Positions 1 to 64,000 of a DNA stretch of 64,000 bases are shown here, piece by piece. The position numbers and the translations under genes are program-made. This DNA is from Betaproteobacteria bacterium (GTDB lineage Bacteria; Pseudomonadota; Gammaproteobacteria; Burkholderiales; Burkholderiaceae_A), in contig JAGWWC010000002.1 in NCBI GenBank assembly GCA_018970545.1, positions 62,001 through 126,000 on the forward strand. Direction: 5' to 3'. The notes under the pieces were generated by a model. The model worked only from the letters and a program-made list of their open reading frames with translations. It was not told the origin of the DNA and ran no database searches. Numbering within the stretch: the stretch's first letter is position 1; each line of letters begins with the position of its first letter.

Positions 1-39
1 AAGGCCTAAGTCGTTGTTTTAGAAAGAAAAAATCCCCAT

Positions 40-73
40 TTGACTTGACCGGTAACACTGATTTCCATAAAGT
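40..73 (+). promoter_or_regulatory. Candidate Pmra promoter (TTGACT/TTGACC -35-like, TAAAGT -10-like)
   Basis: TTGACT at 40-45 and TTGACC at 45-50; TAAAGT at 68-73 is 17 bp after TTGACC; sits directly upstream of the GTGGG repeats. Confidence 0.45.
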
Positions 74-106
74 GGGAAATCGTGCAAAAAAGTGGTTTTT
101 TGTGGG
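72..106 (+). promoter_or_regulatory. MraZ operator-like direct repeats (GTGGG/GTGCA/GTGGT/GTGGG, 10-bp period)
   Basis: GTGGG 72-76, GTGCA 82-86, GTGGT 92-96, GTGGG 102-106; MraZ is known to bind GTGGG-type repeats with 5-nt spacers upstream of its own gene. Confidence 0.8.
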
Positions 107-115
107 GGTTTTCTT

Positions 116-544
116 TTGGCGCTATCGCTCGCCTTTTCCGGGGTCTCGGCCCTCAGCCTAGACGTCAAGGGCAGGATGACTATTCCGACGCGCTATCGGG
201 ATGAACTGCTGGCGCGCTCGCGGGGCGCGCTCGCTTTGGTGGAGAGTGATGACGGCTGTCTGATGCTCATGGCCCAATCGCTGTGGGCGGAGAAGGTGGC
301 GCTGTTCTCTTCCGATGAGCACGATGCGGAGCGACGGCGGTTCTGGATGGGGTTAAGCGACACCCCGGAGATGGATGCTCAGGGACGGGTGCTCATCAAT
401 CCGGTGCTGCGTGAGGGTGCGCACATTCAACGCGATGTGATTTTGCTCGGGGTCGGAGACTTCTTCGAGATCTGGGATGCATCTGCATTGGAGTTGCACA
501 AGCAGTCTGTCCGCCAGCGCAAGCGCGGCGGGAGTGCGATGTGA
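116..544 (+). CDS. mraZ: Transcriptional regulator MraZ
   Basis: SALSLDVKGRMTIPTRYRDELL N-terminus and second repeat DAQGRVLINPVLRE; first gene of dcw cluster; start uncertain (TTG 116 preferred over GTG 92). Confidence 0.9.
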   Translation: MALSLAFSGVSALSLDVKGRMTIPTRYRDELLARSRGALALVESDDGCLMLMAQSLWAEKVALFSSDEHDAERRRFWMGLSDTPEMDAQGRVLINPVLREGAHIQRDVILLGVGDFFEIWDASALELHKQSVRQRKRGGSAM

Positions 545-1605
545 CCGCAGCTGGACCACGCGGCGATCTTCGACAATCGTTCCCTGAAGTGCAGGCCTTT
601 GATCATCGCTCGGTCTTGCTGCAAGAGGCGGTCCGCTGTCTGCGTGTGATTCCGGAGGGAAGTTATGTCGACGCAACTTTCGGCCGTGGCGGCCACAGTG
701 CGTTGATTCTTCAGCAGCTCGGCCCATCGGGCCGACTCATCGCATTCGATCGCGATCCTGCCGCAGTAGCGGTCGGCCAAAAGATTCACGATCAGCGTTT
801 TCAAATGATTCACGCACCGTTTAGCGAGCTGACCGAGCGACTTGCTGAGCGAGGGATTGATCAGGTCGATGGTGTGCTTGCCGATCTCGGCGTCTCGTCT
901 CCGCAACTTGACGATCCTCAGCGCGGTTTTAGCTTTCGATCGCATGGCCCACTCGATATGCGAATGGATCCAACCCGGGGCGAACCCGTATCTGCCTGGA
1001 TTGCCAGGGCATCTCCCGATGAACTTCAGAAAGTGATTCAAGACTATGGCGAAGAACGGTTTGCTGTTCCGATTGCAAACGCGATTGCGGCTCGCTGCGC
1101 ATCCGCAGCTGAGGGAGAGGCAGAGCCCCTTCGGAGCACCGAGGACTTGGCTGAGCTCGTCGTCCAAACGCTTCGGCGGTGTCGCGCACGTCGTGAGCCG
1201 GGCCAGCATCCGGCGACAAGAACGTTTCAGGCTCTACGGATTCACATCAATCGCGAGCTGGAGGAGCTCACGGCTTTACTTGAGGCCGCCGTCCGCCTGC
1301 TGCGCGAGTCTGGGCGCCTTGCGGTTATCAGCTTTCACTCGTTGGAAGATCGGGTCGTTAAACAGTTCTTTCGTGATGCCGCGCGGGAGGCGCCGCCTGT
1401 TCCCGGCCGTGGCATAAGTCGTGGCCAACGGGCATTGCTGTCCGGACTGCAGGATCGGACTGGAAGGCCCGCATCCAATTTCCGGCTTCGGGTGATTGCG
1501 CGGATTCGTCCGCGTGAAGAAGAAATTATCGGAAATCCCCGGGCACGTTCTGCGATGCTGCGGGTAGCTGAGCGATGTGGCGCAGCATTGGAGTCTTCTC
1601 GATGA
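541..1605 (+). CDS. rsmH: 16S rRNA (cytosine(1402)-N(4))-methyltransferase RsmH
   Basis: HRSVLLQEAVRCL...VDATFGRGGHSALIL, GVLADLGVSSPQLDDPQRGFSF, VISFHSLEDRVVKQFF; GTGA overlap with mraZ. Confidence 0.97.
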   Translation: MTAAGPRGDLRQSFPEVQAFDHRSVLLQEAVRCLRVIPEGSYVDATFGRGGHSALILQQLGPSGRLIAFDRDPAAVAVGQKIHDQRFQMIHAPFSELTERLAERGIDQVDGVLADLGVSSPQLDDPQRGFSFRSHGPLDMRMDPTRGEPVSAWIARASPDELQKVIQDYGEERFAVPIANAIAARCASAAEGEAEPLRSTEDLAELVVQTLRRCRARREPGQHPATRTFQALRIHINRELEELTALLEAAVRLLRESGRLAVISFHSLEDRVVKQFFRDAAREAPPVPGRGISRGQRALLSGLQDRTGRPASNFRLRVIARIRPREEEIIGNPRARSAMLRVAERCGAALESSR

Positions 1606-1886
1606 CGCGACATCAGTGGCTTTTAGTCGGACTGATCACGGCGTCATCACTTTCTCTGGTCAACGCCCGATATCACGAGCGCCGACTCTTTGCGCAGATG
1701 GATCGGACGGAGCGTGCCGGTCTGAAACTCGATTCCGATATTGAGGTGCTCCAGGTGGAGCTCACTGCCTTGCGCAACCCCGGCCGCATTGATACTGCTG
1801 CTCGGCGTGATTTGAAAATGATCCCGCTGCGTCCGACGGAGCCAATGTATTACCGGCCAGCCGGCAGTTCAGGAGTCGCCCGTTGA
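1602..1886 (+). CDS. ftsL: Cell division protein FtsL
   Basis: Small single-TM protein between rsmH and ftsI; ATGA overlap with rsmH. Confidence 0.88.
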   Translation: MTRHQWLLVGLITASSLSLVNARYHERRLFAQMDRTERAGLKLDSDIEVLQVELTALRNPGRIDTAARRDLKMIPLRPTEPMYYRPAGSSGVAR

Positions 1887-3706
1887 ATAGTCAGAGCAGC
1901 GCTTTGCCTGGCCGCGTCCAATCTCGGGCAGCGGGCCGCTCGGCGGTGCCGGTACTGACGTGGCGGGCCACTCAAGGCCGATCGCGTTTCGTGTTGTTGT
2001 TGCTAATGGCTGGGTTTTGCATCGTGATCATTCGCGCTTTCACGTTGCAGCTGGTGCATGCTGACCAGTGGCAAAGCCGCGCAGAAAAGCGTTTCGAGCG
2101 GCCGAGAGAAATTCCTGCCAACCGTGGCCGCGTCCTAGACCGTCATGGCGAAGTCATTGCCTCGAGCGTTCAGGAGGAGCAGCTGGGTATTGTACCGACA
2201 CGTTTTGTTGGCAATCTTGCACCTGCGGGCGACAAAAAAATCGATGCACAACGGGCTGCCAAAAAGAAAATCGAAGATCAGAAGCTTGATGAATTGGCTG
2301 TAATTTTGGAGATGAAACCTTCCGAGGTGCGCGCGAAGATTTATGGCGCCAAAAAATTCTTCTGGCTTGCGCGCGGATTGAATCTTGAGCAGGCGGATCG
2401 GATCCGTGCGCTTCGCCTAGAAGGCATTGAGCTTGAAAATGATTTTCGTCGTTACTATCCATACGGGGAAGCTTTCGCGCATGTTGTGGGCTTTACCAAT
2501 GCGCACGAGCAGGGCGCTGAGGGCCTAGAAGCCACTCATGATCAGGCGCTGCGTGGCACATCAGGCCAACTGCGCGTTGTCATTGATCGACGCGGATCGG
2601 CGGTAGAGGGCAGAACGATTGCCGATGCACTTCACGGAAAAGATTTACAGCTTTCTTTGGATGCCAGCATTCAAAGCATGGTGTATTCGACGCTGAAGTC
2701 AGCCGTTGTCGAGCATCGTGCGAAAGCCGCAGCAGCTGTGGTCATTGATGCACAGACGGGTGAGGTCTTGGCTCTTGTAAATGAGCCCTCATTTGATCCG
2801 AACAATCGGATAAAACTGAATCCGGATCGTGTCCGAAATCGGGCGGTTACCGATACATTCGAGCCAGGCTCAACGATGAAGTCGTTTTCGATTGCTGCCG
2901 CTTTGGAACTTGGCCGTGTCAGTCCAAAAACTGAGGTCCAGACGGCTCCGGGCAAAATTACGATTGGTAACCGTACAATTGGTGACTCTCATCCTCATGG
3001 AACCCTTACCGTCGAGGAGGTGCTGGCGAAATCCAGTAACGTCGGTACCGTTCGAATCACACAGCGGCTACAGGCCAAAGAGCTTTACGATTTTTATGTA
3101 GCTGCGGGTTTCGGTCGTGTACCGGATGTTGGCTTAAACGGCGCCACCGCAGGCCGCCTGCGGCAGCCGGAAAAATGGGTTCCGATTGATCAGGCTACCA
3201 TCTCTTACGGCCATGGCGTGTCAGTGTCGTTGTTGCAACTCGCACGGGCATACACGGTGTTTGCCCGCGATGGCGATCTGGTGCCGATCTCCTTTGTTCC
3301 GCAGCCTGGACCTGTGTCGGGCGTGCCGGTCATATCGCCAGAGACAGCCCGCTCTGTTCGCAAGATGCTGGAGATGGCAACCACGCAGGGCACCGCGCCC
3401 AAGGCTCAGATTGCCGGCTTTCGTGTGGCAGGAAAAACCGGCACCGCGCATAAGCCCGAGCGCGGCGGTTATGCGAAAAATAAATATGTCGCCTCATTTG
3501 TTGGATTTGCGCCTGCCGATCAGCCACGATTTGTAATTGCGGTGATGGTCGATGAGCCCAGCGCAGGCAAGCACTATGGTGGCGAAGTCGCCGCTCCGAT
3601 TTTCGCTCAAATTGCCAACGATGCTCTGCGTCGGATGCAGATGTCGCCCAATCCGGCATTGCGAATTCTTCCCGCAGTTGCTCTCATCGGGGAGGGAACG
3701 GAATAA
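1883..3706 (+). CDS. ftsI: Peptidoglycan transpeptidase FtsI (PBP3)
   Basis: FEPGSTMKSF, KSSNVGT and KTGTAHK transpeptidase motifs; TTG start overlapping the ftsL stop. Confidence 0.95.
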   Translation: MNSQSSALPGRVQSRAAGRSAVPVLTWRATQGRSRFVLLLLMAGFCIVIIRAFTLQLVHADQWQSRAEKRFERPREIPANRGRVLDRHGEVIASSVQEEQLGIVPTRFVGNLAPAGDKKIDAQRAAKKKIEDQKLDELAVILEMKPSEVRAKIYGAKKFFWLARGLNLEQADRIRALRLEGIELENDFRRYYPYGEAFAHVVGFTNAHEQGAEGLEATHDQALRGTSGQLRVVIDRRGSAVEGRTIADALHGKDLQLSLDASIQSMVYSTLKSAVVEHRAKAAAAVVIDAQTGEVLALVNEPSFDPNNRIKLNPDRVRNRAVTDTFEPGSTMKSFSIAAALELGRVSPKTEVQTAPGKITIGNRTIGDSHPHGTLTVEEVLAKSSNVGTVRITQRLQAKELYDFYVAAGFGRVPDVGLNGATAGRLRQPEKWVPIDQATISYGHGVSVSLLQLARAYTVFARDGDLVPISFVPQPGPVSGVPVISPETARSVRKMLEMATTQGTAPKAQIAGFRVAGKTGTAHKPERGGYAKNKYVASFVGFAPADQPRFVIAVMVDEPSAGKHYGGEVAAPIFAQIANDALRRMQMSPNPALRILPAVALIGEGTE

Positions 3707-5322
3707 TGCCAGTGGTTTCCCCGCCTCATCCCATGGCCCTGCGTGATGCGCCATCGGACCAGGCTGCCGAGTGGCTTCGGCAGCGGCTCGGGCGGCAGGC
3801 CAACCTCTGCTCAGATAGCCGAAGGATTCAGCCCGGTGACGGATTTTTGGCCAGAGGTGGCCAGCGATTTTCTGCTGATGAGCACATTGCAGCCGCAATC
3901 GCAGCTGGAGCAGCAGCAGTACTGATTGATACGGGGGATGCGGCAGATCATCAGGATCGGCCGGGACAGGTCCCCATTCTTGGCGTGCCGCAGCTCTCCC
4001 ATCGAATGGGCATGGTGGCATCTGCGTTTTACGGCCGGCCGAGCATGACGATGCAGGTCATTGCGGTCACAGGAACAAACGGAAAGTCAACTGTGACGGC
4101 AGCACTGGGCCATGCCCTGGCGGAGTGTGGCATTGCCTGTGCCGTCATCGGCACGCTTGGTGTGGGCGTGTTTCCCGCAGACTGTGGCCCGTCATTTGAA
4201 CCCAACTGGGAACCACAGCTGACCGCTGGATTGACCACGCCGGATGCGGTGGACTTACAGCGGCTTTTGACAGACCTTCGTGCGCGGCAAATCATGGTGG
4301 TTGCACTTGAGGCGTCCTCCTTTGGTCTGCAGCAAGGGAGGCTTCAAGGCTGTGCGATTAAAGCGGCCGCATTTACCAATCTCAGTCATGACCATCTTGA
4401 TGTGCACGGCACGATGGAACGCTATGCACAGGCCAAGGCCTTGTTATTTGCATCACCCTCGTTGGGCACCATGATTGTGAACACGGATGACGCCTATGGG
4501 CATCTGATGTGGGATGCTACCGAGCACCATATTGAGCGGATCGCGATTGGACAGCATTGGCCAGAGAACGCCCAAGGCGCACTTTCCAGCTCTGATCTGC
4601 AACTGGACGATGCGGGCTGGCAATTCACCGTGAAGGCGATGGGCGAGGCCGCTGATCTTTCGGGGCCAGTGACGCTGCCCGTCTTTGGCCGACACAATGT
4701 GGATAACGCACTGATGGTGGCCGGCTGCATGGTGGCAATGGGCATTGATGCCGAGCGCATTCGCTCATGCCTACGCCGCTTTCATCTCCCGTCCGGCCGC
4801 CTCCAGATGATGAAGCGGATCGATCGGCCCTGGGTCTGCATTGATTACGCCCACTCGCCAGATGCCCTGTCGCGTGTGCTGGAAGCCTTGCAGCCTGTTG
4901 TCAGGGCGCGATCAGGCCAGCTCATTTGTATTTTCGGCTGCGGCGGCAATCGTGATGCACAGAAGCGGCCCGCGATGGGCGCGATCGCAGTCCAGCTTGC
5001 GGATCGAGTGATCTTGACTTCCGATAATCCACGCAATGAGTCGGCGCAGAACATCATTGCAGCGATTCGTTTGGGTGCTCCCAATGCGCTGTCGCACAAA
5101 ATCCAAGTCCAACCTGATCGTGGAGTCGCCATCGCGTCGGCCATCGCTGCTGCTTCGGCTCATGATGTTGTACTGATCGCTGGAAAAGGCCATGAGCGCC
5201 ATCAGATCGTTGGCGATACGGCTGTTCCTTTTAGTGATGAGGCTCATGCCCAGGCGGCCTTGGAGGCCTGGATAGGATCCGCAACGGTACAGCGTGCAGG
5301 AGAAATGCATGCCGCAACTTAA
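3706..5322 (+). CDS. murE: UDP-MurNAc-tripeptide synthetase MurE
   Basis: VTGTNGKSTVTAALGHAL, DYAHSPDALSRVLEAL, FGCGGNRDAQKRPAMG, SDNPRNE; TAATG junction with ftsI. Confidence 0.96.
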   Translation: MPVVSPPHPMALRDAPSDQAAEWLRQRLGRQANLCSDSRRIQPGDGFLARGGQRFSADEHIAAAIAAGAAAVLIDTGDAADHQDRPGQVPILGVPQLSHRMGMVASAFYGRPSMTMQVIAVTGTNGKSTVTAALGHALAECGIACAVIGTLGVGVFPADCGPSFEPNWEPQLTAGLTTPDAVDLQRLLTDLRARQIMVVALEASSFGLQQGRLQGCAIKAAAFTNLSHDHLDVHGTMERYAQAKALLFASPSLGTMIVNTDDAYGHLMWDATEHHIERIAIGQHWPENAQGALSSSDLQLDDAGWQFTVKAMGEAADLSGPVTLPVFGRHNVDNALMVAGCMVAMGIDAERIRSCLRRFHLPSGRLQMMKRIDRPWVCIDYAHSPDALSRVLEALQPVVRARSGQLICIFGCGGNRDAQKRPAMGAIAVQLADRVILTSDNPRNESAQNIIAAIRLGAPNALSHKIQVQPDRGVAIASAIAAASAHDVVLIAGKGHERHQIVGDTAVPFSDEAHAQAALEAWIGSATVQRAGEMHAAT

Positions 5323-6775
5323 GGAATTTATTGCCCAGGTGGAGGGTGCTCGACTGGTCACTCCCCCTCAAGTAGAAAGCAATCAGACTGACTTTGCGCA
5401 AAAGGAATTTGATTCAATCAGCACCGATAGCCGGACCTTAAAGTCAGGGGCATTGTTTTTTGGCCTCAGCGGCCCTCGATTTGAGGGCGCCGCCTTTCTG
5501 CAGTCCGTACAAGACCGTGGGGCCTGCGCCGCCGTGTTATCGACAATGGCAACAACCCCAGCCGAGATTCGCATACCTTTGATTCTCGTGCCCGACGCGC
5601 TCAGCGCTCTGCAGCAGTGGGCCCGCTATTGGCGAAGTGCCTGGCCAGGCCGCTGTATTGCGGTGACGGGTAGCAACGGCAAGACCACCATCAAGCAGAT
5701 GATTCAGTCGATTGCGGAGATGGATCTCGGGCCGATGCACGTCTGGGCAACTCCAGGTAATTTGAATAATCACATCGGTGTCCCCTTGTCGGTATTGGGC
5801 CTGCAATCCGCCCATCAACTGGCAGTTTTGGAGTTGGGCATGAACCATCCCAACGAAATCGCAGCGCTTGCAGGCATCGCGCGGCCTTCAGTGGCGCTTG
5901 TGAACAATGCCCAGCGCGAGCATCAAGAGTTTATGAAGTCTGTGCGGGCGGTTGCAATCGAAAACGGTACGGTTTTTGAGGCCCTGCCGCCCGAGGGTGT
6001 TGCCATTTATCCGCGGGATCCTCTGCATGAGGCCATTTGGCTGCAGCAGAGTCAGCATCTCAAAACCCCGGCGATTCGGTTCGGGCTGCGCGATACGGCC
6101 GCCGCAGCTCAGGCTCCTGAGCGGGAGGTTCTCGGTCAATGGATTGCCTCGGATTCCGATACGCCACTGCTTCGGATTGAATTTCCTGATCGACAGTCGA
6201 TCATCGTGAAGCCCCGCGGTCTCGGCCTGCATTTTGCGCTGAACATGATCGCTGCGGCTGCCTGTGCTTTTGCTGCAGGCCTACACCTCAATGCCATTGA
6301 GCAGGCATTGAATACGTTTGAGCCCCTGGCCGGCCGTGGCCGCGCGATTGCCTTGGACGGAGGGGGGACGCTGGTGGATGACACCTACAACGCGAATCCT
6401 GATTCGGTACGCGCCGCAATTGACGGGTTGTCCCGCATGGGGGTGCCTCGGGCTCTTGTACTCGGAGATATGGGTGAAGTTGGCGATCAGGGGCCGCACG
6501 TTCATCGAGAAGTGCTTGACTATGCAGCCCACCGTCAGCTTGATGCCATCTGGGTTCATGGCCAAGCCATGGCAGCAGCCCACCACCAGACTGGGATCGG
6601 CCAATCTTTTGATCAGATCTCCGCGCTCATCGAGACGGCATCGCAGTGGGTCAACAATCATCAGCAGGCGCAGCGCCGTCCTTCGTTGTGGATAAAGGGC
6701 TCACGTTTTATGCGTATGGAGCGGGTAGTACAGGCGATTGCCTCGCAGCAGGAGGGCCAGCCCACATGCTGCTGA
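5309..6775 (+). CDS. murF: UDP-MurNAc-pentapeptide synthetase MurF
   Basis: [51 protein letters not shown] at 5298-5303 before ATG 5309. Confidence 0.95.
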
Positions 6776-7935
6776 TTCTCGCGGATTGGCTTGAACAGTA
6801 CATACGGGCATTCAATGTCCTGAACTACATCACGCTACGGGCGGTGCTGGCGGCGCTAACGGCGCTGGGTATCGGTCTGGTGCTGGGCCCCTTTGTGATT
6901 CGTCGATTGACGGAGATGAAGGTGGGCCAGGCCGTACGTGACGATGGGCCCCAGACCCATCTCTCGAAAAGCGGCACGCCAACAATGGGTGGCGCCTTGA
7001 TTTTGCTGGCCATTGGCGTGACCACACTGCTGTGGGCCGATCTGAGTAATCGTTTTGTTTGGGCCGTACTGATTGTGACGCTCGGTTTTGGCGCGATTGG
7101 ATGGGTTGATGACTATCGCAAGGTCGTTCGCCAAGACCCGATCGGGCTGCCGGCACGTTGGAAGTATTGGTGGCAGTCCGTCATTGGGATTATCGCTGCG
7201 GTGTACTTGGCGTTTTCTGTCCCTGCCCAGAGCAATGCTCAGGCCTGGGATTTATTCATGCAGTGGATCGGCAATGGATTTTCAATTGACTTGCCCCAAC
7301 GCGCTGACTTGATTGTTCCCTTTTTTAAAGAGGTTGCTTATCCGCTGGGCGTTTTTGGCTTCATGGTGCTGAGCTACTTTGTCATCGTCGGCTCAAGCAA
7401 TGCGGTCAATCTGACCGATGGCCTGGATGGGCTGGCCATCATGCCGACGGTGCTGGTGGCCGGTGCGCTTGGCGTTTTCGCCTACACCTCGGGTCATGCC
7501 GTGTTCGCCAAGTATCTGCTGATTCCCTATATCTCGGGCGCAGGAGAACTCACCGTATTTTGTGCTGCTGTGGTGGGCGCTGGCCTGGCCTTTCTTTGGT
7601 TCAACGCATATCCGGCCCAGGTATTCATGGGAGATGTGGGTGCGCTTGCACTTGGCGGTGCGCTTGGCACCGTGGCGGTTGTTGTTCGGCAGGAGATTGT
7701 GCTGTTCATTATGGGCGGGGTATTCGTGATCAATACCCTCTCGGTCATGCTCCAAGTGGGTTATTTCAAATATACAAAGCGGCGTTTTGGTGAAGGCCGA
7801 CGCATTCTTCGAATGGCGCCCTTGCATCATCATTTTGAAGTCGGCGGTTGGAAAGAGACTCAGGTTGTCGTCCGCTTTTGGATCATCACCATGATTCTTG
7901 TGCTGGCCGGGCTATCAACGCTCAAGCTGCGTTAA
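6766..7935 (+). CDS. mraY: Phospho-MurNAc-pentapeptide-transferase MraY
   Basis: [49 protein letters not shown]. Confidence 0.97.
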
Positions 7936-7956
7936 CTCGATTGATGTAAAGGATTT

Positions 7957-9546
7957 ATGAGAATTTCAAAAATAGCCAGTCCACTCTCTACCGCCGAACG
8001 TGTTCCGGCCATTCCCATGGGATTGGATTGGTCATCTTGCCATGTCATGGTCTTGGGGCTTGGTGAGTCGGGTCTGGCCTGTATCCGATGGCTGCTGCGT
8101 CAGAATGCACGGATCTCTGTTTTGGATACCCGGGAGTCACCTCCCGGTCTAGAGCGACTGCGCGCGCTGGACGGCCAGCATCGATTGTCGGTGCATCTCG
8201 GACTGGCTTCACCATTTGATTCAAGCTGGTGCAACGAGGTCGATCTGTTGATTCCGAGTCCGGGCCTATCACCCCATCCGGAGCATGCAAGCCCCATCCA
8301 TGCTGTGTTAACCGCAGCAAAGGAGCGTGATGTCAGGGTGGTGGGTGAGCTCGATTTATTTGAGTGGGCCATTCATCACGCAGCCCATGCCAGCAGCCAG
8401 CGGGATGCGACCCCTGATCTTGCGTTACCGCTGGAGCTCCCCAAAATTTTGGCCATTACGGGAACCAACGGAAAGACCACGACGACGCAGATGGCCACTG
8501 CGTTACTTCGGCGTGCGGGTCTGGATGCGCAAGAGGCCGGCAACATCAGCCCCTCACTGCTGGATGCTGTGATGGCCCGCGAGGATGAGAGCCGATTCCC
8601 CGAGGTCTGGGTGTTGGAGCTATCCAGTTTTCAGCTCGCTTATGCCCAGCATTTTCATCCGACGGCGGCAGTCTGCCTGAATATTTCTGAGGACCATCTG
8701 GATTGGCATCGGGATTTCGATGATTACGTCTCTGCCAAGGGAAGAATTTATGGCATTGGAATCACGCCTGCACAGTCCGATGTGCTTTGTATCGGTTACC
8801 GACAGGATGCACGGGTCATGGACCTGATGGCCCCGCATCGCCATACCTGCACGTTCGGCACCGAGCCGCCCAATCGTTCGGGTGATTTTGGCCTGCAGGA
8901 GGAGGGCATCTCTTGGATGATGATGGCCGATGCCCATGACGAGGCGCGACTGCATCGTCTGATGCCTGCCGATGCTTTGCGTATGCGCGGCCGACACAAC
9001 GCCATGAACGCCTTGGCCGCCTTGGCACTTTGCCGCGCGGTCACCCCGGCTTTGGCCCCGCTGCTGCATGGTCTGCGGGAGTTTCGTGGGGGTGCCCATC
9101 GTATGCAGTGGATTGCGCATCTGCAGGGCCTTGAATTTATCGATGACAGCAAAGGGACCAATGTCGGCGCAACTGCTGCCGCATTACATGGATTGACACT
9201 CCCGGTGATTCTGATTGCTGGCGGTGATGGCAAAGGCCAGGATTTTTCGCCGCTGTTTGCCGCAATGCGCGGCTCAACAAAGGCCGTAGTCACCATCGGC
9301 CGCGATGGTCCTGCGATTGGACAGATCGCGCAGCAGGCGGGCCTGAGGACCGTCTCTGCTGAGGATATGGGCCAGGCGGTGCAACAGGCCGTGGCCTTGG
9401 CCCAGCAACTTGGGCTTGGGCATGCCGCCGTGTTGCTGTCGCCCGCCTGCGCCAGCTTTGACATGTATGCCAACTATGTGGAGCGGGCAAAACATTTTTG
9501 TGAGGCGGTCCAGGAAATGGCTGCCGCGCAGGGAGTCTCATGCTGA
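7957..9546 (+). CDS. murD: UDP-MurNAc-alanine--D-glutamate ligase MurD
   Basis: AITGTNGKTTTTQM, NISEDHLDWHRDF, FIDDSKGTNVGATAAAL. Confidence 0.96.
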   Translation: MRISKIASPLSTAERVPAIPMGLDWSSCHVMVLGLGESGLACIRWLLRQNARISVLDTRESPPGLERLRALDGQHRLSVHLGLASPFDSSWCNEVDLLIPSPGLSPHPEHASPIHAVLTAAKERDVRVVGELDLFEWAIHHAAHASSQRDATPDLALPLELPKILAITGTNGKTTTTQMATALLRRAGLDAQEAGNISPSLLDAVMAREDESRFPEVWVLELSSFQLAYAQHFHPTAAVCLNISEDHLDWHRDFDDYVSAKGRIYGIGITPAQSDVLCIGYRQDARVMDLMAPHRHTCTFGTEPPNRSGDFGLQEEGISWMMMADAHDEARLHRLMPADALRMRGRHNAMNALAALALCRAVTPALAPLLHGLREFRGGAHRMQWIAHLQGLEFIDDSKGTNVGATAAALHGLTLPVILIAGGDGKGQDFSPLFAAMRGSTKAVVTIGRDGPAIGQIAQQAGLRTVSAEDMGQAVQQAVALAQQLGLGHAAVLLSPACASFDMYANYVERAKHFCEAVQEMAAAQGVSC

Positions 9547-10712
9547 TTCAGCAGCCGCCTACCCCTCTTTCTTGGATCGGTGCGGATCGGATCTTGTTAT
9601 CCGTTTTTGTGGGCCTGCTGCTGGTCGGGCTGGTCATGGTCTATTCGGCCAACCTGCCCCTGCCCAGCAACAACGCGGAGTCTGTGTTTTGGCGAGGCAT
9701 GCGGGGCCATCCCATTCATTTGTTAATTGGGCTGGCAGCGCTGCTGATCATGACACGCATTCCGACTGCCATGCTTCAGAGCCTCTCAACACCTCTATTT
9801 TTTCTCGGAATTGCATTGCTGCTGGTGGTGGCAGCGATGAAGATCGTATTGGGTCCGGCGATTGTCAAAGATGGCGCTGTCCGGGCAATTCCCCTGGGGC
9901 TTTTTACTCTTCAGCCCGCAGAGTTGATGAAATTTTTCTCGCTCTTATTTGCGGCGGCGTATGTCGTACGCCGACAGGATCGTATGCATACCTTCGTGCG
10001 GGGCCTGTTGCCGATTGGCTTTTTAATGTCGTTGGTCATGCTGCTTCTGCTGTATCAGCCCGATCTGGGATCCACCATGGTGATCACGCTGATTACTGCA
10101 GCAATCCTATTTCTTGGCGGCATGAGCCTGAGAATATTTGTGCCTCTGTTGCTGGCATTGGGCGTGGTCTTTGCGGTGATGGTCTGGCTCACTCCTTGGC
10201 GTTTGATGCGGCTGATCTCTTATCTCTCCCCTTGTGATCCTGATCAGGTCCAGAACACCGGTTTTCAGCTCTGTGGCGCCCTGATTGCATTTGGCCGTGG
10301 CGGATTCTTCGGTTCGGGCCTGGGTACAGGCATTGCGAAAATGGGCCATCTTCCGCTGCCGCATACCGACTTCATCTTTGCGATGATGGGCGAAGAGATC
10401 GGATTTGTTGGCGTCACACTGGTCATCCTGGCATTTGCGTTTATCGTGCGGCGGGCCATTGAAATCGGCCGCATCGCGATGTCACAGGAGCGGCTTTTTG
10501 CTGGGCTTGTGGCCCAAGGCATTGGTGTATGGCTTGGTCTTCAGACACTGATTCACGTGGGTGTGAATACCGGATTACTGCCCACGAAAGGCCTGACGCT
10601 GCCGTTTATCAGCCATGGTGGAAGCTCCATGCTTGCTGTCTGTATCGCGATGGGGTCGCTGCTGCGTATCGATGCAGAGAATCGGCAGCATGTTCGAGGG
10701 TCAAAAGCATGA
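9540..10712 (+). CDS. ftsW: Cell division lipid II polymerase FtsW
   Basis: SEDS family; QPAELMKFF, GLGTGIAKMGHLPLPHTDFIFAMMGEEIGF, PFISHGGSSML; overlaps murD. Confidence 0.95.
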   Translation: MLIQQPPTPLSWIGADRILLSVFVGLLLVGLVMVYSANLPLPSNNAESVFWRGMRGHPIHLLIGLAALLIMTRIPTAMLQSLSTPLFFLGIALLLVVAAMKIVLGPAIVKDGAVRAIPLGLFTLQPAELMKFFSLLFAAAYVVRRQDRMHTFVRGLLPIGFLMSLVMLLLLYQPDLGSTMVITLITAAILFLGGMSLRIFVPLLLALGVVFAVMVWLTPWRLMRLISYLSPCDPDQVQNTGFQLCGALIAFGRGGFFGSGLGTGIAKMGHLPLPHTDFIFAMMGEEIGFVGVTLVILAFAFIVRRAIEIGRIAMSQERLFAGLVAQGIGVWLGLQTLIHVGVNTGLLPTKGLTLPFISHGGSSMLAVCIAMGSLLRIDAENRQHVRGSKA

Positions 10713-11809
10713 CGGTGCCGCGCGTTCTTATTGCCGCTGGTGGCACGGGTGGCCATGTCTTTCCCGCGCTTGCCGTTGCGCGGCTCATGATGCAGCGGGG
10801 CTGGCATGCGGAGTGGGTCGGTTCCGACCGCGGGCTTGAGGCTCGGATCATCCCCGCGGCGGGTATTGGCTTACACATTCTGCGCTTTAGCGGACTGCGC
10901 GGCAGGGGGGCCATCGCGTGGCTGAGTCTGCCGCTGCGGCTGTTTCGTGCGCTCCGAGATGCCTTTGCAATTTTTTCTCGGGCCCAGCCCGAAGTGGTGG
11001 TTGCTTTTGGCGGCTACGTGACGTTTCCGATCGGCATGGTGGCTTCGATGCGGCGCATTCCGCTCTGCGTGCATGAGCAAAATGCGGTCATGGGCACGGC
11101 CAATCGCTGGCTTGCCCGTCTCGCCTCTCGCGTTATGGTGAGCTTTCCAGGCACACGTTATGCGCCGGCCCAAGCCCTTCTGGTGGGCAACCCCGTACGC
11201 GAAGAGATTCACCAGCTCGCTGATCCTGAAGCGCGTTATCAAGAGCGCCATGGCCCGCTCAGGCTCTTGGTGATCGGCGGCAGCCTCGGCGCATCGGCCT
11301 TCAATCGCCAGCTACCAGCATATTTTGCGCAGGTGATTGCTGCCGGCCAGCCGCTCTCGATTCGTCATCAGACCGGGCCCGCTGATCGCGATATGGTGAT
11401 GGCCGAGTACCGCAGGCTGGGCATGACGGCCCAGTGCAGCGCATTTATTGAAGATATGCAGGCAGCCTATGGTGAGTCCGATCTGGTGATTTGCCGCGCA
11501 GGTGCATCAACGGTGACGGAGATCGCCGCCGCAGGTGTTGCTGCCCTGTTCGTGCCCTTGCCCCACGCCATTGATGATCACCAGTCGGCCAATGCCCGTG
11601 CACTCGTGGAGCAGCAGGCGGCATGGATGGTGCCCCAGGACCAGCTGGCAACTGCTGAGATGGTGTCTTGGCTTGCGGCCTGTACTCGGCAGACGCTGCT
11701 TACGCGGGCGGCGCAGGCCCGATCATTGAGCCTGAAAGATGCAGCCCATCAGACCGTGCAGATTGTGACATCCGTTGCGCCATCGCCACTCACGGAGCGC
11801 AGCCGATGA
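10709..11809 (+). CDS. murG: UDP-GlcNAc transferase MurG
   Basis: [55 protein letters not shown] overlap with ftsW. Confidence 0.97.
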
Positions 11810-13197
11810 GACACAAGATTGAGACGATTCATTTTGTTGGCATTGGTGGCTCGGGCATGTCCGGTATTGCAGAGGTACTGCTCACGCTGGGCTATCAAGT
11901 ACAGGGATCCGATGTCGCCCGAAATGCGGCAACGGAGCGGCTCAGCAGCCTTGGAGCCACAATTTTTTATGACCATGCTGCTGAGCATCTTGGCCAGGCC
12001 AATGCCGTGGTGATTTCAAGCGCTGTCCGGCCGGAGAATCCAGAGGTCCGCGCTGCGCGACTGCGCCGCATTCCCGTTGTGCCACGCGCTCTGATGCTCG
12101 GCGAGCTGATGCGGCTCAAGCAGGGCATTGCGATTGCCGGCACCCACGGCAAGACCACCACCACAAGCCTTGTCGCCAGCGTATTGGCCCAGGCAGGGCT
12201 CGACCCAACCTTTGTCATTGGCGGACGTTTAAACAGTGCAGGCGCGAACGCGCGGCTTGGACTTGGTGACTACATTGTTGCCGAGGCGGATGAGTCAGAC
12301 GGCTCTTTTTTAAATCTGCTGCCGATGATTGCGGTCATCACCAATATTGATGAAGACCACATGGAGACCTATGACCATGACATTGCCAAATTAAAGCAGG
12401 CTTTCATCGCATTTACGCAGCGTCTGCCGTTTTATGGCACGGCGGTGGTCTGTGTCGATGACCCGTTTGTGCGAGACATCATCCCGATGATTTCTAAGAC
12501 AGTCGTGACCTATGGTTTTGCTGAAGATGCGCAGGTGCGGGCGACGGAGGTTCAGGCTCAGGGGCCAGCCATGCGATTTATGGTCCATCGTGAGGCGGAG
12601 CCTGCCTGCCCCATCACCTTAAATCTTCCGGGCCGGCACAACGTACAGAATGCCTTGGCGGCCATTGCGGTTGCGACTGAACTCGGCCTCGATGATACGG
12701 CCATTGTTGCTGCGCTCAGAGATTTTCGTGGTGTGGGCAGACGTTTTCAGGTGGATGCATCTTTGCCGGCCACAGGCGGCGGCCACTTCGCATTGATTGA
12801 TGACTACGGACATCATCCTGCTGAGCTTGCAGCAACGCTTGCCGCTGCCCGTGGTGCCTATCCCGGCCGGCGTCTTTTGCTGGCGTTTCAGCCGCATCGA
12901 TATAGCCGCACCCGTGATTTGTTTGAGGATTTTGTGCGTGTGCTGGGCGAGGCGGATCAGCTCTTGCTGGCCCAGGTGTACGCAGCGGGCGAGCCAGCGA
13001 TTGCGGCGGCGGACGGCAAGGCTCTTGCGCGGGCGATCCGCGTTGCTGGCCGCGTAGAGCCGATCTATGTGGAATCGATTCAAGAGATGCCGGACCGCAT
13101 CCGCGAGCATGCGCGAGACGGCGATGTTGTCCTCTGTATGGGCGCAGGGTCCATCGGCGCCGTCGCGGCCACACTCAGAACCCAGGAGGCCAGATGA
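11806..13197 (+). CDS. murC: UDP-MurNAc-L-alanine ligase MurC
   Basis: [53 protein letters not shown] overlap with murG. Confidence 0.97.
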
Positions 13198-14156
13198 GCC
13201 TCAGGGATCATGCAATACCCAGCTTTCAACGTGTTGCGGTGCTCTTGGGCGGTGAGTCAGCTGAACGCGAGATCTCTTTGCGATCCGGCGCAGGCGTATT
13301 GGCTGCGTTACAGCGCTGTGGCGTGAATGCCTTAGGTTTTGATCCGGCCGAGCGGCCTGTGCAGGCATTACGAGATGAGTCGGTAGATTGCGCTTTCGTC
13401 GCGCTGCATGGCCGATTTGGCGAAGACGGCACCGTGCAGGGCATGCTTGAGTTATTGAAGATTCCCTATACAGGAAGCGGTGTAATGGCCAGTAGTGTGG
13501 CCATGGACAAGGCCATCACAAAACGGATTTGGCAGCAGGCCCAGCTGCCAACACCTAATTTTGAGCTGCTCTCCGAGGGCTTCGATGCCGATCGGGTCAT
13601 CAAACGGCTCGGTCTGCCGATGGCCATCAAGCCCGTGATGGAGGGCTCGTCCCTTGGCTTTACGCGCGTGGATCACCAGTCGGATCTTGCAGCGGCTTAT
13701 CGAGTGGCCCGCCAATACGATAAGTCGGTCATGGCAGAGCAGTTTGTCTCGGGACGTGAATTTACCTGCGCGATCTTGCAGGATGCGTCGGGCCGGCCAC
13801 AGGCCCTGCCAGTGATCGAGATCCGAGCCCCCGAAGGCCGTTACGACTATCAGAATAAATATTTTGGAGATGCGACACGCTATCTCTGCCCGGCACCAAT
13901 TGATGCAGCGCTGACGCAGCGGATCCAGTCTTTATCGGTTGACGCCTTTCAGACGATTCAGTGTGCTGGCTGGGCGAGGGCGGATCTCATGTGGGATGGC
14001 AAAACGGATCCTATGCTTTTGGAGATCAACACATCGCCGGGCATGACGGATCACTCGTTGGTACCAATGGCCGCTCTGGCTGCGGGCATCCCCTATGACG
14101 AATTGGTATTGCGGATTTTGGCCCAGGCCAGTCTGAAAATCGGAGCCGTCCAATGA
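13194..14156 (+). CDS. ddl: D-alanine--D-alanine ligase
   Basis: [58 protein letters not shown] overlap. Confidence 0.96.
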
Positions 14157-14986
14157 GGCCGTCACCGATGCGGGATTTCTGGAATTCGCCGTCAAGGTTA
14201 AATCGCCTCTCGGGCCTGCTCGTTGCGATCTCGGGCCTGGTGCTGATCGGACTTTTCTTCTTCTGGATGGCAAATCGTCCGGCTTTTGTCGTGAAGCGAG
14301 TGATTGTGGAATCTGTCGCGGGTGACTTAAAACATGTGTCGGCTCCACAGGTTCATGCTGCGGTCGCAGAGGCTTTAAACGGCACCGTATTGTCGGCGGA
14401 TTTGGTTCAGGTCCATCGATCGCTGCAGGCCATTCCTTGGATTCGCAGTGTGACGGTTCGGCGCATCTGGCCAAACCGGCTGCTGGTGCGGCTTGAGGAA
14501 CAGCGCGCGGTCGCCGTCTGGCCCAACGGCCGGCTGGTGAATGATGCCGGCGAGTCTTTTGCAGCGCTGGCCGCAGATCACGAAGAAAATTGCCGGCTCA
14601 TTCCCTTGGCCGGCCCTGCAGGCAGTGAGCGCCTGGTTCTCGATCGGGCCCGCTTATTGGCCCAGTGGATTGCGCCAACGCAGCGGCAGTTGCAGCGGCT
14701 TACGCTTTCCGAGCAATACGCTTGGACGGCAGAGCTCACTGGAGGCCTGGTGCTGGAGCTCGGCCGCGATGCGCTTGCTACGCCTGTCGAGGAGCGTGTT
14801 CGCATGTTTGTCACAACTCAGCCCTGGCTCGCACAGCGGATGGGGCTGCCCGGCGAACCGCCGCGCCTGGCGCGGGCGGACCTTCGTTATGCCATCGGCT
14901 ACGCCTTCGTGCCGCTGCCGGCCGGCGCTGACACCCTGCCTTTCGGTTCGGATCCAACACCGCTTTGTATTGGAGTGCACACATGA
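14153..14986 (+). CDS. ftsQ: Cell division protein FtsQ
   Basis: N-terminal TM, POTRA-like WIRSVTVRRIWPNRLLVRLEEQRAVAVW; between ddl and ftsA. Confidence 0.93.
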   Translation: MRPSPMRDFWNSPSRLNRLSGLLVAISGLVLIGLFFFWMANRPAFVVKRVIVESVAGDLKHVSAPQVHAAVAEALNGTVLSADLVQVHRSLQAIPWIRSVTVRRIWPNRLLVRLEEQRAVAVWPNGRLVNDAGESFAALAADHEENCRLIPLAGPAGSERLVLDRARLLAQWIAPTQRQLQRLTLSEQYAWTAELTGGLVLELGRDALATPVEERVRMFVTTQPWLAQRMGLPGEPPRLARADLRYAIGYAFVPLPAGADTLPFGSDPTPLCIGVHT

Positions 14987-15019
14987 ATTTGTGCCAAGAG
15001 AGTTTTGTGAGGACACCAA

Positions 15020-16252
15020 ATGACGCGTGAAGCCAAAAACTTAATCGTCGGGCTGGACATTGGAACTTCCAAGATTGTCACGATTGTTGCCGAGATTCTT
15101 GAGGATGGCCGGCTTGAAGTGATCGGCCTGGGCCAGGCCGATTGCGAGGGCCTTAAAAAAGGGGTGGTCGTCAATATTGATGCAACGGTTCAGTCGATTC
15201 AGAAGTCGCTGGAAGACGCGGAGCTGATGGCCGATTGCAAGATTGCCGCAGTCTGGACTGGCATTGCAGGCAGTCACATTCGCAGTTTTAACTCTACGGG
15301 CATGGTGGCCATCAAGGAAAAAGAGGTGTCGCAGACCGATGTCGATCGCGTGATTGAGACGGCCACCGCGGTCAGTGTGCCTTCCGATCAGCAGGTGCTG
15401 CATGTACTGCCACAAGAATTCATGATTGACGGCCAAGACGATGTACGCCAGCCCCTCGGAATGAGCGGCGTGCGACTCGAGGTTCGCGTTCACATTGTCA
15501 CCGGATCCGTGAGCGCGGCGCAAAACATTATTAAATGTGTGCGCCGATGTGGACTGGAGGTCAATGAGCTCATTTTGCAGCCACTGGCCTCGAGCCATTC
15601 GGTTTTAACGAAGGATGAAAAAGAGTTGGGTGTGGCGCTCGTGGATATCGGTGGCGGCACCACCGATATCGCGATTTTTTCAGGCGGCGCCATTCGGCAT
15701 ACCGCGGTGATTCCGATAGCAGGTGATCAAATTACCAACGACATTGCGATGGCCTTGCGGACCCCGACCCATGAGGCTGAGGCCATCAAGATTCGTCAAG
15801 GAATTGCCAAGCAGGCATTGGCGGATCCGCAGGCCTGGTTTGAGGTGCCCGGCCTTGGAGATCGACAGCCCCGACAGCTGTCACGCCAGGCACTTGCTGC
15901 GGTGATTGAGCCGCGTATCGAAGAATTGTTTTCTTTGGTCCAGCATGTCATTCGTGAATCCGGCTACGAAGAGCTGCTCTCTTCAGGTGTGGTGATCACA
16001 GGGGGCAGCGCCATGCTGCCCGGCATGGTGGAGCTTGGTGAGGATGTTTTTCTAAAACAAGTACGCATCGGGCTGCCCGCCTATCGCGGCAATCTTTCCG
16101 ATGTGGTGAGCAATCCGCGTTTTTCCACGGCCATGGGGCTGCTGGAGGAGGCGCGATTGCAATGGATCCGGGGCCGCAAGGAGGTCGTCAGCAGTGGTTC
16201 GTTTAAAGACACCCTTGCGCGGATGAAGCAGTGGTTTGTGGGGAACTTTTAA
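15020..16252 (+). CDS. ftsA: Cell division protein FtsA
   Basis: LIVGLDIGTSKIVTIVAEI, VDIGGGTTDIAIFSGGAI, VVITGGSAMLPGM. Confidence 0.97.
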   Translation: MTREAKNLIVGLDIGTSKIVTIVAEILEDGRLEVIGLGQADCEGLKKGVVVNIDATVQSIQKSLEDAELMADCKIAAVWTGIAGSHIRSFNSTGMVAIKEKEVSQTDVDRVIETATAVSVPSDQQVLHVLPQEFMIDGQDDVRQPLGMSGVRLEVRVHIVTGSVSAAQNIIKCVRRCGLEVNELILQPLASSHSVLTKDEKELGVALVDIGGGTTDIAIFSGGAIRHTAVIPIAGDQITNDIAMALRTPTHEAEAIKIRQGIAKQALADPQAWFEVPGLGDRQPRQLSRQALAAVIEPRIEELFSLVQHVIRESGYEELLSSGVVITGGSAMLPGMVELGEDVFLKQVRIGLPAYRGNLSDVVSNPRFSTAMGLLEEARLQWIRGRKEVVSSGSFKDTLARMKQWFVGNF

Positions 16253-16272
16253 CTTCTGATCAGGAGGCAGTA

Positions 16273-17526
16273 ATGAATTTTGAAATGTTCGAAACGGAAA
16301 CTCAGGGCACCATCATCAAGGTGGTGGGCGTGGGCGGTGCGGGCGGTAATGCGGTCAATCATATGGTCTCCCGCGGCGTGCAGGGCGTGGAATTTATCTG
16401 CATCAACACCGATGCCCAGGCATTGGCCAAATCAAAAGCCAGTAATACCTTGCAGATCGGCGGTACCGGACTGGGTGCCGGCGCCCGACCCGATGCGGGA
16501 AAGGCTGCCGCAGAGGCAGACCGCGAGCGCATTGCCGATGCATTACGCGGCGCCCATATGGTTTTTATTACCGCGGGAATGGGTGGCGGCACGGGCACTG
16601 GTGCAGCACCGGTGGTCGCTGAGATCGCCAAAGAGATGGGGGCATTGACCGTTGCTGTGGTGACAAAGCCCTTTAGCTTTGAAGGTGTACGCCGTGAGGC
16701 GGCTGCCGAGCGGGGCTTGGGCGAGCTGGAGGGCCGCGTTGACTCCTTGATCATTGTGTTGAACGAAAAGCTCGAAGAAGTGCTGGGAGAAGACGTAACC
16801 CAGATCGAAGCCTTTGCCGCTGCCGATGATGTGCTGAATAACGCGGTCGCCGGCATCGCAGAGATCATCAATGTCGAGGGGCTGGTCAACGTTGACTTTG
16901 AAGATGTCAAGACGGTGATGAGTGAGCAGGGCAAGGCCATGATGGGCACGGCCTGTGCCGCGGGCGAAGATCGGGCCCGTATCGCTGCCGAGAATGCGGT
17001 CCAGTCGCCGCTGCTTGAGGGTGTTGATTTATCCGGCGCCCGCGGCATCCTGGTCAATATCACCGCCAGTCGCGCGCTGAAGCTCAAAGAGACCCGTGTG
17101 GCGATGGAGACCATTCGCACCTTTGCCGCTGAGGATGCCACGATTATTCTGGGCACTGTGTATGACGACAGCCTCGATGACCAGCTGCGCGTGACCGTAG
17201 TGGCCACCGGTCTTGGCCGTAAGCGGACCCCGACACTGGTCCACAACAGCGCCCATGCCGTGATGCAGAAAACCGGTACCGATAACATCGGATTTGCCAT
17301 GCAAAACCCGATGGCCCAGGGCTTCGCACCGGGACAACCTCCGGCGTCTGGACTTGGCCAATCGGCTGCGCCACCGGCAGTGCCGTCGGTGGATTACAGC
17401 AAATACGATCAGCCAACAGTCTGGCGCGACCCCCGTAGCCAGGCGGCTGCACGTGTCGATGCGATGCAGGAGAGCGGCATGGATCGGCTCGATATCCCTG
17501 CCTTTTTGCGCAAGCAGGCAGACTGA
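16273..17526 (+). CDS. ftsZ: Cell division GTPase FtsZ
   Basis: GVGGAGGNAVNHM, GMGGGTGTGAAPVVA tubulin signature, C-terminal LDIPAFLRKQAD peptide. Confidence 0.98.
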   Translation: MNFEMFETETQGTIIKVVGVGGAGGNAVNHMVSRGVQGVEFICINTDAQALAKSKASNTLQIGGTGLGAGARPDAGKAAAEADRERIADALRGAHMVFITAGMGGGTGTGAAPVVAEIAKEMGALTVAVVTKPFSFEGVRREAAAERGLGELEGRVDSLIIVLNEKLEEVLGEDVTQIEAFAAADDVLNNAVAGIAEIINVEGLVNVDFEDVKTVMSEQGKAMMGTACAAGEDRARIAAENAVQSPLLEGVDLSGARGILVNITASRALKLKETRVAMETIRTFAAEDATIILGTVYDDSLDDQLRVTVVATGLGRKRTPTLVHNSAHAVMQKTGTDNIGFAMQNPMAQGFAPGQPPASGLGQSAAPPAVPSVDYSKYDQPTVWRDPRSQAAARVDAMQESGMDRLDIPAFLRKQAD

Positions 17527-17556
17527 TCAGCGTTTTTTAGGTTTCCCCACTGCAGA

Positions 17557-17590
17557 GAAAGGCCCGATGCCCCCGGGCCTTTCTTTTTTT
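17557..17590 (+). terminator. Rho-independent terminator after ftsZ
   Basis: GAAAGGCCCG-atgcccc-CGGGCCTTTC followed by T7. Confidence 0.9.
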
Positions 17591-17626
17591 TGGCATAGTC
17601 TTGCGTTTCTAGAAAAGGAGACTCCT

Positions 17627-18130
17627 ATGCCAATCCAAGTCGGCCAAGCACTGCCCAACGCCACTCTCTATGAATTCTTTGATGAAGAGACGGGTGGCTG
17701 CAGCATCGGTCCCAATGCATTGCAGGTCTCTGACCTGATCAAGGGCAAAACAATTGTCATTTTTGGCCTGCCGGGCGCCTATACACCGACCTGCTCCGCC
17801 AAGCATGTACCAGGCTTTGTCGCTCACCATGACAAGCTGAAATCCAAAGGCGTTGATGAAGTCTGGTGCGTCAGCGTTAACGATGCTTTTGTGATGGGCG
17901 CTTGGGGCCGTGAGCTCGGCGCCAAAGGCAAAGTCAGAATGATGGGTGATGGCAACGCTGAGTTTTCCAAGGCGGTCGATCTGACCTTGGATCTCACATC
18001 CCGAGGCTTGGGCCTGCGCTCGAACCGCTACGCCATGATTATTGACAACGGCATTGTCAAACACCTCGCGGTCGAAGCGCCGGGTGCCTTTGATGTCAGT
18101 AGCGCAGAGGCGGTGCTGGCCAAGCTCTGA
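17627..18130 (+). CDS. Peroxiredoxin (Prx5/AhpE-type, redoxin family)
   Basis: [44 protein letters not shown] before ATG. Confidence 0.92.
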
Positions 18131-18141
18131 TCGCTCGGCGG

Positions 18142-19053
18142 ATGCTGCGTCAACGAACACTTGCGGAGACGGTGGCCGCGAAGGGCATCGGCCTGCATAG
18201 CGGCGTGCCCGTCGCGCTGACCCTTCGGCCCGCTCCCGCCGACCACGGCATTGTCTTTCGGCGTATCGATGTGAATCCGCCGCGGGAGATCCGATCGCGG
18301 GCGGGTGCGGTGGGCGACACGCGGATGGCCTCAACACTCTCGGACGGCGAGCTGAAGGTGGCCACCGTCGAGCACCTCATGTCAGCGTTCTCAGGGATGG
18401 GGATAGACAATGCAGTGGTCGAAGTAGATGCTGCAGAGATTCCCATCATGGATGGGAGCGCTGCGACCTTTGTCTACCTGCTGCGGTCCGCGGGGGTCGA
18501 AGAGCAGTCCGCCCCCAAACGATTCATCGAAGTTCTACAGCCTGTTGAGGTCCGCGAGGGTGAGAAGTGGGCCCGACTCGATCCTTTTTTTGGATTTCGT
18601 CTTGAGTTCACGATTGATTTTAGTCATCCGGCGGTGGATGCCACTGGCCAGCACGTGCAGATTGATTTCGCAGACGCTTCCTTTGTGGATGACATTGCCC
18701 GGGCGAGAACGTTTGGATTTATGGGCGACGTGGATGCACTGCGATCCAAGGGCCTCGCGCTTGGCGGAAGCCTCAGCAATGCCATCGTGATGGATGAGGT
18801 CCGCATCATGAATCCCGAGGGCCTCAGGCGGCCCAACGAATTTGCAATGCATAAAGCCCTAGACGCCATTGGCGATCTCTATCTTTTAGGCAATCCACTG
18901 ATGGCCAGCTACCGTGCTTTCAAATCAGGGCACGCGCTGAATAATCTGCTGCTGCGGCAGTTGATGCAGACACCAGGTAGCTGGCGTGAGACGACCTTCG
19001 ACGATCTTCAGCATGCGCCAATTGCTTGGGCGCGTCAGTGGAGCTGGGACTAA
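18142..19053 (+). CDS. lpxC: UDP-3-O-acyl-N-acetylglucosamine deacetylase
   Basis: [67 protein letters not shown]. Confidence 0.97.
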
Positions 19054-19511
19054 CGGGGCCGAGCGATTCGCGCTAGTGCGCGGCGCAGCGCCTCGTTGGT
19101 GAGGTGGTCAGACAGCTCACGAAACTGCTGGAGTACGGCCTCCGGAATTTTTTTTCTCGCAAGCGCAGTCGACGTTGGAGGCTGCAAGGATTGCGTCCGT
19201 TGCGCAATCACCTTGAGGTGCTGAATGCCCCAGCCCTCTTGCCGAAGCGCGGCGGGCCAGTCGGCAAGCGCGAGTTTTAGTTTGGCCGCTGCCGCTGCAT
19301 GCTGGGCGATGACCGTGACCTGGCTGCCCCGAATGCCTTTGGGTGGATCATCTCGACGGACCTGCACGACCAGGCTGGCCAGCGATGCTGGAATGGCCCG
19401 CCGCACGCTGACCATTAGATCTTCACTGTCGCGCCATGCCCGATCAATTCCCGCCCAATCAGCGGAGGTACGCAGGGCTTCGCCAAGCCCTCTGAAGGCA
19501 GTTTTGCTCAT
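19050..19511 (-). CDS. DUF721 / DciA-like protein
   Basis: Basic ~150 aa protein between lpxC and sec[40 protein letters not shown] resembles DUF721. Confidence 0.65.
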
Positions 19512-19536
19512 ACCCGCATGCTAAGATCGAATGTCC

Positions 19537-22326
19537 ATGATTGACAATTTTCTCAAAAAAATTTTTGGAAGTCGCAACGAGCGACTCGTGAAAAGCTACG
19601 GCCAGCGGGCCACCGCGATCAACGCGCTCGAGCCCGCTATGACCGCTTTATCGGATGAGGCCCTACGGGAAAAGACTGCTGAATTCCGTCGGCGGCTAGC
19701 CGATGGCGAAACACTTGAGCAGCTGCTGGTGGAGGCTTTCGCTGTCTGCCGAGAAGCGGGCCGCCGTGCGCTTGGTATGCGGCATTTTGATGTTCAGCTC
19801 ATCGGTGGAATGGTCTTGCATGACGGCAAGATTGCGGAGATGCGCACTGGTGAGGGCAAGACGCTGGTGGCCACCTTGGCGGCGTATTTGAATGCGTTGG
19901 CTGGCAAGGGCGTTCATGTCGTTACGGTCAATGACTACCTGGCCGAACGCGATGCCAACTGGATGGGCAAGCTCTACCGATTTTTGGGGCTGACGGTTGG
20001 CGTGAATCTTACATCGCTGGAGCACGCCGAGAAACAGGCCGCTTATGCCGCCGATATTACCTATGGTACTAACAACGAATTTGGATTTGATTATCTGCGT
20101 GACAACATGGTGGTCGATCGCGCCAATCGCGTCCAACGCAGTCTTAGTTTTGCCATTGTGGACGAAGTAGATTCCATCCTGATCGATGAGGCCCGCACGC
20201 CACTGATTATTTCTGGACATGCTGACGATCAGACCGACCTGTATCGCGTGCTCAATGTGGTGCCGGGCCAGCTCAAGCCTCAGGCCTCCGAAGAGGGACC
20301 CGGAGATTATTGGGTCGATGAAAAATCTCGGCAGGTCTATTTATCCGAGGCTGGATTCGAGAAATCAGAACAGCTGTTGGCCTCGATGGGCCTGCTCGCC
20401 GAGGGCGCAAGCCTCTATGATCCAGCGAGTATCTCGCTGTTGCATCATTTAACCTCAGCCCTCCGGGCGCACACATTATTTTTTAAAGATCAGCATTATG
20501 TGGCTCAGGCCGGGAAAATCATCATTGTCGATGAGTTCACGGGCCGCCTGATGCCTGGCCGGCGCTGGTCTGAGGGGCTGCATCAGGCAGTCGAGGCAAA
20601 AGAGGGTGTTGAGATTGAAGCCGAGAATCAGACGCTGGCCTCGATTACCTTTCAAAATTATTTTCGCATGTACGACAAGCTCTCGGGCATGACCGGTACT
20701 GCAGACACTGAGGCCTTTGAATTTCAGTCAATCTATAACTTAGAGACCGTGGTGATTCCGACCCACCGTCCGATGATCCGTCTGGACCTCCAGGATCAGG
20801 TCTTTAAGTCGGCAGAGGAAAAGTACGACGCCATTCTTGCTGATATTCAGGCCCGGCATGCCAATGGTCAGCCGGTACTCGTCGGTACGACATCAATTGA
20901 AAACTCTGAGCTGCTCTCCGCGATGCTTGCCAAGGCCCAGTTATCCCATCAGGTCTTGAATGCAAAGCAGCACGAGCGAGAGGCCGAGATTGTGGCTCAG
21001 GCTGGTCGTCCCGGCATGATCACGATTGCGACCAACATGGCAGGCCGTGGAACCGATATCGTGCTCGGCGGCAATGTCGAGAAGCAGATTGAAATGTTGC
21101 ATGCAGATCCGAGTCCATCGGAATCGGATAAAGATCGGCAGGAAACGAGTTTGCGTGAGCAGTGGCAGGGACTGCACGACCAGGTGATACAGGCGGGTGG
21201 CCTACACATCGTTGGCACCGAGCGGCATGAGTCGCGCCGTATCGATAACCAGCTACGGGGCCGTTCTGGCCGCCAAGGCGATCCCGGATCGTCGCGGTTT
21301 TATCTCTCGATGGATGATCCGCTGTTGAGGATTTTCGCCGGCGATCGAATGAAGGCAATCATGAATCGTCTGGGAGTGCCGCATGGGGAGCCTATTGAGG
21401 CAGGTATGGTCTCCCGGTCGATTGAGTCAGCGCAGCGAAAAGTTGAGAATCGAAACTTTGATATGCGCAAGCAGCTCCTAGAGTACGACGATGTCGCCAA
21501 TGAGCAGCGCAAAATTATCTATCGCCAGCGCAATGAGATTTTAGAAGGTGAAGACTTGGCGGACCTGGTGGGTAGCCTCCGTCAAGGCATGATGGCAGAG
21601 ATCGTGCGGGCCCATATACCCGAAGAAAGCGTCGAAGAGCAGTGGGATTTGGCTGGATTGCAGCAGACACTGCAGGCGGAGTGGCGGCTGCCGATTGATC
21701 TGCAGTCTTGGGTAGCCGGCAATGATCAGGTCACCGATGAAGAGATTTTGCAGAAGGTGATTCAGGCTGCCGATGAGGCCTATGCGGAAAAAGTCGCACC
21801 TGTGGGCCGTGAAGCCTTTAATCAATTTGAGCGCTCGATTCTTCTGCAGGCAATTGACACCACCTGGCGCGAGCACTTGGCAGCGCTCGATCATTTGCGG
21901 CAGGGCATTCATCTGCGGGGTTATGCGCAGAAAAATCCGAAGCAGGAATACAAGCGCGAGGCGTTTATTTTGTTTGAGCAGACGCTCGATCGGATCCGGA
22001 CTGAAGTCACACGGGTCCTGATGAATGTTGAAATTCAAAGCGCCGAGCAGGTGGCGCAGTCAGTGCCCGAGGCGCCTCGGCTTGCTGATGTGCAGTATCA
22101 GCATGCCGATTTCGATGCCCAGTCGGCCATGGCATTCGAGGATCCTGAGGCACTGGCACTTGCGGCCCAGTCACCCGGTGGTGCTGGAGCGCAGACGGCA
22201 GAGGCGGACTCTGAAACTTCCCCGGCCAGCCCCGTTCGCCGGGCTGAGCCCAAGGTTGGTCGGAACGATCCTTGCCCCTGCGGCTCAGGCAAGAAGTTTA
22301 AGCAGTGTCACGGAAAACTAGGCTAG
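19537..22326 (+). CDS. secA: Preprotein translocase ATPase SecA
   Basis: [36 protein letters not shown]-terminal zinc-binding [17 protein letters not shown]. Confidence 0.98.
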
Positions 22327-22353
22327 CCCAAGCATCAATTCATCATCGGCTGC

Positions 22354-23313
22354 TCAGTCCACTCGGGCACCGGTTGATTTCACAACGGGCTCGTAGCGCT
22401 GCCGCTCTTGTGCCATAAAACGGCCGAATGTCTCTGCTGAGGTTGGCGTTGGCTCGGCCATCAGTGCAGCAAAGCGTTGGCGAACTTCCGATGAATTCAA
22501 TGCAGCAGTGAAGATCTGATTCAGTCGATTCACAGTGTCGGTCGGAGTTCCCGCCGGGGCGACGATGCCCCACCAGGTGTCGATCGCAAAGCCCGGCAGG
22601 CTTTCCGCGATTGGGGGTACATCGGGCAGTACTGGACTGCGTTGTGCGCTGGTGACGGCAAGGGCCCGAAGTCGGCCTGACTTGATGTTTGCGGCAGCGG
22701 TCGCCAGATTGTCAATATTGAAATCTACCTGCCCGGAGAGCAGCCCGAGTTGGGCGGGTGCGCCACCGTTATAGGGGATATGCACCGCGAAGATGCCCGC
22801 CGATTGCTTCAACATTTCTCCGGCGAGGTGGCCTGCGCTGCCATTTCCCCCGGAGCCGTAATTGAGCTTTCCGGGATTGGCTTTCGCGTAGCGAATGAAA
22901 TCGCTGATTGATTTGATACCAAGACGGTCTGCGGCGTCGGTATTCATGACGACAACATTGGGCACTCGAACCATTTGGGTGACCGGTGCGAAGTCCTTGC
23001 CCGCATCATATGGCATTTTGTTAAACAGCCAAGGATTGATGGCATGGGTCGCAGTGGCAGCGATACCCAGTGTTCGTCCATCGGGCGTTGCCTTGGCAAC
23101 CATACTGACGCCGAGATTTCCTCCAGCGCCTGGCCGGTTCTCAATAATGATTGGCCCGAGTCCTTCACGGGCACGCTCCGCCAATGCCCGAACGGTGAGG
23201 TCAATCGGCCCGCCTGCCGCATAAGGAACGATGATGCGCGTCGGCTGTTGGGCCGATAGGGGTGCAGTGAGTGCGAGAAAAGAAACGATCAGCAAAACGA
23301 TTCGGCCTGACAT
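22354..23313 (-). CDS. Tripartite tricarboxylate transporter (Bug family) substrate-binding protein
   Basis: Signal peptide, IIVPYAAGGPIDLTVRALAERA, NRPGAGGNLGVSMVAKATPDGRTLG. Confidence 0.93.
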   Translation of the reverse strand: MSGRIVLLIVSFLALTAPLSAQQPTRIIVPYAAGGPIDLTVRALAERAREGLGPIIIENRPGAGGNLGVSMVAKATPDGRTLGIAATATHAINPWLFNKMPYDAGKDFAPVTQMVRVPNVVVMNTDAADRLGIKSISDFIRYAKANPGKLNYGSGGNGSAGHLAGEMLKQSAGIFAVHIPYNGGAPAQLGLLSGQVDFNIDNLATAAANIKSGRLRALAVTSAQRSPVLPDVPPIAESLPGFAIDTWWGIVAPAGTPTDTVNRLNQIFTAALNSSEVRQRFAALMAEPTPTSAETFGRFMAQERQRYEPVVKSTGARVD

Positions 23314-23418
23314 AAAGGAACCTTTCGATGTGTTGGACGTTGGACCGTCTTGCGGCCCGTCGATGGCCGTAGAATAACGGCATCACGCCGAAACCCCTAG
23401 AGCCTTTCATTAGTCCCC

Positions 23419-24651
23419 ATGCCGGTCAACCTTCCGCTTCCCAATCCCGCAGACCTCCATCCGGTAGCTGGTGTGCAGCTGGGTGTGGCCAGTGCCGGAA
23501 TCCGTAAAGGCGGCCGACGTGATGTGCTGGTCGTTGCCCTCGCCCAAGGGTCTGCGGTGGCTGGTGTGTTTACTCGAAATGCATTTTGTGCGGCGCCCGT
23601 CCAGGTCTGCCAGTCCCATCTGGCCGCAGGCCCTGAGGGCGGCGCGCGCGCTTGGGTAGTCAATACGGGATGCGCGAATGCGGGTACAGGCGAGCAGGGC
23701 CTGATGAATGCGAGAACGACAGTTGAATTTCTTGCCGCTGAATTAAAGCTTCAGCCGACGCAGATCTTGCCGTTTTCCACTGGGGTCATTCTGGAGCATC
23801 TGCCAATGGATCGCCTGCTGCCTGGCATCAAGGCCGCATGCGCAGGCCTGGGCCAGGCCGACTGGCTGGAGGCCGCGCAGGCCATCATGACCACGGACAC
23901 GCAACCCAAGGCTTACTCGACGCGTCGGATGATCAATGGGAAGCAGGTCACGATTACCGGCATTTCAAAAGGCGCTGGCATGATCCGGCCCAATATGGCA
24001 ACGATGCTGGGATATGTCGCGACCGATGCCGCCATCGAGCGTCAGCTTTTACAGCGGTTGGTGCAGCAGGCTGCCGATGAATCATTTAACGCGATTACGA
24101 TTGACGGAGATACCTCAACGAATGATTCATTCGTTGTCGCGGCCACTGGCGCGGGTGGCCTGAGGCTGCGCTCTGAAGAAGATTCGGAATGGAACGAGTT
24201 TCGCCAGGCCTTTATCGGCGTCTGTCGGGCGCTTGCTCAGGCGATTGTGCGTGATGGCGAGGGTGCAACAAAGTTCATCACGATCCGGGTCCAGCAGGCC
24301 GCCTCTCGCGAAGAAGCCCGCCAAGTGGGTTATGCCATTGCCCACTCTCCGCTGGTCAAGACCGCATTTTTTGCGAGCGATCCCAATCTCGGCCGAATTC
24401 TGGCTGCAATCGGCTACAGCGGTGTGCTGGGACTTGATGTGAATCGGCTTCAGGTATTTCTCAACGATGTCTTGGTCGCCGAGCACGGCGGCCGGGCTGC
24501 CACGTACACTGAGTCGGACGGCCAGCGGGTGATGCAGCAGTCTGAGATTACGGTATCGGTGAAACTGAATCGCGGAGATCATGAGGCATCGGTCTACACC
24601 TGCGATCTTTCGCACGACTATGTTTCGATCAATGCAGATTATCGATCTTAG
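23419..24651 (+). CDS. argJ: Bifunctional ornithine acetyltransferase/N-acetylglutamate synthase
   Basis: [40 protein letters not shown], autoprocessing-site [11 protein letters not shown]. Confidence 0.97.
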
Positions 24652-24659
24652 GCCTTACC

Positions 24660-25514
24660 GTGACCAACTCTACCTACGATTTAATCGACAAGCTGAATCA
24701 ACTCTTGCCGCGAATTCCGGCCAAGCCCGATTTTGCATCCGTCAAAGCGATGCGCTGGAGTCGCCGACCGACCCTGCTGGGTCATGTATCGTATCTTGAG
24801 CCGGTGACTCAAGTTGCAGAGATCCATTTTTCTGATTTGCAGCATATTGATCGACAGCGGCAGCTGGTCGAACAAAATACACGGCAGTTCTTATCCCGTA
24901 GGCCTGCGAACAATGTCCTGATGACCGGCGCCCGCGGCACCGGAAAGTCCTCGTTGGTGCGGGCCTGCTTGACTGAATTTCATGGCCAAGGCCTGCGGGT
25001 TATTGAGGTGGAAAAACAAGACCTCATGGATTTGCCGCGACTGGTCGAGACGGTTGCCAACGCGCCGTATCGTTTCATTATCTTCTGTGATGATCTTTCG
25101 TTTGAATCCGGCGACTCGGGCTACAAGGCCCTAAAGTCGGTGCTCGATGGATCCGTCTCGGCCCAGTCTGACAATCTACTGATCTACGCCACTTCGAATC
25201 GCCGGCATCTGATGCCGGAGCACATGAGCGAAAATCTTGAGACACGCTACGAGGCCACCGGCGAGATTCATCCCGGCGAGACGGTGGAAGAAAAAATCTC
25301 CTTATCAGAGCGGTTTGGACTATGGGTATCGTTTTACAGTTTTAGTCAGCAGGATTATCTCGATATCGTGGTTCATTGGCTCAGGCATTACGGCTGCTCG
25401 GATGAGCTGATTCAGCAGGCCCGGCAGCCCGCCCTGCAGTGGGCGCTTGAGCGGGGATCGCGATCCGGCCGAGTGGCATTGCATTTCGCCCGTGATTGGG
25501 CGGGCCGGCATTGA
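24660..25514 (+). CDS. DUF815-family AAA ATPase
   Basis: NNVLMTGARGTGKSSLVRACL Walker A, FIIFCDDLSFE, LLIYATSNRRHLMPE; adjacent to argJ. Confidence 0.85.
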   Translation: MTNSTYDLIDKLNQLLPRIPAKPDFASVKAMRWSRRPTLLGHVSYLEPVTQVAEIHFSDLQHIDRQRQLVEQNTRQFLSRRPANNVLMTGARGTGKSSLVRACLTEFHGQGLRVIEVEKQDLMDLPRLVETVANAPYRFIIFCDDLSFESGDSGYKALKSVLDGSVSAQSDNLLIYATSNRRHLMPEHMSENLETRYEATGEIHPGETVEEKISLSERFGLWVSFYSFSQQDYLDIVVHWLRHYGCSDELIQQARQPALQWALERGSRSGRVALHFARDWAGRH

Positions 25515-25534
25515 CTGAACTCGGCTGATTCCGC

Positions 25535-25972
25535 TTGGCACGCCCATCACCGCGCACGAATACCCCTATTTCAACCGCCGCACCCCTGCAGGTGGTGGTG
25601 GCCATGTTGCGCCGGCCGGATGGTGCCGTGCTGCTGTCGACTCGGCCCCCAGGCAAGGCCTTCGCGGGCTGGTGGGAGTTTCCAGGCGGAAAAATTGAAT
25701 CGCAGGAAACACCGCAGCAGGCGCTGATTCGGGAGTGTCAGGAGGAGATTGGCATTCGGGTCTTGGAGCTCTCATCCGCATGGACGATTGGACATACCTA
25801 TCCGCATGCGGCAGTTGAGTTGCATTTTCATTGGGTGAATCGCTGGATCGGAACACCACAGCCCATTGAGGGCCAGCAGCTACTGTGGGTAGCGACCGAC
25901 CAGGCCTGGCCTTACCCCATCTTGCCGGCGACCGCACCACTACTGCAGCGAATTAGAAATTACAAAGGGTGA
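25535..25972 (+). CDS. NUDIX hydrolase (MutT-like, 8-oxo-dGTP diphosphatase)
   Basis: Nudix box GKIESQETPQQALIRECQEEIGI; TTG start, N-terminus uncertain. Confidence 0.88.
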   Translation: MARPSPRTNTPISTAAPLQVVVAMLRRPDGAVLLSTRPPGKAFAGWWEFPGGKIESQETPQQALIRECQEEIGIRVLELSSAWTIGHTYPHAAVELHFHWVNRWIGTPQPIEGQQLLWVATDQAWPYPILPATAPLLQRIRNYKG

Positions 25973-26753
25973 GCTCAAACGGGATTTCTTGCTCGATCCC
26001 CTTCAGGTGCATGGTGGATTCAAGCTGACGAAATCTTACTGAGACCACATATTTATTGGCACTAATTTCGGCAACGACCTCGGGTTGTTTGGGAACAGCG
26101 ACGCGAATAATTTGAATTTGTCGGCCGTCCATCGAGAGCTCAAAGTAGCCGCGGGTGGCCAAGTAAGACTCTGGTCGGGTCCCTTCCCGAAGCAGCTTTA
26201 AGACAATCTCGACGCCTTCGTAGACGGGCAATAGCGAATTGACCCAGTCATTGAGCATGGACTGTCGAACCTCAAGCGGCCGATGAAGCCAGACGTGGAG
26301 TGAGGGGATATCAAATTCACAGATACCACCCGGAATACCAAATCGGCCTTTTAGGAGTTGCAGCCATTCATGCTCTGGAATGTGCTGGCCGAGACGTGTA
26401 TTGGAAGAGGATAAAGCGTTGAAGATATTCTGAATTCGATTCAGCAAATCATCCAATGCCTCTTGCGAGACTCCTGGCTTGCCGGCAAATTGATTCAGTC
26501 GGGCCCGCTGACGATCGAGTTCTTGCAGCAATTCCGATTTGATATCACCACGCCCGCCGACAAGATCAAAAAGCTCAAAAACTGACCAGAGCGCAGCCTG
26601 ATGGCCGAATGCGGTGGGGTACTGGTTGAATTCCTGACACCGCTTAAACAGGCTCTCAATTCGAAGCAAAGAGCGAATCCGCTCATTGCAAGGGAACTCA
26701 AAGGTCATCCAGCCCGGAGGGGCCGCCACTGCGGGCAGGGTGGGATCGCTCAT
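25953..26753 (-). CDS. zapD: Cell division protein ZapD (DUF1342)
   Basis: FEFPCNERIRSLLRIESLFKR, neighbour of coaE. Confidence 0.92.
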   Translation of the reverse strand: MSDPTLPAVAAPPGWMTFEFPCNERIRSLLRIESLFKRCQEFNQYPTAFGHQAALWSVFELFDLVGGRGDIKSELLQELDRQRARLNQFAGKPGVSQEALDDLLNRIQNIFNALSSSNTRLGQHIPEHEWLQLLKGRFGIPGGICEFDIPSLHVWLHRPLEVRQSMLNDWVNSLLPVYEGVEIVLKLLREGTRPESYLATRGYFELSMDGRQIQIIRVAVPKQPEVVAEISANKYVVSVRFRQLESTMHLKGIEQEIPFELTLCNF

Positions 26754-26760
26754 CCCTGAA

Positions 26761-27378
26761 TTATGAATGAATTAATTGCTCATGCAGGGCATTGACCTGC
26801 TGGGTGAGATGTTCAACGCTGCCATCGTTATTCAGTAGGTAGGTGGCGTTGGCCCGCCGCTCTTCGCGGCTCGCCTGCACCGCCATGATGGCCAGCACAT
26901 CCTCCCGGCGCAGCCCACTGCGTTGCATCACCCGTTGAATTTGCGTCTCTTTGGCACAGTCCACCACAATGACCCCGTTGTTGTCGACTTCTGTTGGGCC
27001 GGGGCCAGTCGGGCTGCGGCGGGTTTCGATCCATAACGGAACCATATAAATGGCGTAGGGGTCAGCGGCTAAGGCCAGGGCGGCCTGCGCATCGCGCCGG
27101 ATCATGGGATGCAGGATTGCCTCGAGTTGCCGCCGTGCTGCTGGATCGGAAAAGATTTTGGTCCTTGCCCGGTCACGATCCAGGCCACCATCTTGCGCAA
27201 TGTAGTCCTGGCCCAACGCAGATCGGATGGCGGCGATGGCATCGCCCCCCGGGGCGGTGAGCTGCCGAGACAAGGCATCGGCATCGACCACTGTGATTCC
27301 CTTGGAGGCGAATTGCTCAGCTGCGAGACTCTTGCCCGAGCCGATCCCACCAGTGAGTATGAAGATGCGCCTAGCCAA
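26761..27378 (-). CDS. coaE: Dephospho-CoA kinase
   Basis: FILTGGIGSGKSLAAEQFASKGITVVDADALSRQL; probable TTG start at 27378. Confidence 0.93.
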   Translation of the reverse strand: MARRIFILTGGIGSGKSLAAEQFASKGITVVDADALSRQLTAPGGDAIAAIRSALGQDYIAQDGGLDRDRARTKIFSDPAARRQLEAILHPMIRRDAQAALALAADPYAIYMVPLWIETRRSPTGPGPTEVDNNGVIVVDCAKETQIQRVMQRSGLRREDVLAIMAVQASREERRANATYLLNNDGSVEHLTQQVNALHEQLIHS

Positions 27379-28123
27379 GATGAATCCAAGTGATGATGCC
27401 GCCGAGTGCCAGCGCGGGACCAAAGGCGATGCGTTGCTCGAGAAATGCGCTGGTTCTTGGATCAGAAACACCGGCGTCCTGTTTCAGCCGGTGCTGCCAC
27501 AAACGCTGCAATCCAGCGGCTGCCAGCCCGGCAAGACTGGCCGCCAGCCAAACCAGCGGAATTGACTGCCAGCCGAGCCAGGCGCCGAGGCCCGCGCTCA
27601 TCGCGAAGTCTCCTCGGCCCATGGCCTGAACACCTTTTGATTTCCGGAAACCTGCCGTGATGAGCCAGAGCAGCAGGTAGCCTACTGCACAGCCTACGAT
27701 TCCATCGGCCAGTGTGACTGCCTGAGGCGGAAAGTCCATTCCATGGGCGATTAAACCGGTCGCCGCCAGCAGCCCGGTGAGCGGATCGGGCAGCAGACGG
27801 CATTGCGCATCCACCTTTGTCAGCAGCACCAGCAGCGTTGCCAGCAATCCGATGAGCCCGGCCGCCGTTATGCTCGCTGCCAGATCATGACCCTGCAGCT
27901 GTGGGATTACGGCGATGAATAAGATCAATGCCACTGCAGCTACGAGCAGCCACCAGGGCATCGAGATCCGTCGCAGCTGCTCTGCTGTCTCACCATTCAC
28001 CCATCGGGCAACGCTTCGATTGCCCAGCCGAGAAAGTGGCTCAAGTGCCATCAGGGCGACTGCTGTGCAAAACATTGCAGCTGCAATTGAAGACAAATCC
28101 CCGGCGCCGATCTGAAGTGGCAT
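27371..28123 (-). CDS. Prepilin peptidase-like A24 protease lacking the N-terminal Cys-rich domain
   Basis: KVDAQCRLLPDPLT and MGRGDFAM catalytic-Asp motifs in a polytopic membrane protein; no N-terminal CxxC...CxxC region. Confidence 0.78.
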   Translation of the reverse strand: MPLQIGAGDLSSIAAAMFCTAVALMALEPLSRLGNRSVARWVNGETAEQLRRISMPWWLLVAAVALILFIAVIPQLQGHDLAASITAAGLIGLLATLLVLLTKVDAQCRLLPDPLTGLLAATGLIAHGMDFPPQAVTLADGIVGCAVGYLLLWLITAGFRKSKGVQAMGRGDFAMSAGLGAWLGWQSIPLVWLAASLAGLAAAGLQRLWQHRLKQDAGVSDPRTSAFLEQRIAFGPALALGGIITWIHLG

Positions 28124-28131
28124 GCGGCGTT

Positions 28132-29418
28132 TTATGAACTGGCGGTGATACTCGGACGACTGAGTCGAACGCGACGAATCAATCGGCCCTGAGTCTGCAA
28201 AATCTCCATCGGCACCTCTGCAATTTTTACAGAGACATGTGCATCGGGAAGATCTTCGAGTGTTTCGAGTAGTAATCCATTTAGAGTACGGGCGCCATCG
28301 ACGGGCAGCTGCAGACCAAGCCGGCGATTTAATTCACGAACGGGCGCAGTTCCATCCACAATAATGCTGCCATCCTCTTCCCAGTGCATGCCAGACGACT
28401 GATCGCCCGGCGCTTGCGTCGTAAATTCACCAACAAGCTCCTCGATAATGTCTTCTAAGGTGACCAGACCATCAATCTCACCGTATTCGTCGACCACAAG
28501 ACCAATGCGCTGCTTGTTTTCTTGGAAATATTGCAGCTGGGTAAAGAGCGGGGTACCACTGGGTACAAAATAGGGCTCGGTCAAAGCGTCTCGAAGTGAC
28601 GCATGGTCAAACTCATTGCGGGAGAGCAGGGCCATCGCCTTGCGCACATGCAAGATGCCAACAATATTGTGCAGGTCCCCCTCAAAGACCGGCAGCTTGT
28701 TATGAAAACAGGTAGTGAGCTGATCGATCAAGGCAGTCCGCTCTGACTCGAGGTCGAGGGCTTCAATACGGCCCCGGGGCACCATGACATCGTTGACGGT
28801 GAGATCTTCGATGTCAAAGAGATTGAGCATGATGCTGCGATGCTTGGCGGGAATGAGTCGTGTTGATTCAAGAATTGCTGTGCGCAATTCCTGGGGCGAC
28901 ATTGCCTGCTGTTGTGGTGATTCGGTGAGTTTCCGCAGTCCGATGATTCGAATCAGGCCAGAGACCATGCCGTTGACAATCACGACCAGCGGATAGCCGT
29001 ATCGCACCAGAGGCGCAAGGACCAGACTCGTTGCCATCGCGATGGGCTCCGGCCGGCTTGCACCCAATATTTTTGGTGTGATCTCCGCGAAGATGATGAT
29101 CGCAAGGGCCACCAGTCCTGTGGCAATGGCCAGCACACTGTCGTTATTGCCGAAGGACTGAATGGCCAGGGCCGTCACCAGGGCAGTGAGCGCGGCATTG
29201 ACCAGGTTATTGCCCAGCAGAATTGTCGCCAGCAGTCGATCTGTCTGGTTGAGCAATGCCAGCACGCGCCGCGCCCCACCCTTGCCCTGCTGTGCCAGGT
29301 GGCGTAGCCGGTAGCGGTTGACGGCCATCATGCTGGTTTCTGAGATCGAGAAAAAGCCCGAGATCATGAGCAGCACCAAGATCGCGGTCAGGTGGGTCCA
29401 GAAAGGCAGTTCGTTCAA
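28132..29418 (-). CDS. CNNM/DUF21-CBS domain protein (HlyC/CorC family)
   Basis: ISGFFSISETSMMAVNRYRLRHLA; VVDEYGEIDGLVTLEDIIEELVGEF. Confidence 0.92.
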   Translation of the reverse strand: MNELPFWTHLTAILVLLMISGFFSISETSMMAVNRYRLRHLAQQGKGGARRVLALLNQTDRLLATILLGNNLVNAALTALVTALAIQSFGNNDSVLAIATGLVALAIIIFAEITPKILGASRPEPIAMATSLVLAPLVRYGYPLVVIVNGMVSGLIRIIGLRKLTESPQQQAMSPQELRTAILESTRLIPAKHRSIMLNLFDIEDLTVNDVMVPRGRIEALDLESERTALIDQLTTCFHNKLPVFEGDLHNIVGILHVRKAMALLSRNEFDHASLRDALTEPYFVPSGTPLFTQLQYFQENKQRIGLVVDEYGEIDGLVTLEDIIEELVGEFTTQAPGDQSSGMHWEEDGSIIVDGTAPVRELNRRLGLQLPVDGARTLNGLLLETLEDLPDAHVSVKIAEVPMEILQTQGRLIRRVRLSRPSITASS

Positions 29419-29501
29419 AACGACCGATGGCGGTTGGCTTGTTGGGCCTGGGCCGAAGATGGCAACGCTGTAAGACTATCGGAGAACAACGGCCATGTGT
29501 T

Positions 29502-29578
<77 letters not shown>

Positions 29579-29631
29579 AAGCGAAGGCCGAAGTCTAGCA
29601 GGGAACCGATTTTCGGCTGAAATTCCTGGTC

Positions 29632-30675
29632 TTACGCGCGACGTTGCGCGAGCTGATCCAGCAGTTGGAGCAAGGCCGTTTTGTAGTCCGAGGGGGCCAG
29701 CCCTGACAGCGCTCCACGGGCAAGCTCGCATTCCCGCTGGGCTGAATCCAGCGTGGCCGTAAGAGCGCCGGTGCGCTGAATTGCCCGGACGACCCGCTCA
29801 AAATCTGCCTGATCCGGCATCTCAATGGCAGCGCGAACCATCTGTTTTTCCTGCTCGGTGCCTCTGGCCATGACCGTAATCAACGGCAGGGTGGGTTTGC
29901 CCTCGCGCAAGTCATCGCCAACACACTTGCCAATCTCCTGCTCGTTGCCGTCGTAATCCAGAGCATCGTCGATGAGCTGAAATGCGGTTCCAAGGTGCCG
30001 ACCAAAGGCGGCACAGCCCTCGATCAGTATTGGATCTGCGCTGGCAAGAACCGCCGGCACCTTTGCTGCCGCCTCGAAAAGCTTGGCGGTCTTGTAGCGG
30101 ATGACGGTGAGATAGCGCTCTTCAGTCACGTCGGGATCGTGGCAATTCATCAACTGCAGGACTTCGCCTTCGGAAATCACATTGGTGCTCTCCGCCATGA
30201 CGCTCATCACCTCAGCGGAGCCGACTTCGACCATCATTTGGAAGGCTCTGGAATACAGGAAGTCGCCCACCAGGACGCTGGCGGCGTTCCCAAAGAGCAC
30301 GTTCGCGGTGGTCTGGCCGCGACGGAGCTCGGATTCATCGACCACGTCGTCATGGAGCAGGGTTGCGGTATGAATGAATTCCACAACAGCGGCCATGAGC
30401 CGGGAGCGATCTGGTGTCAGCAATGCTTGGCCAGACCCTGAAGCATGTAAGTGTGCACTCATTGCCCCGGAAAGCATTAATAATAGGGATGGTCGGACCC
30501 GTTTTCCACCACTTTGGATGATGTATTCGGCCACTTGGCCAATGAGGGGGACCTCGGATGCCAGGCGATCCCGAATCAGCCGATCTACGGCCGCCATCTC
30601 GGCGCTGACGATGGCCTGGGGCCCTGTGGGGGCGGACACAGTGGGAGCAGAAATGGGGTCGATGACGGCGTTCAC
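29632..30675 (-). CDS. ispB: Polyprenyl diphosphate synthase (octaprenyl type)
   Basis: GGKRVRPSLLLMLSGA, LLHDDVVDESELRRGQ (FARM/DDxxD), QLIDDALDYDG; GTG start at 30675 inferred. Confidence 0.92.
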   Translation of the reverse strand: MNAVIDPISAPTVSAPTGPQAIVSAEMAAVDRLIRDRLASEVPLIGQVAEYIIQSGGKRVRPSLLLMLSGAMSAHLHASGSGQALLTPDRSRLMAAVVEFIHTATLLHDDVVDESELRRGQTTANVLFGNAASVLVGDFLYSRAFQMMVEVGSAEVMSVMAESTNVISEGEVLQLMNCHDPDVTEERYLTVIRYKTAKLFEAAAKVPAVLASADPILIEGCAAFGRHLGTAFQLIDDALDYDGNEQEIGKCVGDDLREGKPTLPLITVMARGTEQEKQMVRAAIEMPDQADFERVVRAIQRTGALTATLDSAQRECELARGALSGLAPSDYKTALLQLLDQLAQRRA

Positions 30676-30809
30676 TGCGGCATTATGACACCCCGAATTT
30701 CGGGGATTTTGCGGCGGGTCTGCGCCGCTCGGCGCAAAAATCATTTGACGAAACAGTCACTTAGGGATAAATTGGCGGGTTTCCGAAATTCAAAGCAAGA
30801 AGGCCAGCC

Positions 30810-31121
30810 ATGTACGCCGTAATCAAGACCGGGGGTAAACAATATCGCGTCACCGCCGGCATGACTCTCAAAGTGGAATCCCTCGTCGCTGATGTGGGCA
30901 GCAAGGTGGTTTTGGATCAGGTGCTTGCCGTGGGCGAGGGAGAAGCAGTGGTGGTCGGCTCGCCCCGGGTGCAGGGTGCAACGGTTCAGGCCACGGTGGT
31001 CTCGCATGGCCGGCACGACAAGGTGCGGATCTTCAAGCACCGTCGTCGCAAGCACTTCGCGAAGAGCCAAGGTCATCGGCAGAACTACACTGAATTGAAT
31101 ATTGTTGAGATCAAGAAGTAA
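30810..31121 (+). CDS. rplU: 50S ribosomal protein L21
   Basis: [14 protein letters not shown]...[22 protein letters not shown]. Confidence 0.98.
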
Positions 31122-31175
31122 TTTGGGCGGCTCACTCCCCAATGGGGGAGTGGCGCCTCTGAGTGAGGATTAAAA

Positions 31176-31433
31176 ATGGCACAGAAAAAAGGCGGCGGCA
31201 GTACGCGAAATGGGCGGGACTCCGAGGCCAAACGGCTCGGCGTAAAGGTGTTTGGAGGTGAGCAGATCGCCGCGGGCAGCATCATCGTGCGCCAGCGGGG
31301 CACACAGTTTCATGCGGGCGAAAATGTCGGCATGGGCAAGGATCACACCCTGTTCGCACTGACCCCCGGCCGGGTGAGGTTCGCAGTTCGCGGCCCACTG
31401 AATCGCTCTACCGTCAGCGTCGTGGCGGAATAG
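31176..31433 (+). CDS. rpmA: 50S ribosomal protein L27
   Basis: [28 protein letters not shown]. Confidence 0.98.
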
Positions 31434-31450
31434 GTTTCTCAATTCTGTAG

Positions 31451-33729
<2,279 letters not shown>

Positions 33730-33752
<23 letters not shown>

Positions 33753-34266
33753 TGGCTTCAGATGACTCAGGCCGAAGCTGCAGTTCTTCCTGCGAAAAGA
33801 TCAGGCCCGAGAGTTCGGCAAGCGCGGAACGATAGACATCGCGTTTGAATTCAATCACTGATTCCAACGGAATCCAGTAATCGTGCCAACGCCAGGCGTC
33901 GAATTCCGGTTTTTCTAGGTTGTTGCGCAGGCTGACATCGCAGTCCCGGCCCAACATCTTGAGCAAAAACCAAATCTGTTTCTGGCCTCGATAGTGGCCA
34001 CGCCATTCACGACGTACCCAGCGCTCGGGCACATCGTAGTGCAGCCAATCTCGGGTCCGGCCGATGATTTCGACGTGATGGGGCTTGAGCCCGGTCTCTT
34101 CTTCGAGTTCACGGAACATCGCCTGCTCGGGCGCCTCGCCAGATTTGATGCCGCCTTGGGGAAACTGCCAAGCGTGTTCGCGGACCCGTTTGCCCCAGAA
34201 GACCTGGCGCTGGCCGTTGATCAGGATGATGCCCACATTCGGACGGTATCCGTTTTCGTCAAGCAT
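33730..34266 (-). CDS. rppH: RNA pyrophosphohydrolase
   Basis: [27 protein letters not shown], Nudix box [23 protein letters not shown]. Confidence 0.95.
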
Positions 34267-34338
34267 GATGGCGTGATGGTGTGGCGGCGGGCACAAAAGA
34301 ATTGGTCATAAAATGCTATCGATTATAAGAGGGCCATC

Positions 34339-36087
34339 ATGAGAATTTCCCATTTTCACTTCCAGACCTTAAAGGAAGATCCAGCCGATGCTGAGGTGGT
34401 CAGTCATCGCCTGATGCTGCGGGCGGCCATGATTCGTCGGCTGGGTGCGGGCATTTACAACTACATGCCGTTGGGCCTGCGGGTAATCCGCAAGGTGGAG
34501 CGCATTATTCGCGAGGAGATGGACCGGTCGGGTGCCATTGAGCTCTTGATGCCCTTGGTGCAGCCGGCTGAGCTCTGGATGGAGACAGGCCGCTGGGAGA
34601 AGATGGGGCCGGAGTTGCTTCGTGTGAAGGATCGGCACGGGCGAGATTTTGCGATTCAGCCAACTTCAGAGGAGGTGATCACGGACATTGCCCGTCAGGA
34701 GTTGAAAAGCTGGCGGCAGCTGCCCAAGAATTTTTATCACATACAGACCAAATTCCGTGATGAGCGGCGGCCGCGATTTGGCGTGATGCGGGGCCGAGAG
34801 TTCACCATGAAGGATGCTTATTCGTTCGACCGCGATGTCGCCGGCGCTGAAAAAAGCTACGACAACATGTTTGAATGCTACTGCCGGATTTTTGATCGGC
34901 TTGGCCTGCGGTATCGCTCGGTGGCCGCCGATACCGGCGCGATCGGAGGATCGCGCTCCCACGAGTTTCAGGTGATCGCCGACACGGGAGAAGACGCAAT
35001 CGTCTATTGCCCCCAATCCGATTACGCTGCCAATATGGAGCTTGCTGAGGCGGTCGCGTTGCTGTCGGATCGCAAGCTGGCCGCGCAGCCAATGACATTA
35101 ACGCCCACGCCTGGCAAATCCACCTGTGCTGACGTAGCCGCGTTTCTTGGCCTGCCGATACAGCAGACGGTGAAATCCATTGTGTTGGCCACTGATGCGC
35201 GTGATGAAAAGGGCGCCGTGGCGGCGACGAAAATCTGGCTTTTGCTGCTGCGGGGTGATCATGATCTCAACGAAGTGAAGGCGGGTAAGCTCGAGGGCCT
35301 GGATCAGGGGTTTCGTTTTGCGACGGTCCAGGAGATTGAGTCCTGCTTTGGCTGCAAGCCAGGCTACCTCGGCCCGGTTGCGCCCGTCCGGCCCATCACG
35401 GTGATTGCAGACCGCACCGTCGCGCGGATGAGCGACTTCGTGACGGGGGCGAACCAGTGGGACCACCACCTCTGTGGTGTCAATTGGGGCCGCGATCTGC
35501 CAGAGCCCGATCAGGTGGCCGATATCCGCAACGTTGTGGAGGGGGATCCCTCTCCCGACGGCAGAGGCAGCCTCTCCATTCAGCGTGGCATCGAGGTTGG
35601 CCACGTGTTTTATTTGGGCACGAAATATTCAGAGGCAATGAAGGCCAGCTATCTCGATGAGACCGGCAAGCCCGCACTCATGGAGATGGGATGCTATGGC
35701 ATTGGCGTGACCCGAATCGTCGGGGCTGCCATTGAGCAGAATCATGATCAGCGCGGCATCATCTGGCCGGCTGCGATCGCGCCCTTTGAGGTCGTCATCT
35801 GTCCAGTGGGCGCAGCCAAGTCCGATCTGGTCAAGGCCGAGGCCGAGGCCATCTATCAGGAGTTGCTTGCAGCCGGAAGCGATGTCGCAATTGATGATCG
35901 CGATGAGCGTCCTGGAGCGATGTTTGCGGACTGGGAGCTGATTGGTGTGCCGGTCCGGGTAACGGTTGGCGAGCGGTCGCTCAAAGAAGGCAAACTGGAG
36001 TTGCTTCAGCGCGCCGGTATGGCGGCATCGACGTGTGAGCGCAGTAGTGTGGTTTCAGCAGTCCGCGGCCTGCTATCCGCGAATTAA
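34339..36087 (+). CDS. proS: Prolyl-tRNA synthetase
   Basis: [60 protein letters not shown], editing domain. Confidence 0.97.
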
Positions 36088-36104
36088 AAAAAGGAGACGA
36101 CATC

Positions 36105-36896
36105 ATGAACGCCCCTGAGCAGCTTTATGTCTTGCGTGAGGATCAGGATGCGCTCGCCACCATCACCATGAATCGTGGCGAGCGGTTTAATCCACTATCC
36201 TCCGAAATGATCTTGGCGTTGTGCCAAACATTGGATGCGATCGCCCAAGACAAATCGGTTCGGGTGGTGGTGCTTCAGGGAAATGGCCGAGGATTCTGTG
36301 CCGGCCATGACCTCAAAGAGATGCAAAACCATGCCCAGGACTCCGCATGGATTGCTGAGCTGTTTCGCTCGTGCAGTGAATTGATGATGCGCATCACTCA
36401 AATGCCGCAGCCCGTGATCGCCAAGGTCCACGGCATTGCAACCGCGGCGGGCTGTCAGCTGACCTCAATGTGCGATCTCGCGGTCGCCAGCGCTGACAGC
36501 CGGTTCGCCCTGCCCGGGGTCAATATCGGCCTCTTCTGCTCAACGCCAGCTGTGGGAGTGGCACGTAATATCGGCCGTAAGCGGGCGATGGAGATGCTGC
36601 TTACGGGCGAGATGATTGATGCAACGACCGCGCTGCAATGGGGCCTGGTGAATCGGGTAGTGCCCGCAGCGCAGCTCGATGCAGAGGTCCAGCGGCTTGC
36701 GGAGCTGATCAAGGCCAAGAGTGCAGCTGCTGTCGCGATGGGTAAAACGACCTTCTATAAGCAAATCGAGATGGGGCTTGCCGGCGCCTACTCGGTCACG
36801 GGTGAGGCCATGACCTGCAATATGGGCCTTGCGGATACTGCGGAGGGCATTGACGCGTTTCTTACAAAGCGCGCGCCGCGCTGGAAAAACGCTTAA
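36105..36896 (+). CDS. Enoyl-CoA hydratase/isomerase family protein
   Basis: GRGFCAGHDLKEMQNHA, HGIATAAGCQLTSMCDLAVAS crotonase fold. Confidence 0.92.
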   Translation: MNAPEQLYVLREDQDALATITMNRGERFNPLSSEMILALCQTLDAIAQDKSVRVVVLQGNGRGFCAGHDLKEMQNHAQDSAWIAELFRSCSELMMRITQMPQPVIAKVHGIATAAGCQLTSMCDLAVASADSRFALPGVNIGLFCSTPAVGVARNIGRKRAMEMLLTGEMIDATTALQWGLVNRVVPAAQLDAEVQRLAELIKAKSAAAVAMGKTTFYKQIEMGLAGAYSVTGEAMTCNMGLADTAEGIDAFLTKRAPRWKNA

Positions 36897-36917
36897 AAAG
36901 CGTATCCAAAAACAAAC

Positions 36918-36940
36918 AAGCCCGGGATTTCCGGGCTTTG
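36918..36940 (+). terminator. Candidate terminator hairpin after enoyl-CoA hydratase gene
   Basis: AAGCCCGG-gattt-CCGGGCTT, weak T tract. Confidence 0.55.
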
Positions 36941-36985
36941 GATGATGCTGAATCAGGGCCGCGACCCCCGAACTGCCACCACCGA

Positions 36986-38041
36986 TTACTTCACAGCGGC
37001 CAGTGTTTTCTCTGCTTTATCGACCAGTGGTGCTCCAATCTGGGCCTTCCACTTGTTGTAGACCGCACGGGTTGCCTTAATGAACTCCTCTCGATCGGCC
37101 GCACTAGGAGTGGATACGGTTACGCCAAGGCCCTCGATGGTTTTCAATAGCGGCTTGCCAGGCTCCACGAGTCCGGTTCTCGCGATTGTAATCTCTTGTT
37201 TTCCCGCATCGATTGCCGCCTTACGCACGATTTCCCGATCTTCAGCGGTCCAGCTATTCCAGACCTCTTTATTTACGACGAAGATCAGCGGATCCACCAT
37301 GTAGCCCCACATGGTCAAATGCTTCTGGGCCACGGTGTGAAGCTTCGCAGCAGTAAAAATAGTCAGTGGATTTTCCTGGCCGTCGACGGCACCTGAGGAC
37401 AGCGCAGGCTGGGTATCGGCCCAGCTCATCTGAACGGGATTAGCCCCCAGGGCTGTGAACATGTCGATAAATAGCGGCGATCCGACCACTCGGATTTTCA
37501 TACCCTTTAGGTCAGCGGGTGTCTTGATCTCACGCTTGGAGTTTGAGAGCTCCCGAAAACCGTTCTCGCCCCAGGCCAGTGGCACCACACCTGCCTTATC
37601 AAGAATAGCGAAGATATCTCTGCCGACATCTCCGCCGGTGATCGCATCAATCGATTTGAAATCCTTAATCAGAAATGGCAATGAGAAGAGATTGAGCTCT
37701 TTCACCTGAGGCGACCAGTTGATGGAGGATCCAATCGCCATATCGATTACTCCCTGGCGAATCGCGGTGAACTCGCGGGTCTGATCACCGCCGACCAGTG
37801 AGGTGCCGGGGTACATCTTGATGTTGATGCGGCCCTTCGTGCGCTCGCGCACGAGGTCTGCCCATATGTCGCCGCCCTTGCCCCAGGGAAAGGCGTTCCC
37901 CAGCACGGTGGACAGCTTATATTCGGCCTTATAGCCTGGCGGCAGGGCCTGTTGCTGGGCCTGGACTGCCCCTGCGCTCAGCGCGATGCCGAGTCCGCAG
38001 AGGGTCAGGGCGAAGGCCCGTAATCGAGTAATGAGTGTCAT
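36986..38041 (-). CDS. TRAP transporter substrate-binding protein (DctP family)
   Basis: Signal peptide MTLITRLRAFALTLCGLG; KGMKIRVVGSPLFIDMFTALGANPVQMSWADTQPALSSGAVDGQENPL. Confidence 0.92.
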   Translation of the reverse strand: MTLITRLRAFALTLCGLGIALSAGAVQAQQQALPPGYKAEYKLSTVLGNAFPWGKGGDIWADLVRERTKGRINIKMYPGTSLVGGDQTREFTAIRQGVIDMAIGSSINWSPQVKELNLFSLPFLIKDFKSIDAITGGDVGRDIFAILDKAGVVPLAWGENGFRELSNSKREIKTPADLKGMKIRVVGSPLFIDMFTALGANPVQMSWADTQPALSSGAVDGQENPLTIFTAAKLHTVAQKHLTMWGYMVDPLIFVVNKEVWNSWTAEDREIVRKAAIDAGKQEITIARTGLVEPGKPLLKTIEGLGVTVSTPSAADREEFIKATRAVYNKWKAQIGAPLVDKAEKTLAAVK

Positions 38042-38076
38042 GTGAGCAGCTCCTTGTTGAGATGATGAAGATGGTT

Positions 38077-39375
38077 TTAGTAGCCTAGGGCCTTGGGTAG
38101 CCAGAGGGCAAGCCCTGGGAAGATGACAACGGCAGTCACCGCGATCAGCGCGGCAAGCACAAACCACCAGACCCACTTGAAGGCCTGATCTATCGGAACT
38201 TTTGCCATTTTGCACGACACCATCAGGTTGACGGCCATTGGCGGTGTGAACTGTCCGACTGCCACCATCATGGTCATAAGAATACCAAACCATACCGGGT
38301 CCCATTGAAAGGCGCGCATAAACGGCGTCAGCAGTGGCACAAAAATCAGAAAGATTGAAATTCCATCAAGAAACATTCCGACAATTAGCAGCAAAATAAC
38401 AATGTATGCGATTGCCGCGCTGCTGCTGATGCCGCTGCTCAGAATTGCCTTAGCAAGGGGGTCAATGATCGAGAGTGTCGACAATGCATAGGCAAAAATT
38501 GATGCGAGTCCGATCACCATCAGGATGACTGCAGACAGTTCTGCGGCCTCACGAAAGATCGGCAGTAGATCTCGTAGGCCGATGGTCTTGTGAATGGCCA
38601 TTCCGATGAGCAGTCCATAGCCCACCGCGACCGCTGCGGCTTCGGTGGGGGTAAACCAGCCCAGCCGCATTCCGCCGAGTATCAATATGGGTGCAGTAAG
38701 ACCCCAGAGGGCCTCGCGTAGACTGATGAGCAGGGCGGGTCTGGCCTGCGCGGCCTCTTGTGCGCCGAGTCCATGGCGCCGCGATAGCCACACAGCCGGG
38801 ATCATCAGTGCAAGTCCGATGAGTACACCCGGCAGCATGCCTGCCGCGAACAGGGCGGGTACCGAAGCCCCCGGCGTCAGCACGCTGTAGATGATGAGGG
38901 CAATAGATGGTGGAATGAGAATGTCGGTTGAGGCTGCCGCGCCGATGACAGACGCAGAAAACGAGGCCGGGTATCCCGCGCGGGCCATTGCCGCGATCAT
39001 GACGCCGCCAACGGCCGCCGCGTTCGCTGGACCTGATCCCGAGATGCCACCCAGAAACATCGCCACGGCGATAGCAACCACCGGCAGCATTCCGGGGCCG
39101 CGCCCTACTATGGCAATGGCGAGATTGATTAGGCGCTGAGCCACGCCCGAACGGTCAAAGATCGACCCTACCAAGACAAACATGGGTAGAGCGAGTAATG
39201 GGTATTTTGTCAGCGTAGCGTAGAAATTTTGGGGCACTGCCAGGAGCCCAAAATTTGCGGTGTCAAGATTTGCCATGGCGATAGCAGCGGTTGCGCCGAG
39301 CCCTAGTGCGATCCCGATGGGCACTCCTGCCAGCATCAGTGTGATGAACAGGATAAAAAGTAGGGCCGCGATCAT
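38077..39375 (-). CDS. TRAP transporter large permease (DctM family)
   Basis: GGISGSGPANAAAVGGVMI, LGMFLDGISI-type motif, polytopic membrane protein. Confidence 0.94.
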   Translation of the reverse strand: MIAALLFILFITLMLAGVPIGIALGLGATAAIAMANLDTANFGLLAVPQNFYATLTKYPLLALPMFVLVGSIFDRSGVAQRLINLAIAIVGRGPGMLPVVAIAVAMFLGGISGSGPANAAAVGGVMIAAMARAGYPASFSASVIGAAASTDILIPPSIALIIYSVLTPGASVPALFAAGMLPGVLIGLALMIPAVWLSRRHGLGAQEAAQARPALLISLREALWGLTAPILILGGMRLGWFTPTEAAAVAVGYGLLIGMAIHKTIGLRDLLPIFREAAELSAVILMVIGLASIFAYALSTLSIIDPLAKAILSSGISSSAAIAYIVILLLIVGMFLDGISIFLIFVPLLTPFMRAFQWDPVWFGILMTMMVAVGQFTPPMAVNLMVSCKMAKVPIDQAFKWVWWFVLAALIAVTAVVIFPGLALWLPKALGY

Positions 39376-39875
39376 ACGGCATCCTTTTCAGTGGTCTGAT
39401 CATTTGGGCGCTGGATCTGCTGAAAGCGTTGCAGTGATCGTGTGCAGAGAATTGCGCAGAAAATTGGCAGCCAGATCGAGTACCACCATTTGGGCAGGCC
39501 GATTGCAGGTGACGTGTCTCCGAACCTGAACTCGTCCCAGGCCATCATTGCAGACAACAGGCCGAGACCAAAGAAAAATAACGCATTGGCGAGAGCCGAG
39601 AATTTTTCAAAATAAACCTTTCGGCCTGGGTCTGCGGCTTCAGAAAAAAATTCAATTCGGATATGACTGTCTCGCGTGATTGCAGATGCGCTACCCGCTA
39701 GGCACATCACGAGCATCAGAAAGCTTGAGAGCTCTTCTGTCCATGCGAATGACTGGTCTGTGAAGTAGCGGACAAAAACATTGACCAGAGTGATCACCAG
39801 CAGCGCGCCCAGAAGCCATGCGCCGATGACCTCTTCTGCCCGGCGGTGCCAGGCCACCGGTTTAGCGTTTCCCAA
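39372..39875 (-). CDS. TRAP transporter small permease (DctQ family)
   Basis: VNVFVRYFTDQSFAWTEELSSFLMLVMCLAGSASAI; adjacent to DctM. Confidence 0.92.
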   Translation of the reverse strand: MGNAKPVAWHRRAEEVIGAWLLGALLVITLVNVFVRYFTDQSFAWTEELSSFLMLVMCLAGSASAITRDSHIRIEFFSEAADPGRKVYFEKFSALANALFFFGLGLLSAMMAWDEFRFGDTSPAIGLPKWWYSIWLPIFCAILCTRSLQRFQQIQRPNDQTTEKDAV

Positions 39876-41265
39876 ACCCGCCCATTCCCGGAATTCCGCC
39901 CATGCCTTTCATGGCACCAACGGCCCGCATCATCTTTGCGAGACCGCCTTTTTGCATCTTCTTCATCATTTCTTGCATCTGTTCAAACTGATTCAACAGG
40001 CGGTTGACTTCCTGCACTGAGACGCCCGCACCCGCCGCAATCCGCCGCTTGCGGCTTGCCTTTAAGAGGTCGGGATGCTGTCGCTCTTTGGGTGTCATGG
40101 AGTTGATGATGCCCTCCATGCGCGGTATGGATTTTTCGGCTGCGGATAGATCAGTGCCTTTCGCGGCTTGTTGCATCTGGGCCGGCAGCTTATCGACCAA
40201 CGAGGATAGGCCGCCCATATTGCGCATCTGTCCGATTTGCATTTTGAAATCATTCAGGTCAAAGCGGCCGCCTGTCTTGAATTTCTCGGCCATTTTCTCG
40301 GCCGCTTTCAGGTCCACCGTCTTTTGGGCCTGCTCGACAATGGCCAGAATATCGCCCATCCCCAGCACGCGATTGGCCATCCGTTCGGCATCAAAGGCCT
40401 CCAGGCCATCAATCTTTTCTGAGGTGCCGACAAATTTGATTGGGCAGCCGGTCACGGCCCGCACCGATAACACGGCGCCGCCCCGTGAATCGCCATCCAT
40501 CTTGGTGAGAACGACACCCGTCAGGGGAAGGGCCGCTTTAAATGCAGCCGCAGTCCGCACCGCATCCTGGCCCTGCATCGCATCGACCGTAAAGAGCGTC
40601 TCAATCGGCTTGACAGCGCTGTGAAGCTGCGCGATCTCGCGCATCATTTCTTCATCAATGGCAAGCCGACCCGCGGTATCGATGAGCACAACATCGTGGA
40701 GATGCCGCCGGGCATGATCCAGGGCCTGCTGTGCGATCGCTACGGGGCTCGCACCTTCTGGCGTTGGAAAAAAATCAACACCCGCCTGTGCGCTGACCAG
40801 CCGCAGCTGATCAATGGCAGCCGGCCGATAGACATCACACGAGACGGTCAGAACCCGTTTTTTCCGCGATTCAGCCAGCCACTTGGCGAGCTTACCGACA
40901 GTCGTGGTTTTGCCGGCGCCTTGCAGTCCAGCCATTAGCACTGCCGCAGGCGGCGCCACGGCGAGATTGAGCTGCATTCGGCCCATGGCGGATGCGTCCT
41001 CGCCAGCCATGAGACGAATCAGCTCTTGATGCACCACGCCCACCATGGCCTGGCCGGGACTCAGGCTGGCCTGGACCTCTTGGCCCATTGCCTTTTCTTT
41101 GACCTTGGCAATGAAATCTTTGACGACATGCAGGGCCACATCCGCATCAAGCAGGGCAAGCCGGACCTCACGCAGCATGTCCTGCGTGTTGGAGTCGGTC
41201 AGCCGAGCCTCGCCCTTGATGGTTTTGACGACTCGTGCGAGCCGTTCGGTCAGATTCTCAAGCAT
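39862..41265 (-). CDS. ffh: Signal recognition particle protein Ffh
   Basis: GLQGAGKTTTVGKLAKWL, DTAGRLAIDEEMM, TKMDGDSRGGAVLSV, C-terminal M domain. Confidence 0.97.
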   Translation of the reverse strand: MLENLTERLARVVKTIKGEARLTDSNTQDMLREVRLALLDADVALHVVKDFIAKVKEKAMGQEVQASLSPGQAMVGVVHQELIRLMAGEDASAMGRMQLNLAVAPPAAVLMAGLQGAGKTTTVGKLAKWLAESRKKRVLTVSCDVYRPAAIDQLRLVSAQAGVDFFPTPEGASPVAIAQQALDHARRHLHDVVLIDTAGRLAIDEEMMREIAQLHSAVKPIETLFTVDAMQGQDAVRTAAAFKAALPLTGVVLTKMDGDSRGGAVLSVRAVTGCPIKFVGTSEKIDGLEAFDAERMANRVLGMGDILAIVEQAQKTVDLKAAEKMAEKFKTGGRFDLNDFKMQIGQMRNMGGLSSLVDKLPAQMQQAAKGTDLSAAEKSIPRMEGIINSMTPKERQHPDLLKASRKRRIAAGAGVSVQEVNRLLNQFEQMQEMMKKMQKGGLAKMMRAVGAMKGMGGIPGMGGFGKR

Positions 41266-41287
41266 GCTGCGCTACACTGCCTTTGTT

Positions 41288-42118
41288 ATGGATGCTTCAT
41301 TCTACGGCGCCGTATCGTTGGTGGCGGCCGCAGGCTATGCGGGCTTAGCCTGGGCCCACCGCGCCGGCACTGCGGCTGCGACCATGCCGCTGGCCTCGCG
41401 CTCGGGGCAGGCCCTGCTGCTTGCTGTCATCGCCATTCACGGGCTGTCCTTGTTACCGAACTGGTTTTCACGCGAAGGCCTGTATTTCGGCTTTGCGACC
41501 TCGATCTCGTGGACCCTCTGGCTTGCGGTGCTGCTGCTGTGGATTGAATCCTGGTTTCAGCGGCTGCCGCCGATTACGCAAGGTGTTTTTGTCGTCGCCG
41601 CGATCGCCGCTGCGTTGCCGCTGATTTTTCCCGGCCGGCCACTGACCACCGCGTTGGATATCAGCTTTCGTCTGCACATGCTGCTTGCGATGCTGGCCTA
41701 CAGCACCTTTACGCTGGCGGCAGCCAGCGCCCTGCTGATGTTGTCGATGGAGAAAGCGCTGCACCGCACCCGGCGCGTCAGCATCGACTCAGGAGGCTGG
41801 TGGCAGGGCCTGCCACCACTGATTGGTCTGGATCAGATGTTGGTGCATATGGTGGCGGCAGGATTCGTTTTGGTGACCCTGACGCTGGGCTCCGGCATGG
41901 TGGTGGGTGCTGAGCTGGGGCGTGGGTTGCTTCGGTTTGACCATAAAACCGTGTTTACCTTGGCCTCATGGGCCCTCTCGCTGATATTGTTGGTGGGCCA
42001 TCAATGGTGGGGCTGGCGAGGCCGAGTCGCTGCGCGCTGGACGCTTGCCGGATTTGCCACTTTGTTGATGGCTTATGTCGGCACCCGTTTTGTTTTAGAA
42101 GTCGTATTGGATCGTTAA
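41288..42118 (+). CDS. Cytochrome c assembly protein (CcsA/YpjD family)
   Basis: Eight-TM-like protein divergent from ffh; FRLHMLLAMLAYSTFTLAAASALLML, LASWALSLILLVGHQWWGWRGRVAARW. Confidence 0.88.
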   Translation: MDASFYGAVSLVAAAGYAGLAWAHRAGTAAATMPLASRSGQALLLAVIAIHGLSLLPNWFSREGLYFGFATSISWTLWLAVLLLWIESWFQRLPPITQGVFVVAAIAAALPLIFPGRPLTTALDISFRLHMLLAMLAYSTFTLAAASALLMLSMEKALHRTRRVSIDSGGWWQGLPPLIGLDQMLVHMVAAGFVLVTLTLGSGMVVGAELGRGLLRFDHKTVFTLASWALSLILLVGHQWWGWRGRVAARWTLAGFATLLMAYVGTRFVLEVVLDR

Positions 42119-42119
42119 G

Positions 42120-42359
42120 ATGTTGCTACGCGTCGTCATTATTTCTCTGGCAGTCATTGCAGGCTTGTGGCTGTTAAAGCGTGCATTTTCGAAGCGCAGC
42201 AGCGCGAAAGACGCGCAGTCTTCTGCGGACACGGTGGCCCAATCGAAACTCATTCAGTGTGCCCACTGCAGTGCCCGGCTTCCCGCCACAGATGCGGTCT
42301 GGAGGGATGGGCAGGCCTACTGCAGCATGACCCATCGGCATCTTGGACCGAAGGGCTAA
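42120..42359 (+). CDS. Short membrane-anchored PP0621-family-like protein
   Basis: N-terminal TM then CAHCSARLPATDAVWRDGQAYCSMTHRHLG. Confidence 0.75.
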   Translation: MLLRVVIISLAVIAGLWLLKRAFSKRSSAKDAQSSADTVAQSKLIQCAHCSARLPATDAVWRDGQAYCSMTHRHLGPKG

Positions 42360-42943
42360 TGGGTGCCCTTCGGTTTGATGCCCAGGGCTGGCTGACTTCG
42401 GGCGCGCGCCGATCACCCTCACCGCATTGCGACGAGCGGCCAAAAGATGCCGAAATCACGCTCGCTGTGATTCATAACATCAGCCTGCCCGCGGGCTGCT
42501 ATGAGGGCGGCGCCGTTGAGGAATTGTTTCTCGGTCGGTTAGATTGCAATCGGCACCCTCATTTCTCAGGGCTCGCAGGCCTACGAGTGTCAGCCCATTT
42601 TTTCGTTCGGCGCACAGGCGAGGTCATTCAGTTTGTTGGCCTTCAGGATCGGGCCTGGCATGCGGGCGCCTCGGAATTTCTCGGCCGCCCCGCCTGTAAT
42701 GATTTTTCAATTGGGCTTGAACTCGAGGGTGTGGATGATGCGCCGTACCCTGACATTCAGATGCAGGCGGCAGCCGATGTGCTTGCGGGCGCAAGCACCG
42801 CGTTGCCGAATTTGAAGTGGATTGCCGGGCACTCTGACATCGCGCCGGGGCGCAAGACGGATCCTGGACCCACCTTTTCATGGCCTGAGATGTTCAGGCT
42901 GTTAGATGGGCGTGGGTGTTTACTTACACGGCCGTATCCCTGA
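42359..42943 (+). CDS. ampD: 1,6-anhydro-N-acetylmuramyl-L-alanine amidase AmpD
   Basis: AVIHNISLPAGCYEGG, VSAHFFVRRTGEVIQFV, WHAGASEFLGRPACNDFSIGLELEG, GHSDIAPGRKTDPGP; TAATG junction. Confidence 0.95.
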   Translation: MGALRFDAQGWLTSGARRSPSPHCDERPKDAEITLAVIHNISLPAGCYEGGAVEELFLGRLDCNRHPHFSGLAGLRVSAHFFVRRTGEVIQFVGLQDRAWHAGASEFLGRPACNDFSIGLELEGVDDAPYPDIQMQAAADVLAGASTALPNLKWIAGHSDIAPGRKTDPGPTFSWPEMFRLLDGRGCLLTRPYP

Positions 42944-43074
42944 TTTTTCGGGCCTCGCCAATTGGTTTCGCTGTAAAACCCGCGCCAAATCGGCATGTGC
43001 ATTTTCTTTTAGGGCTGGGCCTGGCTGGCTGGGCCGTGTGCACCGCACACGCGGGTTTGCCCTGAGCAAGCCCC

Positions 43075-43104
43075 TTGCTCCATGATCCCCGGGACTACTA
43101 GAAT
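43075..43104 (+). promoter_or_regulatory. Candidate nrdA promoter (TTGCTC-18-TAGAAT)
   Basis: TAGAAT (5/6 to -10 consensus) 18 bp after TTGCTC; overlaps the upstream NrdR-like box. Confidence 0.4.
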
Positions 43105-43141
43105 TAGGTCCTCCAGCCAAAAAAAGTACTACATCTAGTGT
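43095..43141 (+). promoter_or_regulatory. NrdR-box-like pair upstream of nrdA
   Basis: CTA-GAAT-TAG core (box 43095-43110) and CTA-CATC-TAG core (box 43126-43141), exactly 31 bp apart; the second box matches ACACTATATATAGTGT at 12/16 on the reverse strand. Confidence 0.6.
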
Positions 43142-43238
43142 TTCTAGGGGGAGCGACATCCTCCACAACCAACCCTCATTTGTCCGTCTTTTCAAGCGTT
43201 TACAACATTTTTTTTAAAGAATTTTCTGGGAGAGTTTC

Positions 43239-46193
43239 ATGATGCAGTGGGGCGCAGAATCACAATCACAAAACGCCACAGTTACCGCGGGCCTGGCGCC
43301 GTCCAGCCCCTCCGCTTCAGCGCCTTCCGCGCTGTCGCCACAGGCCGTTGCAGCCGACATTAAAGTCATCCGCCGCAATGGGGCGGTGGTGGGCTTCGAG
43401 CCCAGCAAGATTCAGATTGCCATGACCAAGGCTTTTCTGGCCGTGGGGGGTAATCAGGGGGCTGCATCCGCCCGAGTCCGAGAGATCACCGAGGCCCTGA
43501 CTCAGTCGGTGGTGATGGCCTTGATGCGCCGGCTGCCCGCTGGCGGCACCATGCACATCGAAGATATTCAAGATCAGGTTGAGCTCGCTCTGATGCGCTC
43601 CGGCGAGCACGAAGTCGCCCGGGCCTATGTGCTGTATCGCGAGCGTCGCTCACAAGAGCGGGCCGCCAAGCAGCCCACAACTGCCCCGATTCAATCTTCA
43701 CTGCAGATGCTGGTCGATGGAAACGCTCAGCCTCTGAGCGAGTCCTGGCTACGCGACATCATCTCCGCCGCTTGCACTGATCTCGGTGAGGCCGTCAGTG
43801 TCGAGGCCGTGATGCAAGACACCGTCAAAAATCTCTACGACGGTGTGCCGCTTGAAGAGGTATTCAAATCCGCCATTCTGGCGGCCCGCGCACTTATCGA
43901 AAAGGATCCCGCCTATGCCAAAGTCAGTGCCCGCCTGTTGCTGCACACGATTCGCAAGGAGATGCTTCAGTCGGAGGTTTCGCAGGCCGAGATGGAGCGT
44001 CGCTATCCAGACTACTTCCCGCGATTCATTAAGAAGGGCATCGAGATTGGCCTGTTAAACGAGGAGCTCTCACGGTTTGACCTGCAAAAACTGGCCCAAG
44101 CCATCGACCCTAAACGCGATCTGCAATTTGATTATCTTGGTCTGCAGACGCTGTATGACCGTTATTTCCTCATTGATCGTAATGATGCTTATTCGGGCGA
44201 GGGCCGCCGGATCGAGATGCCGCAGGCATTTTTCATGCGGGTGGCAATGGGCCTCGCAATGAACGAATTAAACCGCGAAGCGCGTGCGATCGAGTTCTAC
44301 AACTTGCTGTCGAGTTTTGATTTTATGAGCTCAACGCCGACGCTCTTTAACTCCGGCACGACGCACTCACAGCTTTCGTCTTGCTATCTCTCGACCGTGG
44401 CCGATGATCTGGATGGCATTTATGAAGCGATCAAAGAAAACGCGCTGCTCGCGAAATATGCCGGTGGCCTGGGCAACGATTGGACGCCGGTGCGGGCCTT
44501 GGGCAGCTATATCAAGGGCACCAATGGCAAGAGCCAAGGCGTGGTGCCGTTTCTGAAGGTGGTCAACGACACCGCCGTGGCCGTCAATCAAGGCGGGAAA
44601 CGCAAAGGCGCCGTCTGCACCTATCTCGAAAGCTGGCACTTGGATGTCGAGGAGTTTCTTGAGCTGCGCAAAAACACAGGCGATGACCGCCGCCGTACCC
44701 ACGACATGAATACGGCCAACTGGATTCCCGATCTGTTTATGAAGCGGGTCATGGAAGGCAGCCAGTGGACACTGTTCTCGCCCTCCGATGTGCCCGACCT
44801 GCACGACAAGGTGGGCCGCGCATTCGAGCAGGCCTACACCAGCTATGAGGCCAAAGCCGACAGCGGCGAGATCAAACATTTCAAGCGGATTCCAGCGCTC
44901 TCGCTCTGGCGCAAGATGCTGACCATGCTGTTTGAGACGGGCCATCCCTGGATCACTTTCAAAGATCCCTGCAACATCCGAAGCCCGCAGCAGCATGTCG
45001 GGGTGGTCCACTCCTCCAATCTGTGTACCGAGATCACCCTGAACACCAACGACTCGGAGATTGCCGTCTGTAATCTCGGCTCAGTCAATCTGGTGAACCA
45101 TCTCAAGTCCGCGTCCCGCGGGGGCCTGGAGCTGGATCACGAAAAGCTGCACCGGACGATCCGCACGGCCATGCGGATGTTGGACAACGTCATTGATATC
45201 AACTACTACGCCGTCGCCAAGGCCCGCAATTCCAATATCCGCCACCGGCCGGTCGGCCTGGGCATTATGGGATTTCAAGAAGCCCTGCATGCGATGCGTG
45301 TGTCCTACGCCAGTCAGGATGCGGTGGAGTTTGCCGACCGTTCGATGGAGGCGGTTTGCTATAACGCTTACTGGGCGTCGACCGAGTTGGCCGAGGAGAG
45401 GGGCGCCTACTCATCGTTTCGCGGTTCCCTGTGGGACCAGGGCATTCTGCCGCTGGACACACTGAAGATTTTGGCCGAGGAGCGCGGCGGCTATGTCGAA
45501 GTGGACATGTCATCCACCCTCGATTGGGAGGCGCTGCGTTCGAGGATCAAGGCCCACGGCATGCGCAACTCCAACTGTGTGGCCATTGCGCCGACGGCCA
45601 CCATCTCCAATATCGTGGGCATCTCCGCCTCCATTGAGCCCACCTACCAGAACCTATATGTGAAATCGAACCTCTCGGGCGAATTCACCGTGGTCAACGA
45701 GTATCTGGTCCAGGATTTGAAAAAGCTTGGCCTCTGGGACGAGGTCATGGTGGCGGACCTGAAGTACTTCGATGGCAGCCTGGCCAAGATCGATCGGGTA
45801 CCAGCCGAGCTGCGGAGCCTCTACGCCACCGCCTTTGAAGTCGATACGCGCTGGACCGTGGAGTGTGCGGCCCGGCGTCAGAAATGGATCGATCAGGCCC
45901 AGTCGCTGAACATCTACATGGCGGGCGCATCCGGTAAAAAGCTTGATGAGACCTACAAGCTTGCCTGGTTACGCGGACTGAAGACCACCTATTACCTGCG
46001 CACGATGGGCGCAACTTCGGCTGAGAAGTCGACCATCAGCACCGGACAGCTCAACGCGGTTCCGGTGTCAGGCGGCTTGGAAGTGGCGGCATCAGCAGCT
46101 GCAGTTCAATCCGGTGCGCAAGAGTCGACGGTTGCAGGAAGTGATGTGAAGTTCTGCGCCATCGACGACCCGGAATGCGAGGCCTGCCAATAA
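43239..46193 (+). CDS. nrdA: Class Ia ribonucleotide reductase alpha subunit
   Basis: ATP-cone (IRRNGAVVGFEPSKIQIAMTKAF), STPTLFNSGTTHSQLSSCYL, NLCTEI, C-terminal ECEACQ. Confidence 0.97.
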   Translation: MMQWGAESQSQNATVTAGLAPSSPSASAPSALSPQAVAADIKVIRRNGAVVGFEPSKIQIAMTKAFLAVGGNQGAASARVREITEALTQSVVMALMRRLPAGGTMHIEDIQDQVELALMRSGEHEVARAYVLYRERRSQERAAKQPTTAPIQSSLQMLVDGNAQPLSESWLRDIISAACTDLGEAVSVEAVMQDTVKNLYDGVPLEEVFKSAILAARALIEKDPAYAKVSARLLLHTIRKEMLQSEVSQAEMERRYPDYFPRFIKKGIEIGLLNEELSRFDLQKLAQAIDPKRDLQFDYLGLQTLYDRYFLIDRNDAYSGEGRRIEMPQAFFMRVAMGLAMNELNREARAIEFYNLLSSFDFMSSTPTLFNSGTTHSQLSSCYLSTVADDLDGIYEAIKENALLAKYAGGLGNDWTPVRALGSYIKGTNGKSQGVVPFLKVVNDTAVAVNQGGKRKGAVCTYLESWHLDVEEFLELRKNTGDDRRRTHDMNTANWIPDLFMKRVMEGSQWTLFSPSDVPDLHDKVGRAFEQAYTSYEAKADSGEIKHFKRIPALSLWRKMLTMLFETGHPWITFKDPCNIRSPQQHVGVVHSSNLCTEITLNTNDSEIAVCNLGSVNLVNHLKSASRGGLELDHEKLHRTIRTAMRMLDNVIDINYYAVAKARNSNIRHRPVGLGIMGFQEALHAMRVSYASQDAVEFADRSMEAVCYNAYWASTELAEERGAYSSFRGSLWDQGILPLDTLKILAEERGGYVEVDMSSTLDWEALRSRIKAHGMRNSNCVAIAPTATISNIVGISASIEPTYQNLYVKSNLSGEFTVVNEYLVQDLKKLGLWDEVMVADLKYFDGSLAKIDRVPAELRSLYATAFEVDTRWTVECAARRQKWIDQAQSLNIYMAGASGKKLDETYKLAWLRGLKTTYYLRTMGATSAEKSTISTGQLNAVPVSGGLEVAASAAAVQSGAQESTVAGSDVKFCAIDDPECEACQ

Positions 46194-46216
46194 ATCAACT
46201 GAAGCAAACCTCGTGG

Positions 46217-46249
46217 CAAGAATGCGACATCGACGATGTCGCATTCTTG
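46217..46249. repeat. 33-bp near-perfect palindrome in nrdA-nrdB intergenic region
   Basis: CAAGAATGCGACATCG-a-CGATGTCGCATTCTTG. Confidence 0.9.
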
Positions 46250-46420
46250 AATTTAAAAATTTTTGAAAAAAATGATTGCAACGTGAAAAATGTTCTTGCA
46301 TTATTCGCGCTGTGTACAACAACCGAATCTCACGTTGCAGTCATTGATCGAGTCAACGGGCGCACTGCCTGATCGTCAAACCCCTCAGAAAGAGGGAATG
46401 AAAGCAAAGTGAGAGTCGAA

Positions 46421-47629
46421 ATGCTGAACTGGGAAGATAGTTCCAACACCGTTGCACAGCCCCCCCTTGCGGGATCTGCAGCACTCAACATGGCGCCGGC
46501 GGTCTCGCCGGCACAGGCCATGCCGTCTTCATCGGCGGCTGCTGGCACGTCGGCGGTTCCGCCGTTCATGTCGCAGGGCGTTCTGAATTCAGCGGCCGCA
46601 TCCGATGAGATGCGCCGGGTCCGGGTGGAAGACAAGCGGGTCATCAATGCGGGCACGGATGTCAATCAGCTCGTGCCCTTCAAATACAAGTGGGCCTGGG
46701 AAAAGTATCTGGCCGGCTGTGCCAATCATTGGATGCCCCAGGAAATCAACATGTCGCGTGACATCGCGACCTGGAAAGATCCCAATGGCCTGACCGAGGA
46801 TGAGCGCCGACTGATTCGGCGAAACCTCGGATTCTTTGTGACCGCGGATTCACTAGCAGCCAACAATATCGTGCTGGGCACCTATCGGCATATCACCGCC
46901 CCGGAGTGCCGCCAGTACTTGCTGCGCCAGGCCTTCGAAGAGGCCATCCATACCCATGCCTATCAGTACATCGTGGAGTCTCTTGGCCTAGATGAGGGCG
47001 AGATCTTCAACGCTTACCATGAGATTCCATCGATTCGGGACAAAGATGAATTTCTGATTCCGTTCATCGATACCCTGACCAACCCAGATTTCAAGACCGG
47101 GACCCCCCAGGCCGATCAGCAGCTCTTAAAGTCCCTGATCGTTTTTGCCTGCCTCATGGAGGGCCTGTTCTTCTATGTCGGCTTTGTCCAGATCCTGGCT
47201 CTGGGCCGGCAGAACAAGATGACCGGCGCGGCCGAGCAATATCAGTACATCCTTCGGGATGAGTCCATGCACTGCAATTTCGGCATCGATCTGATCAACA
47301 CCATCAAGCTGGAGAACCCCCATCTGTGGACACCGGAGTTCCGCGAGGAGCTCAAGGTCCTGTTCCAGAAGGCAGTGGAGTTGGAGTACCGCTACGCCGA
47401 AGACACCATGCCGCGTGGCGTGCTGGGGCTGAACGCCTCCATGTTCAAGTCCTATCTGCGTTACATCGCAAACCGTCGTTGCCAGCAGATCGGCCTGGAG
47501 CCGCTTTTTGGCAACGAAGAGAATCCCTTCCCCTGGATGGCCGAAATGGTCGACCTGAAGAAGGAGAGAAATTTCTTTGAGACCCGTGTGATCGAGTATC
47601 AGACGGGCGGCGCATTGTCCTGGGAGTGA
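46421..47629 (+). CDS. nrdB: Class Ia ribonucleotide reductase beta subunit
   Basis: [35 protein letters not shown] 46421 or GTG 46409. Confidence 0.96.
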
Positions 47630-47758
47630 GCCAAAAGGTGAGCCGGGGCCTGTGCCATTCAGAATTCATTAGCGTTGGGGGATGGTCCTCTTGCGCGAAT
47701 GAATGGTTCGGGCCATCCGGTGCGAATCCCCTTTTGTTCAAGCTTGAAGGAGTGTTCC

Positions 47759-48181
47759 ATGGCTGAAGAAGCAAAGAAGAAAGCAAAGAAGAAGCCCGCT
47801 GCTAAGCGCAAGACCGCTGCAAAGAAGAAGCCCGCAGCAAAGAAAAAAGCTGCAGCGAAAAAGCCGGCTAAGAAAGCAGCGAAGAAGCGCGTTGCACGTA
47901 AGTCTGGCGCGAAAAAAGCTGCCAAGAAAGCTGGCGGTAAAAAGCGTAAGGCGGCCAAGAAAGCTGGTGGCAAAAAGCGTGCTGCGAAGAAAGCCGGTGG
48001 CAAGAAGCGTGCCGCCAAGAAAGCCGGTGGCAAGAAAAAAGCCGCTAAGAAGGCTGCCAAGAAAGCTGGCGGTAAAAAGCGTAAGGCTGGCAAGAAGCGC
48101 GCTAAGAAGGCCGCTGCTGCTCCTGCCGCTGCTGCGACGCTGTCCAGCACCTGGCCCTTCCCCACGGGCAGCCGTCCGTAA
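47759..48181 (+). CDS. Histone H1-like Lys/Ala-rich nucleoid protein
   Basis: AAKKAGGKKR repeats; C-terminal WPFPTGSRP; AAGGAG SD. Confidence 0.85.
   Translation: MAEEAKKKAKKKPAAKRKTAAKKKPAAKKKAAAKKPAKKAAKKRVARKSGAKKAAKKAGGKKRKAAKKAGGKKRAAKKAGGKKRAAKKAGGKKKAAKKAAKKAGGKKRKAGKKRAKKAAAAPAAAATLSSTWPFPTGSRP
47921..48090 (+). repeat. In-gene tandem ~30-bp repeats encoding AAKKAGGKKR
   Basis: Repeated units such as GCCGGTGGCAAGAAGCGTGCCGCCAAGAAA. Confidence 0.85.
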
Positions 48182-48215
48182 GTCTCGACATCAGAGTTAT
48201 CTGATTTGTGACACT

Positions 48216-48244
48216 AAAAGTCCCGCCTCGGCGGGACTTTTTTT
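48216..48244 (+). terminator. Rho-independent terminator after histone H1-like gene
   Basis: AAAAGTCCCGCC-tc-GGCGGGACTTTTTTT. Confidence 0.9.
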
Positions 48245-48255
48245 ATGATCTAGGC

Positions 48256-48873
48256 ATGAACATTCTCTGGCTGACGCTGAAAACCTTGGGCAGCCTGTTT
48301 GTCGTGGCCTGCGTCCTCAGGGCCTATCTGCAGGCGGTGCGACTGCACCCCCAAAACCCGCTTTCTCGGCTGACATTTCAAATGACTGATTGGATTGTCC
48401 GGCCCATTCGGCGATTTCTGCCGGGCTTTGGCGGGGTGGACTGGGCGAGCCTTCTGGCCGCACTGCTGCTGTCGGTGCTCCTCGTCGTCTTGTTTTATTT
48501 CATGACGTCTGCGGGAATCCTGTCAGACGGGACCCCCTCGACAAAGCCCGTCAGGCCATTTGGTTGGCTCGTTGCATTGGCAGCGCTCTGGACTTTGCAG
48601 TGGTGCCTTCAGCTCGCAGTGGTGATTCTTGTTGCGGGAGTGTTGATGTCTTGGTTTGCGCCGATTCATCCGCTGAAGCCGGTCTTCGATCTGCTCAGCG
48701 CCCCGCTGCTCGAACCTTTTCGGCGGCTGATGGGCAGGCGTCGCACTCCGATTCAGCGATCGGGCTCTGGCCCAGGATTTGACTTATCGCCGATTGCAGC
48801 CTTTTTGTTGCTTCAGATCGCAGCAGCTGTGGTGGCTGAGCTCGAGATGTCGGTGTTGCGGCATTTATTTTGA
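48256..48873 (+). CDS. YggT family membrane protein
   Basis: Two tandem YggT-like halves (LQAVRLHPQNPLSRLTFQMTDWIVRPIRRFLPGFGGVDWASLLAALLLS; SWFAPIHPLKPVFDLLSAPLLEPFRRLMG). Confidence 0.88.
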   Translation: MNILWLTLKTLGSLFVVACVLRAYLQAVRLHPQNPLSRLTFQMTDWIVRPIRRFLPGFGGVDWASLLAALLLSVLLVVLFYFMTSAGILSDGTPSTKPVRPFGWLVALAALWTLQWCLQLAVVILVAGVLMSWFAPIHPLKPVFDLLSAPLLEPFRRLMGRRRTPIQRSGSGPGFDLSPIAAFLLLQIAAAVVAELEMSVLRHLF

Positions 48874-49362
48874 TACCCGAATCACGCCTGCACCACTAAC
48901 GATTCGAACCCGGTCGCCGGGTTTCACATCCAAATCGGCCTCTTGGACAATGACCCGACGATCCCCATTGTCATATTTGATCGTGATTTCCAGGCCCTCG
49001 CGCTGATTGGCCTGCTGCTCAATGGCCTGGCCGGCCACCATGCCGCCGATGGCACCCAGCACCGTTCCGATATCCGAGCCTTTCCCCTGGCCGATCCCGC
49101 TGCCGGCGATGCCGCCTACGACGGCGCCGCCGATCGTGCCGATGCCTTTGCTCTCTCGCTGAATCATGACTTTTCTAACCGCTTCGACGGTCGCCATTCG
49201 AACGGTCTGTTCACGCTGGGTTTCATTTGCCTTGTAAACCGCTGATGAGCTGCTTTGGGTGGCGCACCCCGGAAGCGCCAGGATCGAGACCGTCAAGACA
49301 GAGACCAGGCCGGCACTCAATTGGCGGGCGGATAAGACGAGAGAAATCGGGCAGGTTTTCAT
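48865..49362 (-). CDS. Glycine-zipper outer membrane lipoprotein (SlyB-like)
   Basis: ALPGCATQ lipobox, IGGAVVGGIAGSGIGQGKGSDIGTVLGAIGGMVAG. Confidence 0.88.
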   Translation of the reverse strand: MKTCPISLVLSARQLSAGLVSVLTVSILALPGCATQSSSSAVYKANETQREQTVRMATVEAVRKVMIQRESKGIGTIGGAVVGGIAGSGIGQGKGSDIGTVLGAIGGMVAGQAIEQQANQREGLEITIKYDNGDRRVIVQEADLDVKPGDRVRIVSGAGVIRVSK

Positions 49363-49367
49363 GGTGA

Positions 49368-50363
49368 TCAGACTCCGAAAGGGGTTGAGGCATGCAGATG
49401 GCCCGCAAGCCGGGCCGCAGTATCTGGATATAAAGTCTGGAGAAAGCGGGCGACCTCGGGAGGCCGTACCGTGTGGTTTTGGCCACCGCGATGAATCACC
49501 TTCAGGGCGCCCATTAAATTACCAAGTCGAGCGCTGTCCAGCAGTGAAGCGCTGCGAGCGAGGCCATAGAGCAGCCCGCCACGAAAAGCATCACCGCATC
49601 CTGTTGGATCCACTGCGGGCAGACCAAAGAGCTTCTGTACATCGATGCCCTGTACCGAGATGGTGGCCTCTCCGGGCTGCATGATCTCAACTCCCTCTGC
49701 GCCGCGCGTCAGAATAAGCCCGCCAGAGAGTCGGCCAGCAAGCTGTGGGATCGATGTATTGAGTTTCTCGGCGAGCATATGGCCCTCATAGTCATTAACG
49801 GCCACCCAGGTCGCCTGGCTGACAAATCCCTCGAGATCCTCCCGGCCGAATATGGGCATGGCCTGGCCCGGATCGAAAATAAATCGGATCTGTCGTTCGG
49901 AGAACTCCCGGGCGTGTCGAATCATCGCCTCGCGGCCGTTGGGCGACACAATGCCGAGACTGGCCTGCGCATCACCCAGGCCGACTTCTCCGGCCCGATT
50001 CATGGCTCCGGGATGAAAAGCAGTGATCTGATTGTCATCAAGATCGGTCGTGATAAACGCTTGGGCGCTGTAACAGTCCTCGGCGGAGAGTACACGCGAG
50101 GTGTCAATGCCGAGGCCAGAGAGCCGTTCAAGATAATCGCCGCCATCGCGCCCGATCGCACCCAGCAGGCCGCACTCCTGGCCCAGCGCGCGCAGCGTAA
50201 ATGCGATATTGGCCGCACAGCCACCGTACTCCTGCCGCATCTGTGGCGCGAGGAAGGCCACGTTGAGCATGTGAGTCTGCTCGGGAAGGATGTGGTCTTT
50301 AAATCGGCCTTCGAACACCATGATGGTGTCAAAGGCAATGGAGCCGCTGATTTGGACCGTCAT
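49368..50363 (-). CDS. PfkB-family carbohydrate/nucleoside kinase
   Basis: GSIAFDTIMVFEGRF, GGCAANIAFTLRALG, DPTGCGDAFRGGLLYGL. Confidence 0.92.
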   Translation of the reverse strand: MTVQISGSIAFDTIMVFEGRFKDHILPEQTHMLNVAFLAPQMRQEYGGCAANIAFTLRALGQECGLLGAIGRDGGDYLERLSGLGIDTSRVLSAEDCYSAQAFITTDLDDNQITAFHPGAMNRAGEVGLGDAQASLGIVSPNGREAMIRHAREFSERQIRFIFDPGQAMPIFGREDLEGFVSQATWVAVNDYEGHMLAEKLNTSIPQLAGRLSGGLILTRGAEGVEIMQPGEATISVQGIDVQKLFGLPAVDPTGCGDAFRGGLLYGLARSASLLDSARLGNLMGALKVIHRGGQNHTVRPPEVARFLQTLYPDTAARLAGHLHASTPFGV

Positions 50364-50379
50364 AAGGAATTCCTTTGGA

Positions 50380-51303
50380 TTAGGGTGAAGTGGGGTTTCC
50401 GATACAGACCCAGCCATCGCGCTGATCAAGAACCACCAGATCGCCGAGGTGCTGGACAAAGGGCCGATACGCCTGGCAGATGGTCTCGGCCTGTCGTTCG
50501 AGTATGCCGGAAAGCAAGAGCCGTCCACCGGGCCGGGTTCGGGCCGAGAGCATGGGAGCAAGCACCTTCAGCGGCTGCGAGAGGATATTGGCCACCACAA
50601 CATCAAATGATTCCGATAAGGATTCATCGGCCAGCGCCACCGAGACCGTCACGCCATTGGCCGCCGCATTCTGTTCGGTGGTCTGCACTGCAATCGGGTC
50701 GATATCGATTGCATGGACGTAGCTGGCACCGAGTTTTGCGGCGGCAATCGCCAGAATGCCTGAGCCGCAGCCGACGTCGAGCACACAAAGATTTGGTCGG
50801 GCGGGTGAGAGCTGCTGCGTGAGTTGCTCCAGACAGAGCTGTGTGGTGGCATGGCTTGCGGTTCCAAACGCCATGCCGGGATCCAGGCGAATGACGATGC
50901 CCCGCCGCTCAAAAGCCGCGGGCGGCGCATGCCAGTGGGGCCCAACCCAGAGCCGATCTCGAAAGACAAAGGGGCTGAATTGGCGCTGCGTCTCGGCGAC
51001 CCAGTCCTGATCCTTGATAGCCCGGATCTCGTAAGGCAGCTGAGCGAATCGATCATCCTGGCCACAGAATTCGGCCCAGAAGGCAGAGGGTAGTGTCGCA
51101 ATATCGACGAGGACCACGAATCGCGAGGTCGGCCAGGCCTGCACCGCCGTTGGCATCCCAGGCTCGCCAAAAATCGGCGTTTCGCCATCACGACTGGCCA
51201 GCGCATCTTCCACTGCGACCGACAAGGCGCCCAGCGCAATGAGGCTATCGGAGATTGCATCGGTATCCGATAGGCTCGTCTCGAAAACGATCTCATGCAT
51301 CAC
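50380..51303 (-). CDS. prmA: Ribosomal protein L11 methyltransferase
   Basis: RLDPGMAFGTASHATTQLCLEQL, VLDVGCGSGILAIAAAKLGA, VVANILSQPL. Confidence 0.95.
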   Translation of the reverse strand: MMHEIVFETSLSDTDAISDSLIALGALSVAVEDALASRDGETPIFGEPGMPTAVQAWPTSRFVVLVDIATLPSAFWAEFCGQDDRFAQLPYEIRAIKDQDWVAETQRQFSPFVFRDRLWVGPHWHAPPAAFERRGIVIRLDPGMAFGTASHATTQLCLEQLTQQLSPARPNLCVLDVGCGSGILAIAAAKLGASYVHAIDIDPIAVQTTEQNAAANGVTVSVALADESLSESFDVVVANILSQPLKVLAPMLSARTRPGGRLLLSGILERQAETICQAYRPFVQHLGDLVVLDQRDGWVCIGNPTSP

Positions 51304-51329
51304 CGCGAGGCCAATCTGTAATCAGGACT

Positions 51330-52694
51330 TTAGCGGTCCCGCTCGCGCGCAGCCAGCATCTGTTCGAGATAATGAATTGAGGTGCCCCCATCAATGAAGT
51401 GCGTGTCGCGCATGAGTTCCCGATGAAGCGGGACATTGGTCTGGATGCCCTCAACGATCGTCTCGGAGAGGGCAATCTTCATGCGGGCGATCGCCTGGGC
51501 CCGAGTATCCCCGTACACGATGAGCTTGGCGATCATGGAGTCATAGTGGGGCGGAACAACATAGCCGCTGTAAGCGTGGGAGTCGACCCGCACGCCGGGG
51601 CCGCCGGGCGCATGCCAGGTTTGAATTTTTCCGGGTGAGGGCGTGAATTTATAGGGGTCTTCGGCATTGATTCGGCACTCAATGGCATGGCCTTTGAACA
51701 CCACATCCTTTTGCTTTAGACGCAGCCGCTGGCCGCTCGCCACACGGATCTGCTCCTGCACAATATCGATGCCGGTGATCAGTTCGGTCACCGGGTGCTC
51801 CACCTGTACGCGGGTATTCATCTCGATGAAGTAAAAGTCATTGTTTTCAAAGAGAAACTCGATGGTGCCTGCGCCTCGGTAGCCGATTCGTCGGCAGGCG
51901 TCGGCACATCGATCACCGATTTTTTCCCGCAGTCGCGTCGTGAGTTTTGGGGCGGGCGCCTCTTCGAGAACCTTCTGATGGCGTCGCTGCATGGAGCAAT
52001 CGCGCTCACCCAGATGGACCACGTTGCCGAAGTGGTCCGCGAGAATCTGGATCTCGATGTGCCGAGGATTCTCAAGGAATTTCTCCATGTAGACCTCGGG
52101 GTTGTTAAAGGCTGCTGCCGCCTCGGCCCGGGTGGTCTGAACGGCATTAATGAGCGCTGCCTCGGTATGCACGACCCGCATGCCCCTGCCACCGCCACCG
52201 CCGGCCGCCTTGATGATGACCGGGTAGCCCACGCTGCGGGCGATCTTGACGATTTCTTTTGGGTCCTCTGGCAGGGCGCCTTCTGATCCTGGCACGCAGG
52301 GCACACCCGCAGCGATCATGGCCCGCTTGGCGGCCACCTTATCGCCCATCATGCGGATCACGTCCGCAGTGGGTCCGATGAATTTAAATCCGCTGCGCTC
52401 GACGCGCTCAGCGAAGTCGGCGTTTTCGGATAAAAAACCATAGCCGGGATGGATGGCCTCGGCGTCCGTGACCTCGGCTGCCGCAATGATTGCGGGTACA
52501 TTCAGATAACTCTGCCGCGAGGGCGGCGGCCCAATGCAGACCGATTCATCGGCAAGCTTGACGTATTTCGCATCGGTGTCGGCTTCAGAGTGCACGACCA
52601 CGGTCTTAATTCCGAGTTCGCGGCAGGCCCTTTGAATGCGCAGGGCAATTTCGCCACGATTGGCAATCAAGACTTTTTCAAACAACGCGGCCAT
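51330..52694 (-). CDS. accC: Acetyl-CoA carboxylase, biotin carboxylase subunit
   Basis: [48 protein letters not shown]. Confidence 0.97.
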
Positions 52695-52714
52695 AGAAAG
52701 AGGGCGATCTCCGG

Positions 52715-53191
52715 CTAGGCCAGGACGAAAAGCGGCTGACCGAATTCAACAGGCTGTCCGTTTTCGACCAGAATCTCCCTCACAACCCCGGAGCAATCTG
52801 AGGGAATTTCGTTCATCAGTTTCATGGCCTCAATCACGCAGAGGGTCTGGCCTTCGGTGATGCTGCTGCCGATTGAGACAAAGGGGTCGGCGCCCGGAGC
52901 GGAGGCCCGATAGAAGGTCCCGACCATCGGGGACTTGACGACTTTTCCTGCAGCCTCGGGGGAGCCGCTGAGGGCCGGTCCGGGCGCCGAGACCGTTTCG
53001 GCTGGGCTCGGCGCTAAGGGAGCGGCCGCCGTTGAGGGTACCGATGAGATTACATGGCTTGCAGCCGGTGCCAGCGGGGCAGAAACCGATTTCACGATTC
53101 GGACTTTGTCGTCGCCCTCTGTGATTTCGAGCTCGGATATGCCGGACTCGGCAACGAGATCAATGAGAGTCTTGAGTTTTCTCAGGTCCAT
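52715..53191 (-). CDS. accB: Acetyl-CoA carboxylase biotin carboxyl carrier protein
   Basis: Biotinylation motif [12 protein letters not shown]; immediately upstream of accC. Confidence 0.96.
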
Positions 53192-53222
53192 CGAGGTACG
53201 CTCCTTGGATTTCTGACGGTCT

Positions 53223-53681
53223 TCAGCCACGGTGGGGTGCAATCCTTCTCGCGGCGAATTCAATGGCTGCCAAATAGCCCTGTGGCCCAAGGCCGCAAAT
53301 CACCGCCTCTGCCAGGTCGGAAAAGTAAGAGTGATGCCGAAAGGCCTCGCGTCGATGCACATTTGACAGGTGCACCTCGACAAACGGTATTGCGACGGAG
53401 GCAATCGCGTCTCGCAGGGCAACACTGGTGTGGGTGAAGGCGGCGGGATTGATCACGATGAATTTCACTGCAGATTGTTCCGCCTGATGAATACGCTCAA
53501 TCAGCGCCCCCTCGTGGTTGGATTGAAAGCAATCGATCGCGAGGTCCAAGGCCTTGGCCTTTTCTTCGATCATTTGATTGATCTGATTCAGGGTGGCAGA
53601 GCCATAGATTTCTGGCTCTCGAGTGCCTAAACGATTCAAATTTGGACCATGTAGCACCCAAATTCGCGGAGATAACGACAT
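53223..53681 (-). CDS. aroQ: 3-dehydroquinate dehydratase type II
   Basis: [48 protein letters not shown]. Confidence 0.96.
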
Positions 53682-53715
53682 TTTGCCGCTCCAGCAGGAT
53701 TCACTGGATTCTATC

Positions 53716-54246
53716 TTAGCGTACTTCAGCGATCCAGTTTCTGAGCTCTTCTTCTTTTATCCTGCCGAGTTTTTGCTTTAAAACCCTGCCATTTGCATCA
53801 ATTAGCACTGTATAGGGAAGAGCTTCTATCGAATTTCCGAGTCGTTTGGACAGTTCACTTCCTGATCCTCCGGTCACCAGAAGCGGGTAGCTGAAACTAC
53901 GAGTCTTTAAGAATTCCCGGACATTAGACGGTGAATCGACGGCTAATCCCACCACTTTAACGTCTTTTGAAGACAATTCTTCGTGAATTCTGGACAATTC
54001 AGGCATTTCCTCGACGCAGGGCGGGCACCAGGTCGCCCAAAAGTTGACCACCGTCAGTCGGCCTCGGACATTTTGAAGGCTGATGGCTTCTCCCTGAGGA
54101 TTTGGAAAAGAGAGTTCAAATACCCAGTCGGCAGTCGGCACCTTGGCCGGGCTGAGCCGCAGCATGCCCACAGCAATTCCTGCAATGAGCAGGATCAGGC
54201 CGACGGCGGCCAGAAGGCCCCATTTGGATTTTTTGCTCAGGCTCAT
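53716..54246 (-). CDS. TlpA-family thiol:disulfide oxidoreductase
   Basis: N-terminal TM and [23 protein letters not shown]. Confidence 0.93.
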
Positions 54247-54887
54247 GGCGCCTCTTGGACTGGGTGATCGCGCAGCAGTTTCTCAACCGATTTGATGTCT
54301 AGCCGATAGTGTTTTCGTTTGGCTTCAGCCCGCGGGCTGCTGCGCTGTTCGCTTTCGGGAAAGACCGCGATGGTCGCCAGCTCCCCCTGCCATTGGATGG
54401 CCAGGGCCTCGATGGCATCGCCCCCAGGCCGCTGCGGTGCAAGGCTGTCGGCTTCACTGTCAAAACCCTGGTTCATCAGAAAGATGCCCAGCTCTTTGGC
54501 GCTTGGCGCAAAGCAATGCAGGTGGATATCGCTGTGTTCACTCGCAGTGCCGTTGGCCACGGCCCCGGTGAGCATCGGAGAAAAATCCGCCAAGAGCTGC
54601 ATTAAGGCCAGCGCCTTTTCGCGTAGCGCCTGCAGCCGCAGCGGCTGGGAATCGGATTGGAAGAGTTTTTGATACTGCCGTACGGCCTCTTCGATTTCTT
54701 CATTAGAGGGCAGGATCTCGCGCTGTAAACGGTGATGTTTTTTGCCGGCAATGCGCTCGATGGCTTTACGTTTTGCGTTGGCATAGTCCAGGCCCTCTTC
54801 GGCGATGAGGCTGGCGGCCGCTGCCGCGATTTCAGCCCGCAATGTGCTGCCTGTCGAAAAGAGGTCGCTTGTATTTTCAAAAATCAT
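54243..54887 (-). CDS. Uncharacterised protein, possibly nucleotidyltransferase-like
   Basis: Good ORF MIFENTSDLFSTGSTLRAEIAAAAASLIAEEGLDYANAKRKAIERI; start 54887 or 54896; conserved-looking divergent neighbour of mpl. Confidence 0.75.
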   Translation of the reverse strand: MIFENTSDLFSTGSTLRAEIAAAAASLIAEEGLDYANAKRKAIERIAGKKHHRLQREILPSNEEIEEAVRQYQKLFQSDSQPLRLQALREKALALMQLLADFSPMLTGAVANGTASEHSDIHLHCFAPSAKELGIFLMNQGFDSEADSLAPQRPGGDAIEALAIQWQGELATIAVFPESEQRSSPRAEAKRKHYRLDIKSVEKLLRDHPVQEAP

Positions 54888-54924
54888 GGTCGGCATTATG
54901 CCCATCGCTACAATGCCGGCCATG
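54885..54924. repeat. Imperfect inverted repeat spanning both starts of divergent gene pair
   Basis: CATGGTCGGCATTATG-cccatcgc-TACAATGCCGGCCATG; 13/16 complementary. Confidence 0.85.
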
Positions 54925-56331
54925 CATCTACATGTAATCGGGATCTGCGGCACCTTTATGGGGGGCTTGGCCCAGCTGGCTCGGTCCTGCGGCTTTCGTG
55001 TAACGGGATGTGATGCCAATGTCTATCCCCCGATGAGCGCACAGCTGGCCCAGGCGGGCATCGAGGTGATTCAGGGCTTTGAGGCCGATCAGCTGGATCT
55101 TGCCGCCGATGTCTGGGTGGTCGGTAATGTGGCCCGTCGCGGCATGCCGTTAATCGAGGCCTTGCTCAATCAGAACGCCCCAATGATTTCGGGCCCGCAA
55201 TGGCTCGGCCAGGTGTTATTGCCGCGGCATCGGGTGCTCGCGGTCTCGGGCACCCATGGTAAGACGACCACCAGTGCGCTTCTTGCCTGGATTCTGGAAG
55301 CGTCCGGCCACCGGCCATCGTTTTTGATTGGGGGTGTGCCGGAAAACTTTGGAGTCTCAGCGCGGCTCAGTCCGTCGCTCACATTGCCACTGGCCACGGC
55401 GGCCGTTGACGGTGATCGCATTGTGCCGTTTGTGATTGAGGCCGATGAATATGACACGGCCTTTTTTGATAAGCGATCAAAGTTTCTGCATTACCGGGCC
55501 GAGATCGCCGTTTTGAATAATCTCGAATTTGATCACGCGGATATTTTTCCGGATCTCGCCGCAATTGAGACCCAGTTTCACCATTGGATCCGAACCCTTC
55601 CAGCAGCGGGCCGGCTGATCGTGAATGGCCGTGAGTCGGCATTGGCCCGGGTGATGGATCGCGGAGCCTGGACACCCATCGAATTTTTTCAGCACCCAGA
55701 ACACTGGTCCATTGGCCCTGTTCAGGGCGGCCAGGATCAAGAGGTGTTTGAGGTTTTTTGGAAGGGCGCGCTGCAGGGCCGCGTCGCTTCACCCTTACTC
55801 GGTGCGCACAATCGCAGCAATATTCTGGCCGCAGTTGCCGCAGCCCACGCCACTGGCGTGGCGGCGGATCAGGCCTGCGCCGCGATTTCTAGCTTTCGCG
55901 GCGTAAAGCGTCGGATGCAGCTGCGCGGCGAGGTCCGCGGCATTCAGGTGCTGGATGATTTTGCCCACCACCCCACCGCAATTGCCACAACCCTGGCTGG
56001 ATTGCGCGCACAAATGCAGCGTCTTCAGTCTTTAGGCCGCCTGATCGCTGTATTGGAGCCGCGTTCAAACACCATGAAGTTGGGCGTGATGTCATCGCGG
56101 CTTGCATCCAGCCTTGAATCGGCCGATGTCGTGTTTGGATATTCGGGCGGCCTGGATTGGGATTTAAACGCGGCCCTTTCGCCGCTTGGCTCCAAAGCCC
56201 AGGCCCATGCTGACCTGCAGACGTTGGTCGCGGCAGTTGCGCAGGCGGCAGCGCCGGGTGATCGGATCGTTGTGATGAGTAACGGCGGCTTTGGCGGCAT
56301 TCACGAGCGTCTGCTCGCTGCGCTGGCTTAA
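54922..56331 (+). CDS. mpl: UDP-MurNAc:L-Ala-gamma-D-Glu-meso-DAP ligase Mpl
   Basis: [53 protein letters not shown]. Confidence 0.96.
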   Translation: MHLHVIGICGTFMGGLAQLARSCGFRVTGCDANVYPPMSAQLAQAGIEVIQGFEADQLDLAADVWVVGNVARRGMPLIEALLNQNAPMISGPQWLGQVLLPRHRVLAVSGTHGKTTTSALLAWILEASGHRPSFLIGGVPENFGVSARLSPSLTLPLATAAVDGDRIVPFVIEADEYDTAFFDKRSKFLHYRAEIAVLNNLEFDHADIFPDLAAIETQFHHWIRTLPAAGRLIVNGRESALARVMDRGAWTPIEFFQHPEHWSIGPVQGGQDQEVFEVFWKGALQGRVASPLLGAHNRSNILAAVAAAHATGVAADQACAAISSFRGVKRRMQLRGEVRGIQVLDDFAHHPTAIATTLAGLRAQMQRLQSLGRLIAVLEPRSNTMKLGVMSSRLASSLESADVVFGYSGGLDWDLNAALSPLGSKAQAHADLQTLVAAVAQAAAPGDRIVVMSNGGFGGIHERLLAALA

Positions 56332-56356
56332 GCCGGGAACAAGCGGGTTTTTGGCC

Positions 56357-59209
56357 ATGTTTGTACTGTTTGAAGAAGATGGCGCCTTTAAAGTTGGCAC
56401 GCTCTTTTCCGAGAGTGATGCAAGTCTTCAGGTAGAGATGGCCTCGGGCAAGCGGTCCAAGATCAAGCGCACTGCTGTGCTGCTGACGTTTGAGCAGCCG
56501 GGCCGTGATGCGTTGATGCCCGCTGCCCAAGAGATCGCTCAGGGCCTGGATCCCCAGTTCCTCTGGGAGTGCGCCCCGCAAGATGAATTCAGTTTTGCCG
56601 ACTTCGCCCGTGAGGTCTTTTCAAATACGCCGCGTAGTGATGAGTCGGCGGGTCTGCTCATGGCGTTGCATCAGTCGCCAATGTATTTTTATCGCAAGGG
56701 CCGCGGCCGCTATCGGGCGGCGCCGGAGGACGCGCTGAAGGCGGCCCTGGCCGGGGCGGAGCGCAAGCGTCAGGCAGCACTCGAGCAGCAACGGCTGCAC
56801 GAGGCCATTGTCGCTGGTGAGATGCCCACTGAAATCAAAGAGCGGGCGCTGATGCTCTTGGTGCGGCCTGATAAGCAGTCGGTGGCGTTTAAGGCCTTAG
56901 AGTCCGCAGCCCAGGCCCTACAAATGGCGCCGGCGCGGCTGCTGCTATCGCGCGGGGCTTTACCAAGCGCTTACAGCCTGCATCGGGCCCGCTTTCTGCA
57001 GCAGTGTTTTCCCGCGGGCACCGCCATTGATGTTCCCGCCGATGAAATCGATTTGATGGTGCGTCAGTCCGAGCGGTTCTCATTGCCGCAGGCACCGAGC
57101 CCAGCCTATTCGATTGATGATGCGACCACTACTGAGATTGACGACGCCTTTTCACTGCAGGAACTGGCCGAGGGCGGATGGCGGGTTGGCATTCATATCG
57201 CCGCGCCAGCGGCGGCCATTGGACCTGAGAGTGCGCTGGGCCAGTCAGCCCGAGAACGGGCTTCGACGGTGTATTTCCCGGGCGAGAAAATCACCATGCT
57301 GCCCGAGGCGGTGATTGCGGCGTATTCGCTCGATGAAGGACGGGCCCGGCCGGCGCTTTCCTTGTATGTGGACTTCAACTCAGCAGGCGAACGCATTGCC
57401 AGCCAGTCGCGCCTTGAGCGCGTGCAGATTCAACAAAACATTCGGCTCGGCGAGTGGGAGCGGGCCCTTGAATTTCCTGATGGGCAGATTGCATCAGCAG
57501 ACTTGCCGTGGGCGGGACTCAAGCCATTGCTGATGTTGGCAAGGCGCCTGCGCCAGGCCAGAGAACAGGTGCGCGGCCGGCCGGAGGCAGCGGGCCGACC
57601 TGACTTTAATTTTTATGTGCAATGGAATGCCTCGAATCCGCAGGCCGTGCTGACAGGAGACGGCCTGCCGCAAATCATTGAGCGGCGTCGAGGCTCCGCC
57701 GTGGATGTGCTGGTCTCGGAGTTCATGATTCTGGCCAACACCACCTGGGGCGATGCGCTCGCACTGGCCCGACTGCCGGCGGTCTATCGGGTCCAGACGC
57801 TGGGCCGAGTGCGAATGCAAACGCAGCCGGGCCCGCATCAGGGACTGGGTGTTCAGAACTATGCCTGGTCGACTTCGCCGCTCAGGCGTTTCAGTGATTT
57901 GCTGAATCAGTGGCAGATGTTGGCGGTGTTGGGCCACCGTCAGCCGGTCTATCGTGGCAACGAGGCCGATTTATTTTCGAGCGTGTCCCAGTTCGATGAG
58001 GCCTATAACCACTACGCCGATTTTCAGCAGACCATGGAGTCGTATTGGGCCCAGCGCTGGTTGGCAATAGCGCACGGACTTGAAAATAACGAGTCATGGA
58101 TAGCGAGTGGCGCGGGCGGCCCACTGCGTGAGCCTGCGATCACACTGCGGGGAGGGGGATTTCGGCTGCGTCGGGCACCACTGATTTGCCGCTGCGCTGA
58201 TGCGCCCGAATTAACGCCGGGCGTGGAAGTCGAGTTGGATATTCTCGCCGCGGATGCGTTAGAGCTTAGCCTTCAGGCAAGATTCGTACAGGTGTTATCG
58301 ACGCAGCCGGAGGCCGAGGAGGATTCGATGATGTTGCCCAGACACTATGCCGTGCTGGGAAGTCCAATTGCGCACAGCAAGTCTCCGGTGATTCACGCCA
58401 TGTTCGCGCAGCAGACGGGTGAGGATCTGGAATATCAGGCCATTCAAGTGGTGCCTGCCGAACTTGCTGCTGAGATTGAACGCCTCATTGCGAATGGCTG
58501 GGGCGGCGTGAATCTCACAGTGCCGCTCAAGGAACATGCCTTCGCACTCGCCCGAGCGGCCGACTGGGAAATCTCTGCGCGGGCCTTATCGGCATGTGCC
58601 GTGAATACCTTGCGATTTGATGGCCATCAGGTTTTCGCGGACAACACGGATGGCATTGGCTTGGTAAGAGATTGTGAGCGTCTGCTGGGTGGAGCGGGCG
58701 CCTTGCAGGATGCGAGTGTTTTAGTGATTGGCGCAGGTGGCGCAGCCCAGGGCATTGTGGGCCCGCTTCGTGAGTCGGGGATTCGAAGCCTGCTGCTGGT
58801 GAATCGCAATCTGCAAAAAGCCCGGGAGGTCGCTGCCCGATGGCAGAGCCTGGATGCGACCGCAGCCGATTGGCTATCGGTGGCACCACTGGAGTTGCTG
58901 GCTGAGCCGTGGACGTCGGCCGGGCCTGAACTGGTGATCAACGCGACTTCAGCAAGCCTGGCCGAGCAGCAGCTTGCAATTCATCCCAGCGTGTTGTCTC
59001 GAGCGCGGGCTGCGGTGGACATGATGTACGGTTCGGCGCCCACCGTATTCATGCAACAGGCCCAGCAGGCCGGTGCCACCCGGGTTGCCGATGGCCTGGG
59101 CATGTTGGTGGAGCAGGCGGCCGAGGCATTTTTCCTGTGGCGGGGTGTTCGGCCGGAAACAGCTTCGGTATTGGCCGAATTGCGTTTACAGTTAGCGCCA
59201 CCCTCTTAG
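56357..59209 (+). CDS. RNB (RNase II-family) exoribonuclease fused in frame to shikimate dehydrogenase AroE
   Basis: RNB motifs YSIDDATTTEIDDAFS and NYAWSTSPLRRFSDLLNQW, then AroE motifs YAVLGSPIAHSKSPVIH, GWGGVNLTVPLKEHAF, LVIGAGGAAQGIVGPL without an intervening stop. Confidence 0.9.
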   Translation: MFVLFEEDGAFKVGTLFSESDASLQVEMASGKRSKIKRTAVLLTFEQPGRDALMPAAQEIAQGLDPQFLWECAPQDEFSFADFAREVFSNTPRSDESAGLLMALHQSPMYFYRKGRGRYRAAPEDALKAALAGAERKRQAALEQQRLHEAIVAGEMPTEIKERALMLLVRPDKQSVAFKALESAAQALQMAPARLLLSRGALPSAYSLHRARFLQQCFPAGTAIDVPADEIDLMVRQSERFSLPQAPSPAYSIDDATTTEIDDAFSLQELAEGGWRVGIHIAAPAAAIGPESALGQSARERASTVYFPGEKITMLPEAVIAAYSLDEGRARPALSLYVDFNSAGERIASQSRLERVQIQQNIRLGEWERALEFPDGQIASADLPWAGLKPLLMLARRLRQAREQVRGRPEAAGRPDFNFYVQWNASNPQAVLTGDGLPQIIERRRGSAVDVLVSEFMILANTTWGDALALARLPAVYRVQTLGRVRMQTQPGPHQGLGVQNYAWSTSPLRRFSDLLNQWQMLAVLGHRQPVYRGNEADLFSSVSQFDEAYNHYADFQQTMESYWAQRWLAIAHGLENNESWIASGAGGPLREPAITLRGGGFRLRRAPLICRCADAPELTPGVEVELDILAADALELSLQARFVQVLSTQPEAEEDSMMLPRHYAVLGSPIAHSKSPVIHAMFAQQTGEDLEYQAIQVVPAELAAEIERLIANGWGGVNLTVPLKEHAFALARAADWEISARALSACAVNTLRFDGHQVFADNTDGIGLVRDCERLLGGAGALQDASVLVIGAGGAAQGIVGPLRESGIRSLLLVNRNLQKAREVAARWQSLDATAADWLSVAPLELLAEPWTSAGPELVINATSASLAEQQLAIHPSVLSRARAAVDMMYGSAPTVFMQQAQQAGATRVADGLGMLVEQAAEAFFLWRGVRPETASVLAELRLQLAPPS
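58317..58333 (+). promoter_or_regulatory. Internal Shine-Dalgarno and ATG ATG at RNB/AroE junction
   Basis: AGGAGG 58317-58322, 5-nt spacer, ATG 58328 in frame with the fusion ORF. Confidence 0.8.
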
Positions 59210-59258
59210 CCGACGCCACCGAACTGCAGACTGCTGCGCGGAGGCCGGCTCCAGGCCT

Positions 59259-60737
59259 ATGACCGAGACCATCGATCACTCATCTTCACTTCGCGACCCT
59301 GAGGCCGCGCAGCTGGCCCTGGCCGAGGTCCAGGAGATCCTCGCGCGTCAGCGTCTTGAGAGTGATCTTGTCCATCGTGAGCAGCATCATGTTGCTGCAG
59401 ATCGCCAATCTCTGGTTGAACAACTCTTGCTGAAACAGCATCAGGCCGCATTGCAGTCGCGGCTTGATCAGTTGCATCCGGCCGATATCGCCTACATCCT
59501 TGAGGCCCTGCCGCGCGAAGAGCGGCTGATCATCTGGGAGCTGGTGCGGGCCGAACGCGACGGAGAAATTCTTGTCGAGGTTTCGGATGCGGTCCGCGAG
59601 ACCCTGATCGCGTCGATGGACCGCGAGGAGCTGGTTGCTGCTGCCGAAACACTGGAGCCTGATGATCTTGCTGCACTGGCCCCCGATCTTCCGGAAGAGG
59701 TGGTTGAGGAAGTCAGTGAGGGCCTCTCGATCGAAGAGCGCGAGCAGCTTCGGACCGCGATGTCGTATCCCGAGGGGAGCGTTGGCGCGCGCATGGATTT
59801 CGAGATGGTCACGATTCGCGATGACGTGAGTCTTGAGGTCGTGCTGCGTTATCTGCGGCGCTTTGATGAGTTGCCCAGCAATACGGATCAGGTGTTTGTG
59901 GTGGATCGCGAGGATCGTTTGCAGGGCAGCCTGCCGATTGGCCGGCTGCTGGTCCACGAGCCGGAGACGCTGGTCCGCGAGCTGATGATGGCCGATGTCA
60001 TGCGGCTTGAGCCGCTGGATGAAGCGGGTGATGCGGCGCTTGCGTTTGAGCGTTACGACCTCGTGTCAGCGCCGGTGGTGGATCCGCAGGGCAGGATCAT
60101 TGGCCGACTGACGGTCGATGAGGTGGTGGATGTGATTCGTGAAGAAAGTGAACAGGATGTGCTGGCCCAGGCCGGCCTGCGCGAAGAGGAGGATCTTTTT
60201 GCATCGGTGTGGGCGTCTGCGAAAAACCGCTGGCTTTGGCTGGCGTTAAATCTATGCACTGCGTTTTTTGCCTCGCGCGTGATCGGCGCATTTGAGGGCA
60301 CCATTGAGCGGGTGGTGGCACTGGCCGCCCTGATGCCGATTGTGGCGGGCATTGCCGGCAACTCTGGCAATCAGACCATGACCCTGTTTATTCGCTCCAT
60401 CGCCTTGGGCCAGGTCAATGCAAAAAATGCCCCGCGTCTATTTGCCAAAGAGCTCTCGATCGCAATGCTCAATGGCCTGGTCTGGGGATCGATTGCAGGC
60501 CTATTTGCCTGGTGGCTCTACAGCGATACGGATCAGGGAGTACTGCTTGGACTGACGATGATGCTGGCCATGCTGCTGAATTTATTGATCGGTGCTTTGA
60601 TTGGTCTATTGGTGCCTTACGTGCTGGATCGGATCGGCCGGGATCCAGCGCTCGGGTCATCCGTGCTGCTGACTTTTAGCACGGACTCGATGGGTTTCTT
60701 TATTTTCCTGGGACTGGCCACGTTGTTTTTTGCCTGA
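59259..60737 (+). CDS. mgtE: Magnesium transporter MgtE
   Basis: MgtE N domain, CBS pair, IVAGIAGNSGNQTMTLFIRSIALGQV. Confidence 0.96.
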   Translation: MTETIDHSSSLRDPEAAQLALAEVQEILARQRLESDLVHREQHHVAADRQSLVEQLLLKQHQAALQSRLDQLHPADIAYILEALPREERLIIWELVRAERDGEILVEVSDAVRETLIASMDREELVAAAETLEPDDLAALAPDLPEEVVEEVSEGLSIEEREQLRTAMSYPEGSVGARMDFEMVTIRDDVSLEVVLRYLRRFDELPSNTDQVFVVDREDRLQGSLPIGRLLVHEPETLVRELMMADVMRLEPLDEAGDAALAFERYDLVSAPVVDPQGRIIGRLTVDEVVDVIREESEQDVLAQAGLREEEDLFASVWASAKNRWLWLALNLCTAFFASRVIGAFEGTIERVVALAALMPIVAGIAGNSGNQTMTLFIRSIALGQVNAKNAPRLFAKELSIAMLNGLVWGSIAGLFAWWLYSDTDQGVLLGLTMMLAMLLNLLIGALIGLLVPYVLDRIGRDPALGSSVLLTFSTDSMGFFIFLGLATLFFA

Positions 60738-60795
60738 TGTCGGGCTGGGTATGACGGGTCCGTAGATTTTGTTGATGTTGACTGGAATCGTATTC

Positions 60796-62076
60796 ATGAA
60801 CGAACTTCTTGCTGTGCTCACCCTGCTGGCTGTCTTGGCAGTCGGTGGGCTGGCCATGCTGCTGCTGCGGCGTTCGGGCGCTGGCAGTGAGGATCCGCGT
60901 CTGCAAGAGCTGGTGGGCCGCGTGGAGTCATTGGGCAAAGAGGTCAACGCTTTAAAAGAAGTGGCCCATGCCGTATCCGGTATTCAAGAAAAACGGCTGG
61001 AGTCGTTGGCAACCCAAATTCAGCTGACGCTGGACTCCGTGAAAAAAGACATGGGTGAGCGGCTGACCCAGATGGGCCAGACGGCCGAGCAAAGCGCAGA
61101 GCGGGTCCGCAATGTCTTAAATGAACAGCTTGCCTCGATTCAGAAAGATAACGCTGAAAAACTCGAGCAGATGCGTAAGACAGTGGATGAAAAACTCCAC
61201 GCCACCTTAGAAGAACGGCTGGGTCAATCATTTAAGCTGGTCTCGGAGCGTCTTGAGCTCGTGCAGCGTGGCCTGGGGGAGATGCAGAGCCTGGCCTCCG
61301 GCGTGGGCGACTTAAAACGCGTGCTTACCAATGTGAAGACCCGTGGCACCTGGGGCGAGTTCCAGCTCGAGGCACTGATTGAACAGATCTTCACCCGAGA
61401 TCAGTATGAGAAAAACATGGCAACCCGGCCAGGCGCAGCCGAGCGCGTGGAGATTGCCATTCGTCTGCCTGGCCGCGCCGATGATCAGCCGGTCTGGCTG
61501 CCCATCGATGCGAAGTTTCCGATCGAGGACTATCAGCGACTCTTAGATGCTCACGATCAGTCGGATAGCACCATGGTCGAAGAGGCAGCAAAGGCGCTAG
61601 AGGCGCGTATTCGTGGCGAGGCCAAAAAGATCAAGGATAAATATATTGAACCGCCGCATACCACTGATTTTGCAGTGATGTACCTGCCCACCGAGGGCCT
61701 GTACGCCGAAGTGCTTCGACGTACCGGCTTGGCCGAGAGCCTGCAGCGCGATTACCGCGTCGTCGTGACAGGTCCCACCAATACAGCCGCTATGCTCAAC
61801 AGTCTACAGATGGGGTTTCGTACTTTGGCCATCGAGAAACGTTCCTCTGAGGTCTGGGCGCTGCTGGGCGGCGTAAAGACTGAGTTTGAAAAGTTTGGTG
61901 GTGTCATCGCCGAGACTGAAAAGAAACTGCAGGAAGCCGCCAACAAATTCCAGACAGTTGGCGTGCGGACCCGCGCTATTCAGCGCCGGCTGCAGGATGT
62001 ACAGGCGCTGCCGGTGGCCGATGCTGGCCCGCAGTCGTTTCTTGAATCGGGCCCCGAGGAAAACGAGGCCCCCTGA
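60796..62076 (+). CDS. rmuC: DNA recombination protein RmuC
   Basis: N-terminal TM, coiled coil, TRGTWGEFQLEALIEQIFTRDQYEKN, LPIDAKFPIEDYQRL, YLPTEGLYAEVLRR. Confidence 0.95.
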   Translation: MNELLAVLTLLAVLAVGGLAMLLLRRSGAGSEDPRLQELVGRVESLGKEVNALKEVAHAVSGIQEKRLESLATQIQLTLDSVKKDMGERLTQMGQTAEQSAERVRNVLNEQLASIQKDNAEKLEQMRKTVDEKLHATLEERLGQSFKLVSERLELVQRGLGEMQSLASGVGDLKRVLTNVKTRGTWGEFQLEALIEQIFTRDQYEKNMATRPGAAERVEIAIRLPGRADDQPVWLPIDAKFPIEDYQRLLDAHDQSDSTMVEEAAKALEARIRGEAKKIKDKYIEPPHTTDFAVMYLPTEGLYAEVLRRTGLAESLQRDYRVVVTGPTNTAAMLNSLQMGFRTLAIEKRSSEVWALLGGVKTEFEKFGGVIAETEKKLQEAANKFQTVGVRTRAIQRRLQDVQALPVADAGPQSFLESGPEENEAP

Positions 62077-62502
62077 TCAGGTAGTGCGCCGCATGAGTCG
62101 GTGGGCGATGCCTGCGTCATCAAATTCCGGTCCTTCGGCAATAAAGCCGTGGCGCTCATAAAATCCGATTGCATGCATCTGGGCATGCAGATAGGTCTCA
62201 TGCTGGCCACGCAGCTGTGCGGCCGATATCAGGGCGCGCAGGATTTCGCTGCCCAGTCCTCGGCCTCGAAAGGGCGTCAGCACTGCCATGCGACCAATGC
62301 GACCATCGGGGCACAAGCGCCCAGTGGCTACAGCCTTACCCGCTACTTCAACCAAAGCATGCACACATTCGGCGTCAAGCTCATCGAGCTCTAAATCGGC
62401 CGGAACTTTTTGTTCTTCTACAAAAACCACGAATCGAACCCGGGCGGACCGATCATGAAGATCCTGCCAACTTCCCACCACAAGATGCTGTTTCATAGCC
62501 AC
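62077..62502 (-). CDS. GNAT family N-acetyltransferase
   Basis: GRIGRMAVLTPFRGRGLGSEILRALI, YLHAQMHAIGFYERHGF. Confidence 0.9.
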   Translation of the reverse strand: MAMKQHLVVGSWQDLHDRSARVRFVVFVEEQKVPADLELDELDAECVHALVEVAGKAVATGRLCPDGRIGRMAVLTPFRGRGLGSEILRALISAAQLRGQHETYLHAQMHAIGFYERHGFIAEGPEFDDAGIAHRLMRRTT

Positions 62503-63407
62503 GCCGCCCCACGAACACCCGAGGCATCGCCATGCAGCGCGGGCACGATGCGGGTGACAGCGGGAACATCAGAAAAAATCCATCTGCCCCAGCGCTTTGG
62601 AATCTCGGTGTAGATGCTAGCGATGTTGGATAACCCACCGCCCATCACAATGACTTCTGGATCCATGATGTTGATCATCATCGCCAGTGCTCGGGCCAGC
62701 CGATCATGGAATCGATCGACCAGCGCAATCGCCGCGGTGTGATTAAGTTCCGCTAAGCGCAGAATTTCCTGCACCGATACGACCGACTCGGCACCCAAAG
62801 CATTGAATTCCTGCACCAACGCAGGCCCACTCAGAAATGTTTCGATACATCCCGAGCGGCCGCACCAGCAGGGCGGATGATCCAATTCTGCGCGCGTCAT
62901 CCAGGGCAGCGGAGTATGTCCCCATTCTCCGGCAATGCCGTTGGCACCCACCATGAGCTGGTCATGCATCACATGGGCACCGCCCACGCCAGTGCCCAGG
63001 ATCACGGCGAACACTGACTGTACGTGGCGTGCAGCACCATCGGTACATTCTGAAATCGCCAGGCAGTTGGCGTCGTTGGCAAGTTTTATGGGTTGATCGA
63101 GTAGAGACTGCAGATCCTCTTTGAGTGGCCTTCCGTTTAGCCAGGTGGAGTTTGCATTGCGCACACAGCCATCGATCGGCGATTGCGATCCAGGAATGCC
63201 GATGCCAATGGGGCATCGCTCTGCCGCCGAGATCTCGTTGCGGGCATTCAGCACCAGGGCTTTGATTGCGGATAAGGTGGCGGTGTAGTCGTCTCGCGGA
63301 GCAGCGATACGTTTTCTCCAGACAATAGCGCCACGTGCATCAAGTATTGCCGCCTCAATTTTGGTGCCGCCCAGATCAATTCCGAGTCGAAGTGTGGCGA
63401 TATCCAT
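62493..63407 (-). CDS. ROK family sugar kinase
   Basis: RLGIDLGGTKIEAAILD, VILGTGVGGAHVM, EWGHTPLPW, CWCGRSGCIETFLSGPAL. Confidence 0.94.
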   Translation of the reverse strand: MDIATLRLGIDLGGTKIEAAILDARGAIVWRKRIAAPRDDYTATLSAIKALVLNARNEISAAERCPIGIGIPGSQSPIDGCVRNANSTWLNGRPLKEDLQSLLDQPIKLANDANCLAISECTDGAARHVQSVFAVILGTGVGGAHVMHDQLMVGANGIAGEWGHTPLPWMTRAELDHPPCWCGRSGCIETFLSGPALVQEFNALGAESVVSVQEILRLAELNHTAAIALVDRFHDRLARALAMMINIMDPEVIVMGGGLSNIASIYTEIPKRWGRWIFSDVPAVTRIVPALHGDASGVRGAAWL

Positions 63408-63430
63408 CGCGGTAGTTACAGCTGTTGATT

Positions 63431-64000
63431 TCAGTTTGTTTCGCCCAGCCAGTCACGCAGAATCTCTTGGGCGTGTTCATTGCGCATGGGTGGCGTGATG
63501 CGGTATTGGACAGGTGTCTCGGAGAATCGAATCGGATTGGCAAGTACATTGACAAAGCCGTCAGCGGCCTTCGCATGCGGCATGGCCACGACCATTTCTC
63601 GATGCTTGACCTGTGGATCTTCAAAGACCTGCGATAGCGTGTTCACCGGACCACAGGGCACACCCACAGCGCCGAGGGCTGCAATCCAATGATGTCGGCC
63701 CTCGGTGCGCAGGGCTGCCTCCAGGGCTGCGACGACCTGCTGCCGGTGTTCTACCCGGCCTGCATTGGTGGCGTAATTGGGGTTGCTGGCAATCTCCGGC
63801 CGGCCTATCGTCTTGCAGAGTTTTCGAAATTGGCTGTCGTTGCCCACTGCAACAATCATGGGGTCGTCCGCGGTGGGAAAGACTTGATACGGCACGATGT
63901 TGGGGTGGCCATTGCCCCAGCGTTGCGGATCTTGTTGAGTCGTAAAAAAATTGGTTGCGGTATTGATCAATAACGCAACCTGTGTATCGAGAAGTGAAAT
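63431..64000 (-). CDS. CaiB/BaiF-type (family III) CoA-transferase, C-terminal part, truncated by window edge
   Basis: Open reading frame continues to 64000 (ISLLDTQVALLINTATNFFTTQQDPQRWGNGHPNIVPYQVF...GVPCGPVNTLSQVFEDPQVKHREM). Confidence 0.9.
   Translation of the reverse strand: MSLLDTQVALLINTATNFFTTQQDPQRWGNGHPNIVPYQVFPTADDPMIVAVGNDSQFRKLCKTIGRPEIASNPNYATNAGRVEHRQQVVAALEAALRTEGRHHWIAALGAVGVPCGPVNTLSQVFEDPQVKHREMVVAMPHAKAADGFVNVLANPIRFSETPVQYRITPPMRNEHAQEILRDWLGETN

Follow-up and report, generated by a model that had tools for sequence, protein, structure and literature searches.

Results

One frame for an exoribonuclease and a shikimate dehydrogenase

The window, the 64,000-nucleotide stretch of DNA analysed here, contains on its plus strand a single open frame that runs from an ATG at position 56357 to a TAG at 59207-59209 and encodes 950 amino acids, with a predicted mass of ~102 kDa for the full-length product. 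The initial annotation had described one continuous frame of about 950 aa at 56357-59209 in which an RNase II-type exoribonuclease is joined to shikimate dehydrogenase (AroE), and both the open ATG-to-TAG frame and the Pfam domains bear this out. The same 950-aa protein matches RNB (3.4e-47), Shikimate_dh_N (3.2e-17), SDH_C (7.7e-10) and Shikimate_DH (2.6e-7), all four above their gathering scores. Profile search and a structure model place the exoribonuclease half at residues 1-648 (56357-58300, plus strand); its RNB catalytic Pfam stretch covers residues 249-480 (57101-57796) and its C-terminal S1/OB-like barrel extends over about 58124-58300. A linker of residues 649-662 (TQPEAEEDSMMLPR; 58301-58342) connects the two enzymes, and the three shikimate dehydrogenase Pfam domains fall within residues 666-943. 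Inside the fusion a Shine-Dalgarno-like GAGGAGG (58316-58322) is found 5 nt 5' of the ATG at 58328, which belongs to a pair of in-frame ATG codons (58328-58333); these form a candidate internal start that would give a free AroE of ~31 kDa. Counted from this candidate start to the stop, the AroE half spans 58328-59209.

The flanking genes lie on the same strand: upstream is a gene for an mpl-type Mur ligase (54925-56331; Pfam) and downstream is mgtE, encoding a divalent cation transporter (59259-60737). On the minus strand, a 258-aa open frame with no Pfam match (54243-55019) is antisense to the start of mpl and overlaps it.

The exoribonuclease half

The RNB half exceeds the Pfam RNB cut-off by a wide margin (161.7 against 29.3 bits) and has the catalytic positions of RNase II, which align as D254, E260, D262, D263, Y306, E455, R510 and E561. 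We take these to correspond to D201, D207, D209, D210, Y253, E390, R500 and E542 of E. coli RNase II, the first part of that numbering having been checked by alignment. Across a comparison of 56 RNB proteins, from fusions as well as from unfused genes, nine positions do not vary, the metal-binding and catalytic ones among them. The glutamate E260 (57134-57136), which replaces D207 of the E. coli enzyme, is a conservative change; it is common to every unfused relative compared and so was not caused by the fusion. In its RNB domain with conserved Asp, Tyr, Glu and Arg residues, its S1-like barrel and its fold, the half resembles RNase II of E. coli (2ix0/2id0) and Deinococcus (2r7d). It differs from the E. 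coli enzyme in the glutamate at the D207 position, in the AroE attached to its C-terminus and in scoring far below the exoribonuclease II equivalog cut-offs (99.6 against 542 bits for NF003455; 86.2 against 641.9 bits for TIGR02062). Judged by these scores, the RNB half represents a distinct RNB subfamily; it is not the equivalog of either RNase II or RNase R from E. coli. Betaproteobacterial RNB proteins adjoining mpl likewise have Glu at the D207 position and fall well short of the equivalog models for RNase II and RNase R. The RNB half has a dN/dS of 0.06-0.10 wherever dS allowed an estimate, and we regard it as a putative active 3'-5' exoribonuclease.

The shikimate dehydrogenase half

The C-terminal 293 aa score above the AroE equivalog cut-offs of both NCBIfam NF001310 (300.8 against 221 bits) and TIGR00507 (211.8 against 200.2 bits). 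The AroE motifs K725, D765, GAGGA (792-796) and NR (816-817) do not vary among the 14 aligned fusions, and dN/dS of this half is 0.05-0.19 where dS is estimable. The claim in the initial annotation that both halves keep their active-site motifs, and that the gene is not an obvious pseudogene, thus withstood examination: the catalytic residues are invariant and dN/dS is about 0.05-0.19 over the two halves.

AroE is present solely as the fusion in all 20 fused genomes tested. Their secondary AroE matches are weak, fall below the cut-off, cover the dinucleotide-binding part of the profile only and come from frames that are mostly near 430 aa in length, as would suit glutamyl-tRNA reductase. Chorismate synthase (aroC) is present in 11/11 genomes, and this, together with the sole AroE, suggests that the pathway is in use; we infer that the fused AroE is active in the cell.

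The half is a full-length member of the PRK00258 group, with the catalytic Lys and Asp of AroE from E. coli (1nyt) and P. putida (4omu) and 43% identity to the latter in the structural match. Those enzymes stand alone, whereas the AroE N-terminus is here joined to an exoribonuclease. AroE is also a domain of a longer polypeptide in 3-dehydroquinate dehydratase-AroE (2gpt), AROM (6hqv) and chorismate mutase-AroE (3fbt), but there it is paired with enzymes from its own or the following pathway, while the partner in the window is a protein that degrades RNA and has no known link to it.

Distribution of the fusion

The fusion is genuine and not an artefact, since 18/18 genomes from two genera have it uninterrupted and in frame across the same junction. 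Seven of them, at 66-97% identity, represent the window's genus, and eleven, at 48-55% identity, a second, sister genus of the window's family, with no unfused genome in either genus; some of these 18 genes end at a contig edge, as in G024, which still spans the junction in frame. The carriers, water bacteria with small genomes, include LSUCC0115 (MWH-UniPo clade, Burkholderiales), an isolate in pure culture that was sequenced at 105x coverage (PMC6952679) and has the fusion on contig WJBW01000004.1.

Searching across the order returned a match over the full length in G197, which belongs to another family; the protein has 953 aa and contains RNB together with the complete set of AroE domains. 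This match led to a second fused lineage, an Alcaligenaceae-like genus in which 7/8 genomes have the same in-frame junction; in one of the seven the gene is split between contigs with the junction open. In the eighth genome (G313), rnb and aroE are separate and adjacent. The RNB tree groups this genus with Candidimonas (Alcaligenaceae), with G313 as the sister of the fused members, at a distance from the window's family, and two changes of state are needed on the RNB tree and two on the AroE tree. The RNB-AroE fusion arose twice independently. The initial annotation had proposed a search of relatives for proteins with both RNB and Shikimate_DH domains, mapped on trees, and its outcome is fusions in three genera with two origins.

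Apart from the genus of G197, no further fusion came up among 400 genomes from 158 genera of the order, 271 from 43 genera of the second family (that one genus excluded) or 369 sampled from the class, in searches that miss fusions with distant RNB relatives below their E-value limits. Repeating the order search from another centre drew mostly the same genomes. We found no description of the RNB-AroE domain pairing in the open-access literature.

Several candidates were rejected. A 997-aa span in a further family (G043, locus L031 on G043:C19) has rnb and aroE in a shared frame with a single stop between them and is not a fusion. Long open frames in G035, G071, G236, G256, G294 and G371 are not RNB-AroE fusions. 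Loci of Massilia, Noviherbaspirillum and similar genomes served as a negative control: the open frames 5' of aroE at these GC-rich, Massilia-type loci have no RNB in frame and are spurious. Two 0.8-Mb genomes of genus g152 (G546 and G548) present a near-fusion, in which rnb and aroE match as one stretch broken by just two stop codons.

Predicted structure, linker and internal start

An AlphaFold2 model, built from an alignment of fusions and unfused halves, has a mean pLDDT of 93.4, with linker residues 653-658 below 50, and a pTM of 0.68 that does not fix the relative placement of the halves. Foldseek matched its halves to AroE structures with TMt up to 0.93 and to RNase II/R structures with TMt 0.52-0.77. 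This pattern is the one to be expected of two independent enzymes on a tether, although it does not prove that the halves never touch. Linker length varies among the three fused genera: the window's genus has linkers of 14-17 aa, the sister genus has linkers of 4-8 aa, and those of the second fused lineage, mostly acid-rich, reach from 14 to 46 aa. Such variation speaks against a single conserved interface.

Each of the seven genomes in the window's genus has a strong Shine-Dalgarno sequence (-8.3 to -12.1 kcal/mol) 4-10 nt 5' of an in-frame candidate start codon, ATG or TTG, where AroE begins. No comparable internal signal was detected in the sister genus or the second fused lineage, with the exception of a possible GTG in L016. 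Since the internal Shine-Dalgarno and start are largely confined to the window's genus, some free AroE may also be made there beside the fusion, while in the sister genus and the second lineage AroE is probably made solely as the fusion. A test for codon-level selection on the internal Shine-Dalgarno gave no support, as 36-83% of the synonymous codings yield an equally strong signal; the EE(D/E) peptide accounts for that strength, which in itself does not point to selection.

Discussion

Our findings describe an old and convergent fusion that joins two unrelated housekeeping enzymes. We consider it probable that a fixed, genuine fusion gives one polypeptide containing two separate enzymes, an exoribonuclease with its S1-like barrel and a complete AroE, held together by a flexible linker. 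The sequence points to translation as one protein, and the two halves most likely work independently, like beads on a string. Loss of the stop codon through sequencing or assembly error has next to no probability: the window does come from a draft genome of 118 contigs, but the open junction is shared by 18 genomes, several of them nearly complete, and by the pure-culture isolate at 105x, which refutes it. The artefact against which the initial annotation had cautioned is excluded by these independent genomes. An arrangement in which the frame is continuous and the cell nevertheless uses separate proteins, through internal initiation of AroE or cleavage of the fusion by a protease, has in its favour the strong internal Shine-Dalgarno and start in every genome of the window's genus. 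We think it unlikely, given that the signal is missing from nearly all sister-genus genomes and from the whole of the second lineage, that the sister-genus linkers have a mere 4-8 residues and that internal initiation would still allow the full-length protein to be synthesised.

It is also conceivable that the fusion couples the two activities, for instance with RNA decay adjusted to the state of AroE (NADPH or shikimate) or with AroE positioned by the RNA-binding half, and that the join was selected. The same join was made twice independently, no loss of the fusion was observed inside the fused clades, and RNB is kept in 18/18 fused genomes as against a matching RNB in just 2/8 genomes of the unfused sister genus g3. 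Retention of RNB would, however, also be expected if its deletion would harm the sole AroE of the cell, and the linker varies widely in length and composition both between and within clades, with no confident interface in the model (pTM 0.68). We know of no link between RNA decay and shikimate dehydrogenase functions, which counts further against coupling, and we regard it as very unlikely. Equally improbable, in our judgement, is that selection for a physical tie between RNA turnover and the status of aromatic acids or NADPH lies behind the repeated, unreversed joining. Two independent enzymes on one chain is the reading that we prefer.

Fusions of bacterial genes usually unite enzymes from one pathway, and 'Rosetta stone' reasoning takes them as predictors of functional links. 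In the present case the partners belong to RNA decay and to amino-acid synthesis; they were joined twice independently, in small genomes, and have been retained over a long divergence. If this is a neutral fusion of chance neighbours, it is a warning against inferring function from fusions; if it is not neutral, it hints at an unknown link between the two functions. The differences in linker and internal start among the three fused genera, together with one cultured species, make the question testable.

Origin of the fusion

In Massilia and similar genomes the gene order is mpl-rnb-tonB-aroE-transglycosylase, and tonB is missing from both fused lineages. The genes rnb and aroE are adjacent, without tonB and unfused, in two genomes of genus g3 (L034 and L035), and they are adjacent and unfused in L147. 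The statement in the initial annotation that rnb and aroE can be neighbours in betaproteobacteria therefore stands for direct adjacency in L034, L035, L147 and L031; it does not extend to most of the loci examined, in which tonB intervenes.

A deletion of tonB would have brought rnb next to aroE, loss of the rnb stop codon would then have joined the frames, and the fused pair was probably retained because the cell has no shikimate dehydrogenase besides this AroE. The adjacency without tonB in genus g3 (L034 and L035) and the arrangement in G313 make deletion followed by stop loss the simplest route in both lineages, an order that rests on unfused relatives and not on a preserved intermediate. 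The proposal of the initial annotation that a lost RNB stop made the fusion is supported as the simplest origin, for an event that is old and fixed in two genera, not recent or local.

Support for grouping the fused genera within the window's family is modest (48 and 82), in part owing to the long AT-rich branch of the unfused genus g3. The genomes of g3 (L034-L038) have long branches and a GC content of 0.32-0.36, compared with about 0.6 in the fused genera. In at least three of them (L036-L038) rnb has been lost, and mpl is followed directly by aroE.
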